A DNA stretch of 64,000 nt from Persicimonas caeni (GTDB lineage Bacteria; Myxococcota_A; Bradymonadia; Bradymonadales; Bradymonadaceae). This document shows, piece by piece, positions 1 to 64,000 of this stretch. Location of the stretch: positions 558,001 to 622,000 of the forward strand of contig NZ_CP041186.1 of the NCBI RefSeq assembly GCF_006517175.1. Reading direction: 5' to 3'. The notes beneath the pieces were generated by a model that saw nothing but the letters and a program-made list of their open reading frames with translations, had not been told where the DNA came from and ran no database searches. The translations under genes were made by a program, and so were the position numbers. The first letter of the stretch is position 1. Each line of letters starts with the position of its first letter.

Positions 1-2
1 GC

Positions 3-740
3 TCGGGCGGCCGTGGCGGCTACGAAGGCAGCAACTCCGGAGTCGCCGGCTCGCCGGGCAACTACGGTATCTCGGGCGGCTATGCCGGCTCGTCGAGCGC
101 CGGCGACGGCGGCCCGGGCGGCATGGGTACCGATGGGGCCAATGGAAGCAACGGTCAAGGCGGCTCGGGCGGCCAGGTCCAGAGCGGCTACTGGGTCGGC
201 AATAGCGGCGCCGACGGCGCCACCGGCGAGCACGGCAACGGCGGCGGCGGCGGCGGTGGCGGTGGCGGCCAGGGTGGTTTCTGGGTCAACGATGGCTCGG
301 GCAACGGCGGCGGCGGCGGTGGCGGCGCCGGCTGCGGCGGCCTCGGCGGCACCGGCGGCCAGGCCGGCGGCACCTCGTTTGGCCTCTTCTTCGTCGAATC
401 GACCGGCGTGACCCTCGAAAATAACGTCATCGCGTCGGGCAACGGCGGCAATGGCGGTGCAGGCGGCACCGGCGGCTTCGGCAGTGGCGGTGGCAACGGC
501 GCCAACGGTGGTCAGTACTGCACGAGCGAAGTCGGCGCCGGCGGCGCCGGCGGCGACGGCGGCGACGGCGGCAACGGCGGCAACGGCGGTGGCGGCGCGG
601 GTGGTAACTCCTATGGTATCTACCGCGTCAACACCAACTTGAACCTGCCGGGCACCAACACCATCAGCACCGGCCAAGCTGGCCGCGGCGGCACGTCCTC
701 GGGCAATCCGGGCTCCGACGGCGTCGCCGCTCGTTACTGA
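3..740 (+). CDS. Glycine-rich right-handed beta-helix-like protein (5' end outside window)
   Basis: The reading frame is open to the left edge, so the N-terminus is missing. About 245 residues are visible. They consist largely of GG[A/N/D/T]G repeats, with a poly-glycine run and two non-glycine stretches of the form 'GVTLENNVIASGNGG' and 'NLPGTNTISTGQAGRGG'. Those stretches look like rungs of a parallel beta-helix (PbH1-type, N-N-x-I), with glycine-rich loops decorating the helix. Proteins of this style are usually large, secreted or surface-anchored, but no signal or sorting motif is visible in this fragment. The chain ends directly after the glycine region at a TGA, with no C-terminal anchor. 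Base composition follows the GGC/GGT codon bias. The other long frames here are by-products of this bias. The exact role is unknown; structural surface protein is an inference. Confidence 0.7.
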   Translation, partial: SGGRGGYEGSNSGVAGSPGNYGISGGYAGSSSAGDGGPGGMGTDGANGSNGQGGSGGQVQSGYWVGNSGADGATGEHGNGGGGGGGGGGQGGFWVNDGSGNGGGGGGGAGCGGLGGTGGQAGGTSFGLFFVESTGVTLENNVIASGNGGNGGAGGTGGFGSGGGNGANGGQYCTSEVGAGGAGGDGGDGGNGGNGGGGAGGNSYGIYRVNTNLNLPGTNTISTGQAGRGGTSSGNPGSDGVAARY

Positions 741-784
741 TGCGGCGGTTTCCATCACGCGGTTGTCAAAGCTCCACCCCTAGT

Positions 785-840
785 AATCCCCGTCGTTCGT
801 GCCCATGTTTAAAGACTGCAACGCACTTAACGACGGGGAT
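785..840. repeat. 12-bp inverted repeat in the gap before the sphingomyelinase-like gene
   Basis: Perfect arms ATCCCCGTCGTT (786-797) and AACGACGGGGAT (829-840) are separated by about 31 nt in the 195-bp gap between the glycine-rich gene and the next gene. There is no T-tract, so a simple intrinsic terminator is unlikely. A regulatory site or a long hairpin is possible. The rest of the gap shows nothing recognisable. Confidence 0.45.
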
Positions 841-935
841 GCTCCTGACGTGAACGCGGCCCGTTCGCCGCGGTCCACTCACGCCGGGAGCGATCATGGG
901 GGAAAGGCTCGAACGCCAGCCTTTGGAGCTTTCCA

Positions 936-2117
936 ATGCGAGAGTTCGGAATCGCAAGCATCGTCTTGCTCTTGACGCTGACCTCGGTCAGCAATCCTAC
1001 GATGCGGACGGGGGAGTCCGCACAGGATAGCGTCACAGTCGACACCATCGACCACCGCCCGGTCCAGGAGACCTTGCGGGTGTTGACCTACAATGCCTTC
1101 TTGCGCCCCCCGCCGATCGGCTGGGGCGACAAGACGGCGTGTCGCGCCGAGCAGATCTCCCGCCGGTTGGCCAACGAGCCCATCCCACGTGATATCATTG
1201 CGCTGAACGAGACGTTCGACCGCGACCGGTTGGACACGCTCGCGACCAATTTGCAGGAGCGTTTCCCGTACCAACTTCTCGGCCAACCCGAGTCGCGTGG
1301 ATTTCGCACCAACGGCGGCCTGTCTCTTATGAGCCGCCATCCCATCGAGCACTCCGCCGCCCACACCTTCGAGCGCTGCAGCGGTGACTTCAACGATTGT
1401 CTGGCCACCAAGGGCTTTCTGTGGGCGTTGGTGCGCGTATCGAACAACCTCAAGGTCAACGTCATCGTCACCCACATGAACTCCGGTGGGGACGAGAGCG
1501 CGCGCAGAGCCCGGGCCAGCCAACTCGCCCAGATCCAGCGCTTCATGGACTCTCAGCCGATGCTCGACCGGTGGCCAACCGTGTTGATGGGAGACCTCAA
1601 CGTCAACGGGCTTCGCTGGCGGCCGCGCCACCCCGAGTCGGGCGACCTGACCGAATATGCCACGGCGATGGCGCAGCTAGGCAACACGTGCGCGCAGTGC
1701 GAGACGGCTGCTTGCTTCGCCGCCTGCCGTCCATTTCCGGTCGACGCCTTCCGCAGGCACACCGGCAAATGGTCCTTCGATGCCGCCGGCACCCGTCAGG
1801 CGAGCACCTACAACTGCAGCGGGCAGAATATGGCTCCTTGCACCGACCTCAACGTCGGCGAGCAGTGGCGCGAGCGCATGCGCCTGGATTACGTGCTGCA
1901 TTTCGGACCGCCGGCGCTTGTCCCCGACATGGCCGTCGAGGTGCTCAACGCGTCGTCGCTCGACTTCAAGAACAACGTGTGCGGCACGACCTATCTGTCG
2001 GACCACCAGGGCGTCGAAGCGACCCTCGAGATCCGGCGCGAGCCCGACTTAAACGCCGCGTTTGTGCCCCCATCCCGCGCCCACAATCTTGGCCAACAAA
2101 TCGAAATCTCTCGGTAA
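936..2117 (+). CDS. Secreted endonuclease/exonuclease/phosphatase-family protein, neutral sphingomyelinase-like
   Basis: A 393-residue protein with a hydrophobic N-terminus (about residues 5-20) consistent with export. The EEP fold motifs occur in order: 'RVLTYNAFLRPP' near residue 50, 'DIIALNETFD' (metal-binding Glu), 'GGLSLMSRHPI', 'IVTHMNSG', 'GDLNVNG' and, at the C-terminus, 'RLDYVLHF' followed by 'SDHQGVEATLEI' (the catalytic Asp-His pair). The order and spacing resemble bacterial neutral sphingomyelinases/phospholipases C more than DNases, but specificity cannot be fixed from sequence. A Cys-rich insert ('CAQCETAACFAAC') lies around residues 248-262, which fits a disulfide-bonded extracytoplasmic protein. 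The ATG at 936 is supported by a GGAG seven bases upstream. It probably hydrolyses phosphodiesters of lipids or nucleic acids outside the cell; the substrate is an inference. Confidence 0.8.
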   Translation: MREFGIASIVLLLTLTSVSNPTMRTGESAQDSVTVDTIDHRPVQETLRVLTYNAFLRPPPIGWGDKTACRAEQISRRLANEPIPRDIIALNETFDRDRLDTLATNLQERFPYQLLGQPESRGFRTNGGLSLMSRHPIEHSAAHTFERCSGDFNDCLATKGFLWALVRVSNNLKVNVIVTHMNSGGDESARRARASQLAQIQRFMDSQPMLDRWPTVLMGDLNVNGLRWRPRHPESGDLTEYATAMAQLGNTCAQCETAACFAACRPFPVDAFRRHTGKWSFDAAGTRQASTYNCSGQNMAPCTDLNVGEQWRERMRLDYVLHFGPPALVPDMAVEVLNASSLDFKNNVCGTTYLSDHQGVEATLEIRREPDLNAAFVPPSRAHNLGQQIEISR

Positions 2118-2258
2118 AATGCACGCGCAAATGTCAGTCGCGCTTGCGTGGCAGGTATGCGACTGGCAGACTGGTCGAGCAAGACGACTGCGCTGACGAC
2201 CGCCGGCCTCTGTCGTCCGGCGGCACGCGCCCTCTTTGCTCCGACGTGGCCAGACTCC

Positions 2259-3161
2259 ATGTATCACGCCGATCCCACATTCAATCGCGTTTTGACGGTG
2301 TTCCTCGAGCAGGACCATGCCAGCCTGACCCCGTCATTCATCGCCTATGAGCTCGATCTGACGTCGCGCGCGGCCGAGCAGTTGCTCGATGAGATGGTCA
2401 AGCGCTCCTTGCTCGATCTCGATTTCGACGACAACGGCCAGCTCTACTACACGGTGAGCGCGGACGCGAAGTTCGAGATCGAGCAACGACGCGAAGAGCA
2501 ACGAAGAGAGGCGGCGAGCGTCTCCCGCGCACCGCAGGTGCAAGCGCACGCTCCCCGAAACGACTGGCGGCAGCCGCACGGTTTTGACGGCGCCGTCGGC
2601 TCGGCCGCCCCGCAGGCACCACCGCGCGTGCAGCAGCCGCCCTACCGGTCCCGCCGCCAACCCGCCCCTGATGCTCAATCGCCCGACGGCTGTGACGGCA
2701 CCGCCGGCTACCCGTCCGACTCATGGGACACCGACGGCGCTGCGATGACATTGGCGGATGGTCCCTGGGAGCCGACGCAGCCCCATCGTCCCCCAGCGCA
2801 CCACGACGGGCGGCGTCGCCGCGAGGGCGAAAGTCATCATCACGGCCAGGACCTCGTGCGCTACCAGCAGCGCGACCTGATGACGCACCGGCAGGCTGAC
2901 CCGATGGTCGCCGCCCTACTGAGCATGCTCTTTGTGGGGACTGGCCAGATCTACAACCGTGAGGTCGGCAAAGGCCTGGCGATGTTCGTAAGCTGCGCGG
3001 TCCTCTGGCTCTTCTCGATGGGCTGGATCGTCAACGTCTGGGCGGTCGTCGACGCCTATGGCGTCGCCGCCCGCAACCGCCTGCGTAACGACCGGATGCG
3101 CAACGACCGGATGCCCAACGACCGGATGCCCAACGACAAGGCGCGCACCGAACTCACCTGA
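2259..3161 (+). CDS. TM2-domain membrane protein with N-terminal winged-helix-like segment
   Basis: About 300 residues. Residues 1-65 ('MYHADPTFNRVLTVFLEQD...') look like a small winged-helix or wHTH unit. A long Pro/Arg/His-rich disordered linker follows. Near residues 215-280 there is a TM2 domain: 'ADPMVAALLSMLFVGTGQIYN' then two hydrophobic spans ending 'WAVVDAYGVAARN'. The C-terminus carries a short repeat (RNDRM/PNDRM about four times). The ATG at 2259 was preferred over an upstream in-frame start at 2148 because the first 37 residues would be low-complexity and unrelated to the domain; no clear ribosome site decides it. The gene converges on and overlaps the next gene by 8 bp. TM2 proteins are poorly understood membrane proteins; no function is assigned. 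Confidence 0.75.
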   Translation: MYHADPTFNRVLTVFLEQDHASLTPSFIAYELDLTSRAAEQLLDEMVKRSLLDLDFDDNGQLYYTVSADAKFEIEQRREEQRREAASVSRAPQVQAHAPRNDWRQPHGFDGAVGSAAPQAPPRVQQPPYRSRRQPAPDAQSPDGCDGTAGYPSDSWDTDGAAMTLADGPWEPTQPHRPPAHHDGRRRREGESHHHGQDLVRYQQRDLMTHRQADPMVAALLSMLFVGTGQIYNREVGKGLAMFVSCAVLWLFSMGWIVNVWAVVDAYGVAARNRLRNDRMRNDRMPNDRMPNDKARTELT

Positions 3162-6100
3162 CTGCGCCTCCCCCTTCGCCTTTCGCCTCGCCCGTGGGGC
3201 GCCGCCGCGACGCCCAAACCCACCCGAACAACGCCAGCAGCGCCAGCGCACCTTCAGCCGGTGCGCCGGTGCTATTACACCCACAGCCGCCGGCTTCGCT
3301 GACGAGTTGCGGACAACCGCTCTCCGTGGTCCCGATTTGACGAGGGCACTCGTCGTCGACGTCGGCAAACTCGTCACCGTCCGTGTCATCATCGCATTCG
3401 TCGCCGAGCCCATCGTTGTCGAGATCGATCTGCTCGGGGTTGCCAATCAACGGGCAGTTGTCGTCGGCGTTGACCAACCCGTCGGCGTCGGCATCGTCGT
3501 CACAGGCGTCGCCCACGCCGTCGCCATCGACGTCGCCCTGCTCTTCGTTGGGCAGGTCGAGGCAATTGTCGGCATCATCGTTGACACCATCGCCGTCGAC
3601 GTCGGCATCACACAGGTCCCCCTGACCGTCACCGTCGAAGTCGGACTGGTCCGGGTTTACCACCAGCGGGCAGTTGTCGAGATCGTTTTGGTGGCCGTCG
3701 CCATCGGTGTCGCCGTCGCAGACATCACCGACGCCGTTGCCGTCCGCGTCGGCCTGGTCTGCGTTCTCCACGATCCGACAGTTATCCTGGTTGTCGCCCA
3801 CACCGTCGCCGTCCGAGTCCTCGTCGCGATAATCGGGCGTGCCGTCGCCGTCGGTGTCGACCGGCGCGGTCTGCAGGTCGTCGTCGCCGGCTTCGTCAGC
3901 GTCGCTCACGCCATCACCGTCCGAGTCGTCGTCGAGCGCGTCGATCGTTCCATCTGCGTCGGTGTCACGAGGCGCTGCGATGTCGCCAACTTCGTCCCAA
4001 TCGCCGATTCCGTCCGAATCGGTGTCGGGGTCCATCGGGTCGAGCCCCACAGGCGTTTCGACAAGGTCGGCGAGTCCGTCATTGTCCGAATCGTCGTCGC
4101 AGGCATCGCCCTGCCCGTCGCCGTCGGCGTCGCTCTGGTCGGGGTTTTCGACCGTGCGGCAGTTGTCCTCGGCATCGGCCACTGTGTCGTCGTCCGAGTC
4201 GTCGTCACGATAGTCAGGCGTGCCGTCGCCGTCGGTGTCGACCGGCGCGGTCTGCAGGTCGTCGTCGCCGGCTTCGTCGGCGTCGCTCACGCCGTCACCG
4301 TCCGAGTCGTCGTCGAGCGCGTCGATGGTCCCATCGGAGTCGGTGTCGACCGGCGCGTGGACCGCGCCGAGCTCCTCGCCGTCGAGGATCCCGTCGCCGT
4401 CGGTGTCCGGGTTCGAGGAATCGAGGCCCAGCGCGCTCTCACCGCCGTCAGGTGCCCCATCGGCGTCCGTATCGTCGACGTTGACGGTGATGTCGACATC
4501 ACGGGTCACCTCGAGGTTGCCATCCGAAGCGACCAGCGTCGCCACCCAGGTGCCGCCGTCGGCGTAGCCCGGTGTCCACGAGAAAGCGCCCGTGGAGGCA
4601 TCGGTGCTCGCCGAAGACGGAAGGCCCCGAACAGCGTAAGTGATCGCGTCACCATCAGCGTCGTTCGCGGCGAGCGCAAACGTCAGCGCCTGGCCCTGCT
4701 GGGCGCTCAGCGGACCACTCGGCGTCGGCGAGACAAACTCGGGCGCGTCGGCCAGCGGGCGCACCGTGATGGTGACCGTGGCGGGGTTCGAATCGGAGGT
4801 GCCGTCGTTAGCCACATAGGCAAAAGAGTCCGAGCCGGCATAGTCGGCATTCGGCACGTACTCGAAAGACCCGTCGGCGTGGAGCGTCAGAGTGCCGTGG
4901 CTAGGCGAGGCATGCGTCGCAGCGGTCAGTGTATCGTTGTCGCCGTCGGTGTCGTCGACCAGCAGGCCCTGGACGGCGCTCACCGTCAGCGTCCCGTCCT
5001 CGTCGACCGAGTAGCTGTCGTCGTTCGCCACCGGCGCGGGATCGCCTGCATCACAGACACCGTCACCATCAGCGTCAGGACCGTCGTTGGCCGGGTCGGC
5101 ATCGCTCGCCGAACCAAACCCATCGACGCCCACCGAGCAGTCGTCGCACGAGTCGAGATCCTCGTCGCCGCATACGTTCGGGTCGAGCGAACTCGGATCC
5201 GTGCCGTCGTTTCGTCCGTCATTATCGTCGTCGGCATCACCGGCGTTGCACTGGCCGTCTCCGTCGGTGTCAGTGCCGTCGTTATTCGGCCGCGAATCGG
5301 CGCTCGAGCCGAAGCCGTCGACGCCCACCGAGCAGTCGTCACACGTATCGGCATCGCTGTCGCCACATACCGTCGGGTCGAGCGGTTGCGGGTCATTCGA
5401 ATCGCTCACACCGTCGTTGTCGTCATCAGCATCGCACGCATCGCCCTGCCCGTCCGAATCGGTGTCGGTCTGCGAGGCATTGCTCACCGATGGGCAGTTG
5501 TCGTTCCCGTCGGTGATTCCGTCTCCGTCGGCGTCCAACGAGAACCGAACCGCCGTGCTCGCTTCGGTCGGCGGCGCGGCCACGCTGTTCAGGTAAGCAG
5601 TCGCCTCGGTGCCGGCGGCGTTCTCAACCCCGACGGTATGGCTCCCGCTGTCAGCCTGGGCGTCCATGAAGTGGATCTCGATGAGGTTGGACGTCTCGTG
5701 CAGGTGCAACTGCAGGCTGACCGTCGCGGTCGTGTTGCTGAAATGCTGGATATCCAGAAATTCGAGCACAAACGTGCGACTGGGGGCGCTGCCAACGGTC
5801 TGGTAGCGAATGCTTCCCCCCTCGGGCGGGTCCAGGTCTTCCCACCAGAGTGCGATGAGATTATTCGGATCGCCCGAGTCGGGCAGGCTGTCGCCCGAGC
5901 AGCAACCGCTGTTGGTCGAACTCCCGTCGAAGGTCACGAAGCCGTTCGAGCCCACCCGAAGACTGGTGTACGTCGTACCGTAAAACTCGAACCCAAACCC
6001 GATGGAGATGCTCGACGAAATGGCATCGTCGCTCAGCGACACACTGGTCGGGGAGCGCAGCAAGATCGGAGAGTAGGTTGGACCTCCCGGATCGGAACTG

Positions 6101-6216
6101 TGGGCAACGGAGTAGGACTGAGCAGAGGCAGCGGTGGCACTGGCAGCGACCGCGAGGAATGCGCCGAGCGCGATGAGCTTCGTAATGTGGCGGTACAACG
6201 TGGAACTCCCGTACAA
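3154..6216 (-). CDS. Secreted multidomain thrombospondin type-3 repeat protein with MYXO-CTERM-like tail
   Basis: 1020 residues. A signal peptide (about residues 1-33, ending 'ATAASAQ') precedes a beta-rich globular region (about 34-230, 'FGFEFYGTTYTSLRVGSNGFVTF'). TSP3-type calcium-binding repeats follow ('[19 protein letters not shown]...'). A cadherin-like/VCBS-type unit comes next ('ANDDSYSVDEDGTLTV' to 'NPATVTITV'), then an Ig-like unit ('LSAQQGQALTFALAANDADGD'). A long second block of D-x-D-x-D-G TSP3 repeats reaches about residue 970. The C-terminus has 'GGCGC', a hydrophobic span and an Arg cluster (WASRRR), the layout of MYXO-CTERM sorting signals. It is probably exported, calcium-stabilised and processed to the surface. 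The start at 6216 gives a complete signal peptide. The 3' end overlaps the TM2 gene. Confidence 0.85.
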   Translation of the reverse strand: MYGSSTLYRHITKLIALGAFLAVAASATAASAQSYSVAHSSDPGGPTYSPILLRSPTSVSLSDDAISSSISIGFGFEFYGTTYTSLRVGSNGFVTFDGSSTNSGCCSGDSLPDSGDPNNLIALWWEDLDPPEGGSIRYQTVGSAPSRTFVLEFLDIQHFSNTTATVSLQLHLHETSNLIEIHFMDAQADSGSHTVGVENAAGTEATAYLNSVAAPPTEASTAVRFSLDADGDGITDGNDNCPSVSNASQTDTDSDGQGDACDADDDNDGVSDSNDPQPLDPTVCGDSDADTCDDCSVGVDGFGSSADSRPNNDGTDTDGDGQCNAGDADDDNDGRNDGTDPSSLDPNVCGDEDLDSCDDCSVGVDGFGSASDADPANDGPDADGDGVCDAGDPAPVANDDSYSVDEDGTLTVSAVQGLLVDDTDGDNDTLTAATHASPSHGTLTLHADGSFEYVPNADYAGSDSFAYVANDGTSDSNPATVTITVRPLADAPEFVSPTPSGPLSAQQGQALTFALAANDADGDAITYAVRGLPSSASTDASTGAFSWTPGYADGGTWVATLVASDGNLEVTRDVDITVNVDDTDADGAPDGGESALGLDSSNPDTDGDGILDGEELGAVHAPVDTDSDGTIDALDDDSDGDGVSDADEAGDDDLQTAPVDTDGDGTPDYRDDDSDDDTVADAEDNCRTVENPDQSDADGDGQGDACDDDSDNDGLADLVETPVGLDPMDPDTDSDGIGDWDEVGDIAAPRDTDADGTIDALDDDSDGDGVSDADEAGDDDLQTAPVDTDGDGTPDYRDEDSDGDGVGDNQDNCRIVENADQADADGNGVGDVCDGDTDGDGHQNDLDNCPLVVNPDQSDFDGDGQGDLCDADVDGDGVNDDADNCLDLPNEEQGDVDGDGVGDACDDDADADGLVNADDNCPLIGNPEQIDLDNDGLGDECDDDTDGDEFADVDDECPRQIGTTESGCPQLVSEAGGCGCNSTGAPAEGALALLALFGWVWASRRRPTGEAKGEGGGAVR
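3822..4326 (-). repeat. Pair of 124-bp direct repeats inside the TSP3 gene
   Basis: The segments 3822-3945 and 4203-4326 are nearly identical, 381 bp apart (127 codons, in frame). They encode the same stretch twice, with the core 'DDDLQTAPVDTDGDGTPDYR'. This is an internal duplication that enlarges the calcium-binding region. Confidence 0.8.
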
Positions 6217-6311
6217 CTACTGCACTGCGATAGGGAAAACAGCGAGATTCAAAGAATTTCTCGCTCCACGTTAGCAGCCCGAGGGGCTTGGCTCAAACTG
6301 GAAGGGTTCCA

Positions 6312-6764
6312 TTATGGGCGACGTCGGCGTTCGGCGAGGTTTTCGCTCGAGACCACCCGAGCCAGGTTGGTCATTTCGCTGGCGAAATACCCCACGATAT
6401 CGTCGAAGGCGATGATGCCGACCAGCGCGTCGTTACGGTCTACGACGGGCACTCGGCGAACTCCGTTGGCGCGCATCGTGCGAAGCACCGTCTCGAGGTC
6501 GTCCTCCTCGCGCACCAAAATGATCACGTCGGTCATGATGTCGCCGACGTTCAGCCGCGAGACGTCGCCTCCCTTGGTGGCCACCCCGGAGATAACGATA
6601 TCGCGATCGGTGAGCATGCCGATGGGAAAGTCGTGGCCGTCTTTCTTCTTGATGACCACGAGATCACCGACGTGCGAATTGCGCATGCGGATGGCGGCGT
6701 CGACGATGCTCAACTCGCGCTGTGCAGTCTTGACTCCTCGCGTACAGAGTTTGCCTGCGTCCAT
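6312..6764 (-). CDS. Tandem CBS-domain protein
   Basis: 150 residues from the ATG at 6764, which has a strong GGAGG five bases upstream; a longer in-frame start at 6800 lacks this. Two CBS units cover nearly the whole chain. The first ends 'PIGMLTDRDIVISGV' with the usual T-D-R-D signature. The second runs from 'VGDIMTDVIILVREEDDLETVLRTMRANGVRRVPVVD' to 'LVGIIAFDDIVGYF'. Stand-alone CBS pairs bind adenine nucleotides and act as sensory modules. No partner domain is fused here. It lies 51 bp downstream of the next minus-strand gene and may be co-transcribed with it. The ligand and partner are unknown. Confidence 0.88.
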   Translation of the reverse strand: MDAGKLCTRGVKTAQRELSIVDAAIRMRNSHVGDLVVIKKKDGHDFPIGMLTDRDIVISGVATKGGDVSRLNVGDIMTDVIILVREEDDLETVLRTMRANGVRRVPVVDRNDALVGIIAFDDIVGYFASEMTNLARVVSSENLAERRRRP

Positions 6765-6815
6765 GGCTCCTCCGGTGGTGGGGTGCTCGAAAGACGTCAC
6801 ACCACGTGAAGATAA

Positions 6816-7766
6816 TCACGCCTGGGGACGCTCCAACGTCGACTGCTCGGGCATGGCGCGTCTGCTGATGAGCCGGCCTGGAAAGCGTGAGTTGCACGAC
6901 ATGACGTGCGTGATGGCGTTGGTGTCGTACTCGTCGCCCGAAGAAAAGTGGTCGAAGTAAGCATTGAGCTTGTGAACCCGGTCGACAGGCGCGTCGACTG
7001 CCTGCAGACCGACCGACACCCCGTAGTTGGTGAACCGAAACTTGGTGTGCGGCATATGCGGGTGGCGCGAAAAATAGCCCGGCGGCTCGATCCACATCGA
7101 GTCGAGCGTCTGCAGCGACCGCTCGCGCTGCACGCGCGCCCACGGCTCGTCGGGGTAGAAGTGACAGATCCAAAGCATCATCCCCAGCGCCAGGTCCTGG
7201 GTGATGTCGAGGTGCGGGTATTGTCGCTCGACGATGGCACGCATGTCGGCGATCTCGGTGTCGAGGCAACCCGCTTTGGCGTCCGATTCTTGGAGCATGC
7301 GGTAGACCACGTAGCCGTGGAAGGCGTCGAGCGCGCCGTAGCCGTAGCCTGGATAGCGCCCCGACAAGTCTTCCTTCATCTTCCAGACGACCCCTCGATC
7401 GGGTCGAACGAAAGCCTCGTGGACCTCGCGGACTAGCGCAATGGCCTGATCTTGGTACTCGGGCTTGTGACGGCCGAGCTCGTGCAGCGCGTACATCCAC
7501 ATCGCCAAGTAGTGATAGTACTGCCCGTCGCGATCGGGCTCCTCACCGATACGCAGCCCACGCGGCCGGCCCAGCACCCGGTCGACCTGAGCGACCACCC
7601 ACTCGGCCTCGTCGAGATAACGCCGCCGCCCCAGCTCTTCGTACAACGACACCAACAAGACCACGCCGAACGCATCGGTCCACAGGTAGCGAAGGCCGTT
7701 GGGCCAAATCTTTTGTTGGCGCATCCAAGCCAACTTGTCGAGAACCCAGTCGATCTCGCGTAGCAT
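6816..7766 (-). CDS. Unknown protein, possibly an alpha/alpha-toroid fold
   Basis: 316 residues, no signal peptide, rich in Trp, Tyr and His. The ATG at 7766 has GAGGA six bases upstream. Repeated helical segments with 'WTDAFGVVLLVSLYEELGRR', 'DGQYYHYLAMWMYALHELGR' and 'GYGYGALDAFHGYVVYRML' are spaced as in (alpha/alpha) barrels of glycoside-hydrolase or epimerase type, and 'DITQDLALGMMLWI' continues this rhythm. I do not recognise a defined family or catalytic motif; the fold suggestion is an inference. It is followed by the CBS gene 51 bp downstream. Confidence 0.7.
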   Translation of the reverse strand: MLREIDWVLDKLAWMRQQKIWPNGLRYLWTDAFGVVLLVSLYEELGRRRYLDEAEWVVAQVDRVLGRPRGLRIGEEPDRDGQYYHYLAMWMYALHELGRHKPEYQDQAIALVREVHEAFVRPDRGVVWKMKEDLSGRYPGYGYGALDAFHGYVVYRMLQESDAKAGCLDTEIADMRAIVERQYPHLDITQDLALGMMLWICHFYPDEPWARVQRERSLQTLDSMWIEPPGYFSRHPHMPHTKFRFTNYGVSVGLQAVDAPVDRVHKLNAYFDHFSSGDEYDTNAITHVMSCNSRFPGRLISRRAMPEQSTLERPQA

Positions 7767-7839
7767 GAGAGTTCCTCGGGCAGCGTTCGATCACAATTTA
7801 CTACCACTTGAATCTCGGCCGCAGCCGTTTTGCGTCAAA

Positions 7840-8484
7840 TCAGAACTCCCTGCGCACGAAAAACTGAGCCTGGCCGGCCACCTCGTACTCCGTCTCAATA
7901 GCGCGGCTGCCGTCGAGCGCGAGGGTGGGCTGGTGGTGATGCCCTCCGGGTCCGGGACCATGGACCGGCTCGCCCATGGTAAACACGCGGATATTGCTGC
8001 CGAGCTTGAGGCCCCACAGGTCGAGTTCACCACCGACGCCGACAAACGCGGCAGCCAACAGCTTGGTCTCGGTGGCCGTCTCCATGGAGATCTTGGTCCA
8101 CTCGGGCCCGACTCCGGCTTGGATGTAGGGAGAGATGATGAAGTCGGGATACAGTCTCAGCCCGGCAGCGCCCAGAACGGTCGCCGACTGGCGGTCCATC
8201 CCCGAAGCAATGACCTCGCCGATGGCGTGATAGTAATCGAGAGACAGCTCGGCGAAGAGATACTTGCCGAAGTCGGCCGTGCCGAATAGCCCCACGCCGT
8301 CCATCCGGCAGTCGTCCCAGGTCAAAGTGCCTTCCTCGGTCACCTCGCGGAACCCGTAACCGCCCACACGTGCTCCCGCGCCCAGTGTGATGGTGTCGTC
8401 GTCTGGTTTCTTCTCGGCGCTCGCAGGTGCTGCGGCAAGAAATGTCAGAGCGGCGAGCATCCCAACAAAAGCGTGCATGCGCAT
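7840..8484 (-). CDS. Small outer-membrane beta-barrel-like protein
   Basis: About 214 residues. A signal peptide ('MHAFVGMLAALTFLAAAPASAEKK') is followed by alternating hydrophobic/polar strands rich in Gly, Tyr and Phe ('GLFGTADFGKYLFAELSLDYYHA', 'SPYIQAGVGPEWTKI', 'GLKLGSNIRVFTM'), ending in a C-terminal Phe ('FFVRREF'), typical of outer-membrane barrels. A His/Gly-rich loop ('GPGPGGHHH') near residue 185 is notable. The ATG at 8484 was chosen because a GGAGG lies five bases upstream; an ATG twelve bases earlier contains that GGAGG. It may be a porin-like or OmpW/OmpA-like barrel; the specific family is not clear. Confidence 0.7.
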   Translation of the reverse strand: MRMHAFVGMLAALTFLAAAPASAEKKPDDDTITLGAGARVGGYGFREVTEEGTLTWDDCRMDGVGLFGTADFGKYLFAELSLDYYHAIGEVIASGMDRQSATVLGAAGLRLYPDFIISPYIQAGVGPEWTKISMETATETKLLAAAFVGVGGELDLWGLKLGSNIRVFTMGEPVHGPGPGGHHHQPTLALDGSRAIETEYEVAGQAQFFVRREF

Positions 8485-8591
8485 CCTAGCCTCCATGAAG
8501 CAGTCGTGTGTCGAGTCTTCATGGAGTTAGTCGCAGCAGACTCTCATTTTTGTGCATCGCCGCTCGACATTTTTTCGACAATTGCTGGCGC

Positions 8592-9854
8592 TTAGCCCGA
8601 AATCATCTTCTCGAGGCGTTCCAAGCCCGCTTCGAGCGACGGTTGAGGCGGGCCGAAGCTAAAGCGCACGTGGTTGCGGAATCGGCTGGGCCGCCCCGCG
8701 CGGCGCTGGCCCGGGTTGACGTCGAAGAACTCGCCGGGCACGCAAATGATCTGGTGCTCGAGACACTTCTTGAAGAAGTCCATGCCGTTATTCATGCCGT
8801 CCGGCAGGTTCGACACGTCGCCCCAGACATAAAACGTGCCGTCGGGCGGCCGCTCGATCTTGATGCCCATCGCGCGCAGCCGCTCGACGAGCATGTCGCG
8901 CTTCGAGCGGAAAGTGTGCTGGATCGCCTTGACCTCGGCGCGGGTGTGCTCCTCCTCGAGAAGCGGCACGGCCGCGCGCTGCAACGGCCGACTCGCCCCA
9001 CCGTCCAAAAAGCTGCCCGCGCTCGACAGCCGCTCGATGACCTCCGAGGGCCCCAACGTCCACGAGACGCGCCAGCCGGGGTAGCGCCAGCTCTTGGTCA
9101 GCCCGTTGACGATGACCACCGGGTCGCGCTCGACATCTTCGACGAAGCGCGCGGCGGTCGCGTCGGCCGGCGAGCCGTTCCAGATATAGTGGCTGTAGAA
9201 CTCGTCGAGGATGAGCGTGCAGTCGAGCCGGCGGCCTAGCGCCACCCAGTCGTTGAGCTCTTCGCCGCCGATGAGCTTGCCGGTGGGGTTGCACGGGTTG
9301 GAGAGCAACAGCGCGCCCAAGCCTCGCCCGAGCACCTCTTCTTCGAGCTCTTCGACGCTAAAGTCGTAGCCGCGCTGCGGGTCGAGCAGAATCGGGATCG
9401 AGGTAAACAGGCGAAACAGCCCCAACAGCTCCTCGTAGGCGGTGTAGTCGGGCAGAAAATGCCCCAAGTTGATCGTCCCCAGCGCCGCCGCCACGCGCGT
9501 CAGCCCGGCGCGTCCGCCGCCCGAGATGCACACGTTCTCGGCGCTGTACTGGCTGGGCATGCCCCGTCGATATAGCCGATTGTAGTGGTCGGCGACCGCG
9601 GCGCGAAGGTCCCACAGACCGGCCACGGGCGCGTACTCGTGGTCCTCTTCGTAGATGCCGATCGACTCGATGCGCTCGGGCGCATGCGGGATGACGCCCG
9701 TCTCGGGCTGGCCCTGGCCGAAGTTGGTCCATCCGGCATCATCGGGGCGATAGCCGTGGCGAGCCGCCTCGGTCATCACGTAAATCACGCCGGTCTTCGG
9801 CACCTTACGAAAGGCTTCGATCGACCCGTCCAAATCTAGCTTTACTGCGTTCAC
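8592..9854 (-). CDS. PLP-dependent aminotransferase, class I/II
   Basis: 420 residues starting at GTG 9854, with GAGAG five bases upstream; longer in-frame starts would run into the neighbouring gene. Fold-type I motifs are clear: 'ISGGGRAGL' (cofactor phosphate loop), 'LSNPCNPTGKL' (substrate/PLP loop), 'LILDEFYSHYIW' (Asp contacting the pyridine nitrogen) and 'VNGLTKSWRYPGWRVSW' (Schiff-base Lys and phosphate-binding Arg). A C-terminal Arg in 'RFRNHVRFSF' fits the carboxylate-binding Arg of class I enzymes. The amino-acid substrate cannot be deduced. The GNAT gene lies 23 bp upstream on the same strand, suggesting co-transcription. Confidence 0.88.
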   Translation of the reverse strand: MNAVKLDLDGSIEAFRKVPKTGVIYVMTEAARHGYRPDDAGWTNFGQGQPETGVIPHAPERIESIGIYEEDHEYAPVAGLWDLRAAVADHYNRLYRRGMPSQYSAENVCISGGGRAGLTRVAAALGTINLGHFLPDYTAYEELLGLFRLFTSIPILLDPQRGYDFSVEELEEEVLGRGLGALLLSNPCNPTGKLIGGEELNDWVALGRRLDCTLILDEFYSHYIWNGSPADATAARFVEDVERDPVVIVNGLTKSWRYPGWRVSWTLGPSEVIERLSSAGSFLDGGASRPLQRAAVPLLEEEHTRAEVKAIQHTFRSKRDMLVERLRAMGIKIERPPDGTFYVWGDVSNLPDGMNNGMDFFKKCLEHQIICVPGEFFDVNPGQRRAGRPSRFRNHVRFSFGPPQPSLEAGLERLEKMISG

Positions 9855-9877
9855 TGCAACTCTCTGGCTCTGTAATT

Positions 9878-10471
9878 CTATGAACGAAGCGATGTTTGCT
9901 GGTCGCTGTCTGCTGGCCCGGAGTGGTCCAGCGTGATGTCTAGAGTTATCACAGGACCGGCTCGTTCGATAACTTCGGTGGGCCCAATTTGCTCGAAAAG
10001 TGTGCGCATGCGGTGATTGGTCGTAAAACAATCGGCCCGAAAGGCCTCGATGCCCCGCTCGCGCGCTGCCCTCACCAAATAGCTCAACAAAAGCCGCCCC
10101 AGGCCCAATCCCTGATAGTCGTCTATGACAGTCACGGCCACCTCTGCAACCTCCGGCTGGTCTTCATAGCGCACAAAACGCGCCACTCCGATCCCCTCCT
10201 CTTCGCCGCCCGGGTGCTCGACCAACGCGCCGACAGCGACGTGATTGTCACGGTCCACGTCGACCAAATACTCGAGCTCTCGGCCTGACAAACGGGGCTT
10301 GGTCGCCAAGAAGCGCTGGTAGCGCGATCGATCGGAGAGCCGCTCGAAGCCCTGGGCGAGTAGATCCTGGTCTTCGTGTCGCAGGGTACGCACCACCGCC
10401 TGGGTGCCGTCGCCGAGTGTCTCTCGTGCAACAAACCCATCGTCGATGGCATAATTCGCGTGCTCATTCAT
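9878..10471 (-). CDS. GNAT-family N-acetyltransferase
   Basis: 197 residues from the ATG at 10471, which has GGGAGG seven bases upstream. The acetyl-CoA-binding signature 'VIDDYQGLGLGRLLLSYLVRAARERGI' (Q-x-x-G-x-G pattern) lies in the centre, followed by 'DCFTTNHRMRTLFEQIG'. The N-terminal half ('LRHEDQDLLAQGFERLSDRSRYQRFL') is the segment usual in protein or small-molecule GNATs of the 'acetyl-CoA synthetase/acetyltransferase' style. It may acetylate proteins or small amines; the substrate is unknown. Likely first gene of a two-gene unit with the aminotransferase. Confidence 0.85.
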   Translation of the reverse strand: MNEHANYAIDDGFVARETLGDGTQAVVRTLRHEDQDLLAQGFERLSDRSRYQRFLATKPRLSGRELEYLVDVDRDNHVAVGALVEHPGGEEEGIGVARFVRYEDQPEVAEVAVTVIDDYQGLGLGRLLLSYLVRAARERGIEAFRADCFTTNHRMRTLFEQIGPTEVIERAGPVITLDITLDHSGPADSDQQTSLRS

Positions 10472-10666
10472 GGTCCAACCTCCCGTTAATTGCAGCAGCG
10501 CCCTGCTCGATCTCGAAAACCTCACAGTCTTGCTGCCTGCCACGTAGCAAGAATTCACACGCTGCTCCGATATTCCAACTCGGCGGCGCAGATCACGTTG
10601 AAGTGAAGTCGACTGGAGTTATTTTGCCGATGAGACTTTCCCCGAACTCTCGAGGCGAGGAACCTC

Positions 10667-11275
10667 ATGACCACGTTGATTGGGCTATATGACGACCCTG
10701 AAGCCGCGCAACAGGCGATGCTCGATCTCTCATCGGAGGGCTTCGATCGCCGCCACATCACCACCAACACCCGCGCCAGAGAGGCGTCGGCCAAGGTGAC
10801 GGTGACCACCACCGAGGATCGCGTGCAGCAGGCCTCCAAGCTTTTGTGGCAAAACGGGCCGACCGACGTGCGCCGCGAGGAAGGTCAGCCTCCCGAGCAT
10901 GGTCCCCGAGCTGATCGCGGAGAAGATGGCGCGGTGGGCAGTAGCCGGCCTACGGCCAACGCCGTCGAAAAGTCGGGCGCCTCCGGTCAGATGCGCCCCG
11001 CAGGCAAAGGCGGGCCGGCGGCAAGCGAACTCTTTCGCGAGCACGAGCCCTCGTTCCGCGAGCATTTTCGCAGCCACGGTGGCAGCTCCGAAACCTACGA
11101 CGAGTATCGTCAGGCGTACATGGAAGGGACGCGCCTGGGCACCGACTTCCAGTCACGCGACTGGAGCGAAGTCGAGCAGGAGGCGCGCCGTCGTTGGGAG
11201 CACAACCAGCACCCCCAGCCGTGGTCGAAAGTGCGTGACTACGTCAAGCACGGCTGGGGGGCGGTCGATCGTTAG
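10667..11275 (+). CDS. Stress-protein-like protein (YflT/GspM-type N-terminus)
   Basis: 202 residues, soluble, highly charged. Residues 1-70 ('MTTLIGLYDDPEAAQQAMLDLSSEGF...') follow the beta-alpha-beta pattern of general stress protein 17M/YflT-type domains. The middle is a disordered Gly/Pro/Ser linker. Residues about 120-200 contain 'REHFRSHGG', 'YDEYRQAYMEGTRLG' and 'VEQEARRRWE', a helical C-terminal module seen in other long YflT-like proteins. The ATG at 10667 has AGGA six bases upstream. It is transcribed divergently from the GNAT gene across a 195-bp gap that should hold both promoters. Assignment to the stress family is by resemblance only. Confidence 0.65.
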   Translation: MTTLIGLYDDPEAAQQAMLDLSSEGFDRRHITTNTRAREASAKVTVTTTEDRVQQASKLLWQNGPTDVRREEGQPPEHGPRADRGEDGAVGSSRPTANAVEKSGASGQMRPAGKGGPAASELFREHEPSFREHFRSHGGSSETYDEYRQAYMEGTRLGTDFQSRDWSEVEQEARRRWEHNQHPQPWSKVRDYVKHGWGAVDR

Positions 11276-11282
11276 CCGATCG

Positions 11283-11287
<5 letters not shown>
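11266..11287. repeat. 11-bp tandem repeat carrying the stops of two convergent genes
   Basis: CGATCGTTAGC is present twice in tandem (11266-11276 and 11277-11287). The first copy provides the TAG of the plus-strand gene (11273-11275); the second provides the TAA, read on the minus strand, of the MopE-repeat gene (11283-11285). Confidence 0.85.
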
Positions 11288-15536
<4,249 letters not shown>

Positions 15537-15636
15537 CACGACCTCGCGAATCCGACGCACCGCGCCGGAGCAGAGCCAACCAATTTGTCTAAAAGCGTTG
15601 CTGTATTCGCAAGGCTAGCAGATGGGGGGCTGCAAC

Positions 15637-16635
15637 TCAACGCTGCAGGGCGTCAGACCAGGTGCGCTTGAGTTCGCGGATGGGATCGATCCACTCGGAG
15701 CGGAGCATCTTGTCGGGTACGTCGATCTCGAACTCGAGGGGCTCGTAGCCGCGGGCGAGCGCGTCCGACTCGACGGCCAGGCGGGCAGGATGCTCGTGGT
15801 CGCCCAGGCGTTCGAGCGCCTCGGCGATTTCGCGCGAAATCGTATTCGCGAGTTGATGCAGAGCCTCACGCGCACCTCCCCACACGGTATTTGGCACCGT
15901 GCCGAAGATCAGCCGTGGTGATCGACTGATCACGTGGATCCCGTGGCGCCCGGAGGCCACGAAGCGCCCGATATTGTGCCGCGCGTCGTCGATGAGCACC
16001 GCCGCGCGACAAAACCCGTCCTTGCCACACACCGGCGCAAATTCGGGCAGCTTGAAGCTCGAATCGAACGGATTGCGGCCAAACTGCGAGGAGACGAGCT
16101 CACGCACGTGGTGGGGAAAGTCGCTCGCCAGCTCCTGAAACCCCTCCGGGTCGAGCAGTTGGTGGGCTACTTTAGCGTAGTCGGTGCGATAGAAAATCCG
16201 AGGGTGATCGATGTAGGCCAGGTGGTCCTCATCATCCTCGGCGGCCGGCGGCCCCACCAGGGTGGCGAATCCGGGGATCTCGGTGGCGATGCGCCAGATA
16301 CGCCACGGATAGCCGTTCGTCCAGATGCGCATGTGAGCGTCCAGCTCGCGCTCCAACGACTCGTGGCGCATCCCCCAGATCAGCTCGAAGACCCCCGGCT
16401 TGACCAGATAATACTCGCGGTGGCCGAAATCGAGGTCGAACGACAAGAGCGACGCCGGCGCTCGCTGGAGCATACGCCGCGCGTCCATCAGCCAGTTCCA
16501 CAACACCTCGTCGGCGTCCCACACCACCTCGTCGAGGCGAACACCGCACTCGCGCACGAGGCGGCGGCCGGTCAGGTAGAGCTCCTCACCGTACTCTGAA
16601 TGGGACAGCGGGATGTCGAGGTAGGATCGAGTCAC
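15637..16635 (-). CDS. HAD-like hypothetical protein
   Basis: 332 residues starting at GTG 16635; the ribosome site is weak. The segment 'EVVWDADEVLWNWLMDARR' resembles HAD motif I (h-D-x-D-x-x-x-W), as in magnesium-dependent phosphatases with 'WDADGTLW'. 'AVLIDDARHNIGRFVASGRHGIHV' resembles motif IV (h-D-D-x-x-x-N). Between them is a long helical cap with many Trp and Tyr. Motif II/III (Ser/Thr and Lys) could not be placed with confidence, so catalysis is uncertain. It is probably cytoplasmic. Not part of an obvious operon, though the Omp85-type gene lies 45 bp upstream on the same strand. Confidence 0.6.
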   Translation of the reverse strand: MTRSYLDIPLSHSEYGEELYLTGRRLVRECGVRLDEVVWDADEVLWNWLMDARRMLQRAPASLLSFDLDFGHREYYLVKPGVFELIWGMRHESLERELDAHMRIWTNGYPWRIWRIATEIPGFATLVGPPAAEDDEDHLAYIDHPRIFYRTDYAKVAHQLLDPEGFQELASDFPHHVRELVSSQFGRNPFDSSFKLPEFAPVCGKDGFCRAAVLIDDARHNIGRFVASGRHGIHVISRSPRLIFGTVPNTVWGGAREALHQLANTISREIAEALERLGDHEHPARLAVESDALARGYEPLEFEIDVPDKMLRSEWIDPIRELKRTWSDALQR

Positions 16636-16680
16636 AGCGGAATTCGCTTCCAGGAAACGCGAGAATCAGAGACGCGCCAA

Positions 16681-17826
16681 TCAAAAGGCTTCGCCGATAC
16701 TAAGATAAAACCCAGTCCCCTCGGGCGACAAGCCGAAGTCGGCGCGCACGTTGACCCCCTCGCTCTCGTCGACGGCGAGCCGCAGCCCGGCCCCGGCCGA
16801 CCACAGCAGATTGTCGACCGACAGCGGCGAGTCGTCGCCGTAGACCTCGCCAATGCCGCCAAAGCCCGCCAGCCGAAGGCGCCACAGCGGCGGCGTTCGG
16901 TACTCGGCTTGCGCGAGCAGCATATTCTTGTCGCGATAGCGCCCCTTGAACAACCCGCGCAGCCGCTTCTGGCCGCCCAACTTGGCGAGCTTGTAGAACG
17001 GAACGTCGCCCACATGGCTCTCCCACATGCCCTGGAGCGCCAGCACCTGTTGATGGCCGAGATCGACATAGTGACGCCCGTCGAGCCGAAAGCGGGTGTA
17101 CGAGAAGTCGCCGCCGAGTGCCTCACTGTAGCGGAGCACCGAGCCCTGAACGTACGACCCCTCGGTCGCAGCAAACGAGTTGTCGCGTGTGTCCCAGGCG
17201 AAGTTCACGCCCACCGCCGACAACAGTCCACCGTCGCTCCCCACCACCGAGTCCGAGCGCAACAGCCCCTCGGTCTGGGCCACGATGCTTCGCCGGGCGA
17301 ACTCGTAGTCGACGCCCAGGTACAAGTGCCGACTCAACACACGGCGCCGGATCGACGTGCTCACCACGAACGCCGTCGCGTCGAATCGCTCCTCGTGGTG
17401 GTCGGCCACCTGGGCGCCGATGCCGTAAAACGAATTGGGCCACTTGAGCAACGACACCGACGCTTTGACGTTGTAGGCTCCCCCATCGAGGAACAAATTC
17501 GGCGAAAGGTTTAAGAGCCACTGGTCGTTGAGTGTGTAGGCCCCGGCCGCGAGCACGCTCGAGGTGCGGTCGTCGGGCTGGTCGAGGTCGGGCCGCACGA
17601 GCAGGAGCCCGAAGCCGGCAAATGTCAGGCTGGTCTCCGGCGTGTAGGCAGCCACCGGAAAGCCCTTGAGCTCGATGTCGGAGCCCGCCTCATCAGGCGC
17701 CTCCACATTCGCCGCCACGTCGGCGTCGGCGGCATAAAGCGGCGGGCTCGGCAGAATCACAGAACACACACACGTAATGACGACGAAGACAAGCACCCGC
17801 ATACGGCGGGTCGACGTCGTTCTCAT
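16681..17826 (-). CDS. Omp85-superfamily outer-membrane barrel without POTRA domains
   Basis: 381 residues. A signal peptide (residues about 1-32, 'PLYAADADV') is followed almost directly by a 16-strand-type barrel of the bacterial surface antigen family. The conserved lid-loop motif is visible as 'LGGQKRLRGLFKGRYRDKNMLLAQAEYR' (the VRGF/Y equivalent is L-R-G-L-F). Another strand pair is 'NFAWDTRDNSFAATEGSYVQG', the D-T-R-D/G-x-Y pattern of Omp85 proteins. The last residue is Phe. There is no room for POTRA domains. Such short members occur as stand-alone barrels of unknown transport role. The ATG at 17826 has GAGG five bases upstream. Confidence 0.8.
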   Translation of the reverse strand: MRTTSTRRMRVLVFVVITCVCSVILPSPPLYAADADVAANVEAPDEAGSDIELKGFPVAAYTPETSLTFAGFGLLLVRPDLDQPDDRTSSVLAAGAYTLNDQWLLNLSPNLFLDGGAYNVKASVSLLKWPNSFYGIGAQVADHHEERFDATAFVVSTSIRRRVLSRHLYLGVDYEFARRSIVAQTEGLLRSDSVVGSDGGLLSAVGVNFAWDTRDNSFAATEGSYVQGSVLRYSEALGGDFSYTRFRLDGRHYVDLGHQQVLALQGMWESHVGDVPFYKLAKLGGQKRLRGLFKGRYRDKNMLLAQAEYRTPPLWRLRLAGFGGIGEVYGDDSPLSVDNLLWSAGAGLRLAVDESEGVNVRADFGLSPEGTGFYLSIGEAF

Positions 17827-17923
17827 TCGAACCTCGGGCTAGGCTGAGCTGGCAAGTCGCACATATACAACACCACACTAACCGAACGACAACCCACTGT
17901 AAAACCTACAGTTTACCCACACC

Positions 17924-18304
17924 ATGCTCTACAAGCTCGGCGCCGAAATCATCGTCGTCCTCCACCTGGCGTTCATCCTGTTCATCATCTTCGGCGGGCT
18001 GCTCGCCCTGCGTTGGCCCCGCGCCTCGTGGGTACACCTGCCCTGCGCCCTCTACGGCGTGCTCATCGAATGGGTGGGTTGGGTCTGCCCGCTGACGCCC
18101 TGGGAGAACGCCCTCCGGGAGCGCGCCGGCGGCGAAGGCTACGAGGGCGACTTCATCGAGCACTACCTCTTGCCGATCATCTACCCCTCCGGCCTCACCC
18201 CCACCGTACAGCTCGTCCTCGGCGCCCTCGTCATCGTCGTCAACGTCGCCATCTACGCCTTCGTCATCTGGAAGTGGCGCAAAGACAAGACCTCCCAAAC
18301 GTAA
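17924..18304 (+). CDS. DUF2784-type inner-membrane protein
   Basis: 126 residues with three to four membrane spans. It begins 'MLYKLGAEIIVVLHLAFILFII' (span 1), has 'FGGLLALRWPRASWVHLPC' and a conserved 'EWVGWVCPLTPWENALRERAGG' loop, then 'GFIEHYLLPIIYP'-like text ('DFIEHYLLPIIYPSGL') and a last span ending in a Lys/Arg tail. The W-x-C-P-L-T-x-W-E motif and the I-E-H-Y-L motif are hallmarks of the DUF2784 family, whose function is not known. It is read divergently from the Omp85-type gene over a 97-bp gap and ends at a strong bidirectional terminator. Confidence 0.85.
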   Translation: MLYKLGAEIIVVLHLAFILFIIFGGLLALRWPRASWVHLPCALYGVLIEWVGWVCPLTPWENALRERAGGEGYEGDFIEHYLLPIIYPSGLTPTVQLVLGALVIVVNVAIYAFVIWKWRKDKTSQT

Positions 18305-18306
18305 AA

Positions 18307-18340
18307 GGGCGGCACGGTGGCCATCGCCACCGTGCCGCCC
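18307..18340 (-). terminator. Strong hairpin terminator between convergent genes
   Basis: A perfect 15-bp stem (GGGCGGCACGGTGGC / GCCACCGTGCCGCCC) with a 4-nt loop. On the minus strand it is followed by TTTTAC, so it suits the protease gene ending at 18396. It may also slow transcripts from the plus-strand DUF2784 gene, which ends two bases before. Confidence 0.85.
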
Positions 18341-18395
18341 AAACCCAACTCTCGAGGCCTCAAGACTTCAAGACTCGAGACTCAAAACTCGAGAC

Positions 18396-19760
18396 TCACG
18401 CCTCACGCCTCCACCGCCGCACACGCGCCACGCCGAGCAGAAGCAACAGCGCAGCAGCTTGTCCGAACAGACGCATCGGCGAAGCGTCGGCTGCGACCGA
18501 GCAACCTTCGTCGGTGCCGCTCGAGCCGTTGTTGTTCTTGCGCACCACGATGGTGTTCTCCGGGTCGCACACGTCGCCGAGGCCGTCGTTGTCGATGTCC
18601 TCCTGACCGGCGTTGGACGTGAACGGGCAGTTGTCGAGCTCGTCGTTGAGCCCGTCGCCGTCGCTGTCACCGTCACAAGCGTTGCCGGTACCGTCACCGT
18701 CGCTATCGTCCTGGTTGGCGTTGGGAACCAGCGGGCAGTTGTCATTGCTGCCGACACCGTCACCATCGGCGTCCATATCGCAGGCGTCGCCCACGCCGTC
18801 GTTATCCATGTCGTTTTGCTGCTCGTTGGACACGCTCGGGCAGTTGTCTTCGCCGTTGATCACGCCGTCGGAGTCGGAGTCGGCGTTCGGATCGCCCGAG
18901 ACCCAAGCTGGCGAGGGATAGCCCCCCTCTTGCGAGGCGCGCTGACCGACCTGCTTGATCCAATCCCCCCAGCCATACACGGCCGAGTAGACCGACGACC
19001 GGCAACCTGCAGCACCACGCGACAGAGCACCGAGCACGCGACCTTGCTGGTCGATGGCCGGGCCGCCCGAGTCGCCCTGGCAGGTTCCCTCGTCGCCCAA
19101 GAATTCCTTGTCTTGCACCGAGGTGTACGTCGGGCACTCCGAGCCTTCGCACTGGATGCTCAGCCCTTCGAGGATGCGCCGCACGCCGGCGCCTTCGCCG
19201 CTGCCGGTGTGGCCATAACCGATGGCGGTATACCCTTCGCCTCGCCGTACCGGGCTATCGAGACGCGGCGGAATGGGCACGGCCTGCGAATTGGGGATAT
19301 TCGACGACAGGATGACCAGCGCGATGTCTTCGTTGCACATGTCGCCGGTGCCGTCGGGAATGACGATCTCTTTGGCCCGCGTGTAGTTGCCGGCGTCGCG
19401 AGTCAGGTACGGCTCGGTGGTCACGAACAGACTCGTCGCCGAGTACTTCGCCCCGAAGTTCGTCTGCCCGCAAATGACCTGCTGACTCTCCACGCGCGCC
19501 ACACAGTGTTGGGCGGTGAGCACCAGGTTCGGAGCAATGAGAGTACCGCTGCAAATCCCGCCGCTGGAGGTCGAAAACAATCCGACCGCCGCGGGGTGAG
19601 CCGAGTCACGCTCGCCGCCTTTGATGGCTTGGCGAACCGTGGCCAATTCCTGCTCTTCGTGCGGTTGCTCCACACAACCGCTCAGCGTGCCGGCCGCCAC
19701 CGCGGCGACGACCAGTCCAATCAACCCATTGACCGAATAGCGTAGTGCATCATGCGCCAT
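18396..19760 (-). CDS. Trypsin-like serine protease with TSP3 repeats and MYXO-CTERM-like tail
   Basis: 454 residues. An N-terminal lipoprotein-type signal ends 'GTLSGC'. A chymotrypsin-fold domain follows (about 45-275). It carries the catalytic His in 'LTAQHC', the Asp in 'NEDIALVIL' and the Ser in 'CQGDSGGPA'; all three triad residues are present. The residue six before Ser lies in '[13 protein letters not shown]', so a trypsin-like (Asp-containing) specificity pocket is not certain. Residues about 295-405 form TSP3 repeats ('[19 protein letters not shown]'). The C-terminus has a Cys ('DEGCSVAAD'), a hydrophobic span and Arg cluster, as in MYXO-CTERM tails. The coexistence of a lipobox and a C-terminal anchor is odd. 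The ATG at 19760 has GGAG seven bases upstream. Confidence 0.88.
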
Positions 19761-19861
19761 AAATTTGCTCCATCCCTTTGTTAGACATTTCGTCTTTCAC
19801 AACCCAAAACATCTCATCCCATCAACAACGCACAAACGGCCTCCCCCGAAGACGCTCCCAC

Positions 19862-19920
19862 GTTAGGATTTCTAACGGTTCATAGACCATGCAAGAAGCT
19901 TTCCAGTTAGAATCCTTACA
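19862..19920. promoter_or_regulatory. Inverted repeat in the divergent promoter region of protease and kinase
   Basis: The 280-bp gap between the protease (minus) and the receiver-kinase (plus) is AT-richer than its surroundings. It contains GTTAGGATTTCTAAC (19862-19876), itself a 5-bp-arm palindrome. A related inverted copy, GTTAGAATCCTTAC, sits around 19906-19919. The two look like facing half-sites for a regulator. No good sigma-70 promoter could be fixed. Confidence 0.35.
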
Positions 19921-20040
19921 CCGCACCGATCGCCGATGATCGCCACGTGACACGCCGTGATCGCCCTTGAATTCGCCAGCAGCTCCAACTACCTATGGGA
20001 GAGTTCTAGCCGACCTCCTCTCCGGGGATGCGAGATCGCG

Positions 20041-21477
20041 ATGGGTACCACCAAAGGCCATATCCTTGTTGTCGACGACAGTGAGATGAACCGCGACATC
20101 CTTTCGTTTCGCCTCGGCGAGGCGGGCTTCGAGGTGTCGACGGCCGTCGATGGCGCCGACGCGCTCGACAAGATCCGGCAGGGCTCCTACGACCTGGTCC
20201 TGCTCGACATCGTCATGCCGCGCATGTCCGGGCTCGAGGTGCTCGAGCATATCCGCAACGAGCAGGCGCTCATCGACCTGCCCGTGGTCATGCAGACCTC
20301 CAAGAGCGACAGCAGCACCGTCGTCCAAACCCTCAAGCTGGGCGCCAACGATTACGTGGTCAAAGGCATGGAGTTCGAGGTGCTGGTCGCCCGCCTCGAG
20401 ACCCAGCTCGACATCCAGAAACGCTCCCGACTGTCGCGAAGCGGCGGCTACTCGAAGCTCTCGGGCAGCAAAGCCTCGCGCAAACGCGCCCACCGCTACT
20501 ACTGCGGCCAGTGCAAGAGCAGCCTGAACAAAGAGGATATCACCTGCTCGGTATGCCACCGCGAGCGCCCCGGCGAGGGATGGGGCAAAGTCGAGAACAG
20601 CGCGTTCTCACGGCTCGGCTCGATAATCGGCGAGCGCTACTTCTTGAACCGATTCATCAGCCTGGGCGCCGCGGCCACGGTCTACCAGGCGCGCGACCTC
20701 GACCTGAACCGCGAGTACGCCGCCAAGCTCGTCAGCCTCGACGACCTGCCCGCCGGCGTCAGCGCCAGCGACATCCGCGAGCGTACTCGCCGCGAGGTCG
20801 AGGTCATGTCGAAGCTCTCCAACCCCCACGTGGTCAAGATCTACGACGTGGTCGAGGTCGAAGAGGACGTCTTCGCCCTCATCCTCGACTTCGTGCACGG
20901 CCACAGCCTCGAGCGGCTGCTCCAACAGGCCGGCGGCAAGCTCGACCCCGCCAAGGCCCTCGACATCGCCCGCCAGATCGCCCAGGGGCTCTACGAAGCC
21001 CACTGCCTGGGCATCGTCCACTGCGACGTCAAACCCGAGAATGTCATGGTCGAGAAGCTTCCGCTGCGAGGCTACTTCGCCCATGTGCTCGACTTCGGCA
21101 TCGCCGAAATCCTCGACTACGCCCGCTCGAGCGGCGAGTACGTCGGCACCCCGCTCTACAGCGCCCCCGAGCAGATCCGCGAGGACGCCAGCGTCGACCT
21201 GCGCACCGACATCTACGGGCTGGGCGCCACCCTGTACCACATGGTCGCCGGCGAACCGCCCTTCCCCGCCGACAACGCCATCGACGTCCTCAAGATGCAC
21301 CTCAAGGCCCCCGTGCCTCGCCTGGCCCCCGCTGGCCACGAAGAATCACGCCTCGGCCTCGTCGACGAGATCCTGACGCGCATGCTCGCCAAGAACCCCG
21401 ACGACCGCTTCGCCGACTTGTCGGAGTTTATCGAGTATGTCGACGCGATCGCGCCGTTGATGTTGCGGGTGGAGTAG
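20041..21477 (+). CDS. Receiver domain - zinc ribbon - Ser/Thr protein kinase fusion
   Basis: 478 residues from ATG 20041 (the upstream in-frame ATG would add an unrelated leader). Residues 5-125 form a CheY-type receiver with acidic pocket 'VVDDSEMNRD', phospho-acceptor Asp near 56 ('LVLLDIVMPRMSG') and a late Lys ('NDYVVKG'). Residues about 154-176 form a CxxC...CxxC zinc ribbon ('CGQCKSSLNKEDITCSVC'). A protein kinase domain fills about 200-465. The ATP Lys is in 'YAAKLV', the catalytic loop reads 'HCDVKPEN' (Arg of HRD replaced by Cys) and the metal loop 'DFG' is intact. The glycine loop is reduced to 'LGAAATVY'. It is therefore a non-RD kinase with an unusual nucleotide loop, probably switched by phosphorylation of its receiver. 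No transmembrane span is seen. Confidence 0.88.
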   Translation: MGTTKGHILVVDDSEMNRDILSFRLGEAGFEVSTAVDGADALDKIRQGSYDLVLLDIVMPRMSGLEVLEHIRNEQALIDLPVVMQTSKSDSSTVVQTLKLGANDYVVKGMEFEVLVARLETQLDIQKRSRLSRSGGYSKLSGSKASRKRAHRYYCGQCKSSLNKEDITCSVCHRERPGEGWGKVENSAFSRLGSIIGERYFLNRFISLGAAATVYQARDLDLNREYAAKLVSLDDLPAGVSASDIRERTRREVEVMSKLSNPHVVKIYDVVEVEEDVFALILDFVHGHSLERLLQQAGGKLDPAKALDIARQIAQGLYEAHCLGIVHCDVKPENVMVEKLPLRGYFAHVLDFGIAEILDYARSSGEYVGTPLYSAPEQIREDASVDLRTDIYGLGATLYHMVAGEPPFPADNAIDVLKMHLKAPVPRLAPAGHEESRLGLVDEILTRMLAKNPDDRFADLSEFIEYVDAIAPLMLRVE

Positions 21478-21481
21478 GAGG

Positions 21482-21755
21482 TGTTCGAGGGTGGGGGCCT
21501 TGCAGGTCAGTCACCTCAACCCCTCCGCCTCGCTGCGCTTCGGCACCTCCCCTTCGGACAAACGACGTCCGTGGGGAGGCAATGGTTGCTTCGGCAGAGG
21601 TGGTCGTTCGTTGGTGCCCCCTCCGACCTCTTGCTCCAACAAACACATGTGGTTGTTGAGGCAACCATTCGCCCCCACGGCCGCAGTACCAGGCCGAAGG
21701 GGGGCAGCCGCCGCAGGCGGCGGGGGGTTGAGGCTGCGAACCGGCAAGGCCTACA
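21482..21755. repeat. Palindromic dispersed element, family 1, copy 1
   Basis: A 274-bp non-coding element differing from copy 2 (23046-23319) at only two positions. It is one long nested palindrome. The outer arms begin CCTTGCAGGT..CACCTCAACCCC and end GGGGTTGAGG...CGGCAAGG. Middle arms are GTGGGGAGGCAATGGTTGC with GCAACCATTCGCCCCCAC. The apex at 21637-21658 is CAACA..CACATGTG..TGTTG. A side stem (GCAGAGGT/ACCTCTTGC) sits in the left half. It lies 5 bp after the receiver-kinase stop. Open frames through it in all directions are by-products of the stop-free palindrome. Confidence 0.85.
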
Positions 21756-21816
21756 AGCTCGAACCAAACCCCAAACTCCGGCTCAAACGCTTGTCTGACT
21801 AGGCATTTTGTACTCT

Positions 21817-22023
21817 TCAGTCCGGGTGAGACGAGTTATCGTCCACCGTACGGAGTTCGAGGCTTCGACAGTGTTCGAGGAAGCGTTGGATGCTGGGGTG
21901 GTAGGCGTCGTAGATACTTGCACGGAGAGGTCCTACCGGGTCCTCGATCACTACACCGACGGCGCGGCCTGCACCGCCCGTCCACCGCCGATCAGGTAAT
22001 TCTCTGAGGAGTTCGTTGTTCAC
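21817..22023 (-). CDS. Small hypothetical protein coupled to the PH-like membrane protein
   Basis: 68 residues starting at GTG 22023, which overlaps the stop of the upstream gene by 4 bp (GTGA), a translational-coupling arrangement. The sequence is soluble, mildly basic, with 'NELLRELPDRRWTGGAGRAVGVVIEDPVG' and a helical C-terminal half. No family is recognised. The base composition is less GC-rich than the flanks, as for its partner. Support comes mainly from the overlap; it could be spurious. Confidence 0.4.
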   Translation of the reverse strand: MNNELLRELPDRRWTGGAGRAVGVVIEDPVGPLRASIYDAYHPSIQRFLEHCRSLELRTVDDNSSHPD

Positions 22024-22580
22024 GGGGCTCCTGCTCGGTCGTCGCTGGCAATGAGCTTTTCAATCGCTGCGCACGCGGCCTGAGCATCATCGATGGCAAG
22101 GATATACTCGTGCTCGCGCGACGCCCCTGAACCCGGAGCCTCGCTCCCAGTGCGAGCAGTGAGGTCAATCTGAACGTGTCCTGCCCTTGGAGCAAGGGCT
22201 GAAATGCACTTTGCAGCGTGCAACTGACTCGGTGACAACTCGACAGCCTTGAAGCGGTCGGAAATGATTACACGCCGATTCGTTACGACATACCGCCTTG
22301 TAGCGAGCCGCAATGGCAAGACGACCAGCCTTCGTATGGCTGGGTACGCACCGAACAGAGCCCCCAAACCAAACAAAACCTGAAAAGTCACAGCTATCGG
22401 ATGGTCGGGGAAAAACTGTGGCAGGATGACCAGTGCGCTGTACGAGGCGATAAAGGCAGTGAAGAGCGAGAATGGAATCCCCAAAAGGTCACGCCAGAAG
22501 AAGACAAACCTGCACTGCGGACGCCCCTCCCAGACAACTTCCTCGTGGTCCTGAAGAATTATTTCTCTCGTGCCTCGCAT
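22020..22580 (-). CDS. Membrane protein with bacterial PH-like domain
   Basis: 186 residues. The N-terminus 'EIILQDHEEVVWEGRPQ' is followed by two membrane spans (about residues 30-55 and 63-88). A segment of bPH2/YdbS-type then begins 'RLATRRYVVTNRRVIISDRFKAVELSPSQL', including the typical Y-x-V-T-N-x-R-V-I motif. It ends in a short helical tail. Proteins of this type sit in the inner membrane and their role is poorly known. The codon use is visibly less GC-biased than in neighbouring genes. The gene lies between two near-identical 274-bp palindromic repeats, which suggests the segment was acquired or mobilised. Confidence 0.7.
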   Translation of the reverse strand: MRGTREIILQDHEEVVWEGRPQCRFVFFWRDLLGIPFSLFTAFIASYSALVILPQFFPDHPIAVTFQVLFGLGALFGAYPAIRRLVVLPLRLATRRYVVTNRRVIISDRFKAVELSPSQLHAAKCISALAPRAGHVQIDLTARTGSEAPGSGASREHEYILAIDDAQAACAAIEKLIASDDRAGAP

Positions 22581-22789
22581 CGCCGCCCCATGTCCTAAAT
22601 TGGAAGAGATGGTTCGAACGTATCAGGTTGCGGTCAGGTGCGCCAAACCCCTCTGAGTTTCGTTTCAAAGGCGGTTCGCCGGATATGATGCCTCCGGCGA
22701 CGTAGGTCACACTTGCTGGGGCATGCGACGCGCACCGTAACGGCATGGGGTTCCCCGACGAAGCCCAGCCCATGCGGCTTTGCGCTCCC

Positions 22790-23040
22790 AAGGCGACCAT
22801 CGGGAGCCGCGCCGAAGCGTCGTTTGCTGAGGCTTCGGTAGCCCGAGGCGACTCGAGCGTAGCGAGACGAGTCCCGGGTGAGGGTCAACGTGTCCATCAC
22901 ACCCTCTGGGCAACATGCAATGCCACAATTCTCCCGCGACGCACGCCTTGATGATTCGCCACGCCCACCCCTCGGACTCGCTACGCGTCGCCCGGGGCTA
23001 CCGAGGCGCCGCGAACGGCGCGGCGCGCGCTCGCTAGCGC
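22790..23040. repeat. Palindromic dispersed element, family 2, copy A
   Basis: Non-coding segment with two inverted halves. The left half contains GCTTCGGTAGCCCGAGG near 22830; the right half contains CCCGGGGCTACCGAGGCG near 22990-23010. It is shared with 32165-32400 in the opposite orientation, including an exact 25-nt match (22790-22814 with 32232-32256). It ends directly before family 1 copy 2. The preceding 22581-22789 holds no recognisable feature beyond a short hairpin around 22670-22705. Confidence 0.7.
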
Positions 23041-23045
23041 TCGCT

Positions 23046-23319
23046 TGTTCGAGGGGGGTGGCCTTGCAGGTCAGTCACCTCAACCCCTCCGCCTCGCTGC
23101 GCTTCGGCACCTCCCCTTCGGACAAACGACGTCCGTGGGGAGGCAATGGTTGCTTCGGCAGAGGTGGTCGTTCGTTGGTGCCCCCTCCGACCTCTTGCTC
23201 CAACAAACACATGTGGTTGTTGAGGCAACCATTCGCCCCCACGGCCGCAGTACCAGGCCGAAGGGGGGCAGCCGCCGCAGGCGGCGGGGGGTTGAGGCTG
23301 CGAACCGGCAAGGCCTACA
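23046..23319. repeat. Palindromic dispersed element, family 1, copy 2
   Basis: 274 bp, matching copy 1 at 272 positions and in the same orientation. The two mismatches lie within the first 16 bases. It ends 12 bp from the 3' end of the CheY-like gene and directly follows a family 2 element. Confidence 0.88.
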
Positions 23320-23331
23320 GAACCAGAGAAC

Positions 23332-23700
23332 TCACCCCTCCAAAAACTGACCCATCGCCTGCAACAGGCGACCGATATTGACCGGCTTGGTCTCGAAGGC
23401 GTCGCAGCCCGTCTCGAGCGCCTTGGTGCGGTCGCTCTCGAGGGCGTGGGCGGTCAGCGCGATGATCGGGATGTGGGCCGTCGCCTCGTCGCCCTTGAGC
23501 GTGCGCGTGGCTTCCCAGCCGTCCATGACCGGCAGGCTCAGGTCCATCAGGACCAGGTCGGGTTGCTCGGCGTGGCATTTCTCGACGCCTTGCTTGCCGT
23601 CGGGGGCGATGATGACCTCGAAGCCGCGGCGCTGCAGGCGGCGGGCGAGCATGTCGCGGTTCATTTCGTTGTCTTCAACCAACAAGATCTTGGCAGTCAT
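23332..23700 (-). CDS. Single-domain response regulator (CheY-like)
   Basis: 122 residues consisting of one receiver domain: 'ILLVEDNEMNRDML' (acidic pocket), phospho-acceptor Asp near 53 in 'DLVLMDLSLPVMDG', Thr in 'IIALTAHA' and Lys in 'FETKPVNI'. All conserved positions are present, so it should be phosphorylatable. The sequence is closest in style to stand-alone receivers that serve hybrid histidine kinases (M-D-L-S-L-P-V-M-D-G-W-E-A). It lies 76 bp downstream of the methyl-accepting signalling gene on the same strand and probably works with it or with the hybrid kinase further upstream. Confidence 0.93.
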   Translation of the reverse strand: MTAKILLVEDNEMNRDMLARRLQRRGFEVIIAPDGKQGVEKCHAEQPDLVLMDLSLPVMDGWEATRTLKGDEATAHIPIIALTAHALESDRTKALETGCDAFETKPVNIGRLLQAMGQFLEG

Positions 23701-23776
23701 AGCGCTCTTCTTGGGTACAGCTTGGATTTAGGTGCTTCCTATATCGATCGAATCTATTCGTGATGTCCGGGATGAA

Positions 23777-25237
23777 TCAGGATGCCTCGGCCCGCGCGGA
23801 CGCGGTCGGGAGCGACTCGAGCTCCGGCCCGTCGGCCTTTTCGCCCAGGCGGAAGCTGTCGACGAGCTCCCTCAACGTCTCGCTCAACTCGGCGAGCTCG
23901 GAGGCGGCGGTGGTCACCTGTCGGATGCCCGACACCCCGTGGGTCACCAGCGTGGCGAGGTCTTCCATGGCGCGGTTGACTTCGCCGGTGTGCTCGCGCT
24001 GCTCGGTCGTCACGACCTTGATGTCCAGGGCGGCCTCGGTGGTGTCTTCGGAGCGCACCAGGCCCTCCTGACACGCCGAGGCGGTCGCTCGGGTCGAGCC
24101 GTGGATATCGTCGACCAGCGACTTGATGCTGCCGACCGAGTCCTTGGTGTTCTCGGCAAGGCGGCGCATCTCGTTGGCCACCAGCGCAAAGCCCTTGCCC
24201 GCCTCCCCGGTGCGCGCGCCCTCCAGGCTGGCGTTGAGCGCGAGCAAGTCGGAGCGGTCGGCGATGCTTCGAATCAGCTTGAGAATCTCGGTGATACGCT
24301 TGCTCAACTGGTTGAGCTCGTCGATGCGCATGCCGATCTGGCGGTTCTGATCGCGGGTATCCTCGGCGGCCTCGAACACCAGGTGCGCGCGCTCGGCGAT
24401 GGCGTCGGCCGATTCCAGGAGCTCCTCGACGGTGCGCTGGGCCTCGCGGATGCGATCGGCCTGGTGCAACGCCGACGACTCGTGGGCGTGCAGCACCTGC
24501 AGCATCTCTTCGGTCGACGAGGCGACCTGGATGGCGCTGTGGGTGATCTGCTCGACCAGGTGGCGCAGGCCGGTGACCATCTCGTTGAAGGCGCTCGTCA
24601 GGTCGCCCTCGCCTTCGACCGACGAACTCAGGTCGCCGTGGGCGATCTCCTCGGCGCGCCCGGCCAGGTTGCGCAGGTTCGAGACCATCAGCCCGAAGGC
24701 GTCGCCAAGCTCGCCGGGCAGCTCCTCGTCGAGCGCCGGGTTGTAGAGCTGGTCGTTGGCGATGATGTGGGCCTTGACCGTCAGCCGACGAAGCTGGTTG
24801 GTCAGCTCGGCGAAGCTGCGGTTCAGGTCGCCCTGGCTCGAACTCGTGGGCAGGTCGACCGCCGACAGCTGTCCGGTCTCGAGCACGCGGTCCTGCATGC
24901 CCCGAACCCCGATATAGCCATTGGCGAGCTCGGTCGCCTCCTCGCTCAGGAGCCGAAGCTGGGTCAACAATTGGTTGATGGCGGTCGCCATGCGACCGAC
25001 ATCGCCCCCTTTATCGACCGTCAGCCGCGGCTGGGCCAGATCGCCGGCGGCGAGTCGGCCCAGCGCCTCGGTGACCTGGTCGAACGGCAGGAGCACCTGT
25101 CTTGCGTACATCACCACGGCCAGCCCCACCACCAGCAGCACCGCCGCGGCCACGTAAGCTTCGTGCCAGATAGCGACACCGACGGCCACGACAGTGAGCG
25201 CGCCGATGGCCATGGCGAGTTGTTTCCACGTCTGCAT
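23777..25237 (-). CDS. Methyl-accepting-type signalling protein with HAMP domains
   Basis: 486 residues from ATG 25237; a TTG at 25270 is the only longer start and lacks a ribosome site. Two closely spaced membrane spans (about residues 8-25 and 28-48) leave almost no periplasmic domain. A HAMP unit follows ('[22 protein letters not shown]'), then a second HAMP-like unit ('[28 protein letters not shown]'). The long helical hairpin has the tip '[38 protein letters not shown]', close to the MCP consensus. No CheB/CheR-binding C-terminal pentapeptide is seen. With no sensory domain it probably reads membrane or cytoplasmic cues. The CheY-like gene follows. Confidence 0.9.
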
Positions 25238-25279
25238 CAGTCTGTTCCAGAAGTTGCCGGGTCGAAACAAGCGAACAGC

Positions 25280-25307
25280 AGCCGGGCCCCCCGGCAGGGG
25301 CCCGGCT
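25280..25307 (-). terminator. Hairpin after the lipoprotein hydrolase gene
   Basis: An 11-bp perfect stem (AGCCGGGCCCC/GGGGCCCGGCT) with a 6-nt loop in the 124-bp gap between two minus-strand genes. A T-rich stretch follows on the minus strand without a clean T-run, so termination is likely but may be partial. Confidence 0.6.
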
Positions 25308-25361
25308 CGCAGTCGGAGCTGACTGGCTATGAGTGTGGGGGCCAGTCAATCATGTGGCTCC

Positions 25362-26273
25362 TTAGAGTCCGGCGATGAAGCCGTCGATATTCGACGCCGT
25401 CTGCGCCGGGTCCTCGACCTGCAGGTAGTGACCGGCACCACCGAAGTAGGTCAACGAGGCGTTCGGAATGGGGTCGACGACCAGCTGCTGGAGCAGCCCC
25501 GGCGTCATGAACGGATCGTCGGAAACCATAACGAGCGTCGGGGTTTGAATCTGCCCGACCATATCAGCGAAGTCGGCCTGAGTCCAAGCGTCGAGCGACT
25601 GGCGAGAAGCCTTGGGCGTCACCGTCGCGGCGCTGGCGAGCAGGTGGTTCAGGTCGTCCTGAGCCAGGTCGACCGACGAGATCGTGAAGATGAAGGCCTG
25701 CAGCTGCGGGTCCTCGGCCGAGGCCCAGAACAGGTCGTAGAACTGCTGGGGCAGCGGGAAGCCCGAGGCGGGGACCGGCGACATCAGCACCAGGCCGCTC
25801 AGGTCGGAATCGTTCTTGGCGGCGAACTTCTGAGCGATCGCGCCGCCCATGCTGTGGCCCACGAGCACGTAGTCGGTGGCGCCGGCGTCAGCGACGACCG
25901 CCTCGACGTCCTTGAGGTAGTTCTCGAGCGAGTGACCGCCGTTGGGCTTGTCCGAGTCGCCCGTGCCGCGAAGGTCGGGCACGATGAGACGATAGTCGGG
26001 CCCGGCGAGCTCGCCGATCAGGTTGTCGTACACGGTGCCGGAGACCGACCAACCGTGCACGAGCACGATGTCCTGGGCGCCAGAGCCGATGACCCGATAC
26101 GCGATCGTCTTGTTGTCTTTGGTCGTCGCGAAGTGCGTGACCGCGTCATCGGCGCTCAGCGCCTGGCCACGGGTGGTCACGCCACCGTCGTCGGGCGACA
26201 TCGCCTCGCTGCAGCCCACAAGGCCGGCGAGAGAAATGACCAGCAGAAAAAACATCGATTTGAGAGTCTTCAT
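25362..26273 (-). CDS. Alpha/beta-hydrolase lipoprotein
   Basis: 303 residues. The lipoprotein signal ends 'LAGLVGC'. After a short linker comes a complete alpha/beta-hydrolase domain: 'DIVLVHGWSVSG' (oxyanion region), 'DLRGTGDSDKP', the nucleophile elbow 'LVGHSMGGAIAQ', the acid in 'MVSDDPFMTPG' and the catalytic His in 'GGAGHYLQVED'. The triad is complete. The ATG at 26273 has a GGGGA ribosome site six bases upstream. It shares many positions with the next hydrolase (26455-27228), so the two are tandem paralogues, one exported and one cytoplasmic. Substrate unknown; similar enzymes include haloperoxidase-like and lactonase-like esterases. Confidence 0.88.
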   Translation of the reverse strand: MKTLKSMFFLLVISLAGLVGCSEAMSPDDGGVTTRGQALSADDAVTHFATTKDNKTIAYRVIGSGAQDIVLVHGWSVSGTVYDNLIGELAGPDYRLIVPDLRGTGDSDKPNGGHSLENYLKDVEAVVADAGATDYVLVGHSMGGAIAQKFAAKNDSDLSGLVLMSPVPASGFPLPQQFYDLFWASAEDPQLQAFIFTISSVDLAQDDLNHLLASAATVTPKASRQSLDAWTQADFADMVGQIQTPTLVMVSDDPFMTPGLLQQLVVDPIPNASLTYFGGAGHYLQVEDPAQTASNIDGFIAGL

Positions 26274-26385
26274 CTTACATCCCCTTCACACAATTAATGC
26301 TCGAGATTCGATTCCATCAGTCCCATCAGGCTACGTCATCCATCCTCCTGCGCATTGGCCGATACAACGGGCGTCCGCTTTGTCG

Positions 26386-26457
26386 GGCCGGCCCTAACCC
26401 AAGGGCCGGCCGCGGATCACCCACTCGTTCGAGCCGGAGAACCCAACCTCCGGCTCA
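26386..26457 (-). terminator. Two GC-rich hairpins after the cytoplasmic hydrolase gene
   Basis: A hairpin GAGCCGGAG/CTCCGGCTC (26431-26457) overlaps the stop codon. A second, GGCCGGCCCT/AGGGCCGGCC with a 6-nt loop, lies at 26386-26411. Neither has a T-run on the minus strand. Together they fill the 181-bp gap between the two hydrolase genes. Confidence 0.45.
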
Positions 26458-27228
26458 ACCATTCAGAAAGCTCGACAGCAGCTCGGCCGTCTCGTCGGTG
26501 CGCTCGACCTGGATGTAGTGGCCGGCGCCCGGGATATGGGCGATCTCGGCGTTCGGAATCGGGTCGGCCACGGCCGCCTGCAGAAACTCTTGGGGCAAAA
26601 ACGGATCGTCGCTCGCCACGACCAGCGTGGTGGCGGTGATGTCGCCCAACTGGTCGCTGAAGCCACCTTCGGTCCACGACACGAGCGCCTGCTGGATGCA
26701 CGCAGTCGGGATCTTGGCCGCGTCGTCGAGCAGGCGCGACTTGCTGCCCTGGGACAGGTCCAGGCAGGCCATATCGAGGATGGCGCCCTGGCTGTCGCGG
26801 TTCTGCCCCGAGTTGTAGAACAGGTCGTAGGCCTCCTGGGGAAGCTCCATGCCGCTGGCGGGCACGGTGCTCAGCAGGAACATGCGCTCGACGCGCTCCG
26901 GGTAGGTGGCCGCGAAGAGCTGGGCGATCTGGCCGCCCATGCTGTGGCCCACCAGTGCGAAGCTGTCGGCGCCGGCGTCGTCGGCCACCGTGCGCACGTC
27001 CTCGACGTAGTCGGAGAGCTTGTAGGAGTCGGCGTCCTTGGACGACTCACCGGTGCCGCGCAGGTCGACCACGATCATGCGGTAGGCGCTCTTGTCGAGC
27101 TTCGGAATCAGGTCGTTGTAGACCGCCCCCGAGACCATCCATCCGTGAACGAACACGACGTCTTGGTCGCCCTCGCCGATGACACGGTAGGCGATATCTA
27201 GACCATCTTGGTTCTGTACTTTCGGCAT
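26455..27228 (-). CDS. Cytoplasmic alpha/beta hydrolase coupled to the hybrid kinase
   Basis: 257 residues, without a signal peptide. The hydrolase motifs are 'VVFVHGWMVSGAVYNDLI', 'DLRGTGESSKD', the nucleophile elbow 'LVGHSMGGQIAQ', the acid region 'VASDDPFLPQEF' and the catalytic His in 'PGAGHYIQVER'. Its ATG follows immediately after the TAG stop of the hybrid histidine kinase. Its ribosome site (GGAGGAG) forms the last codons of that gene, so translation is almost certainly coupled. This pairing suggests the enzyme's product or substrate is tied to the kinase's signal, though that is an inference. Confidence 0.88.
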   Translation of the reverse strand: MPKVQNQDGLDIAYRVIGEGDQDVVFVHGWMVSGAVYNDLIPKLDKSAYRMIVVDLRGTGESSKDADSYKLSDYVEDVRTVADDAGADSFALVGHSMGGQIAQLFAATYPERVERMFLLSTVPASGMELPQEAYDLFYNSGQNRDSQGAILDMACLDLSQGSKSRLLDDAAKIPTACIQQALVSWTEGGFSDQLGDITATTLVVASDDPFLPQEFLQAAVADPIPNAEIAHIPGAGHYIQVERTDETAELLSSFLNG

Positions 27229-29403
27229 CTACTCCTCCTGTTGGGGTTGAGATCTCGGTACGGTTTTAGTTGTCGCTGCTATCGGCTCGCCGTCGGACGG
27301 CCGCTCTTCTGGGGCGTCGGCCTGCTCGGCCTGCGCGCCGGTGACTGCCAAAACTTCCTTCAACACTTGATCAACGGAGCTGACATTCTTGCTCAAAATT
27401 CGCTCGACGGACTTCTGCAAACGGGAGTGCTGGGCGTCGTCGAGGTCCATGGCGGTGACGACCACGATGGGAATCTCTTGCCAGCGCGGCTCCTGGCGCA
27501 TGATCTCGGCGACCTCGAAGCCGTCCATCTCGGGCATCATCAGGTCGAGCACGACCACGTCGGGGATCTCCGAGTCGAGCATCTCGAGGGCGGCCGTGCC
27601 GTTCTCGGCGGTGCGCACCCGCCAATCGGCCCGGCGCAGGTGCCGCGCCATGACCTCGCGCACGTCGTCCTCGTCCTCGACCACCAGCGCCGTGCCGCCC
27701 CGCTCGGGGTGGAAGCGCGCCAAGACCTTGACGAGTCGGTCGCGTTGGATCGGCTTGACCAGATAGTCGGAGGCGCCCAGCGCATAGCCGATGCTCTTGT
27801 CGTCGATCATGGTGACCATCACCACGGGAATCGACTCCAGGTCGGCCTCGGCCTTCAGGTTCGACAACACCGACCAGCCGTCACGGCCGGGCATCATCAC
27901 GTCGAGTGTAATCACGTCGGGGCGCTTGGTGCGGGCCAGCTCGACGCCCTGGTCGCCGTTGAACGCCGAGATGACGTGGAAGCCGCGCGGCCCCAAAAAG
28001 CGGCGCATCAACTCGTGGACGTGCGGGTCGTCGTCGATGACCAGCACCGTGGGACCCTCGCCCGAATTCGACAGAAAGTCGGCGCTCAGGTGGGGGATTT
28101 CCATCGTCGCCGACGGCTCGGCCAGCCCCGACCGGTGCTCGGTGGGCAGCAGAATCGTGAACGTGGTCCCCTCTCCCAGGGTGCTCTGGACGTCGATCGT
28201 GCCGCCCATCATCTCGCAGAAACGCTTGCAGATGGTCAGACCCAGGCCGGTGCCGCCATGTTTTCGGGTCGTCGATTCGTCGGCCTGGGTAAATGGCTCG
28301 AAGAGCCGGTCGATGCTCTCCGGGTCGATGCCCATGCCGGTGTCGCGCACCTCGATGCGCACCCCCGGCATGCTGTTGACCACCGCCTCGGCGGTGCTCA
28401 GCTCGATGACTCCCTTTTCGGTGAACTTGGCGGCGTTGCCCACCAGGTTCAAAAGCACCTGCTTGAGCTTGGTGCGGTCGGTGACCACCTCGCCGCGGCG
28501 TCGGTAGCTGCGCTCGAGGTCGTTGTCGTTCTTGGCCACCAACGGACGCACCGTGTCGATGACCTCGTCGACCAACTCGGCCAGGTCGAAGGCGTCCAGA
28601 TGCAGGTCCATCTTGCCGGCCTCGACCTTCGACAGGTCGAGGATGTCGTTGATGAGCGCCAACAGGTGGTTGGCCGAGTGGTGGACCTTCTTGAGGTCGC
28701 TCTGGATGCTCTCCAGCGGGAGCTCGGCCGGGTTGGAGGCGCCGAAGTCGAGGTCCTCCTGGATGAGCTCGGTGTAGCCGATGACCGCGTTGAGCGGGGT
28801 GCGCAGCTCGTGGCTCATATTCGCCAAGAACGCGCTCTTGGCCCGGCTGGCCTCCAGGGCGCGCTCTTCGGCCTCGCGTCGCTCCTCGACCTCTCGCTGC
28901 AGCCGCTCGTTGGTCTCGACGAGCTGGCGGGTGCGCTCCTGGACGCGCATCTCGAGCTCGTCGCGCGCCTGGCGAATCTCCTCTTCCATCTCCTTGCGCT
29001 CGGAGATGTTCTGGATGGCCACCAGCGAGCCCCACTGCACGCCGTCTTCGTCGTGCATCGGCTTGGCGCTCACCAGCGTCCACACCCCGCCGCCGTCGTT
29101 GTGCTGCCAACGGTGGTCGAACATCTCTTCGACCCCCTCTTGGCGGCGCTTGAGGTTCTGGCGGGCGCGCTCGGCCCACTCTTCTTCCATGAAGTCGAAG
29201 AGCATATTGCCGACCATCTCCGGGCGGCTGTAGCCGAGCATCTTCGCCATGCTTTCGTTGGCGTAGATGATCTCGCCGCCCAGGCGGACGACCAAGATTC
29301 CGTCGTTAATGGTTTCGACAATGGTGGCGAACGGTAGGTCTTCGTGCGCCGTTGGGTGCTTGGCGTCGTCTGCCGACGCCGAATCAGACTGAGTACTGCT
29401 CAT
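27229..29403 (-). CDS. PAS hybrid histidine kinase with two receiver domains
   Basis: 724 residues, soluble. The domains in order: PAS with PAC (about 22-150, 'TINDGILVVRLGGEIIYANESM'); coiled coil (150-190); HisKA with phospho-acceptor His near 198 ('FLANMSHELRTPLNAVIGY'); HATPase with N box 'LVGNAAKF', 'DTGMGID' and 'GGTGLGLTI'; receiver 1 with Asp near 500 ('ITLDVMMPGRDG'); receiver 2 with Asp near 618 ('VVLDLMMPEMDG'). A low-complexity tail rich in Glu/Gln ends the chain. There is no Hpt or output domain, so phosphotransfer must go to another protein; the CheY-like receiver at 23332 is a candidate by proximity only. The start at 29403 has a weak ribosome site. Confidence 0.92.
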   Translation of the reverse strand: MSSTQSDSASADDAKHPTAHEDLPFATIVETINDGILVVRLGGEIIYANESMAKMLGYSRPEMVGNMLFDFMEEEWAERARQNLKRRQEGVEEMFDHRWQHNDGGGVWTLVSAKPMHDEDGVQWGSLVAIQNISERKEMEEEIRQARDELEMRVQERTRQLVETNERLQREVEERREAEERALEASRAKSAFLANMSHELRTPLNAVIGYTELIQEDLDFGASNPAELPLESIQSDLKKVHHSANHLLALINDILDLSKVEAGKMDLHLDAFDLAELVDEVIDTVRPLVAKNDNDLERSYRRRGEVVTDRTKLKQVLLNLVGNAAKFTEKGVIELSTAEAVVNSMPGVRIEVRDTGMGIDPESIDRLFEPFTQADESTTRKHGGTGLGLTICKRFCEMMGGTIDVQSTLGEGTTFTILLPTEHRSGLAEPSATMEIPHLSADFLSNSGEGPTVLVIDDDPHVHELMRRFLGPRGFHVISAFNGDQGVELARTKRPDVITLDVMMPGRDGWSVLSNLKAEADLESIPVVMVTMIDDKSIGYALGASDYLVKPIQRDRLVKVLARFHPERGGTALVVEDEDDVREVMARHLRRADWRVRTAENGTAALEMLDSEIPDVVVLDLMMPEMDGFEVAEIMRQEPRWQEIPIVVVTAMDLDDAQHSRLQKSVERILSKNVSSVDQVLKEVLAVTGAQAEQADAPEERPSDGEPIAATTKTVPRSQPQQEE

Positions 29404-29718
29404 AACTGCGAAAAACCCCTCAGCCCGATTGGATCATCTTCAACACACCGGGCAAGGACACCTCAAGACGAACCTGTCAAAAAAAGGTGTCATATGTAGG
29501 CAGAAGGTAACTGTCAGTCACTATGCAGGATCGACCCGCCAGATGCAAGTATTGCGTCTGGTCGCGCGCTTGTCCGCGGGGGCGGCTTTTGCGACACTCT
29601 CGCCCGTGGTTTTGAATCTAAGACAAGCCGAGTCGCGTCCCCAAATCGAGTCGGACAAGTGATCGATCAGCGATTGACGGCTCCTGTCGACTGTAGTCTC
29701 CACCCAACGTGAGTCCCC
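29404..29718. other. Divergent intergenic region
   Basis: 315 bp between the hybrid kinase (minus) and the flavoprotein gene (plus); it must hold both promoters. A run of seven A's and the imperfect pair GACACCT/AGGTGTC (around 29456-29491) are visible. No recognisable operator, RNA or convincing coding frame is present. Confidence 0.5.
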
Positions 29719-30999
29719 ATGCATTTCGTCATCATCGGCAACGGCGTCGCCGGCATCGAAGCCGCCTTCGCCATCCGCGACCGGCTCGGTCCGGGCGAGG
29801 CCAAGATCACGGTCATCAGCGACGAGACGGACTACTTCTTCTCGCGCACCGCCCTGATGTACGCCTACATGGACAAGCTCGACCGGCGCGACCTCGAGCC
29901 GTACGAGCGCAAGGTCTACGCCCAAAAGCAGATCGAGCTCGTGCGCGGCCGCGTCGTCGACCTCGACGCCGCCGAGGCGAGCTTGCGCCTGCAGGACGGC
30001 AGCACCGTCGCCTACGATCGCCTGCTGCTGGCCGTGGGCGCCAAGCCGCGCATGGTCCCCTTCGCCGGGCTCGACGAGGTCGAAGAGGGGCTGGTGCACT
30101 TCGTCTCCATGCAAGACCTCGACGAGTGTGAGCGGCTGACCTGGTCGACCGAGCGCGCGGTGGTCGTCGGCGGCGGCCTCATCGGCGTCGAGCTCGTCGA
30201 GAGCCTGACCCACCACGGCGTCGAGGTGACCTTCTTGGTGCGCGAGCCCTGGTTTTGGCCCGCCGCCCTGGGCAAGGAAGAAGCCGAGATCGTCGCCGAG
30301 CATATCCGCGAGCACGGCGTCGACCTGCGCATGGAAGAGGAGATGAGCGAGATTCAGGTCGACGACGCCGGCCGCGTCAGCGGCGTGCGCACGAACCTGG
30401 GCGACGAGATCCCCTGTCAGATGCTCGGGGTGGCCATCGGCGTGCAGGCCAACGTCGAGTGGCTCCAGGGCGTGAGCACCCCGCCGGCGATCAACCGCGG
30501 TGTCATGGTCGACCGCTCCTTTCGCACCACGCTGCCCAACGTGTGGGCCGCCGGCGACTGCGTCGAGGTGGACGTCGGCCGCCGCCCTGGGTTGGTGGAG
30601 ACCATCTGGTACTCCGCCAAACGCCACGGCAAGCTCGCCGGGCTGAGCATGGCCGGCGAGCGCGTCGAGTATCACCCGCCCCTATTCTACAACAGCACCA
30701 AGTTCTTCGAGCTCGAGTTCACCACCGTGGGCGACTGCGTCGACGTCGCCGACGGCGCCACCACCCTGTTTCGCAAGATGCCCGGGAAGCCTATCAGCCA
30801 GCGCATTGTTGCCAACGAACGCGGCGAGGTCATCGGCTTCAACATGCTCGGCTCGCGCTTCGACCACCGCGTGCTCGAGCAGTGGATCCACGACCGGCGC
30901 GACCTGGCCTGGGTGCAACGGCACCTCCAAGAGGCCCAATTCGACGTCGAGTTCGGGCGCGTGCCGCTTTCGAAGATGGTTGAAAAGGAGATCGCCTGA
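29719..30999 (+). CDS. FAD/NAD(P)-dependent oxidoreductase
   Basis: 426 residues of the pyridine-nucleotide-disulfide type two-dinucleotide-binding fold. The N-terminal FAD motif 'IIGNGVAGIEAAFAI' (GxGxxG) and the second motif 'AVVVGGGLIGVELVESL' (NAD(P)) are intact, and 'NVWAAGDCVEVDV' is the C-terminal FAD-binding GD motif. There is no redox-active CxxxxC, so it is closer to the NirB N-terminal or rubredoxin/ferredoxin reductase group. An unusual C-terminal segment ('LFYNSTKFFELEFTTVGDCVDV') may contact the partner. It overlaps the next gene by one base (TGATG), so the two form an operon and probably hand electrons between flavin and membrane iron-sulfur clusters. Confidence 0.87.
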   Translation: MHFVIIGNGVAGIEAAFAIRDRLGPGEAKITVISDETDYFFSRTALMYAYMDKLDRRDLEPYERKVYAQKQIELVRGRVVDLDAAEASLRLQDGSTVAYDRLLLAVGAKPRMVPFAGLDEVEEGLVHFVSMQDLDECERLTWSTERAVVVGGGLIGVELVESLTHHGVEVTFLVREPWFWPAALGKEEAEIVAEHIREHGVDLRMEEEMSEIQVDDAGRVSGVRTNLGDEIPCQMLGVAIGVQANVEWLQGVSTPPAINRGVMVDRSFRTTLPNVWAAGDCVEVDVGRRPGLVETIWYSAKRHGKLAGLSMAGERVEYHPPLFYNSTKFFELEFTTVGDCVDVADGATTLFRKMPGKPISQRIVANERGEVIGFNMLGSRFDHRVLEQWIHDRRDLAWVQRHLQEAQFDVEFGRVPLSKMVEKEIA

Positions 31000-32147
31000 T
31001 GCGCCAAAAAGGAACCATCGGCTGGCTCAAGCACGACATCACCCACCGCGGCGTGACCGCCTGGGCGCTGTCGGCGGCGCTATTCGCCTTCTACGTCATC
31101 CTCTACTGGACCGACTGGCTCGACCCGGTCGCCCAGGCGCTGCACCTGGGCAGCAAGTGGACGCTGTACGGGCTGCTCTACACCATCGCGATCACCGCCG
31201 GCGGCATCTACGTGATGCGCAAATACCGGCACAACAAATACCAGATCGTGCGCACCACGGTGATCATCTTCGTGCAGGCCACCCTGGCCTTCTCGGTGCC
31301 CCTCATCCTCAAATTCTTCAACCAGCCCGAGGTCTACTTAAGCTACCTCTGGCCGCTCAAAATCGAGTACTTCTACCCGTCGACCATCGCCAGTTGGCCG
31401 TTGCCGTTCATCATCTGGAGCATCGCAGGCTCGCTGCTGATGGTCCCGCTCCTGGCCACCTTCTTCGGCAAGCGCTGGTATTGCTCGTGGGTGTGCGGCT
31501 GCGGCGGGCTGGCCAACACCGCCGGCGACCCGTTCCGCCAACTGTCGAATAAGTCGAGCGCGGCGTGGAAATTCGAGCAGTACTCCATCCACATCACTAT
31601 GCTCTTGTCGTTCGTGGTCACCGCCGCGGTGGTCGCGAGCTTCTTCATCGGCGACAGCAGCCCGATGCTCCAAAGCGCCGCCGGCGAGATGCAGTCGGCC
31701 TACGGCTTCGTGGTGGTGGCCATCCTGTCGGGCATCGTGGGCGTGGGCGTCTACCCCATCGGCGGCACCCGCGTGTGGTGTCGCTACTTCTGCCCGATGG
31801 CCGCCGTGTTGGGCCTGGTGCAAAAGAAGGGCAAGTACCGCATCACCGTCAAAGACAACATGTGCATCTCGTGCGGGCTGTGCTCCAAATACTGCGAGAT
31901 GGGCATCGACGTGCGCGCCTACGCCCAGCGCAACGAAGACTTCACCCGCGCCTCGTGTGTGGGCTGCGGGCTGTGCGAAGAGGTGTGCCCCCGCGGCGTG
32001 CTCCACCTAGAAAACTCCGACAAGCCCCGAAGCGGCCCCCAGCCGCTGACCATCGACGCGCTGGTCGACGAGAGCTGGAAAGACCGGCACGTGTCGCCCC
32101 ACGCCGAGGAGAAGCAAGAGTCGGTGATTTCGGTGAACTGGAACTAA
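30999..32147 (+). CDS. Membrane 4Fe-4S protein of the NapH/CcoG/NosR type
   Basis: 382 residues. Six membrane spans can be traced (from about 18 to 255). Paired cysteine motifs in the membrane loops are 'WYCSWVCGCGG' (around 165) and 'WCRYFCPM' (around 260), as in NapH/NosR. Two cytoplasmic 4Fe-4S clusters follow: 'CISCGLCSKYCEMG' and 'CVGCGLCEEVCPRG'. It is probably an inner-membrane electron-transfer module linked to quinone or a periplasmic acceptor. It shares an operon with the flavoprotein. No nap, nos, fix or ccoG neighbours are present, so the pathway is undefined; a dedicated NAD(P)H-to-membrane relay is an inference. Confidence 0.87.
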   Translation: MRQKGTIGWLKHDITHRGVTAWALSAALFAFYVILYWTDWLDPVAQALHLGSKWTLYGLLYTIAITAGGIYVMRKYRHNKYQIVRTTVIIFVQATLAFSVPLILKFFNQPEVYLSYLWPLKIEYFYPSTIASWPLPFIIWSIAGSLLMVPLLATFFGKRWYCSWVCGCGGLANTAGDPFRQLSNKSSAAWKFEQYSIHITMLLSFVVTAAVVASFFIGDSSPMLQSAAGEMQSAYGFVVVAILSGIVGVGVYPIGGTRVWCRYFCPMAAVLGLVQKKGKYRITVKDNMCISCGLCSKYCEMGIDVRAYAQRNEDFTRASCVGCGLCEEVCPRGVLHLENSDKPRSGPQPLTIDALVDESWKDRHVSPHAEEKQESVISVNWN

Positions 32148-32164
32148 GTGCATCTTAGCCTTTC

Positions 32165-32400
32165 CTTCCCCCGGACTCCCTCCGCTAGCGCTACGGTCGC
32201 CCGGGGCTACCGAGGCCTCGCGGACGGCGCTCGGCGCGGCTCCCGATGGTCGCCTTGGTGGGCATCCGCGGGTGCCGCCCTAATCGGAGCGAGGGCATCT
32301 TGCCGTCGTGCTAAGCGAGCTTAGCGAGCGCGCGCCGCGCCGTTTGCGGCGCCTCGGTAGCCCGGGGCGACCGAAGGGAGTCCCGGGAGCCTCAACAACC
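32165..32400. repeat. Palindromic dispersed element, family 2, copy B
   Basis: The left half contains CCCGGGGCTACCGAGGC (near 32198-32215). The right half contains the inverse, GCCTCGGTAGCCCGGGG (near 32353-32370), followed by GAGTCCCGGGAGCCTCAAC. The centre (32232-32256) matches family 2 copy A exactly over 25 nt in opposite orientation. It fills most of the 433-bp gap before the acidic-protein gene. Confidence 0.7.
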
Positions 32401-32580
32401 AATCACCCCTTGTGGGCAAGCCCGGCTCTTTTCTGCTGCGCCCTCTCCTGCTACATTCGCCCCTACGTCAACCAAAACTCGTTGGAGGAGGTTCTTCGGC
32501 CTCTCCGGGGTAATGATGGGCCCGCGTGGCCATTGTGGAGTCGAGGACGGAGTTCACCCTCCAACCCGAACGCAGGAGCA

Positions 32581-33345
32581 ATGTCTATGTCTACTCGCCA
32601 GTCTGACCGTGATCTGATCAACGCCGCCCAAGAAGCCCAGCAGAACCTCGAGCGCGTCCCCCTCGACGGCCACGCCCAGGACCTGATGGTCATCGCCCTC
32701 GCCCTGTTCGCTCAGGTCGAGGCCGACATGACCGAGGTCGTCGAGAAGGTCGACGCCGAGTCGGTCGAGGCCTCCGAGAGCCACGTGGCGCTCACCGAGG
32801 CCGAAAGCGCCGCCGACGCCGGCTACGGCGACGTCTACGACACCCTCGTGCTCACCCACCGCCACCGCCGCCTGGGCCGCCGCGACCGCAGCGCCACCCA
32901 CATGCAGGCCCTCGAGCGCTACCTCGACGGCAACAGCGCCTCCGACTTCAAGGGGCGCGCCCGCGCCGACAAGGTCACGATCATGAAGAAGGCGCTCGAC
33001 TACGTCGACGAGTACACCAACGACGGGCTGGTGCCCGCCGAGGTCATCGACGACGCCGTCCAGGCCCACCAGGCCTTCCGCGACGCCTACGACACCTGGC
33101 GCGCCGAGGGCGCCGACGTCACCGACGCGCGCAATATCGCCGACACCGTGCGCCCCGCGGCGCGCGCCAAGTACACCTCGGCCCGCGAGGTCGCTCAGGC
33201 GGCGTTGCGGTTGAGTGGGACCGAGCGGCCGATTTCGGACTATTGCCCGTCGTTGAGTGAGATCAAAGGAGGCAGTCCTGCGCCCACGGATACCGACGCG
33301 GACCCGGCTCCCGCCGACGACGTCGACGAGCCCGTCGAAGCTTGA
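32581..33345 (+). CDS. Acidic helical protein of unknown function
   Basis: 254 residues, mostly helical, rich in Asp, Glu, Ala and Arg. No signal peptide or membrane span. Motif-like stretches include 'RQSDRDLINAAQEAQQNLERVPL', 'DTLVLTHRHRRLGRRDRSATHMQALERYL' and a Pro/Asp-rich disordered C-terminus ('PAPTDTDADPAPADDVDEP'). An AGGAG lies two bases before the ATG at 32581 and eight before an in-frame ATG at 32587, which is the better-spaced start; both give the same protein apart from two residues. I do not recognise the family. It is followed directly by a 43-bp tandem repeat array and a terminator. Confidence 0.6.
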   Translation: MSMSTRQSDRDLINAAQEAQQNLERVPLDGHAQDLMVIALALFAQVEADMTEVVEKVDAESVEASESHVALTEAESAADAGYGDVYDTLVLTHRHRRLGRRDRSATHMQALERYLDGNSASDFKGRARADKVTIMKKALDYVDEYTNDGLVPAEVIDDAVQAHQAFRDAYDTWRAEGADVTDARNIADTVRPAARAKYTSAREVAQAALRLSGTERPISDYCPSLSEIKGGSPAPTDTDADPAPADDVDEPVEA

Positions 33346-33351
33346 GCGACC

Positions 33352-33640
33352 GACCTCGTCTTCTCGGCTGCGGAGAAGCGCTGGTCAGACCGTCTACTTC
33401 GTCTTCTCTGCTGCGGAGAAGCGCTGGTCAGACCGCCTACTTCGTCTTCTCCGCTGCCGAGAAGTGCTCCCAGGACCGCCTACTTCGTCTTCTCTGCTGC
33501 GGAGAAGTGCTTCTAGGACCGCCTACTTCGTCTTCTCCGCTGCCGAGAAGTGCTTCTAGGACCGCCTACTTCGTCTTCTCCGCTGCCGAGAAGTGCTCCC
33601 AGGCCTGCCAACTTCGTCTTCTCCGCTGCGGAGTGAACGA
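33352..33640. repeat. 43-bp tandem repeat array, seven units
   Basis: The phrase CGTCTTCTC recurs at 33357, 33400, 33443, 33486, 33529, 33572 and 33615, an exact 43-bp period. Each unit holds a short inverted repeat (CTTCTC..GCTGC..GAGAAG) and a variable trailing part (for example GCTGGTCAGACCG or GCTTCTAGGACCG). 43 is not a multiple of three, and the array starts just after the stop of the acidic-protein gene, so it is not coding. It has no spacers of CRISPR type. It sits between convergent genes and ends before a terminator hairpin. Confidence 0.9.
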
Positions 33641-33676
33641 AGTAGGCCATCCGTCGAGCACCACTCTTCTACACCA

Positions 33677-33710
33677 AAGCGCCGGTCGGGCATCCGACCG
33701 GCGCTTCTTT
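33677..33710 (+). terminator. Bidirectional terminator hairpin
   Basis: A 13-bp perfect stem AAGCGCCGGTCGG/CCGACCGGCGCTT with loop GCAT, followed by CTTT on the plus strand; the opposite strand has a weak T-stretch. It ends the transcript carrying the 43-bp array and lies 46 bp downstream of the peroxidase gene's stop on the other strand. Confidence 0.8.
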
Positions 33711-33755
33711 GGTTACGAGGGCAAGATGCCCCCGCACCGATTGAGGGAACGTCGA

Positions 33756-34253
33756 TCACCCCACATGCGCCAAAGCCGCCTCATAATCCGGCTCCTCGCC
33801 GATCTCGGCGACCTGCTCGGTGTGCACGACCTTGCCGTCGGCGTCGAGGACGACGACCGCGCGCGACAAGAGTCCGGCGAAGGCGCCGTCGGCGATCTCG
33901 ACGCCCCAGGCGGTGCCGAAGTCGCTGCGGAACGTCGACATGCCCGCCACGCCCTCGATGCCCTCGGCGCCGCAGAAGCGCTTGTGGGCGAACGGCAGGT
34001 CGGCCGACACGCACAGCACCTCGACGCCGTCGAGGTCGGCGGCGCGCTCGTTGAACTCGCGCACCGACGCCTGGCACACGCCGGTGTCGATGCTCGGGAA
34101 GATGTTGAGCACGATGAAGTCGGCGTCGACGTCCTCGAAGCTCACGTCCTGCAGGTCCGTATTCGTCAGCGTGAACGCCGGCGCGGCTTCGCCGACCGCC
34201 GGAAGCTCGCCCACGGTTTGAATCTCTTCGCCGCCCAGTGTGATCGTGGCCAT
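33756..34253 (-). CDS. tpx: Thiol peroxidase (Tpx, atypical 2-Cys peroxiredoxin)
   Basis: 165 residues. The peroxidatic region 'LNIFPSIDTGVCQASVREFNERA' has the catalytic Cys near 60 and the conserved P-S-I-D-T. The resolving Cys lies in 'DLPFAHKRFCGAEGIEGV', the Tpx-type position. This differs from AhpC/BCP. The ATG at 34253 is preferred because AGGAG lies seven bases upstream; an ATG six bases earlier is only one base after it. It reduces hydroperoxides in the cytoplasm or periplasm using thioredoxin; no signal peptide is visible, so cytoplasm is likely. It is divergent from the multicopper oxidase with a palindromic element between. Confidence 0.93.
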   Translation of the reverse strand: MATITLGGEEIQTVGELPAVGEAAPAFTLTNTDLQDVSFEDVDADFIVLNIFPSIDTGVCQASVREFNERAADLDGVEVLCVSADLPFAHKRFCGAEGIEGVAGMSTFRSDFGTAWGVEIADGAFAGLLSRAVVVLDADGKVVHTEQVAEIGEEPDYEAALAHVG

Positions 34254-34335
34254 ATCCATTCTCCTGATTCAATCGTTGTTAAAGTGACAAATTCGCCCGT
34301 CCTGTGTGCCAGAGGAGGGACGTTCAATCAACTGT

Positions 34336-34538
34336 GGCCTTGCAGGTTCGTCACCTCAACCCCTCCCCCCTTCGGGGACCTCCCCTAAACGGCAAACAGC
34401 GCCGTTTGGGGAGGAAATGGCTGCTCCAATAACCACATGTGGCTATTCGGCCGACCATTCGCCCCCCAAAGCCGCAGGCGTGGGGGGCAGGCGCGCCGTC
34501 CAGCGCCGGGGGGTTGAGGTCGCGGTTCGGCAAGGCCT
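34336..34538. repeat. Palindromic dispersed element, family 1, copy 3 (diverged, shorter)
   Basis: About 203 bp with the same outer ends as copies 1 and 2 (GGCCTTGCAGGTTCGTCACC at the start, GGTTGAGG..CGG..CGGCAAGGCCT at the end) and the same apex core CACATGTG. Middle-arm and apex stem bases differ from copies 1 and 2, but pairing is kept: GTGGGG/CCCCAC became TTTGGGG/CCCCAAA, and CAACA/TGTTG became AATA/TATT. The side stem in the left half is absent. It lies between the divergent tpx and multicopper oxidase genes. Confidence 0.8.
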
Positions 34539-34631
34539 TCCGAAGGCATCCCCCGCCGAGCGTTGACTTCCCGCAACGTTGTGGTCTACACCCTGAGTCG
34601 TTTGCAGAAATAACGGACCAGAGGACCTATC

Positions 34632-36080
34632 ATGCGCAAATATTTCGTGTTTTTGGCAGCCGCTTCGCTCCTGGCAGCGTGCGGCGGTGAGTCGACTGAA
34701 GACAAAGAGTTGGTGATCGACACCGACGCGGGCACCGACACGAGCGTCGAGCACGAGGGGCCGACCTTCCCCGAGGTGTGGGGCGCGCCGGTGCTCGAGG
34801 ACGAGAACCCGGCCACCGACATCGTCGAGGTGACGCTTCGGGCCGAGGAGAAGACGGTCACTCTGGCCGACGGCCTCGACGTCGACATGTATACGTACAA
34901 CGGCAGCTTCCCCGGCCCGATCCTGCAGGCCCAGGTGGGCCAGACGGTGATCGTGCACTTCGAGAACGCGCTGCCCGAGGAGACCACCGTGCACTGGCAC
35001 GGGCTGCGCATCCCCGACGAGATGGACGGCAACCCGCGCATCCAGAACCCGGTCCAGCCCGGCGAGTCGTTCACCTACGAGTTCGTCGTCGAGGACGCGG
35101 CCTCCTACTGGTACCACCCGCACGTTCGCGAGAACGAGCAGATCGAAAAGGGCCTGTACGGCCTGTTCATCGTGCACGGCGAGGACGAGCCGGAGTTCGA
35201 CCGCGAGCGCTTCCTGACCATCGACGACATCCTCATCGACCAGAACGGCGATCTGCCCCCGTTTTTGCAGTCGCACCCCGAGATCATGCACGGGCGCAGC
35301 GGCAACGCGCTGCTGAACAACGGCTCGCTCGACGTGGTCAGCTTCTCGGTCGACCAGAACGACGTGGAGCGCTGGAGGCTGGTCAACCCGGCGAACGCGC
35401 GCACCATGAAGCTCGAGCTCGAGGGCGCGAGCTGGCGCGTCATCGGCACCGACGGCGGCCTGCTGCCCGAGCCCTACGAGACCGACCGCATCGTGCTGCC
35501 CGTGGGCCAGCGCTTCGACGTCGAGGTCGTCTACGACCAGCCGGGCACCGTCACGCTCAACTCGATGGTCCTCGTGCGCAACGACGCCGGCGAGATCGTC
35601 GAAGAGGCCTTCCCCATCTACGAGGCCGAGGTCGCCGCGAGCGACGCCGAGCCGCGCACGGTCGAGCTCCCCGAGGTCACGCTGCCCACCGCCGAGCCCA
35701 CCCGCTCGGAGACCATCGAGTTCGACGTCGGCCAGGATACGTTCGGAAACACGGTGTGGATGCTCAACGGCAAGGCGCACTCGAACGACCCGCTGTTCAC
35801 CTTCGGCTACGGCGAAGTCGTGCGCATCAAGCTGCGCAACAACGCCGGCCCCGAGCACCCCTTCCACCTGCACGGCAACTTCTTCACCGTCGTCAACGAC
35901 GGCCGCGCCTGGACGAACCAACCCGGCCTCAAAGACACGGTGCTGGTGCCGGGCATGGACGAGGTCGAGATCATCGCCTACTTCGACAACCCCGGCCAAT
36001 GGATGGCCCACTGCCACATCCTCGAGCACGCCAAGCTGGGGATGATGTCGGAGATCATCGTCGAAGATCCTGCTGAGTGA
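34632..36080 (+). CDS. Multicopper oxidase lipoprotein
   Basis: 482 residues. The lipoprotein signal ends 'ASLLAAC'. After an Asp/Glu-rich linker the cupredoxin domains begin. The four copper-binding motifs are 'TVHWHGLRIP', 'SYWYHPHVRE', 'HPFHLHGNF' and 'MAHCHILEHAKLGMM', giving ten His, one Cys and an axial Met (type 1, 2 and 3 sites all complete). It resembles three-domain laccase-type enzymes of the CueO/SufI group; no Met-rich insert like CueO is present. It is probably outer-membrane- or inner-membrane-anchored and faces the periplasm or exterior, oxidising metals or phenolics; the substrate is unknown. The start ATG has AGAGGA six bases upstream. A TTGACT-like element lies at 34563. 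Confidence 0.92.
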   Translation: MRKYFVFLAAASLLAACGGESTEDKELVIDTDAGTDTSVEHEGPTFPEVWGAPVLEDENPATDIVEVTLRAEEKTVTLADGLDVDMYTYNGSFPGPILQAQVGQTVIVHFENALPEETTVHWHGLRIPDEMDGNPRIQNPVQPGESFTYEFVVEDAASYWYHPHVRENEQIEKGLYGLFIVHGEDEPEFDRERFLTIDDILIDQNGDLPPFLQSHPEIMHGRSGNALLNNGSLDVVSFSVDQNDVERWRLVNPANARTMKLELEGASWRVIGTDGGLLPEPYETDRIVLPVGQRFDVEVVYDQPGTVTLNSMVLVRNDAGEIVEEAFPIYEAEVAASDAEPRTVELPEVTLPTAEPTRSETIEFDVGQDTFGNTVWMLNGKAHSNDPLFTFGYGEVVRIKLRNNAGPEHPFHLHGNFFTVVNDGRAWTNQPGLKDTVLVPGMDEVEIIAYFDNPGQWMAHCHILEHAKLGMMSEIIVEDPAE

Positions 36081-36267
36081 CGGCAAGGTTCACCACGGGG
36101 AGCACTGGGGCACGGGGAAGGGCATTTTTGTTCTTCTCCGTGCCCTTTTGTGCTCTGTGGGAGATTCGAGGACGGCAAGGTTCACCACGGGGAGCACTGG
36201 GGCACGGGGAACGGCATTTAAAGCATTCTTTTGCCTTTCTCCGTGTCCCTGTGTCCCCCGTGGTGAA
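36079..36267. repeat. Direct and inverted repeats forming hairpins between convergent genes
   Basis: A 41-bp direct repeat (36079-36119 and 36171-36211) begins GACGGCAAGGTTCACCACGG. The first copy forms a hairpin with 36133-36144 (GGCACGGGGAAG/CTTCTCCGTGCC) followed by CTTTT, a likely terminator for the multicopper oxidase. The second pairs with an inverted 31-nt arm at 36237-36267 (26 of 31 matches), giving a large hairpin before the convergent PEGA gene. The first copy includes the stop codon of the oxidase gene. Confidence 0.8.
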
Positions 36268-36276
36268 TCTCACCTT

Positions 36277-37242
36277 TTACCAATCAACCCGCGTCGAGAT
36301 ACCCGTAGCGGTGAAGCCGACCGAGGTCGTGGCGCCGGCGTCGGTTTCGAAGTCGACAAACTGGAGGGTCAGACCCGTGGCGAGGAAGACCGCTCCGCTC
36401 GAGTAGAAGATGACCGAGCGGGTGTAGGCGGCGTCGGCGTCGGCTTCGAGTTGGCGGGCGCGGGTGAGGTTGCCGGCGTTTTGGGCGGCGGCGATGTCGT
36501 CGGCGCGGCCGACGGACATGGCGTCGTTGACGAGGCCGGCGCCCAACAGTGCGCCGCCCAGGCCGATGCCGCCCCAGCTCGCCCACGTCTGCCACTCGGG
36601 GCGCGCGGGCTCGACGTCGGCGGGGGCTTCGACGGTCTTGTCTTTCTGACGCTTTACGGTGATGGGGCTCAACGAGACGCTGACCTTCGTGGTCTGGTCG
36701 GGCTCGATCTCGGCGGTCTCGGAGGTCGCCTTGAAGCCGCCGGCGCTCACCTCGAGCTTGTGCGAGCCGACCTTCAGGTCGGTGCGCACCGGGCATGCCA
36801 TCGCCTCGCCGCCGTCGATGCTCACCTGGGCGTGCTCGGGCGAGCACGACACGGCCAGCGTGCCGGTGTCGACGCAGGTGTCGAGGCCCTCGATGCCGGC
36901 GCTGGCCTTATCGAGGATCTCTTCGTCGACCTTCTTGCGGCCGAGTAGCGCGCTGTACTCCTTGCGCGCCTTCGCGCAGCGGCCCCACTTGCCGTAGGCG
37001 CCGGCGATGCTCAGCGAGATCTTGGGGTGGTCGATGATGCGCCGGGCGCGCTTGAGCTCGATGATGGCGTCCTCGTACTGCTTCTTTTCGAGCAGACGGC
37101 CGCCCTTGTCGAGGTGCGCCTGGAAGCGCTCGAGCTCCTCTTTGGAGACATCCTGGGCGAACGCGCTCGACGCGCCGGCGCCGAGCAACACTCCGGCGAG
37201 CACGACCGTGCACAGGCGCCGGGTCAATGCAGACATATTCAT
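36277..37242 (-). CDS. TPR and PEGA-domain exported protein
   Basis: 321 residues from ATG 37242 (GAAGG six bases upstream). A signal peptide ends near 'AGASSAFAQ'. Residues about 30-115 form TPR-like helices ('YEDAIIELKRARRIIDHPKISLSIAGAYGKWG'). A PEGA-type beta domain follows ('GTLAVSCSPEHAQVSIDGGEAMACPVRTDLKVGSHKLEVSAGGF'). Two hydrophobic stretches near the end ('WGGIGLGGALLGAGLV' and 'VIFYSSGAVFLATGLTLQFV') look like membrane spans, so the protein is anchored. It lies 35 bp downstream of a PEGA-containing kinase on the same strand, and the two probably form an operon. PEGA modules are common in myxobacterial kinases and surface proteins. Function unknown. Confidence 0.75.
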   Translation of the reverse strand: MNMSALTRRLCTVVLAGVLLGAGASSAFAQDVSKEELERFQAHLDKGGRLLEKKQYEDAIIELKRARRIIDHPKISLSIAGAYGKWGRCAKARKEYSALLGRKKVDEEILDKASAGIEGLDTCVDTGTLAVSCSPEHAQVSIDGGEAMACPVRTDLKVGSHKLEVSAGGFKATSETAEIEPDQTTKVSVSLSPITVKRQKDKTVEAPADVEPARPEWQTWASWGGIGLGGALLGAGLVNDAMSVGRADDIAAAQNAGNLTRARQLEADADAAYTRSVIFYSSGAVFLATGLTLQFVDFETDAGATTSVGFTATGISTRVDW

Positions 37243-37277
37243 CTCAGACCTTCTCACTCAACGGCTCATTCACCGGC

Positions 37278-38987
<1,710 letters not shown>

Positions 38988-39023
38988 GCTTGGATACTGG
39001 CTAAGGATGCTGGCTAAGTGACT

Positions 39024-41858
39024 TCACTGGTAGGTAAAGCCGACCAAAAAGATGTCCCCGTTGTTGTCCGACGTCAGGCCGCCCTGCCCGAAGTCGATCC
39101 CGTTGCGATGCACGCCCGCCATGACGGGGACGCCATCGGAGGTGAACAGCGCCGAGGAGACCTGGTTCGCGTCGTTGGTCCCGTAGAAGTCGCTCCACTC
39201 GAGCGCGCCCGACTCGTCGAAGACGGCGGCGAAGATATTGGTGTCGTAGGTCGCCTGGCTCGTCACGCTCTGGCCGCCGAACTCGACCGTGCGGGTGAAG
39301 TCACCGGCGACGAACACGTTGCCCCACGCATCGACCGCGGTCGCCACGGCCATGATCTGGCCGTTGACCTTGCGGCCGATGACTTCGCTCAATCGGTGGG
39401 CTCCGGCTGAATCGTAGCCGACCAACACGAGGGCCTGATCGCCGCTGCTACCGACGAGTCCACCGCCAAAATCGACCGTGTCGAGGATCTGGCCGGCGAA
39501 GAACACCCGGCCGAGCGGGTCGACGGCGATGGCCGTGTCGTTCGCCGGCATCTGGAGGCTATGGCCGAACGATTTGCTCCAAGTGTGATTGCCGCTGGCG
39601 TCGAGTTGCACCAACACCGCGCCGCCCTGCGCCAGCGTACCACCGCCGAAGTCGACCGCGGAGTCGGTCATGCCGGCAAAGACCACCCCGCCCTGCGGGG
39701 TCGTGGCGAGGGTCCACACGGCATCCATATACTGGCCGCCGAAGCTCTTGCTCCAACGATGGTTGAACGCCGAATCGAAGCTCGCCACGAAGATGTCGCT
39801 CATCCCGCCGAGGGCGCTGCTCGTCAGGGTCGAGCCGCCCAGGTTGATCGAGCCCTCGAAGTTTCCGGCCAAAAAGACATTGCCCGAAGCGTCGATCTCG
39901 AGTTCGACCACGGTCACCGGATCTCCCGATGAGTAGGTGATCGTGTGGTGACTCACATAGTTTCCGCCGGCATCGAAGACGGCCAACACGGCTGCGCCGT
40001 TCGAGCCGGTGGTGACCTGCACCCCATCGAGCAGGAAGTCGCCGAACGCCGAGCCGACGACGACCGTCCTGTCGGCCGGATCCACGGCCAGCGCATGGAT
40101 ATTGAAGTTATGTTGCTCGGCGAGGGTCTTGCTCCAGCGATAGTTGCCGGCGGCATCGAAGCTGGCCAGCCACGTTCCGTAGTCTGGCTGGCTACCGCCG
40201 AACTCCAATTGGTCGGTGGTCTGCCCGCCGATGACCACGTTTCCGGAGGAGTCGGCGGCCATGGCCATGACGCTGTCATGTTGATACGAGGCAAAGCTCT
40301 TGCTCCACTGCGTCGCCGGGCAGCGTGACGCGCAGTTTTGCCAATGGCCCATCGGGTTGAGGATGGCCGTGGCGGTGCAGGACACCTGGGTTTGGCAGAA
40401 GTTCAGGCACGAGAGCTGTTCGTCCCCGGCGCAAATCTCGGCGCCGTCGTCGCACCCTCCGCAGAAGGACCCGCCGCAGGTGCTCGTCTGACAGGCATCG
40501 TTGAAGAAGCTGGCGTCGCAGCCGGCCCCGAAGCCGTCGGCGCTGAAGCTCACCTCGACATCGTTCGACGACCCGTCGGCCAGCTCGACCGAGCTCGTAT
40601 GACTCCCCGCACGCGACGGCGAGCAGTAGGCGAGCATATACGTCGCGCCGATGCGCGCGATGATGGCGTCGGCCACGGCCTCCAGGTTTGTGCTCAGCGA
40701 CGGGACGTCGGTGTCGGTGACCCAGCGGTCGTCCCCGAGCAAGGTAGCCAGCTTGGTGCGGTCCTGGGCTGCGCCCTGCAGCGCGACGCCCATCGTCTGC
40801 ACCGTGGGCGTGTCGGGGCTCTGCGCATCGTAGGCGCGTGCGTCGTCGACCTCGGCGGTCACGGTCGCCGCGTCGGCGTAGCCGGCGGTGTCCTGCCCGG
40901 CGCTCAAGACGACCAGGTACCCCGAGGTCGCCATGCCCTGCTCGCTCACGTCCATCGCCTGCTTTTGATGACTCTGGAGGTTGCCGATGGCGGTGCTGAC
41001 CGCGCCGTTGAGGTTGGTCGCGCCGGTGTCGAGGCCCGTCAGGGCGAAGGCATCGCCCAAGAAGGCCTTGATTCGCACGCTGTCGCGCAGGGGGAGTTGC
41101 TTGGTAGAGATAAGCCCATTGGAGCCGTCGAAGAGTTCGACGCCCACCCAGACGTTGGTCACCCCGGTCTGGGCCACCAGCTTGTCGATGAACGCTTCGG
41201 CGGCGGCTTGGAGCTCGGCTTTGTGGCTCTGGGCTTGGCCGGACAGGTCGATCAGCAGCGTCACGTAGACGCGATGCGCCCGGTCCTGCAACATGCTGCT
41301 GGCGGGCTGGACGACCAGGTTGCTGCCGTCCTCGGCGATGACGAACGAGGTCTCGTCGAGGTCGGCGACCGGCGCGTTCGTGTAGCAGTCCTCGGCGGCG
41401 AAGAGCGTGGTCACGGTCGCAGGCTCGGCGCCCGCGCCCCACAGCGGGGACAGACGTGTGCACGGCGCGGGCTCGACGTCGGCTGCGTCGGCGTCTGCTG
41501 CGTCGGTCGCGTCGGTCGTATCGGCGGCGTCAGTCGCGTCGCTCACATCGGCGGCATCGGCCACGTCGGAGACGTCGCTCGCGTCGAGCTCATCGGCGTC
41601 CGAAGCGTCGGGGCCGACATCGGCCTCGGAGGTGTCCGACCCGGCGTCGAGCGCGGCGGCCGTGCGGTCGACGCAGACGCCTCCGCCGCGCACCAGAAGC
41701 CCACCACTCTGCACGCAGGTCTGTCCCCCCTCGCAGTCGTCATCGGAGCTGCAATTCGACGCATCGGAGAGCGTACAGCCGGAGACGAGGCTCGCCGCGG
41801 CCACCACCACGAGGATCAAAAGATGGACTCGCGCCCACAACATCTTGCACACACACAT
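39024..41858 (-). CDS. VWA-domain lipoprotein with beta-propeller repeats
   Basis: 944 residues. The lipoprotein signal ends 'AASLVSGC'. A Cys motif ('CSSDDDCEGGQTCV') and a long Asp/Ala-rich linker (about 75-130) follow. A von Willebrand A domain (about 185-400) has a MIDAS-like 'VTLLIDLSGQAQS'. A Cys-rich region (about 420-520) includes 'CGGSFCGGCDDG'. The last 400 residues hold SBBP-type beta-propeller repeats ('GNYRWSKTLAEQH', 'GNVFLAGNFEGSINLGG', 'GNVFVAGDFTRTVEFGG', each with the D-x-x-G-N-V-x-[FV]-[AG]-G motif). It is probably surface-exposed, for adhesion or sensing. An ATG at 41858 with AAGGA nearby starts it. The DLSGQ sequence lacks the second serine of the classical DxSxS. Confidence 0.85.
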   Translation of the reverse strand: MCVCKMLWARVHLLILVVVAAASLVSGCTLSDASNCSSDDDCEGGQTCVQSGGLLVRGGGVCVDRTAAALDAGSDTSEADVGPDASDADELDASDVSDVADAADVSDATDAADTTDATDAADADAADVEPAPCTRLSPLWGAGAEPATVTTLFAAEDCYTNAPVADLDETSFVIAEDGSNLVVQPASSMLQDRAHRVYVTLLIDLSGQAQSHKAELQAAAEAFIDKLVAQTGVTNVWVGVELFDGSNGLISTKQLPLRDSVRIKAFLGDAFALTGLDTGATNLNGAVSTAIGNLQSHQKQAMDVSEQGMATSGYLVVLSAGQDTAGYADAATVTAEVDDARAYDAQSPDTPTVQTMGVALQGAAQDRTKLATLLGDDRWVTDTDVPSLSTNLEAVADAIIARIGATYMLAYCSPSRAGSHTSSVELADGSSNDVEVSFSADGFGAGCDASFFNDACQTSTCGGSFCGGCDDGAEICAGDEQLSCLNFCQTQVSCTATAILNPMGHWQNCASRCPATQWSKSFASYQHDSVMAMAADSSGNVVIGGQTTDQLEFGGSQPDYGTWLASFDAAGNYRWSKTLAEQHNFNIHALAVDPADRTVVVGSAFGDFLLDGVQVTTGSNGAAVLAVFDAGGNYVSHHTITYSSGDPVTVVELEIDASGNVFLAGNFEGSINLGGSTLTSSALGGMSDIFVASFDSAFNHRWSKSFGGQYMDAVWTLATTPQGGVVFAGMTDSAVDFGGGTLAQGGAVLVQLDASGNHTWSKSFGHSLQMPANDTAIAVDPLGRVFFAGQILDTVDFGGGLVGSSGDQALVLVGYDSAGAHRLSEVIGRKVNGQIMAVATAVDAWGNVFVAGDFTRTVEFGGQSVTSQATYDTNIFAAVFDESGALEWSDFYGTNDANQVSSALFTSDGVPVMAGVHRNGIDFGQGGLTSDNNGDIFLVGFTYQ

Positions 41859-41977
41859 CGTTCTTGTCCTTAGGAGAGAGCTTCGGCCGCGCCAGGGAGG
41901 AGCAGCCGATCTCAGCCATCAGAGAATGCGCACAAGATACAGAACGGGAGTCCTATGTACCAGTGAATTATGGGAGT

Positions 41978-42499
41978 TTATTGCTTGGCGCCGAGGCGTG
42001 CCCGCGGGCCCAGATGGATGCGCTCCATCTCGAACTCGCCGGTGTCTTCGTCGACGTAGAGCAGCGCGGCGAAGCGTTGGTCGTGGAAGCCCACGCGGCC
42101 GCAGGCGCCGGGGTTGATCCACAGGGCGCCCTTGACGCGGCCGACCACCGGGATGTGGCTGTGGCCGCAGATGAACACGTCGGGCCTCTCGCGGGCGAGG
42201 AGCTCGCGGGCGGCTTTGCGGGGTCGGCTGGGAGAGCCGGCGATGTGGCGCATGGCCACCTTGCGGGGGCCGACGTCGAAGACGACCTCTTCGGGGTAGA
42301 AGCGAAGCTCGCCGCCGTCGATATTGCCTTTGACGACCTGGACGGGGGCGAGTTCTTCGAGCTGGTGGACGACGTCTTCGGTGCCGATGTCGCCGGCGTG
42401 AATGAGAAGGTCGACGTCTTTATCGCGGAAGACGTCGACCAATTCGGGGTCGAGCCACCCGTGGGTGTCGGAGAGAATGCCGAGAGTGATGTTGCCCAT
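41978..42499 (-). CDS. Metallophosphoesterase, YfcE/MJ0936-type
   Basis: 173 residues with the calcineurin-like phosphodiesterase motifs: 'GILSDTHG' (D-x-H), 'LIHAGDIG' (GD), 'VVKGNID' (GN; the usual H is replaced by an I-D), 'AMRHIAG' (the His of the G-H-x position; the usual T-H-G is changed) and 'FICGHSHIP' (GHxH). Most metal ligands remain; the GN(H/C)D and THG motifs are variant. It is a single-domain, soluble enzyme that could hydrolyse phosphodiesters such as cAMP-like or other nucleotides. It follows the RNA-polymerase-like fusion gene after 91 bp on the same strand. The ribosome site is weak. Confidence 0.85.
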   Translation of the reverse strand: MGNITLGILSDTHGWLDPELVDVFRDKDVDLLIHAGDIGTEDVVHQLEELAPVQVVKGNIDGGELRFYPEEVVFDVGPRKVAMRHIAGSPSRPRKAARELLARERPDVFICGHSHIPVVGRVKGALWINPGACGRVGFHDQRFAALLYVDEDTGEFEMERIHLGPRARLGAKQ

Positions 42500-42590
42500 G
42501 CTTATTTCGTCGAGCTGCGAGACCTGTCAGAGGTGACGTACTTGTGGCGTGACACCGAGATTCGATGCCACACCACTAGTCTCGCTCGAC

Positions 42591-44993
42591 TCATCGAGCA
42601 AGTCGGATGCGGTCGCGCTCGGCGACGTGGCCGTGTTGCTCGTAATAAGCCTCGAGCAAGTCGAGGATGCGCTCGGGGGTCTCGTCGAGCTCGGAGCTGC
42701 GCGCCAGCTTGACGATCTCGCGGTCGCGGCTGGACATATGCTCCAGAATCTCGGCGTCGCTGCCCTCGGGCACGTACAGCGAGTCGGGCAGCCGAAGCAG
42801 GCGACCCTCTTCGGCGCTTCGCGTCAGCGAGCCGAAGACCGCCGAGTCCGAGCCGCCGTAGCCGTACTGAGAGCGCAGCTCACTGCGGACCTCGCGGGGG
42901 TAGGCGGCGCCGTAATCGCCCACGATCTGGCCGATGGCGGTGCGCAGCACGTGCTGGCTCTCGCTGCCGATGTCGCGGGCGACGAGTTCGCCGGGGCCGC
43001 AGACGACACGGTCGTCTTCGCGAAGCAGGCCCCACAGGAGTCCGGAGCCGTGGTCGCGAATCGACAGGGAGCGCGCCTCGGGCAGGTCGGCCAGCTCTTC
43101 GAGCAGGTCGTTGCACGACATGGGCGTGCCGTCCTCGGGCAGCATGTCGTGGACGGCGTCGAGCAGGCGACGACGGCGGTTTTCGCTCAGGCCCACGAAG
43201 TCGAGGTGCACGAAGCGGTTGTTGCCCATGTTGAGCGAGAACGGCGCCGACAGCAGCGTCGTGTAGATCGACATACGGTGGTAGTCGATGCCCTCGGGCA
43301 GCCGGTCGATGACGTCTTCGACGGTGAGCGGGTTCTGAGCGTCGGCCAGGACCGCTTCGACGCGGTCGGCCAGGGTCTTGCCGCTCTCCTCGAAGGTCTC
43401 GGCGTGGGCGACCAGGTAGGTGTTCTTGAAGGTGAGCACCTCCGGGTGGCGGCTGAGCGAGTCCTTGAGCAGGTAGGGCGTCAGGCCCTCTTTGGCCAGG
43501 CCGGCGTCCTCGAGCTCGCCGAGCAGGTACTTGGTGCTGATCTGGCCGGTCTCGCCTTCGAGCCGGTCGACGCACCACTCGACGACCTCGTTGAGGGTGT
43601 CGCGGCTGACGGGCAGCGCCGAGGCGTGCACGTAGGTGCCGCGCTCGATGGTGTAGATGTCTTCGTGGCGGTGCAGCAGACCGTTGAGCGCGCGCTCGCT
43701 GATCTCGTCGATGCCGTGCTCGTGCTCCTCGCCGACCTCGAGCCGGTCGAGGATCTCCTGGGCGGTCATGGGACGCGCCGCGTCCTCGAGGACGTTGGCC
43801 ACGTGGTCGCTTCGACGCGCCCAGGGGTTGCGCACCGGGCCGGTCTGGCCGATGTCGACCTCCCAAACAACCCAGAACAGCTTGGCCATGGCCTGACGCT
43901 CGAGCTGGATGCCGGCACGCCGGGCGAAGTTTTTGATCTGGTCGTAGGGCAGCGTGGCGCGGCCGGTCTCGACGATCTCGTCGCGCAGGGTGCGCAGCTT
44001 GGTGTCGATCTCGCTCTGATGCAGCGGCGTCAAGAAGACGCCCTGCCAGATGCGGTAGTCGGTCTCGCCGGCGATATGCAGCGCGAACAAAACCTCGCGC
44101 AGATTCTCGATGTCGATATTGTCGCGGATGAGCTCGACGGGCAGAAGCCCGCCGGCGGTCTCGGTCGCCTCGACCAACGGCTCGACCAACACCTCGGCTT
44201 CGGGGCCGAAGCGGTGGGTCAGCGACTCGACCAGGGTGTCGAAGCGCGCCTGGATGGCCTGGAAGCTCACGCCGTAGTCGTCGCCAATCTCGCCGAAGGT
44301 ATCGCCGGCAAAGAAGCGACGCTCGACGATGTCGCGGTCGTTTTCTTCGAGGCTGTCGAGCGCCTGGTCGAGCAACTCGTCGATCGACTGCGGCCGACCG
44401 CGCTCGCCGAATAGGTAGGCCTCGAGCCCCTCGTTGGCGATGGTCTCGAGGATCTCCTCGACGCGGTTGAGCGTCTTGGGGCCGAAGTTCGGCAGCCGGC
44501 TCAGCTCGCCGCGCTCGAAGGAGGCGACGAGATCGCCGATGGAATCGTAGCCCACGCTCTCGAAGGCGCCGCGTGCACGAGTGGGCAGCACGCGCAGCAC
44601 GCGCTCCCAGGGCTCGTCCATGCTCACGCCCATCTTGTCGAGGCGGTCGCTCAGTAGTTGCGTCTCGCTGGCCTCACTTAGTCCATGGGCGTCGAACTCG
44701 AGCTCACGCTGGGCGCGCACCTTCAGGTCGCTGATGACCTCGATCTTTTTGGCACCCACGCCGCGCGCATCGCGCAGCTCTTTGTCGCTCAGCTCGAGCA
44801 ACTCGCCGACCGTGCCCACGTGGAAGCGCTCGAGCACGTTCTGAATCAGACTCGGCGGATTGAGCACGCTGACCGGCACGTAGAACGCACCCTCGGGGAC
44901 TTCGCCGCCGTGAGCGCCGTTGCCTTGGATGTGAAGCGAGCGCTCCTCGCGTGAGGACCCGCCGCTGCTTGACTGCTTATCGCTGGCCGTCAT
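42591..44993 (-). CDS. RNA-polymerase-like multidomain protein (two alpha-CTD-like, sigma region 4-like and winged helices)
   Basis: 800 residues from ATG 44993 (GGTGA eight bases upstream; a GTG at 45005 has no site). Residues 47-95 form a helix-hairpin-helix close to the RNA polymerase alpha C-terminal domain ('TVGELLELSDKELRDARGVG'). Residues 135-190 form a second, stronger copy ('SIGDLVASFERGELSRLPNF' followed by 'GPKTLNRVEEIL'). Residues 205-258 form a sigma-70 region 4-like HTH ('DSLEENDRDIVERRFFAGD' then 'TFGEIGDDYGVSFQAIQARF'). From about 395 onward there are several winged-helix-like units, at least two resembling HARE-HTH ('DAARPMTAQEILDRLEVG' and 'LADAQNPLTVEDVIDRLP'). It has no enzymatic motif and no obvious neighbours. 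DNA binding is likely by inference; whether it binds RNA polymerase is untested. Confidence 0.8.
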   Translation of the reverse strand: MTASDKQSSSGGSSREERSLHIQGNGAHGGEVPEGAFYVPVSVLNPPSLIQNVLERFHVGTVGELLELSDKELRDARGVGAKKIEVISDLKVRAQRELEFDAHGLSEASETQLLSDRLDKMGVSMDEPWERVLRVLPTRARGAFESVGYDSIGDLVASFERGELSRLPNFGPKTLNRVEEILETIANEGLEAYLFGERGRPQSIDELLDQALDSLEENDRDIVERRFFAGDTFGEIGDDYGVSFQAIQARFDTLVESLTHRFGPEAEVLVEPLVEATETAGGLLPVELIRDNIDIENLREVLFALHIAGETDYRIWQGVFLTPLHQSEIDTKLRTLRDEIVETGRATLPYDQIKNFARRAGIQLERQAMAKLFWVVWEVDIGQTGPVRNPWARRSDHVANVLEDAARPMTAQEILDRLEVGEEHEHGIDEISERALNGLLHRHEDIYTIERGTYVHASALPVSRDTLNEVVEWCVDRLEGETGQISTKYLLGELEDAGLAKEGLTPYLLKDSLSRHPEVLTFKNTYLVAHAETFEESGKTLADRVEAVLADAQNPLTVEDVIDRLPEGIDYHRMSIYTTLLSAPFSLNMGNNRFVHLDFVGLSENRRRRLLDAVHDMLPEDGTPMSCNDLLEELADLPEARSLSIRDHGSGLLWGLLREDDRVVCGPGELVARDIGSESQHVLRTAIGQIVGDYGAAYPREVRSELRSQYGYGGSDSAVFGSLTRSAEEGRLLRLPDSLYVPEGSDAEILEHMSSRDREIVKLARSSELDETPERILDLLEAYYEQHGHVAERDRIRLAR

Positions 44994-45466
44994 CTCAAAA
45001 ATCACCTGTGTGAGGAAACTACCCGTGCGGGCTCAACTCCAGTGGGAAGCATGAACATCCCAGCCCATACAAACCCTTCTGTGTAAACCACTAACTCGCC
45101 GTAAATAGTCCGGGTTCGCACCGGCGGACGACGAGTTGCGACCTCACCCGTGGGGCCGGATACCCGACGATCTCCATTGACTTATCAATACCGTATCTTC
45201 AGCGTCTCGACCAGACCCTTTTTAAATTTTCACCACCAACAAGACGAATACAATGGCTTTCCATAAAAGTGGGTATTGGCACCGTTCGCAACTCTCGGGC
45301 GACTACAACACTAAATTATTAACACCGACGGAATCGTCGCACCCGTTAGGGTAGGTCTAAGTTGTGGATGCAGCGTCGCTCGGCGGTGGCTGAGAGCGTT
45401 GAGAATCGCCTCCGATGTAGGTAAGTTGTGGCCCACTTGATGCCACGTGACCCGTGAGGCTTGCCG
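44994..45466. other. Intergenic region between divergent genes, AT-richer than average
   Basis: About 470 bp between the RNA-polymerase-like gene (minus) and a lipoprotein hydrolase (plus). AT content rises in 45180-45330 (for example a stretch with TTTTTAAATTTT and CTAAATTATTAAC), so promoters for both sides are expected here. Two short direct repeats with GTAGGT..AAGTTGTGG occur at 45351-45367 and 45417-45431. No operator, RNA or gene could be recognised. Confidence 0.5.
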
Positions 45467-46705
45467 ATGATGCGTCGATTATTTGTAGTTTTGCTCGCCC
45501 TCGCCCTGTCCAGCGCCGCCTGTGGATCGGAGCCGTCCGAGCAGTCGTCCGACACCGGCCTCAGCCCGGATGTGGGCGCTGACGCCGGTGACGTTTTCGG
45601 TGCCGACGCCGAGGTCGACGCCGGTCCCACTCTGCCCGAGCGACCGTGGCCGGTCGACGAGACGGGCCCCTACAAGGTGGGATTCACCGAGACCTACATC
45701 ACCTACGAGGCCGAAGGCACCGACGAGCCGCGCAATCTGCGACTGGCCGTGTGGTACCCGACCCTCGACACCGACGGCGAGACGGCCGTCTACTACAACC
45801 TGTTCGGCCGCCCGGAGGTCTCGCTGGGAGCCAGCGTGGCGCTCGAGGAGCCGGCTCCCCTGCTGGTCTTCTCGCACGGTAACAGCAGCCTGGCCGAGCA
45901 GAGCTTCTTTATGACGGAGTTCTTCGCCAGCCATGGCTGGATCGTCGCCTCCCCGGACCACACCGGCAATACGCTCCGCGACACCCAGGGCGCCATCGAC
46001 CTGACCGCCGCGGTGTTTCGCCCGCAGGACGTCAGCGCCGTCATCGACCACATGCTCGCCCTGCCCGACGACGACCCGCTGAGCGGACTCGTCTCCGAGG
46101 AGCACATCGCGTTGAGCGGCCACAGCTTCGGCGGCTTCACCACGTTGGCGAGCTCGGGCGCCGGCTTCGCCGTCGACGAGTTGCTGGCCGAATGCGAGCA
46201 AGAGCCCACTGATTTTTGTGAGATTTTCAACGGCAACGACACCTGGACCGACCTGTTCCGCGCCGGCTTTCTGGACGAGCGCATCAAGGTCGCCATTCCG
46301 CAGACGCCGGGCGGCTACGAGGCGTTTCGAGACGGGTTGGCCGACATCGATACGCCCACGCTACTGTTCACTGGCGGCATGGATCGCACGCTTCCGAACG
46401 AAGAAGAAGGCGACCCCATCTGGCAGGCCATGCAAGGCAGCCAACACATCCGCATCAACCTGCCCAAGGGCGGCCACTTCACCTTTTCGAATATGTGCAC
46501 TCTGTTGAGCGGCATCGACCAGATCGACAACGACGGGTGCAACGAGGAGTTCATCGAACCCGAGGCGGCCTTCGACATCATCAACGCCTACTCGCTGGCC
46601 TTTGCCCGCTACCACTTGTTCGACGACCAGTCCGAGGCCGACCTGCTCGACGGCTCCCGCGCGCCGTATGACGGCATGGAGATGAGCTTCAAACCCGCCG
46701 AATAA
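45467..46705 (+). CDS. Secreted alpha/beta hydrolase (PAF-acetylhydrolase/dienelactone-hydrolase-like lipoprotein)
   Basis: 412 residues from ATG 45467 (GAGG seven bases upstream). The lipoprotein signal ends 'LSSAAC'. An Asp/Ser linker precedes a hydrolase domain. 'RLAVWYPT' (strand with W-Y-P), 'PLLVFSHGNSS' (oxyanion), the nucleophile elbow 'ALSGHSFGGFT', 'PTLLFTGGMDRT' (acid) and 'KGGHFTFS' (His) are all visible, in the order seen in platelet-activating-factor acetylhydrolase-like enzymes. Cys residues near 230 and 340 suggest disulfides, fitting an extracytoplasmic location. The substrate is unknown; lipid-ester hydrolysis is an inference. It is transcribed divergently from the RNA-polymerase-like gene. 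Confidence 0.85.
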   Translation: MMRRLFVVLLALALSSAACGSEPSEQSSDTGLSPDVGADAGDVFGADAEVDAGPTLPERPWPVDETGPYKVGFTETYITYEAEGTDEPRNLRLAVWYPTLDTDGETAVYYNLFGRPEVSLGASVALEEPAPLLVFSHGNSSLAEQSFFMTEFFASHGWIVASPDHTGNTLRDTQGAIDLTAAVFRPQDVSAVIDHMLALPDDDPLSGLVSEEHIALSGHSFGGFTTLASSGAGFAVDELLAECEQEPTDFCEIFNGNDTWTDLFRAGFLDERIKVAIPQTPGGYEAFRDGLADIDTPTLLFTGGMDRTLPNEEEGDPIWQAMQGSQHIRINLPKGGHFTFSNMCTLLSGIDQIDNDGCNEEFIEPEAAFDIINAYSLAFARYHLFDDQSEADLLDGSRAPYDGMEMSFKPAE

Positions 46706-46733
46706 ACCGGTCCGGACTGCCGAGTGGATATGA

Positions 46734-47012
46734 TTAGTTGTCGAGGGATTTCGGCCGCGGCAGCGAGATACGCTTGTTCTCGCCGTCGCGGCTCTCGATC
46801 TCGACGTTATCGGCGGTCACCGTCACCGACCACTCCTTCTTGGTCAGCCGCTTGGCGTGCTCGAGCGCGCTCTGCAATTCCCCGATAAAATCGTCATCGG
46901 TCAGACTCTCCAAGTACCCCTTGGCCTGGTCCTCTTGCGAGGTCTGCAGGGTGCTCACATCAGCCGTCTGGACGTGATCGCCGCCCTGCTCTCGTGGTGT
47001 CGTGTTGGACAT
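46734..47012 (-). CDS. Small soluble hypothetical protein
   Basis: 92 residues from ATG 47012 with GGAGG seven bases upstream; an in-frame start 21 bases earlier lacks it. The chain is helical then beta-rich: 'DDDFIGELQSALEHAKRLTKKEWSVTVTADNVEIESRDGENKR'. It is highly charged, has no signal peptide and no family I recognise. It lies 28 bp from the end of the convergent hydrolase gene and 77 bp downstream of the TRAP operon. Confidence 0.6.
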   Translation of the reverse strand: MSNTTPREQGGDHVQTADVSTLQTSQEDQAKGYLESLTDDDFIGELQSALEHAKRLTKKEWSVTVTADNVEIESRDGENKRISLPRPKSLDN

Positions 47013-47089
47013 AATGCTTCCTCCCATCTTCATAGTTGAGTGGGACGACGTGAGGGAGTCTCCCCCCGATTAGCCCCCTGACGAGCTAC

Positions 47090-48388
47090 TTAACCGCCGA
47101 CTAACAATCTGACGAGTGTCAAGGATAGGTCTTCCCAGAATGTGATCACGAGGAGGGTTCCCAACAACAGGAACAGGAAAGGAAGTGCGGTCCGGTACAG
47201 GTAGACCACCGGCTTGTCGAAGGCCAGCGACGAGATAAACAGGTTCAGCCCCACCGGCGGCGTGATGTAGCCAATCTCGAGGTTGGCCAAGAAGATGATG
47301 CCCAGGTGGATGGGGTCGACCCCGTAGTCGGCGGCGATGGGCGTAATCAAGGGCACGACCACCGCGATGGCGCTGAAGATGTCCATCATGCAGCCGACGA
47401 TGAGCAAAAAGACGGTCAGCACGAGAAGGAACGTGGTGCGATCGTCGATGTACTGACGGATGAATTCCAAGATCTGCATCGGCACCTGTTCCTGGACCAA
47501 GTAGTTGGTCAGGCCCATGGCCACGCCCAAGATGACCAGGATCGCGCCGACCATCACCATCGTCTCGTAGATGACCGAGGCGAGGTCGGCGCGGCCGGAG
47601 TCGTCGGGCAGCAGGGTGATGTCTTTGAGGATGAACACCTCGACGATGAGCACGTAGAGCGCCGCGATGGCCGAGGCCTCGGCGATGGTCACAAACCCGC
47701 CGTAGATGCTCACCAGCACCACCACAGGCACCATCACCTCCCACTTCGCCTCCCACAGCGCCGACAGCGCTTCCTTGGGGACGAACTCGATGCGCTCGAC
47801 CTCAGAGCGTTTCGACACGATCATCGCGTAGATGCTGAGCACCCCGACCATCAACGCACCGGGCAGAATGCCGGCCACGAAGAGCTTGTCGACGCTGGCC
47901 ATGGCCACGATGCCGTACAAGATGATGGGCAGTGATGGTGGAAACAGCAGTCCGATGGAGCCGCTGGCGGTGATCAGGCCGTGGCTAAACCGCTCGGGAT
48001 AGCCATCTTGGACCATCATCGGAAAGAGCAGCCCTCCCAGGGCCACGATCGTTACGCCCGAGGCGCCGGTGAAGGTGGTGAAGAAGGCACACGCGGCGAT
48101 GACCACCACCGCCAGGCCGCCCGGCATCCAGCCGAGCACGGCGTTGCTCACGTTGATGAGCCGGTCGGCTGCTTTGCTCTTGGCCATCAAGAAGCCCGAG
48201 AGCGTGAACAGCGGAATGGTGATCAGGTGCGGGCTCGTGGCCAGCTTGTAGTGCTCTTCGGTCAGAACGACGATGCCCGTGTCCGACATCGCAAAGAGAA
48301 CGAGCGCCAGGCCGGCGAGCACCGCGAAGAGCGGGGTCCCCAGCACCGCCAAGACGAGCAAGATGATGCCGATGATGACGAGTGTCAT
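47090..48388 (-). CDS. dctM: TRAP transporter large permease, DctM-type
   Basis: 432 residues with about twelve to thirteen membrane spans. Motifs of the DctM/TRAP-T large subunit are present: 'LITIPLFTLSGFLMAKS' near the N-terminus, 'FFTTFTGASGVTIVALGGLLFPMM', 'LITASGSIGLLFPPSLPIILYGI' (the characteristic S-G-x-x-G-x-x-x-P-P-S), 'GCMMDIFSAIAVVVPLITP' and 'HLGIIFLANLEIGYITPPVGLNLF' (the second conserved P-P-x-G). It is the core sodium-coupled translocation subunit. Its ATG overlaps the stop of the dctQ gene (ATGA), so translation is coupled. Last gene of the four-gene operon. The organic acid transported cannot be deduced. Confidence 0.93.
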   Translation of the reverse strand: MTLVIIGIILLVLAVLGTPLFAVLAGLALVLFAMSDTGIVVLTEEHYKLATSPHLITIPLFTLSGFLMAKSKAADRLINVSNAVLGWMPGGLAVVVIAACAFFTTFTGASGVTIVALGGLLFPMMVQDGYPERFSHGLITASGSIGLLFPPSLPIILYGIVAMASVDKLFVAGILPGALMVGVLSIYAMIVSKRSEVERIEFVPKEALSALWEAKWEVMVPVVVLVSIYGGFVTIAEASAIAALYVLIVEVFILKDITLLPDDSGRADLASVIYETMVMVGAILVILGVAMGLTNYLVQEQVPMQILEFIRQYIDDRTTFLLVLTVFLLIVGCMMDIFSAIAVVVPLITPIAADYGVDPIHLGIIFLANLEIGYITPPVGLNLFISSLAFDKPVVYLYRTALPFLFLLLGTLLVITFWEDLSLTLVRLLVGG

Positions 48389-49443
48389 GCGGCCTCCTCT
48401 TGCGGCTCGGCGCTCGGAGACGCACCTTCGGTCGCTTCGTCGTCAGGATATGCGAGGGTTCGCTGGGCCGACTCGATGGCGCGCATCACGAAGTGAAACG
48501 CCAGAAGGCCCCAGCCGATGGGAAAGGCGAGTTGGAAATGCCACTCTTTGGCCCACGGGATCAGTTGGCGGGGATATTCGAGGCCGATGCCGACGAGGTC
48601 CCAACCCGACATCGCCAAAAAGACGCAGACGATGGCGGCCACAAGGCCGGTCACCATCTGGACGACATGCTCGGCGCGGCCTTTGAGTAGCGTCCCGACC
48701 GCGTCGATGGTGATGTGGTTGCGCTGGCGGGTGGCCATCATCGCGCCGAGAAAGCCACTGATGATGACCAACTGGCGCAGCAGCACGTCGATCCAGTGAA
48801 ACTTCAACTCGTCGATGATGGCGATGATCTTTGCTGCCAGTGAGCCCTCTTCGGGCGGTCCTCCAATGGGTTCTTCGGGCGCTTCTGCCGCGGTCTGTCG
48901 CGGCTGTGCGTCGGAGTCGGCGTCGGCCGGCGCCTCGGCAGCCTCATCCTGCTCGCCGGTGCTCTCGTCCTCGCCGCCAAATCCACCGCCAAAACCGCCG
49001 CCGAAGCCGCCCGCTTCGTCACCGGCTTGTGCTTCGGTCTTCTCGTCGGTCTCCTCTTCGATCTCCTCGGCGGGCTCTTGCGTCTCGCCGCCGAACCCAC
49101 CGCCGAAACCACCCGCGCCGTCATCAGGCGCGTCCGCCTGATCAGTCGGCTCTCCAGCCTCGTCAGCCCCGTCGCCGAACCCGCCGCCAAATCCACCGGC
49201 GAAATCTTCGGCTTCTCCGTCTTCAACTGTGTCGTCCTCGACGGGCTCGTCCGCTTCGGCCGACTCGTCCTGTGCGACCACCGGAGGGCCGCTGGTCATC
49301 AGGTGAGCCTGCCACGGGATGAGCACGTTTCGGTAAAAGACCGTGTAGGCGGCGAGCAGAAGCATCGCCAGCACGGAGGCGACGAGAACCCACTTCTCGA
49401 CGCGCAGCAAACCTGCTTCGAACTTGAACAGCGGTTTTAGCAT
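48385..49443 (-). CDS. dctQ: TRAP transporter small permease, DctQ-type, with a Gly/Phe-rich insertion
   Basis: 352 residues, about twice the usual length. Span 1 lies near 19-38 ('WVLVASVLAMLLLAAYTVFY'). Residues about 56-195 form an acidic low-complexity insertion with three blocks of GGFGGGFG (the last is GGFGGGFGGGFGG) separated by Glu/Asp/Ala linkers. Spans 2 to 4 follow ('QLVIISGFLGAMMATRQRNHITIDAV', 'VVQMVTGLVAAIVCVFLAMSGWDLV', 'QLAFPIGWGLLAFHFVM'); 'RNHITIDAV' is the DctQ signature. The insertion should lie in the loop after span 1, on the periplasmic side if the usual N-in topology holds. Its function is unknown. The GC-rich code makes many spurious frames. Coupled to dctM by a 4-bp overlap. 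Confidence 0.88.
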   Translation of the reverse strand: MLKPLFKFEAGLLRVEKWVLVASVLAMLLLAAYTVFYRNVLIPWQAHLMTSGPPVVAQDESAEADEPVEDDTVEDGEAEDFAGGFGGGFGDGADEAGEPTDQADAPDDGAGGFGGGFGGETQEPAEEIEEETDEKTEAQAGDEAGGFGGGFGGGFGGEDESTGEQDEAAEAPADADSDAQPRQTAAEAPEEPIGGPPEEGSLAAKIIAIIDELKFHWIDVLLRQLVIISGFLGAMMATRQRNHITIDAVGTLLKGRAEHVVQMVTGLVAAIVCVFLAMSGWDLVGIGLEYPRQLIPWAKEWHFQLAFPIGWGLLAFHFVMRAIESAQRTLAYPDDEATEGASPSAEPQEEAA

Positions 49444-49492
49444 GGGCCCAAAGTAAAGCGCCCGCCGAGGATCGACGGGCGCAAAAAGTGGT

Positions 49493-50509
49493 TTAGCGAG
49501 CGGCCTTCAAGTGCTTCATCATCTCGTCGACCAACTCCTTCGGGAAGAGCTTGCCGGTCAGCTCCTCGCGCGTCTTGTCGGCGATCTTCTTCCACTCGTC
49601 GAAGTCTTTCGGCTGAACTGCTTTGACGCCGGCCTTCTCGATCGTCTTCATCGCCTGCTGGTTGTCCTTGCGGATCTGGGCGAGCAGGTCCTTGCCCTCG
49701 GCCCTGAAGGTGTCCATGACGATTTTCTGATGCTCCTCGGAGAGCTTGTTCATCGCCTTTGCGGTCACCACGACCCCACCGATGACCACCGCCAGGCGCA
49801 TGTTGGTGACGTAATCGGCCTTGGTGTACCACTGCAGCGCCACCGCGCCGTACGGCGAGTTCAAGAAGGCGTCGATGACGCCGGTCTGCAGGCTGGTGAG
49901 CACGTCGGGCACACCCAACGGCACGGCATTGACGTTCATGACCTCCATGACCCCCTTGGTGATGGGGTCGGTGTTCCACACCCACGGGGTGGTCTTGTGG
50001 AGGTCTTTCGGCGTTTGGACCGGCGTTTGGGTGAACAGGTAGTTGAAGCCGACATCTCCCCAGGTCAACAGTTTAAATCCCTTGTCGGCGAGCATCTTCT
50101 CGAAGGTGCCCGACATCTTATCGCGCACGTAATCGAGCTCCTTATGGTTGCGGAAGGTCAACGGAAGCTGCAGGACGAGCATCTTCTTGTCGATCTCGCC
50201 CAGCCCCACACTGGTGACCGCGCCACCGTCGAGCTGACCGGTGCGCATCTTACGCACCATCGCCGACTCGTCGCCCATCACACCTCCCGGATACAGTTTG
50301 AGGGTGACCTGGCCGTCGGTCTTCTTCTCGATCTGGCGCTTGGCGTCCTCGAACGACTTCATCCAGCTCGAGCCCTTGGGGGCCAGCGTGGCGATCTTGA
50401 GGGTCTGCTTCTCTTCGGCCGACACCGGGCCTACGCCCACCATCAGACCCACGAGTGCGACGAGCACCGTGAGGCCGAGACGCTGAATCGTTCCTGCTCT
50501 GCTATCCAT
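49493..50509 (-). CDS. dctP: TRAP transporter substrate-binding protein, DctP-type
   Basis: 338 residues from ATG 50509 (GGAG five bases upstream). A signal peptide ends 'VGPVSAEEK'. The mature protein begins 'KQTLKIATLAPKGSSWMKSFEDAKRQIEKKTDGQVTLKLYPGGVMGDE', with further DctP-type segments 'VRKMRTGQLDGGAVTSVGLGEI' and 'GFNYLFTQTPVQTPKDLHKTTPWVW'. The canonical carboxylate-binding Arg region (usually R-x-x-x... before the central strand) could not be assigned with certainty. It captures a periplasmic organic substrate for the DctQM permease. The TatT-type lipoprotein gene lies 32 bp upstream on the same strand. Confidence 0.92.
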   Translation of the reverse strand: MDSRAGTIQRLGLTVLVALVGLMVGVGPVSAEEKQTLKIATLAPKGSSWMKSFEDAKRQIEKKTDGQVTLKLYPGGVMGDESAMVRKMRTGQLDGGAVTSVGLGEIDKKMLVLQLPLTFRNHKELDYVRDKMSGTFEKMLADKGFKLLTWGDVGFNYLFTQTPVQTPKDLHKTTPWVWNTDPITKGVMEVMNVNAVPLGVPDVLTSLQTGVIDAFLNSPYGAVALQWYTKADYVTNMRLAVVIGGVVVTAKAMNKLSEEHQKIVMDTFRAEGKDLLAQIRKDNQQAMKTIEKAGVKAVQPKDFDEWKKIADKTREELTGKLFPKELVDEMMKHLKAAR

Positions 50510-50541
50510 GCTCACTCCGTGGGGCTGAGTAAAAGAGGAAC

Positions 50542-51504
50542 TCAGTAAAAGAGGTCGTCGACGCCCTGCAGCCAGAACTCCGCTCGCCGCTTGGCGATCT
50601 CGTTGTTGAGGCGAAGCTTTGGATGTTTCGAGGCGTCTGCTTCGAGCACCTCGGTGAGCAAACGCTCGAATAACTCACGGTCCTGTACCCCGGGCGCCGT
50701 GGCGTAAAAGCGGGCGTACAACGCGGGAATCAACAGGTTCTTATCGCCGTGCTGGCGCATCGCTTGCTCGAAGTACTTTTTTGCCAGATCGGGGTTGCCA
50801 CCGAACATCGGTGGACGACTTCCATAATAAACACCGAAGAACAGGGGGGCGCCCGAGTAGAAGAAGCCAGGCTCGAGTTCGACGACGCGCTTCATGATCG
50901 CCTCGACGACGGGAAGCGCGGCGACCATGTCGGTATTCGACTGCGCCAAATTCGCCGCCGAACCCCAACCGTAGCCGGTCCAGAAGAGGCCGGGGACGTC
51001 CTCTTCGTCCATCTCCTTCAAGAGCTTCTCGACCTTTTCGAGATTCAAATCGGTCGCCGCCTTCTCGAACTCCTCATCATCGAGCAGACGCAGCCCATAG
51101 CGGTGCGACTTCATGTAGTGGAGGACGGCGCGCTGCATGACCTCGTCGATCTCCTCGCTGCTCGCGCCGGCCGCCTGCATGCGCATGATGTCTTCTTCGA
51201 GGAAAGCGAACGAATACGAGAAGTAGCCCTTGGCGAGCATGCGAAGCAGCTTGCGGTTGTCGGGGGCGCTCTCGAGGAAAGTCTCCAAGGTCTTGAGACT
51301 CGCCGGCATCGCCTCGCGCGCAAACTGCGGGTCGGGCTCGCTTTCCAGGGCCGTGCGCCCTTCCCAGAGCACGTCGGCCGTCTGGTTGACGGTGATCTTC
51401 TGGAGACTGCAGCCGGAGAGAAGAGCCATGGAGAGTAGCGCGCACCCGACCACCAACCACCTCGGGCCGTGGTGAACGCCCATGTCGAAGCACCAGTCCA
51501 TCAT
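50542..51504 (-). CDS. tatT: TatT-family lipoprotein of the TPAT TRAP transporter
   Basis: 320 residues from ATG 51504 (AGGA four bases upstream). The lipoprotein signal ends 'ALLSGC'. The rest is all-helical, with TPR-like segments ('RKLLRMLAKGYFSYSFAFLEEDIMRM', 'VPGLFWTGYGWGSAANLAQSN', 'PLFFGVYYGSRPPMFGGNPDLAKKYFEQAM'). The 'F-W-T-G-Y-x-W-G' and 'Y-G-S-R-P-P-x-x-G' motifs characterise the TatT component of tetratricopeptide-protein-associated TRAP transporters, as known from Treponema pallidum. It is the first gene of the operon tatT-dctP-dctQ-dctM and probably delivers a ligand to DctP. Longer upstream starts (to 51939) would run over the Flp gene and were rejected. Confidence 0.9.
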   Translation of the reverse strand: MMDWCFDMGVHHGPRWLVVGCALLSMALLSGCSLQKITVNQTADVLWEGRTALESEPDPQFAREAMPASLKTLETFLESAPDNRKLLRMLAKGYFSYSFAFLEEDIMRMQAAGASSEEIDEVMQRAVLHYMKSHRYGLRLLDDEEFEKAATDLNLEKVEKLLKEMDEEDVPGLFWTGYGWGSAANLAQSNTDMVAALPVVEAIMKRVVELEPGFFYSGAPLFFGVYYGSRPPMFGGNPDLAKKYFEQAMRQHGDKNLLIPALYARFYATAPGVQDRELFERLLTEVLEADASKHPKLRLNNEIAKRRAEFWLQGVDDLFY

Positions 51505-51708
51505 CGAGTCCTGCTCCCGTGAAGCACTCGGCGTTGCCAAAGTGATGCGGACCACCGAGGTAGTCGCCCACTTTCGTAAAAAATTGTGGAGTGCCCGGAT
51601 TATGGCAGCACACTTTGTGCGGCGCAAGCCTCGGCGAAGCGTTCGAGATGTGCTATGATGGCCAGCGTTGTTTAGACACTTCACCCACTCGAGAGCACGA
51701 AGGCAAAA

Positions 51709-51903
51709 ATGGACTGGCCATTTTCTAAGCACTTCAAAACCTTCGACGATGACACCAGTGGCGCCACTGCCACCGAGTACATCATCCTGCTCATCCTCAT
51801 CGCGTGTGTGATCATCGCGATTGTGAAGATGTACGGATCGACCGCCTCGAAGAAGTACAAGACGGCGAATGACACCGTGCGTAAAGAAGTCACGATCGAT
51901 TGA
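51709..51903 (+). CDS. flp: Flp-type type IVb pilin
   Basis: 64 residues. A short basic/polar leader ends 'DDDTSG', where prepilin peptidase should cut before 'ATATEYIILLILIACVIIAIVKMYG'. The Glu at +5 of the mature protein, the Tyr after it and the long hydrophobic helix are typical of Flp pilins. A charged C-terminal tail follows ('SKKYKTANDTVRKEVTID'). It is the only pilus gene in the window; no tad/rcp genes are nearby, so assembly would depend on distant loci. AAGG lies five bases before the ATG. It is divergent from the TRAP operon. Confidence 0.85.
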   Translation: MDWPFSKHFKTFDDDTSGATATEYIILLILIACVIIAIVKMYGSTASKKYKTANDTVRKEVTID

Positions 51904-52080
51904 GGCCAGTCTCGAGCTGAAGAGCCCTGCCCGGCTCATCTCTTATTCGGCGATCTGGTGGGAAGAAACCCGCGCGCTTCGTGGTTGGTCTGATGTCGAG
52001 TTGCCAACGAAATACCCTTGTTTAGGTTGGTGCTGCAGCATCGACTGACCACTAATTGATAACGGTTTTCAAAATCACGC

Positions 52081-52113
52081 TTGACACCTTTTTGAAATTC
52101 GATATCAATATCG
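52081..52113 (+). promoter_or_regulatory. Sigma-70-type promoter with overlapping operator palindrome
   Basis: TTGACA at 52081-52086 and TATCAA at 52103-52108 are spaced by 16 nt. The palindrome CGATATCAATATCG (52100-52113) overlaps the -10, giving an apparent repressor or autoregulatory site. The start codon of the next gene lies 54 bp downstream. The rest of the 258-bp gap (51904-52161) is AT-rich and otherwise featureless. Confidence 0.55.
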
Positions 52114-52161
52114 TGTCCAAAGGCCCTCTTGTCCGAGAGCCCCTCAAGCGCCGGAGCAGTT

Positions 52162-52470
52162 ATGAGCATCGAACGATTCCTGGGAGTACTCGCCGCAGAC
52201 GAAGCGGACAGCCGTATCGAATTGGTCCAAGTGGCCGAGCCCGGTATGGTTCCGACCCTCGAGCTTCGGTTCCAGCGGCACGGCGGTGATCTCGGGTGGA
52301 TGACTCATAAGCGCATGCGCCTGGCGCCGGGTCAAATCGGCGACCTTCGCGAGGCGATGAACTTGATGGATCCGGACGCACGCGACGCCAAAATCAGCGC
52401 CACCGAGAAGGCGAGTGCTCACTCGCTTCGCGTGGTCGGCGCCGAGGACACCGAGCGCAGCTCGGGCTAA
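52162..52470 (+). CDS. Small hypothetical protein
   Basis: 102 residues from ATG 52162 (GGAG five bases upstream). Soluble, charged, with beta-strands in the first half ('SRIELVQVAEPGMVPTLELRFQRHGGDLGWMTHKRMRLAPGQIGDL') and a helical tail. No family or catalytic motif is recognised. It has its own likely promoter with an operator-like palindrome over the -10 and ends at a classical terminator, so it is a monocistronic, probably regulated gene. Confidence 0.7.
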   Translation: MSIERFLGVLAADEADSRIELVQVAEPGMVPTLELRFQRHGGDLGWMTHKRMRLAPGQIGDLREAMNLMDPDARDAKISATEKASAHSLRVVGAEDTERSSG

Positions 52471-52510
52471 TCGCGCGTTTCTGCTCCAACGAAAAGACGA
52501 CGTAAAAACG

Positions 52511-52542
52511 AGGCATCTGTCGACCAGACAGATGCCTTTTTT
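52511..52542 (+). terminator. Classical intrinsic terminator
   Basis: An 11-bp perfect stem AGGCATCTGTC/GACAGATGCCT with a 5-nt loop (GACCA), followed by a run of six T including the last stem base. It terminates the 102-residue gene ending at 52470. Confidence 0.95.
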
Positions 52543-52559
52543 GATCTCTGCAGTTGGGC

Positions 52560-53444
52560 CTACTCTCCATCAGTGGCCGGATTGACGCTCCGGGGAGGCC
52601 GGATGATCTGACGAGACGGTCTCAGCCCCTCCGCCGGACGGATAATGCGTTGTGACGGTCGCAATCCCTGGGCCGGCCGAATCAGCCCGCGCGGCGGCTC
52701 GAGGCCTTCGGGCGGCCGGATGAGGCCACGCGGCGGGTCGAGTCCTTCAGGTGGACGGATGATGCGGTCGTTGTCGGCAAAACGACCCGCGTTGAAGTTG
52801 GGTAAACCGAGGCGGCGTTGTTTCAGCAGCGCCAACGCTTCGACGAGCAACTCGAAGTCGAACTGGAGGTCGCTCGGCACAGTGGCGCCTTCAGCTTTCT
52901 CGAACTCGAGGCCCAACAAGGCGAGTCTGGTCTGCAGGATGTCGAGAGAACTGACCACCTGCCGGGTGCGCTCGGCTTCCTCGGCAAGGCCGAGCCGGTT
53001 GAAGCCACGCCGCACCTGCCGAAAATCATCGCCGAGCACGTCGACCTCACGCTCGAAACGCCCGAGCACTTCGGGCGGCACGGTGACCTGCTCGCCGGGC
53101 TCGATTTCGGCGAACTGACGTTCGACCTTTTCGATGGCGGACTCGAATTTGACGGTGCGCTCTCGGGCCTGGTCGAGGGCCGTTTGGACCTGCTCGGCGA
53201 GCGCGGTCGCGCTCATTCGGTCTCCAGAGTCGAAGGGACTGATGACGAAGACGTCGTTGGGATCGACGGTTTGACCGGTCCGCGGGTCGACCGGGCGGGT
53301 GTCATCGACGTCGACCGGTTCGGCCTGACCCGGCTCGGCGTTGCGCTGGCCGGGATTGATCACGCGAACCTGCGCGTGCGCCCAAGCCCCAGTCAGAAGT
53401 ATTGCCATCACGGCGATTATCGAAACACAGCTGCGTCCACTCAT
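52560..53444 (-). CDS. Exported coiled-coil protein with proline-rich 13-residue repeats
   Basis: 294 residues. The N-terminus has a signal peptide ('AVMAILLTGAWAHAQ'). A disordered Pro/Asp-rich part (about 25-75) precedes an alpha-helical region (about 80-210, 'LAEQVQTALDQARERTVKFESAIEKVERQF'). The C-terminal 70 residues consist of a repeat of about 13 residues with the pattern R-[LI]-I-R-P-[PA]-[EQ]-G-L-x-P-[PS]-[RQ] (about five copies), a highly basic Pro-rich tail. Such a tail could bind an anionic cell-wall or nucleic-acid surface, but that is inference. The ATG at 53444 has a GGAGG site upstream. It lies 45 bp downstream of the giant kinase gene. Confidence 0.65.
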   Translation of the reverse strand: MSGRSCVSIIAVMAILLTGAWAHAQVRVINPGQRNAEPGQAEPVDVDDTRPVDPRTGQTVDPNDVFVISPFDSGDRMSATALAEQVQTALDQARERTVKFESAIEKVERQFAEIEPGEQVTVPPEVLGRFEREVDVLGDDFRQVRRGFNRLGLAEEAERTRQVVSSLDILQTRLALLGLEFEKAEGATVPSDLQFDFELLVEALALLKQRRLGLPNFNAGRFADNDRIIRPPEGLDPPRGLIRPPEGLEPPRGLIRPAQGLRPSQRIIRPAEGLRPSRQIIRPPRSVNPATDGE

Positions 53445-53489
53445 CGCGCCCCTCCCCCAGTCGAACGTGGAAAGTCAGTACAGCGGGCA

Positions 53490-56400
53490 CTATGAATGTG
53501 ACGCCGTGTCCGTGCATGACAAGGCCACCTCGACCCGGTTCCGGCCGCCTTCCTTGGCGCGGTACAAGGCTTCGTCGGCGCGATTGAGCAACGAGTCGAC
53601 GTCCTCATCGGCAGGCGTCAGCTCGGCGACGCCCAGGCTGATCGTCACCGACACCTCGCCGCGGTCGGTGACGATCGAAGCGTCTGCCACCGCGGTCCGC
53701 AGCCGCTCCGCCACACATTGGCTCGCCTCGTCGAGTGACGTCTCGGGCATGATCACCACGAACTCTTCACCGCCGTACCTGCCGATGGTGTCCGTCTCGC
53801 GCAGCGCGTCATCGCAGCGGTGGGCGACGGCGCGCAGGATTTCGTCACCGATGGCGTGGCCGTAAGTGTCGTTGACCTTCTTGAAGTGATCGATGTCGAG
53901 CATGATCGCTGACAACGGCTTGGCGTAGCGGCGGGCACGGGAAAACTCGGCTTCGGCGACCTCGAAGAGTCGGCGACGGTTTGGAAGCCCGGTGAGGTCA
54001 TCGAGGATGGCGAGTCGCTCGACCTGGGCAAATAGGCGGGCGTTTTCGATGGCGATGCCTGCTTGCCCTGCCAGTGCCAGGGCGAGCTGGACATGGTCGG
54101 GGCCGTAGGCGTCGTCCTCGTCGCGCTCGAGTAAGATCATCCCGGCCAACTGCTCACGCGATACGATCGGCACGCCCATCCACGAGTAGCCCTCGTCGGC
54201 GTGGCTGAACGTGCCTCCCAGGTCGTCGCCATCCGACGACACCTGCGGCTCGACCGTCTCCATGACGCGCTCGATGCGAGGATCGCCAAAGATCCATTCG
54301 GACGCTTCGCCCACCGTCGCCCCACCATCGCCCAGCTCGACGAACAGTTCGAGCTGATCGCCGTCGAGCAAAAACGCCACGGCACGATCGGCGACAACGA
54401 GCTGCCCGACCCCCTCGAGGAGACGCTCCAAGACCTCGGACTGATCGAGCGTGGAGGTCATCGCGGCAGTGGTGTGGCGAATGACCTCGGCGAGCTCGCG
54501 CTTCTTGCGCTCCGACTCGATGTCGACCTCGAGCTGGGCGGCGCGTGCGGTTTCCTGGGCGATGCCGATATGACTCGAGATCGCCATGAGAATCTCGGCA
54601 TCGTCGGGAGCAAAGACGCCCCTGGCGATACGACTGTCGACGTAGACCACGCCCAGGAAGCGGTCTTGAATCTGGACAGGTCCTGCCATGATGCTTCGCA
54701 GGTTGTGGTGCACGGCGCTCGCGCTCGAGAGCACATCGCCCTCGTCCGAGCCCGTGCTCACGATGGAGCGCCGCTCGCGGCAGACGCGCTCGACGACGCT
54801 GCTCGAGTAGTCGCCGCGGTCGCCCAGGTCTCGCCCGCGCACGTCGCGCCCGGCGATGACGTCGAGTTCGTCGATACGCTCGCCGCCAAAAAGGAAGGCA
54901 CGCTCGGCGCCGAAGATCCGGACAATCTCGTCGAGCGCCACGCGAGCCTGCTCGCGCGGGTCGAAGACCGTGCCCGAAGCGATGGCCACTTCCATCAACG
55001 AATCGAGATAGCGCTCCAACTTGAGCGACTGCGCATCCGTCGAACCCTCGGAGGCCGAATGCGAGTGCCCGCGTGAGCGCGAGGTGGTCGTCGTCGACGA
55101 GCTCGGATCGACATAGAACTCGAATTCGTTGCGCACGTCCCGGGCGCGATGGCTCCAGCCGTACTCGGACGCCAGTGAGTGGGCGTAGCGCGCCCGGCGC
55201 AGCGCTGCACGCTCGTTCCCCTGTCTCTTGAGCCGTCTCGCTCGACGAAGCGCCACCTCGAAGTTGCCCCAGGGACTGTTGGCCAAATCGGCGACCTCGT
55301 CGGCCCGGCTGAGCAACCACCCCGCCCTCTCATCTTGCCCGTTCAACGCCTCCCAGTCGGACTGGATGACATACAGGTGCGTGGCGTATTTGGGGGTATC
55401 GGCGGCCAGCTTCAACTCGTCGAGCGCTTCGAGAAAACGTGCGCGAGCGGCTCTTTGGTCGAACTCGCGCGCGTACCGAAACTGGTCGAGGCGCAGATAA
55501 GCCTGGTAGATGTAGAAGCGCCGGATCTGGTGGGGCGAGCGGTCTGGGACGAGCTCGAAGCGCTTCCATTTTGCCAAGAGCTTCTCGACATCTTTACCGC
55601 GGTTGCCCAACTCGTAGTGGACGGCCAACTCGTAGCCTACCGCGCTGGCTTCGCCCAAACCGACCTGAACTCGCCCCTCTAGCAACCGGCGAGCTTGTTC
55701 GACGAAGGCGTGCGCCTCGATGCCTTTTCCGCCCCAGGCACGAGCTGCTGCCTCCAGATACAACCCATAGACCCGCTCCATGTGGACCAGCTCTCCGTGA
55801 CAGGCGGTGTCGTCGGTGCGCTCCAGAATCTTCTTCCCCCACGAGCCTGCCTCGTGCACGAAACCGCGGTCGAGAAGAAGGCCTCCGAGTTCGCCACACA
55901 CGGTGACGTACTCCCAGAGCTCGAGCCACAAGCCGTGCTCGCGAAGCGTCTGGCGGAGCAGTGTTTCGGCGCGGCGCGCGTCCCCCGAGAACTCGTACGT
56001 GGTCGACTCGAACCATCGAGCGCGAGCGAGTACCTCGCGGTCGTCGAGAGCCTCGGCGATCTCGATGGCGCGTGTGGCGTACTCTTCAGCCGTGGCATGC
56101 CGGCCCAAAATGGCGAGTACGGCGCCGTAGGTCGAAAAAGCCTGCGCCTTCTCGGCGCAGTCGGGTAGCCGACGGGCGATGCGCAGCGCGCGGATGACCA
56201 GCCCTCCCATCAGGTCGTAGTCGAGACGAAAGAACGCGGTGATCGCGCCGATCTCGTACAGATGGGCCCGAAGACGCATTGTAGCACTGGCGGCGGCGTC
56301 GTGAGTTCTCGCCTTCGAAGGAAACCTCGCCGCAAGCCAAGCCATCAGCCATGCGAGCACGGTCCCGAAGCCGCGCGCCGCGGTGGTCGTGGGCATCTTG

Positions 56401-58898
56401 CCGTCGACATGGTCCAGGGCGAGTTGGATCTGCGCCCAAGCCTCGTCCATCTCGAGCACTGCCATGTAGACTCGAGCGATGCGCGCGTGCAGACGAGCGC
56501 GCTCCACATCGCTGGACGCGAGCGCGACAGCGTTTTCGAATAACCGGATGGCCTCCGAGACCCGCCCTGTCGCCGCGCAAGCTTCGCCGAGCGCGCGAAG
56601 GAGCTGCGCGTCGACTTCGCCCGGCGAGTGAAGGCGCGCGGTAAGGAGAAAATTGTAGGCTTCCTCGAAGGCGTGCTTGCGAAGGGCGAGCAAACCAGCA
56701 TGGAGGTTTGTCTCGTAGACCCGTTGGCGATTCGAGTCGACCTGGCCGTTGGCGTAGTGGCGCGCCAGCGAGAAGAGATGGGCGTCACCGTTGGCCTGCG
56801 AGTCGTCGAGCACCTCGGCGATTCGCTGGTGGACGGCGCGACGAGACGATTCGTCGAGCTCGTCGGCCAAGGCACTGCGAATGCGTCGATGAACAAAGGC
56901 GTAGATATCCTCTTTCACATGCTCGACGAGCCGCAACTGGATTCCATGGGCAACGGCCTCGCTGACGCCGCCTTCGTCGACGCCGCTGTACTCGCTGCAA
57001 AGGCCGATATGGAAGTGCTGCCCCTCGATGGCGGCGGCGCGTAGCACCGAGCGTGGCTCGTCGCCCAACTCTTCAATGCGGCGCAGCATCAGGAGAGTGA
57101 CGTCGGCGGGCAGATCCAAGGAGGCGAGCCCGGCGGTGTCGACCCACCAGCCGTCACGCGTGGGGCGAAGCACACCGGCCTCGAGCATGCTGAACAGGTA
57201 CTCGCGCACCGCAAGCGGAACCCCTTGAGTGCGTGCGGTGATCTGGCGCACGACGCGAACAGGTAGGCCATCCCCACCCAGCTCACTGGCGACCAATTCG
57301 GAGACGGCCTCTTCGTCGAGCGGACCGATACGAAGGTGCTGGAGGGGCAAGTTGGCGACGTCTTCGAGAAACGCCTCCGGACCGCTGTCGGAGTCGGGCG
57401 CTTCGGTGGCGGTGAGAACGAGCAGCAAGTGGTGGTTCTGCACGCGCGCGGCGACCTGACGTAGCACCTGTAAGCTGGCGTCGTCGATGTGCTCGATGCC
57501 ATCGACCACGAAGACCATCGGCCAGTCGGCAGTCGCAAGCTGCAAAAAGAAGGAGGCGGTCGCCTCGGCAAAGCGCGTCGGGGAGCCTGAATCCTCGGCG
57601 ACAAAGCGCTTGGAAACATCGGGCAGGTCGAAGGCGCTGGCGGTCAATTGAGCCAGCAAAGGCATGTGCTCTTGGCTTGCCTGCTCGATATGGGAGGTCC
57701 AGGCCGACAGGTCCTGTGGGTCGAGGTTTCGCAGGATCCGTATGAAGTTCTCGCCGGCGCGTTGGACAGCGCCGAAAGGGGTCTTGGGGGTCTGAGCGCA
57801 GCGAACGGACAAGGCAAAGGCCGAACTGCCGCTCTCCTGGGCTAAAAATTCGTCGACGAGCCGCGAGGTGCCTGCGCCGGGCACGCCGGTGAGCCAGCAG
57901 ATATTGCCGCGGCCGCTGCGCGCCTGGAGCCAAGCCGATTCGAGGCGGCGGCACTCGCGGTGGCGACCGACGAGCGGGGTCGAGTGGTGGCGTTGGCTGC
58001 GTTCCTCGCGGTGGCCAAGTTCGAGGGCATCACCGTCGGCATATGCGGCGTCGAGTGAGTCGAGGCGCTCCAGATCGGCCACGAGCGCGGCGCACGAGCC
58101 GTAGCGGTCGTCGGGGTCTTTGGCCAACAACTTTTCGATGATGTGCGCCAGCGCCGGTGAAATTTCGGGGACCATCTGACGCACGGGCGCCGGCTTGTCG
58201 ACGGCGTGTTGACGTACGAGTTCGGCAGGCTCGGCGGCGTCGAACGGCGGACGGCCGGTGGCACATTCGTAGAGGACGACGCCGAGGGAGTAGAGGTCGG
58301 AGCGCGCATCCACGGGGCGTTGGAGCATGCCGGTTTGCTCGGGCGCGCTGTAGCGCAGGGTGCCGACGACGGCGCGGTCGGGGTCGACACCGGTGGCGCG
58401 CGCAGCGAAACCGAAGTCGATGAGTTTGACGGCGCCGTCGCCGGCGCGCAGCAGGATATTACCCGGTTTGATGTCGCGGTGGATGACGCCGTGGCGATGC
58501 ACCTCGCCGAGCGCTGCGGCCAGCGTGCACGCGATATCGACGACCAGCGTCTGTCCGAGCGGCCCTCGCCGGTCGATCGTGTCGGCCAACGTCGCCCCGT
58601 CAACGAACTCCATGATGAGGTATGGGCGTCCTTCGCGCGTGGTCTCGCCGGCCTCGATGATGCGGGCGAGCCCCGGGTGTGAGAAGCGGGCGAGGACGGC
58701 GGCCTCGGTGCGGTAGCGCAGCGTATGGCGGGAGGCGTCAGCGTCGGTGATATGGCGGCGCACCTTGACCGCGCAGACTTCGTCGCCCATGCGCGCCCGA
58801 TACACCGCGCTGTGAGCCCCGCGGCCGACCTCTTCGAGGAGGTCGACCCCGGGGATCTCCAAGGACTCGACGATGTCGTGCGTCGCCGTCTGAGACAT
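53490..58898 (-). CDS. Giant Ser/Thr kinase - ATPase-like - TPR - GAF - GAF - diguanylate cyclase
   Basis: 1802 residues. Kinase domain about 15-280: glycine loop 'VGRGAHSAVYRA', 'AVKVRR', 'HRDIKPGN', 'IDFGFAAR' and 'GTLRYSAPEQ', all intact. A PknK/AAA-like ATPase region starts near 310. Its Walker A reads 'GVPGAGTSRL' (about 336-345), with Thr where the essential Lys belongs, and its Walker B-like strand is 'MVFVVDGIEHID'. A long TPR-type helical region follows (about 690-1230). GAF 1 lies about 1289-1440, GAF 2 about 1470-1620. The GGDEF domain (about 1629-1795) has 'RYGGEEF' and an inhibitory-site RxxD ('RETD') exactly five residues before it. The protein could couple phosphorylation to c-di-GMP synthesis. 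No membrane span. The start ATG 58898 has no ribosome site. Confidence 0.88.
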   Translation of the reverse strand: MSQTATHDIVESLEIPGVDLLEEVGRGAHSAVYRARMGDEVCAVKVRRHITDADASRHTLRYRTEAAVLARFSHPGLARIIEAGETTREGRPYLIMEFVDGATLADTIDRRGPLGQTLVVDIACTLAAALGEVHRHGVIHRDIKPGNILLRAGDGAVKLIDFGFAARATGVDPDRAVVGTLRYSAPEQTGMLQRPVDARSDLYSLGVVLYECATGRPPFDAAEPAELVRQHAVDKPAPVRQMVPEISPALAHIIEKLLAKDPDDRYGSCAALVADLERLDSLDAAYADGDALELGHREERSQRHHSTPLVGRHRECRRLESAWLQARSGRGNICWLTGVPGAGTSRLVDEFLAQESGSSAFALSVRCAQTPKTPFGAVQRAGENFIRILRNLDPQDLSAWTSHIEQASQEHMPLLAQLTASAFDLPDVSKRFVAEDSGSPTRFAEATASFFLQLATADWPMVFVVDGIEHIDDASLQVLRQVAARVQNHHLLLVLTATEAPDSDSGPEAFLEDVANLPLQHLRIGPLDEEAVSELVASELGGDGLPVRVVRQITARTQGVPLAVREYLFSMLEAGVLRPTRDGWWVDTAGLASLDLPADVTLLMLRRIEELGDEPRSVLRAAAIEGQHFHIGLCSEYSGVDEGGVSEAVAHGIQLRLVEHVKEDIYAFVHRRIRSALADELDESSRRAVHQRIAEVLDDSQANGDAHLFSLARHYANGQVDSNRQRVYETNLHAGLLALRKHAFEEAYNFLLTARLHSPGEVDAQLLRALGEACAATGRVSEAIRLFENAVALASSDVERARLHARIARVYMAVLEMDEAWAQIQLALDHVDGKMPTTTAARGFGTVLAWLMAWLAARFPSKARTHDAAASATMRLRAHLYEIGAITAFFRLDYDLMGGLVIRALRIARRLPDCAEKAQAFSTYGAVLAILGRHATAEEYATRAIEIAEALDDREVLARARWFESTTYEFSGDARRAETLLRQTLREHGLWLELWEYVTVCGELGGLLLDRGFVHEAGSWGKKILERTDDTACHGELVHMERVYGLYLEAAARAWGGKGIEAHAFVEQARRLLEGRVQVGLGEASAVGYELAVHYELGNRGKDVEKLLAKWKRFELVPDRSPHQIRRFYIYQAYLRLDQFRYAREFDQRAARARFLEALDELKLAADTPKYATHLYVIQSDWEALNGQDERAGWLLSRADEVADLANSPWGNFEVALRRARRLKRQGNERAALRRARYAHSLASEYGWSHRARDVRNEFEFYVDPSSSTTTTSRSRGHSHSASEGSTDAQSLKLERYLDSLMEVAIASGTVFDPREQARVALDEIVRIFGAERAFLFGGERIDELDVIAGRDVRGRDLGDRGDYSSSVVERVCRERRSIVSTGSDEGDVLSSASAVHHNLRSIMAGPVQIQDRFLGVVYVDSRIARGVFAPDDAEILMAISSHIGIAQETARAAQLEVDIESERKKRELAEVIRHTTAAMTSTLDQSEVLERLLEGVGQLVVADRAVAFLLDGDQLELFVELGDGGATVGEASEWIFGDPRIERVMETVEPQVSSDGDDLGGTFSHADEGYSWMGVPIVSREQLAGMILLERDEDDAYGPDHVQLALALAGQAGIAIENARLFAQVERLAILDDLTGLPNRRRLFEVAEAEFSRARRYAKPLSAIMLDIDHFKKVNDTYGHAIGDEILRAVAHRCDDALRETDTIGRYGGEEFVVIMPETSLDEASQCVAERLRTAVADASIVTDRGEVSVTISLGVAELTPADEDVDSLLNRADEALYRAKEGGRNRVEVALSCTDTASHS

Positions 58899-59061
58899 GG
58901 CGCGAGATACACAAATCGGTGGAACCCCAGCGTCACGGGGGTGACGAAAGGAGTCGATTTCTACTTGGCTCGATTGCTTGAACAGCGCCTACCTTACTTT
59001 CATTCGGCCAAAGATGCCAATGGCATGTCACAAAATCGCAACATCCGCGCTCCCTCCAACA

Positions 59062-59130
59062 GGTGTCAGACACCGTGTTCTCCCCGTAAAATGCGCCTCC
59101 GAGCGCGGTCTCGCGCACAATCTCCCTTCG
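59062..59130. repeat. REP-like flank of the RAYT gene, left copy
   Basis: It starts with GGTGTCAGACACC (59062-59074), a 6-bp-arm palindrome, followed by GTG. About 15 nt later ATGCGCCT appears, then a second short hairpin GAGCGCGGTCTCGCGC. The same order is found in the right copy (60401-60474) in inverted orientation. The 432-bp gap 58899-59330 otherwise has no gene; long open frames there are GC-driven. Confidence 0.75.
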
Positions 59131-59330
59131 ACGCGCAAGCAACTCTCGTGCGAAACCGCCGTCGAATTGCGGCGTGATGAATGGTGTTCGCTTCGAGGCG
59201 CTAGTTTCGCGAACCAATTCGAGATTTTGGGGCTTGAAGGCCGCGCCGCCGACACAGTTGGGCAGAGTCGCACCTGCGGATGCACGACGGGGCGGAATAC
59301 GATGGCTGGCACGGTAAATGGGGGGGCGGC

Positions 59331-60293
59331 TCAATTGAGCGACGGTGGCAGCTCGCGGCGGATATCGCAGCTGCCGCCCACGCAGAATTGGCGGCCCGGC
59401 GGAATGGTGCCGTCGGGAAATTCGACCTCCGACTTGCCCTCGCGCCACCTGCCGACCGCGGTTCGGTACCGGTCGACGAGAAGGCGTCGGTCTTCGCGGT
59501 ACTCCTGGCGCTGCTTGAAGTCGCCGCCGTGGCACAGGGGCCGAGGCGCCTTTTTCGGCTTCCTCGGAGAATCGCTCCATTTCACGCTGAGCGCCTTCTT
59601 TGGCCCCGGGCACGGCACGGTGCGCAGTTTGGCTAGTTCCCCAGCGTGTGTGTGACACTCGTCGACGATCTTTTGGTGGTAAGCCTCGTCGTCGAGCTCC
59701 TGCCACTGCGGAAGCTTGGCCATCTCGAGGGCGTACCGCTCGGTGGCCATCTCGATGAGCTCGGCTTCGGTCTTGTCCTTGTTCTTCCGTTTGCGCTTCT
59801 CCGCCCAGTACGTCTTGCGGTTGACCACCTCGCCCACCATCGGCTTTCCGCTCTTGTGGATGTCCCAAGAGCAAAGCCCCGGCCACTGCTTCGGGTGGTG
59901 CACGAGGTTCGATTCAGACGGGTTGCACACGATGTAGCGTAGACGCTGGAGCATCGCCTCGTCGGTCAGGACCTTGGTCGCGGAGTAGCGGCGCTCCCAG
60001 AAGGTGCCGGTGCGGTTGCGTAACTTGTTGATCTTTTTGGCCAGCTGGCTCTGGAAGTCGCGCATGAACAGATGCATCTGCAGCGAGCGGCAGCGCGCCA
60101 GGATGTGGAAGTGATTGGACATGAAGCAAAACGCGAAGATTTCGACCCCGTACATCCAGGCGTATTTGGACAGCAGCCCCAGGATGATGGCGTTGACCTG
60201 CTCTTCGGGCAAAAGCGCATAGATCTGGTGCAGCGTGCGGTTGCCCAGCTCGTAAATGGCGTCCTTTTCCTGATTTCGCAGTGGGTGTCCCAT
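59331..60293 (-). CDS. REP-associated tyrosine transposase (RAYT, Y1 HUH family)
   Basis: 320 residues. The HUH motif is 'FCFMSNHFHILARC' (H-F-H). The candidate catalytic Tyr is in 'QRLRYIVCNPSESNLV', matching the Y-I-x-x-N-P position of RAYT/IS200-like transposases. 'FWERRYSATKVL' is a further family segment. The N-terminal 180 residues form the transposase domain; the rest is a charged extension with 'AEKRKRKNKDKTEAELIEMATERYALEMAKLPQWQELDDE' and a Pro/Arg-rich end. It is flanked by inverted REP-like copies, the hallmark of RAYT/REPIN systems. The start ATG 60293 has only a distant ribosome site. It may be domesticated. Confidence 0.85.
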   Translation of the reverse strand: MGHPLRNQEKDAIYELGNRTLHQIYALLPEEQVNAIILGLLSKYAWMYGVEIFAFCFMSNHFHILARCRSLQMHLFMRDFQSQLAKKINKLRNRTGTFWERRYSATKVLTDEAMLQRLRYIVCNPSESNLVHHPKQWPGLCSWDIHKSGKPMVGEVVNRKTYWAEKRKRKNKDKTEAELIEMATERYALEMAKLPQWQELDDEAYHQKIVDECHTHAGELAKLRTVPCPGPKKALSVKWSDSPRKPKKAPRPLCHGGDFKQRQEYREDRRLLVDRYRTAVGRWREGKSEVEFPDGTIPPGRQFCVGGSCDIRRELPPSLN

Positions 60294-60400
60294 GGGTGCC
60301 GTGCTCCGTGAATAGATGAAGGTTCATCAACAGCCCTCATTACGGTTTTCGGCAAAAGGGGGCGATTCGTTGCGTGATTGGGCCAAATTTCTTGGAGCAA

Positions 60401-60474
60401 CACGGGAGGCGATCGCGCGCAAGATCGCGCTCACAGGCGCATGGAACTTAACCCACACGGTGTCTGACACCGTG
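60401..60474. repeat. REP-like flank of the RAYT gene, right copy
   Basis: It contains CACGGTGTCTGACACCGTG (60456-60474), a perfect palindrome with a central T. Reading on the minus strand, ATGCGCCT and a hairpin GAGCGCGATCTTGCGC follow in the same order as in the left flank. The two flanks thus form a pair of inverted copies around the RAYT. The sequence GGGGACACTTTT follows just outside. Confidence 0.75.
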
Positions 60475-60599
60475 AGTTTGGGGGGAGATTTTGGGGACAC
60501 TTTTCTGTTTCGCGGAATGGTCTGGCTCGCGTCCTTTGACACCACGCCCGCCGGCAGTACCCTTTGCGCGACGCCACACTACTTATGGAGACCGGCCCC

Positions 60600-62288
60600 A
60601 TGGAGAAGAGCCGCACAAACGCTGGAAAGGATACCCTGCTTCGCGCCGGCAAACGCCTCTTGAAGGTGGGCCTCGACAGTCGGCTCGTCCGCGACGTGGT
60701 CTCTGCACCCAGAGGCGCTCCGGACGTACTCGCCGAAATTGTGCGACACGGGTTGAGTGTCAAAAACGTGCACGCCATTCACGCCGCTCAGCACCCCGAG
60801 CGCCTGGCGATGGTCGACGAGCACCGTCAGGTGACTTACGCGCAGGCCAACGACGAGATCAACCGGGTGGGGAACGCGCTTCGCAACTCCTTTGGCGTCA
60901 AACGCGGCACGCCCGTGGTTCTGATGATGGAGAATCGGGTCGAGTACCTGACGTGTTGGTTTTCGCTGTTTCGCATTGGCGCCTCGGGTGTGCACGCCAG
61001 CTACCGAATGACCGCCGAGGAGCTCGGCTACCAGGTCGACCACAGCGGCGCGCGCATCTTGTTCGTCTCGCCCACATCGCTCGAGGCAGCGCGCGAACTC
61101 GACCGCACCCGCGACGACCTCGACCTGACGATTATCCTCGTCGGCGACGAGACCCCGCCCGACGGCGTGCTCGGCTACGCCCACGTGATCGACCAGGCTT
61201 CTTCCGAGTTCGCCACGCCCAGCGGACGCCGCGTCTCCAAAGACGAGAGCCAAAATATCGTCTACACCTCGGGAACGACCGGCCAACCCAAAGGCACCGT
61301 GCGAAACTTCACCAAGTACGGCTTGCTCGAGTTTACCCGCCTGCTCGACCGGCTACCGCTTCAAGCCGGCGACCGCCACCTCGTGGTCGCGCCCGTCTAC
61401 CATAGCGGCGGACAAGTCTTTACGCTTCTCAACAGCGCCCTGGCCGCGACGCTCGTCTTGCGCCCTCACTTCGACGCCCAAGACACCCTCGAGCACCTAT
61501 CCAGCGAGCAAATCAACACGGTTTTCATGGTCCCTACGATGATCCGCCGGGTGCTCGACCTACCCGACGACGTCCACCGCCAAAACCCTACGCCCACCCT
61601 TCGCGGGCTGATTTCGGGGGCCGCCCCCTTCCCTCGCGTGCTGCGAGAGCGCGCCATCGAGCGCTTCGGCGCGAGCACCGTCCACGACTTCTACGGGGCG
61701 ACCGAGCTCGGTTGGGTCACCCTCATCAACGGTGAGGAGATGCGCGAGCGCCCAGGAAGCGTCGGGCGCCCGCTCGCCGGCCAAGAAGTGCGCATCCTCG
61801 ATGACGACATGAACGAGGTGCCGCGCGGTGAGGTGGGAAAGATCTGGGTGCGCAATCAACACGCCGTCAGCGGCTACCTGCATGATCGCAAGGCCTCCGA
61901 CGAGATTCGCGCGGGTGACTGGGTCACCGTCGAAGACCTCGGCTACATCGACGAAGACGACTACGTCTATCTGGCGGGGCGTGCTCGCGACATGGTCATC
62001 TCCGGCGGGGTCAACATCTACCCGGTCGAGGTGGAAAACGTCCTCGCCCAACACCCGTCCGTCGACGACGTCGCCGTCATCGGCGTGCCTGATGAGGAGT
62101 GGGGAGAAACGCTCGTCGCCGTCGTCGTCCCTGCAAACGACACGCTCGACACCGATGTGCTCGAGGCGCATGCCCGCGAGCACCTGACCGGCTACAAGGT
62201 GCCCAGGCGCTGGGTGACCACCGACGCTATTCCACGCAATCCGACCGGAAAGATCCTCAAAAACGAACTCGAGCGCCGATACTCCTAG
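60600..62288 (+). CDS. AMP-dependent acyl-CoA synthetase (ANL superfamily)
   Basis: 562 residues from ATG 60600 (GGAG nine bases upstream; earlier starts at 60564 and 60585 lack a site). ANL motifs are in order: 'VYTSGTTGQPKGTVRN' (phosphate-binding A3), 'DFYGATELGW' (A5, adenine/acyl site), 'YLAGRARDMVISGGVNIYPVEVE' (A8 hinge with 'GGVNIYP') and 'IPRNPTGKILKNEL' (A10 catalytic Lys). The protein should activate a carboxylic acid to acyl-AMP and acyl-CoA. The chain is a little longer than average at the N-terminus, which carries a basic, probably disordered start. The acyl chain length is unknown. It is convergent with the BrkB-family gene, three bases apart. Confidence 0.92.
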   Translation: MEKSRTNAGKDTLLRAGKRLLKVGLDSRLVRDVVSAPRGAPDVLAEIVRHGLSVKNVHAIHAAQHPERLAMVDEHRQVTYAQANDEINRVGNALRNSFGVKRGTPVVLMMENRVEYLTCWFSLFRIGASGVHASYRMTAEELGYQVDHSGARILFVSPTSLEAARELDRTRDDLDLTIILVGDETPPDGVLGYAHVIDQASSEFATPSGRRVSKDESQNIVYTSGTTGQPKGTVRNFTKYGLLEFTRLLDRLPLQAGDRHLVVAPVYHSGGQVFTLLNSALAATLVLRPHFDAQDTLEHLSSEQINTVFMVPTMIRRVLDLPDDVHRQNPTPTLRGLISGAAPFPRVLRERAIERFGASTVHDFYGATELGWVTLINGEEMRERPGSVGRPLAGQEVRILDDDMNEVPRGEVGKIWVRNQHAVSGYLHDRKASDEIRAGDWVTVEDLGYIDEDDYVYLAGRARDMVISGGVNIYPVEVENVLAQHPSVDDVAVIGVPDEEWGETLVAVVVPANDTLDTDVLEAHAREHLTGYKVPRRWVTTDAIPRNPTGKILKNELERRYS

Positions 62289-62291
62289 CGT

Positions 62292-63215
62292 TCAGCTCTT
62301 CGCCGCGGCGCGGTCCTGACGCGAGTTTCGCTCGACGTGAACCGCATCCGGTTCCGGCTCGATGCGATCGCCCAAGTGCCGCGCCCAGACCTGAGTGAAC
62401 TCGGCGCCCCAAAAGAAAATCTGCGCCGAGAAGTACACCCAGAACAACAGCGCCACCAGCGAGCCGGCCGCGCCGAAAATCGACGTGGTGCTCGTATGCG
62501 CCAGGTATAGGCCGATCAACGTGCGCCCGATGGAGAAGAGAAACGAGGTCAACGCGGCGCCAATCCAGACGTCGCGCCACTGGATGGTCACGTCAGGCAA
62601 GATTTTGAAGATGGCCGCGAAGAGCCCGGTCAAGAGGGCAAACCAAACTACGAAGTTCGAAAAATCGGCCAAAATAGTGGGTACCGGAAAGAACTCGCCA
62701 AAGAAGCGTCCCAGAGCCGCCAATGCGGCGGTCACAACCATGGACGCGAGTAGCAGCAAGCCGATCACGATGACCATGACGAAGGGAAGCAAGCGCATCC
62801 GAATCCACCCCTTGATACCGATATTCGAGCGCGGCCGAACGTTCCAGATCATGTTGAGCGTGTCTTGTAGGGCCAAGAAGAGCCGGTAAGCTCCCCAAAA
62901 CAGCGTCCCGAAGCCGATGACCGTGGCCAGCACGCCCGAAGTGGTATCTTGCCACCGCTCGACGAGGGTGAAGACGTACTCGCTGGTTTCCGGACTGACG
63001 AACCGGTCGAGATCCGCGGCAATCTCGGCCAACGCGACATCATCACCGAAGATGAACCCGGCGATCGCGGTGGCGATGATCAGAATCGGCGCCACCGAAA
63101 AGATGGCATAAAACGCAATCGAAGCTGCCAAACGGGCGGCGTTATCGCGTGTGTACGCCTCGAAGGTCTCCCGGAGGATGGTCCAGGCAGTTTTTAGCCG
63201 TTGCCGGTTCGTCAT
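62292..63215 (-). CDS. YihY/BrkB-family inner-membrane protein
   Basis: 307 residues from ATG 63215, the first start that puts the family's N-terminus in place; the longer in-frame starts to 63731 run into the epimerase gene. 'WTILRETFEAYTRDNAARLAASIAFYAIFSVAPILIIATAIAGF' is the family-defining start (D-x-x-x-x-x-A-x-x-I-A-F-Y). Six membrane spans can be traced, with 'IGFGTLFWGAYRLFLALQDTLNMIWNV' and 'GSLVALLFWVYFSAQIFFWGAEFTQVWARH' (the conserved L-x-W-x-Y-x-S-x-x-I-x-x-x-G-A-E) at the end. Function in this family is unresolved; once annotated as RNase BN by error. No ribosome site is clear. Convergent with the acyl-CoA synthetase. Confidence 0.88.
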   Translation of the reverse strand: MTNRQRLKTAWTILRETFEAYTRDNAARLAASIAFYAIFSVAPILIIATAIAGFIFGDDVALAEIAADLDRFVSPETSEYVFTLVERWQDTTSGVLATVIGFGTLFWGAYRLFLALQDTLNMIWNVRPRSNIGIKGWIRMRLLPFVMVIVIGLLLLASMVVTAALAALGRFFGEFFPVPTILADFSNFVVWFALLTGLFAAIFKILPDVTIQWRDVWIGAALTSFLFSIGRTLIGLYLAHTSTTSIFGAAGSLVALLFWVYFSAQIFFWGAEFTQVWARHLGDRIEPEPDAVHVERNSRQDRAAAKS

Positions 63216-63399
63216 GAGCAAACAATGTAGTGAATTGGGGCACAGAACCGTGAATAACGTAAACGGTAGATGCTCAGTGTCCAACTCGATTCTGACCGGG
63301 TGTTCGGCATCATTTGCACCCTCTGGGTGATTGTGTAAGTTCATCGCCACCGAAGCGAGTCCAGCAGCCCTACCACCTGCGACAAAGAGGCCGGCGACG

Positions 63400-64000
63400 A
63401 TGAAGATCGAGGGTAAGACCATTGCAGTGACCGGCGCCGGCGGGTTTATCGGCGCGCGTGTGGTCGAGTGCGCCGTCGAACGCGGGTTGAAGGTTAAAGC
63501 GCTCGACATCGACCCAGCGGGAGCCCGACGTGCCGAAGGGCTCGGTGCCGAGACGGCGATTGTGGGCGGCGTCAACGACGTCCAAGCCGTTGCCGAGCTC
63601 TGCGAGAACGCCGACATTCTCATCCACACCGCCGCGCTCATGAACGAGAGTGGCGACATGCAGGAGTTTCGCCACGTCAACGTCGAGGGCTCTCGACTCG
63701 TGGCCCAAACTGCCGCCGAAGCGGGGGTCAAACGCCTGGTCCACCTGTCGTCGGTGATGGTCTATGGGTTTCACTACCCGCCGGAGGTCGCCGAAGATGG
63801 GCCCAAGCGCGGCGAGGGCAATCCGTACTGCACGACCAAATACGAGAGCGAAGGAGCGGTGCTCGACCACCACCGCGACCGTGATCTCGAGGTGACCGTC
63901 CTTCGGCCCGGCGACGTCTTCGGCCCCGGCTCCAAGCCGTGGGTGGTGCGTCCCGTCGAGTTGATGAAACAGGGTCTCTTCGTGCTGCCCGACGGCGGCA
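63400..64000 (+). CDS. NAD(P)-dependent epimerase/dehydratase, SDR superfamily (3' end outside window)
   Basis: The first 200 residues are visible; the gene runs out of the right edge. ATG 63400 has GAGG nine bases upstream. The Rossmann motif 'VTGAGGFIGARVVE' (T-G-x-x-G-F-I-G) binds the dinucleotide; 'IHTAALMNESGD' (usual A-A), 'HLSSVMVYGF' (catalytic Ser/Thr region) and 'NPYCTTKYESEG' (Y-x-x-x-K) follow, then 'VTVLRPGDVFGPGSKPWV'. This is the extended SDR layout of NDP-sugar epimerases and sterol/flavonoid reductase-like enzymes. The substrate cannot be told from this part. Confidence 0.88.
   Translation, partial: MKIEGKTIAVTGAGGFIGARVVECAVERGLKVKALDIDPAGARRAEGLGAETAIVGGVNDVQAVAELCENADILIHTAALMNESGDMQEFRHVNVEGSRLVAQTAAEAGVKRLVHLSSVMVYGFHYPPEVAEDGPKRGEGNPYCTTKYESEGAVLDHHRDRDLEVTVLRPGDVFGPGSKPWVVRPVELMKQGLFVLPDGG

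Follow-up and report, generated by a model that had tools for sequence, protein, structure and literature searches.

Six-armed DNA palindromes and their association with DUF559 nuclease genes in Persicimonas caeni and other bacteria

Palindromic repeats in the window and their fold

The 64-kb stretch of the Persicimonas caeni genome analysed here (hereafter the window) contains three copies of a large palindromic repeat, all confirmed at the positions given for them in the initial annotation of this DNA or no more than a few bases away. Copy 1 is a block (TGTTCGAGG...CCTACA) at 21482-21755, within which the palindrome proper spans 21496-21751; copy 2 is the corresponding full duplicated block at 23046-23319 (palindrome proper 23060-23315), and copy 3, a complete six-arm element, extends from 34336 to 34537. 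The sequence CACATGTG occurs three times in the window, every time at the apex of a copy. Between copies 1 and 2 there are 2 differences in 274 positions, exactly as had been annotated, and their 60-base outer flanks are unrelated (identity 16/60 and 17/60); this near-identity in unrelated surroundings shows that the block was recently duplicated to a second site. As judged from the ORFs, copy 1 lies in a convergent and copy 3 in a divergent gap, in agreement with the earlier description of the gaps as convergent or divergent, but copy 2 departs from it, having a minus-strand gene on either side and lying 16 bp beyond the stop of 23332-23700.

Further repeats are found in the same window. A 50-nt inverted pair at 22987-23036 and 32322-32371 represents another palindromic repeat (GTCGCCCGGGGCTACCGAGG...), which is found beside a RAYT gene as well (genome position 6464265; L070), a perfectly complementary 28-nt pair at 22788-22815 and 32231-32258 represents yet another intergenic repeat (CCAAGGCGACCATCGGGAGCCGCGCCGA), and six overlapping copies of 129 nt, arrayed in tandem with a period of 43 nt, occupy 33307-33650.

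Copy 3 and five further copies from the genome (L029, L030, L032, L036 and L039) fold, as RNA or as DNA, according to one six-arm plan, in which a stem P1 (GGCCTTGCAGG..CCTCAACCCC / GGGGTTGAGG..GCAAGGCC) closes five hairpins, P2 to P6, among them P3 (CCTCCCC..GGGGAGG), P4 (AATGGTTG..CGACCATT, apex CACATGTG) and P5 (GCCCCCC..GGGGGGC). In copy 3 the 5' strand of P1 (34336-34365) pairs with its 3' strand (34508-34537), and these enclose P2 (34366-34377), P3 (34379-34414), P4 (34416-34459, with CACATGTG at 34434), P5 (34461-34488) and P6 (34490-34507); DNA folding parameters give nearly the same fold for this copy as RNA parameters. The arms of copy 1 are the hairpin P2 (21526-21544), P3 (21546-21579; CCTCCCC...GGGGAGG), P4 (21581-21669; AATGGTTGC...GCAACCATT), which is enlarged in this copy and has CACATGTG at its apex, P5 (21670-21705; CGCCCCC...GGGGGGC) and P6 (21706-21721). 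Single-strand folding of copies 1 and 3 gives z = -7.7, with 0/200 dinucleotide shuffles as stable. The 3' half of the element is roughly an inverted 5' half, and therefore both strands fold. A single long hairpin is preferred by copies 1 and 2 only, whereas copy 3 and most others prefer the six-arm junction.

Families and covariation in the genome

A covariance model, R1, was built from the six copies and searched against the genome, a single contig of 8.05 Mb. It returned 89 matches at E<=1, of which many are both strands of one place and for which the E-values are rough; the repeat is thus palindromic, intergenic and present in many copies, as REPINs and the repeats of REPtrons are. We group the copies into three sequence families: family I, the type found in the window, family II (ATCCCTTGCTT..GGGGCCCCTCC..GGGGATTGCA..) and family III (GGCATTGC..GATGCCCCC..ATGGTCG..). 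Families II and III follow the six-arm plan of family I and have little sequence in common with it.

The initial annotation had predicted many further copies with significant covariation, and both the R1 matches and family II bear this out. Aligned by MAFFT alone, with no structure input, family II independently yields a six-helix consensus. On the six-arm plan 96.2% of its cells are paired, and 13 pairs (55 cells) have changed on both sides, against a shuffled mean of 21.2 (0/500); covariation is 0.183 in register and at most 0.061 when the structure is slid. The single long hairpin, proposed at first as the selected structure, did worse than this plan when the two were compared, with zero two-sided compensatory changes in the same family, and is not supported as the selected structure. 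Covariation in family I is modest (9 pairs versus 5.2 shuffled, 16/500) because only six of its copies align well without long insertions.

An insertion sequence (IS) with ends CACTCGATTCGGATC has inserted into arm P5, at its GCTTCGC loop, in copies of families I and III (L033, about 5588-7913; L038, about 3147-5472; L149, about 2181). The palindromes are therefore IS targets.

DUF559 genes beside the palindromes

Genes lying between neighbouring copies were considered as shared cargo and belong to no common family, but a DUF559 gene emerged from them as a lead: the gap between two family I copies of the same orientation (genome positions 5931602-5932624) contains one at 5931863. The genome has five DUF559 matches, and flanks were inspected for four of them, the fifth being a short fragment at 2464335. 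Besides the gene between the family I copies, that at 6939658 has family III on both sides. Family II lies about 50 bp from the gene at 788036, to one side of it, and the gene at 3112591 stands between other repeats and an IS. Association of a DUF559 gene with the repeat, a feature of homing-type elements, is accordingly found here. RAYT and DUF559 genes are preceded by a conserved leader, which was considered as a part of a cassette and rejected. Its motif, CGCAAC-N14/15-GCCGAAAAC, often followed by CGTAATGAGG (for example at 60345-60374 of the window; L154-L183), has 87 genome sites versus 1-2 for the reversed pattern and lies upstream of Y1, DUF559 and also unrelated genes; it is therefore probably a promoter.

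The model of the DUF559 protein (pLDDT 86) matches NGO0050 (3hrl) and the homing endonuclease I-Bth0305I (3r3p), its nearest solved mobile relative, and more weakly Vsr. Acidic and histidine residues are conserved (E26, D55, E66, D68 and H72), so that both the fold and the residues of the EDxHD/Vsr family are present, and the gene is predicted to encode a Vsr-fold PD-(D/E)XK nuclease of the EDxHD type. Among DUF559 proteins, VsrA of Caulobacter has been described as a Vsr-like nuclease with a link to cytosine methylation (PMC12907096), and E. coli YcjD has been assigned to the PD-(D/E)XK nucleases (PMC1189080).

The association recurs among 21 genomes of the same family. R1 matches are found in 6/6 genomes with a stand-alone DUF559 gene versus 3/15 without (p=0.0015), and of the three genomes with matches and no detected stand-alone gene two (G019 and G014) are incomplete. 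Loci were opened in G020, G011, G017 and G008, leaving aside that of G009. In G020 the sole R1 match lies 26 bp beyond the DUF559 match, and in G011, G017 (two genes) and G008 (a truncated gene) DUF559 adjoins palindromes or flanking repeats; the repeats of G008 had come to light through their similarity to copy 3 when DUF559 had not yet been recognised.

For a wider sample we took 80 DUF559 loci from named genomes, picked because their proteins resemble those encoded by the DUF559 genes of this genome, and the following rates refer to such loci and not to all DUF559 proteins; flanks were long enough in 62. A repeat of at least 40 bits is common to the two flanks in 19/62 loci versus 2/237 shifted control positions in the same loci (p=1e-12), a strong two-sided repeat being absent in 43/62. 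A GC-rich stem of at least 10 bp occurs in 31/86 gaps adjacent to DUF559 versus 1/85 other intergenic gaps of the same loci (p=7e-10). Many of the shared flank repeats are C-rich multi-hairpin palindromes. An alphaproteobacterial repeat (L201) has much of the six-arm plan, and its genome contains 22 matches to the element, most of them away from the DUF559 gene. Palindromes also adjoin DUF559 in E. coli (ycjD), gonococcus (Neisseria), Sinorhizobium, Sphingomonas and Azospirillum. DUF559 genes are thus associated with palindromes in this genome, in related genera and in many phyla. In one Sphingomonas record (L288, 1965-2375) a DUF559 gene with short palindromes lies inside the suf operon, between sufB and sufC.

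In E. coli the sapF-fabI gap is polymorphic: 3333 of 5426 genomes contain a site that covers 80% or more of the query taken from the ycjD locus. The locus was considered as a precise empty site and rejected, because in the two ycjD-lacking strains inspected an efflux operon stands at the start of the gap, in place of a scar-free junction; this operon of the other allele has been described (PMC12817139). Most of the loci inspected in Acinetobacter are syntenic, with DUF559 inherited in place, and no clean empty site was reached among them; in one relocated case (L245) gene and palindrome lie in a different neighbourhood. Inspection of flanks revealed no clear target-site duplication.

Origin of the palindromes and comparison with known systems

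Two of the readings first suggested for these elements have lost most of their appeal. A structured RNA, riboswitch-like or a terminator and conserved as RNA, would agree with the strong RNA folding and the covariation, but is very improbable: R1 scores both strands, both of which fold; copies occur in convergent, divergent and tandem gaps alike; and Rfam gave zero matches at gathering score. Moreover, wobble cells are nearly balanced between G-T (19) and A-C (12), with 11 each when one column pair is left out, a lack of clear strand bias that suggests a DNA structure and not a single RNA strand. The alternative of a REPIN-like element or cruciform, named at the same time, comes close to what the evidence says. 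That the repeat is a MITE of a DDE transposon, as its terminal inverted repeats (GGCCTTGC/GCAAGGCC) might suggest, we hold to be just as remote, since flanks show no target-site duplication on inspection and offer no empty site for comparison, no DDE element with matching ends was found, and the sole IS at the copies has ends of its own and is inserted within the P5 loop.

Two further explanations differ in the role they give to DUF559, which may be no more than a passenger or may exploit the palindromes just as targets. On the one hand, the palindromes may be REPINs moved in trans by a RAYT (Y1, HUH) transposase of the genome, with DUF559 as passenger. The genome has six RAYT-size Y1 genes, several clearly flanked by large palindromic repeats of their own, and about half of the family I copies, but not the others, have CTAC at the 3' end, which is GTAG on the other strand, like classical REPs (PMC3733652). 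This explanation is nevertheless unlikely: RAYT was dropped as a direct partner because none of the roughly 20 RAYT or other Y1 regions examined is flanked by families I-III, the RAYTs carrying their own repeats, whereas DUF559 genes are so flanked, and the DUF559 link recurs in many phyla. On the other hand, DUF559 may be a homing-type parasite, or a cruciform-processing repair enzyme, which settles in or acts on pre-existing palindromes without spreading them, while these multiply by replication slippage or other means. EDxHD homing endonucleases have the same fold (PMC3943268), palindromes exist with no DUF559 gene nearby, and the insertion of an unrelated IS into the P5 loop shows that palindromes do serve as insertion targets. 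We consider this unlikely as well, because DUF559 genes are flanked on both sides by one palindrome family and, in one genome, three families go with three different DUF559 genes.

The Y1 genes form a subject of their own. The RAYT-size genes at L038, L070, L071, L072 and L073 (L074 is less clear) mostly have their own large palindrome on both sides, so that this one genome contains several REPtron-like units. A dispersed family of Y1_Tnp proteins of about 330 aa is represented in the window at 59331-60293 and at about 20 other genome sites.

The explanation that we prefer, and judge to be probable, is that the elements are non-autonomous dispersed DNA palindromes, of which the autonomous form has the same palindrome on both sides of a small DUF559 gene, in a REPtron-like arrangement with a Vsr-fold nuclease in place of RAYT. 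Each palindrome could extrude as a six-armed cruciform; the DUF559 nuclease would recognise the palindrome, either as such or as a hairpin (extruded or single-stranded), and nick or cut it; break repair or template switching would then copy the palindrome into new intergenic sites, and sometimes the gene between two palindromes would be copied along. This would be the logic of REPtrons and REPINs with a homing-type nuclease substituted for the HUH tyrosine transposase (RAYT). That DUF559 binds, cuts and mobilises the palindrome we infer from the parallel with REPtrons (PMC3733652, PMC3116915) and with homing endonucleases (PMC3943268). Against this explanation we count that no precise empty site and no clear target-site duplication were found and that inheritance in Acinetobacter is mostly in place. 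We also count against it the 43 of 62 loci that lack a strong two-sided repeat, the R1 matches in three genomes with no detected stand-alone DUF559 gene, and the description of Caulobacter VsrA as a Vsr-like nuclease linked to cytosine methylation (PMC12907096). More tentatively, DUF559 (YcjD/VsrA-type) might constitute a new class of repeat-mobilising enzyme, a Vsr-fold nuclease which reads cruciform or hairpin DNA and spreads the abundant C-rich palindromes of many phyla; this would add a third mode of moving small repeats to those of the HUH and DDE enzymes.

For decades intergenic palindromes have been recognised as abundant, and certain classes reportedly have no transposase dedicated to them (PMC3733652). 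DUF559 genes are likewise widespread (E. coli ycjD, gonococcal NGO0050, Caulobacter vsrA) and little characterised. Because palindromes adjoin DUF559 genes in this genome and across many phyla, our data suggest that a common class of bacterial repeats is spread by DUF559, which would be the partner so far missing. Should palindromes and DUF559 belong together, each would account for what is puzzling about the other, and E. coli K-12 would allow an immediate test; a nuclease able to read DNA junctions with several arms would, if true, be of interest to biochemists too.

The Sinorhizobium DUF559 gene adjoins CCCCCTCTGCCCTGCCGGGCATCTCCCCC... palindromes, which presumably resemble RIME; RIME and similar rhizobial mosaic repeats have fewer arms than the elements described here. 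Vsr, Caulobacter VsrA (a DUF559 protein) and E. coli YcjD belong to the same nuclease family as the DUF559 partner (PMC12907096, PMC1189080), but in those parts of the DUF559 literature that were accessible we found no paper linking them, or DUF559 in general, to palindromic repeats. The EDxHD homing endonuclease I-Bth0305I (PDB 3r3p) shares the fold of the partner; it has extra DNA-binding parts and a target of nearly 60 bp (PMC3943268), in contrast to DUF559, which here is a single domain between palindromes. CGTC-tagged REPs may be comparable in that they are said to be without a dedicated transposase (PMC3733652). In TIRtrons large repeats flank an enzyme gene (PMC3733652), but these enzymes are still tyrosine transposases. 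The closest parallel is the REPIN/REPtron system of GTAG REPs with RAYT (TnpA-REP), which likewise comprises intergenic palindromes in many copies per genome, repeats that flank the enzyme gene, and non-autonomous copies (PMC3116915, PMC3733652, PMC8266576); our elements differ from it in that they measure about 200 nt and have six arms, compared to a REP of 20-40 nt or its doublet, and in that the flanked gene encodes a predicted Vsr-fold nuclease instead of an HUH transposase.
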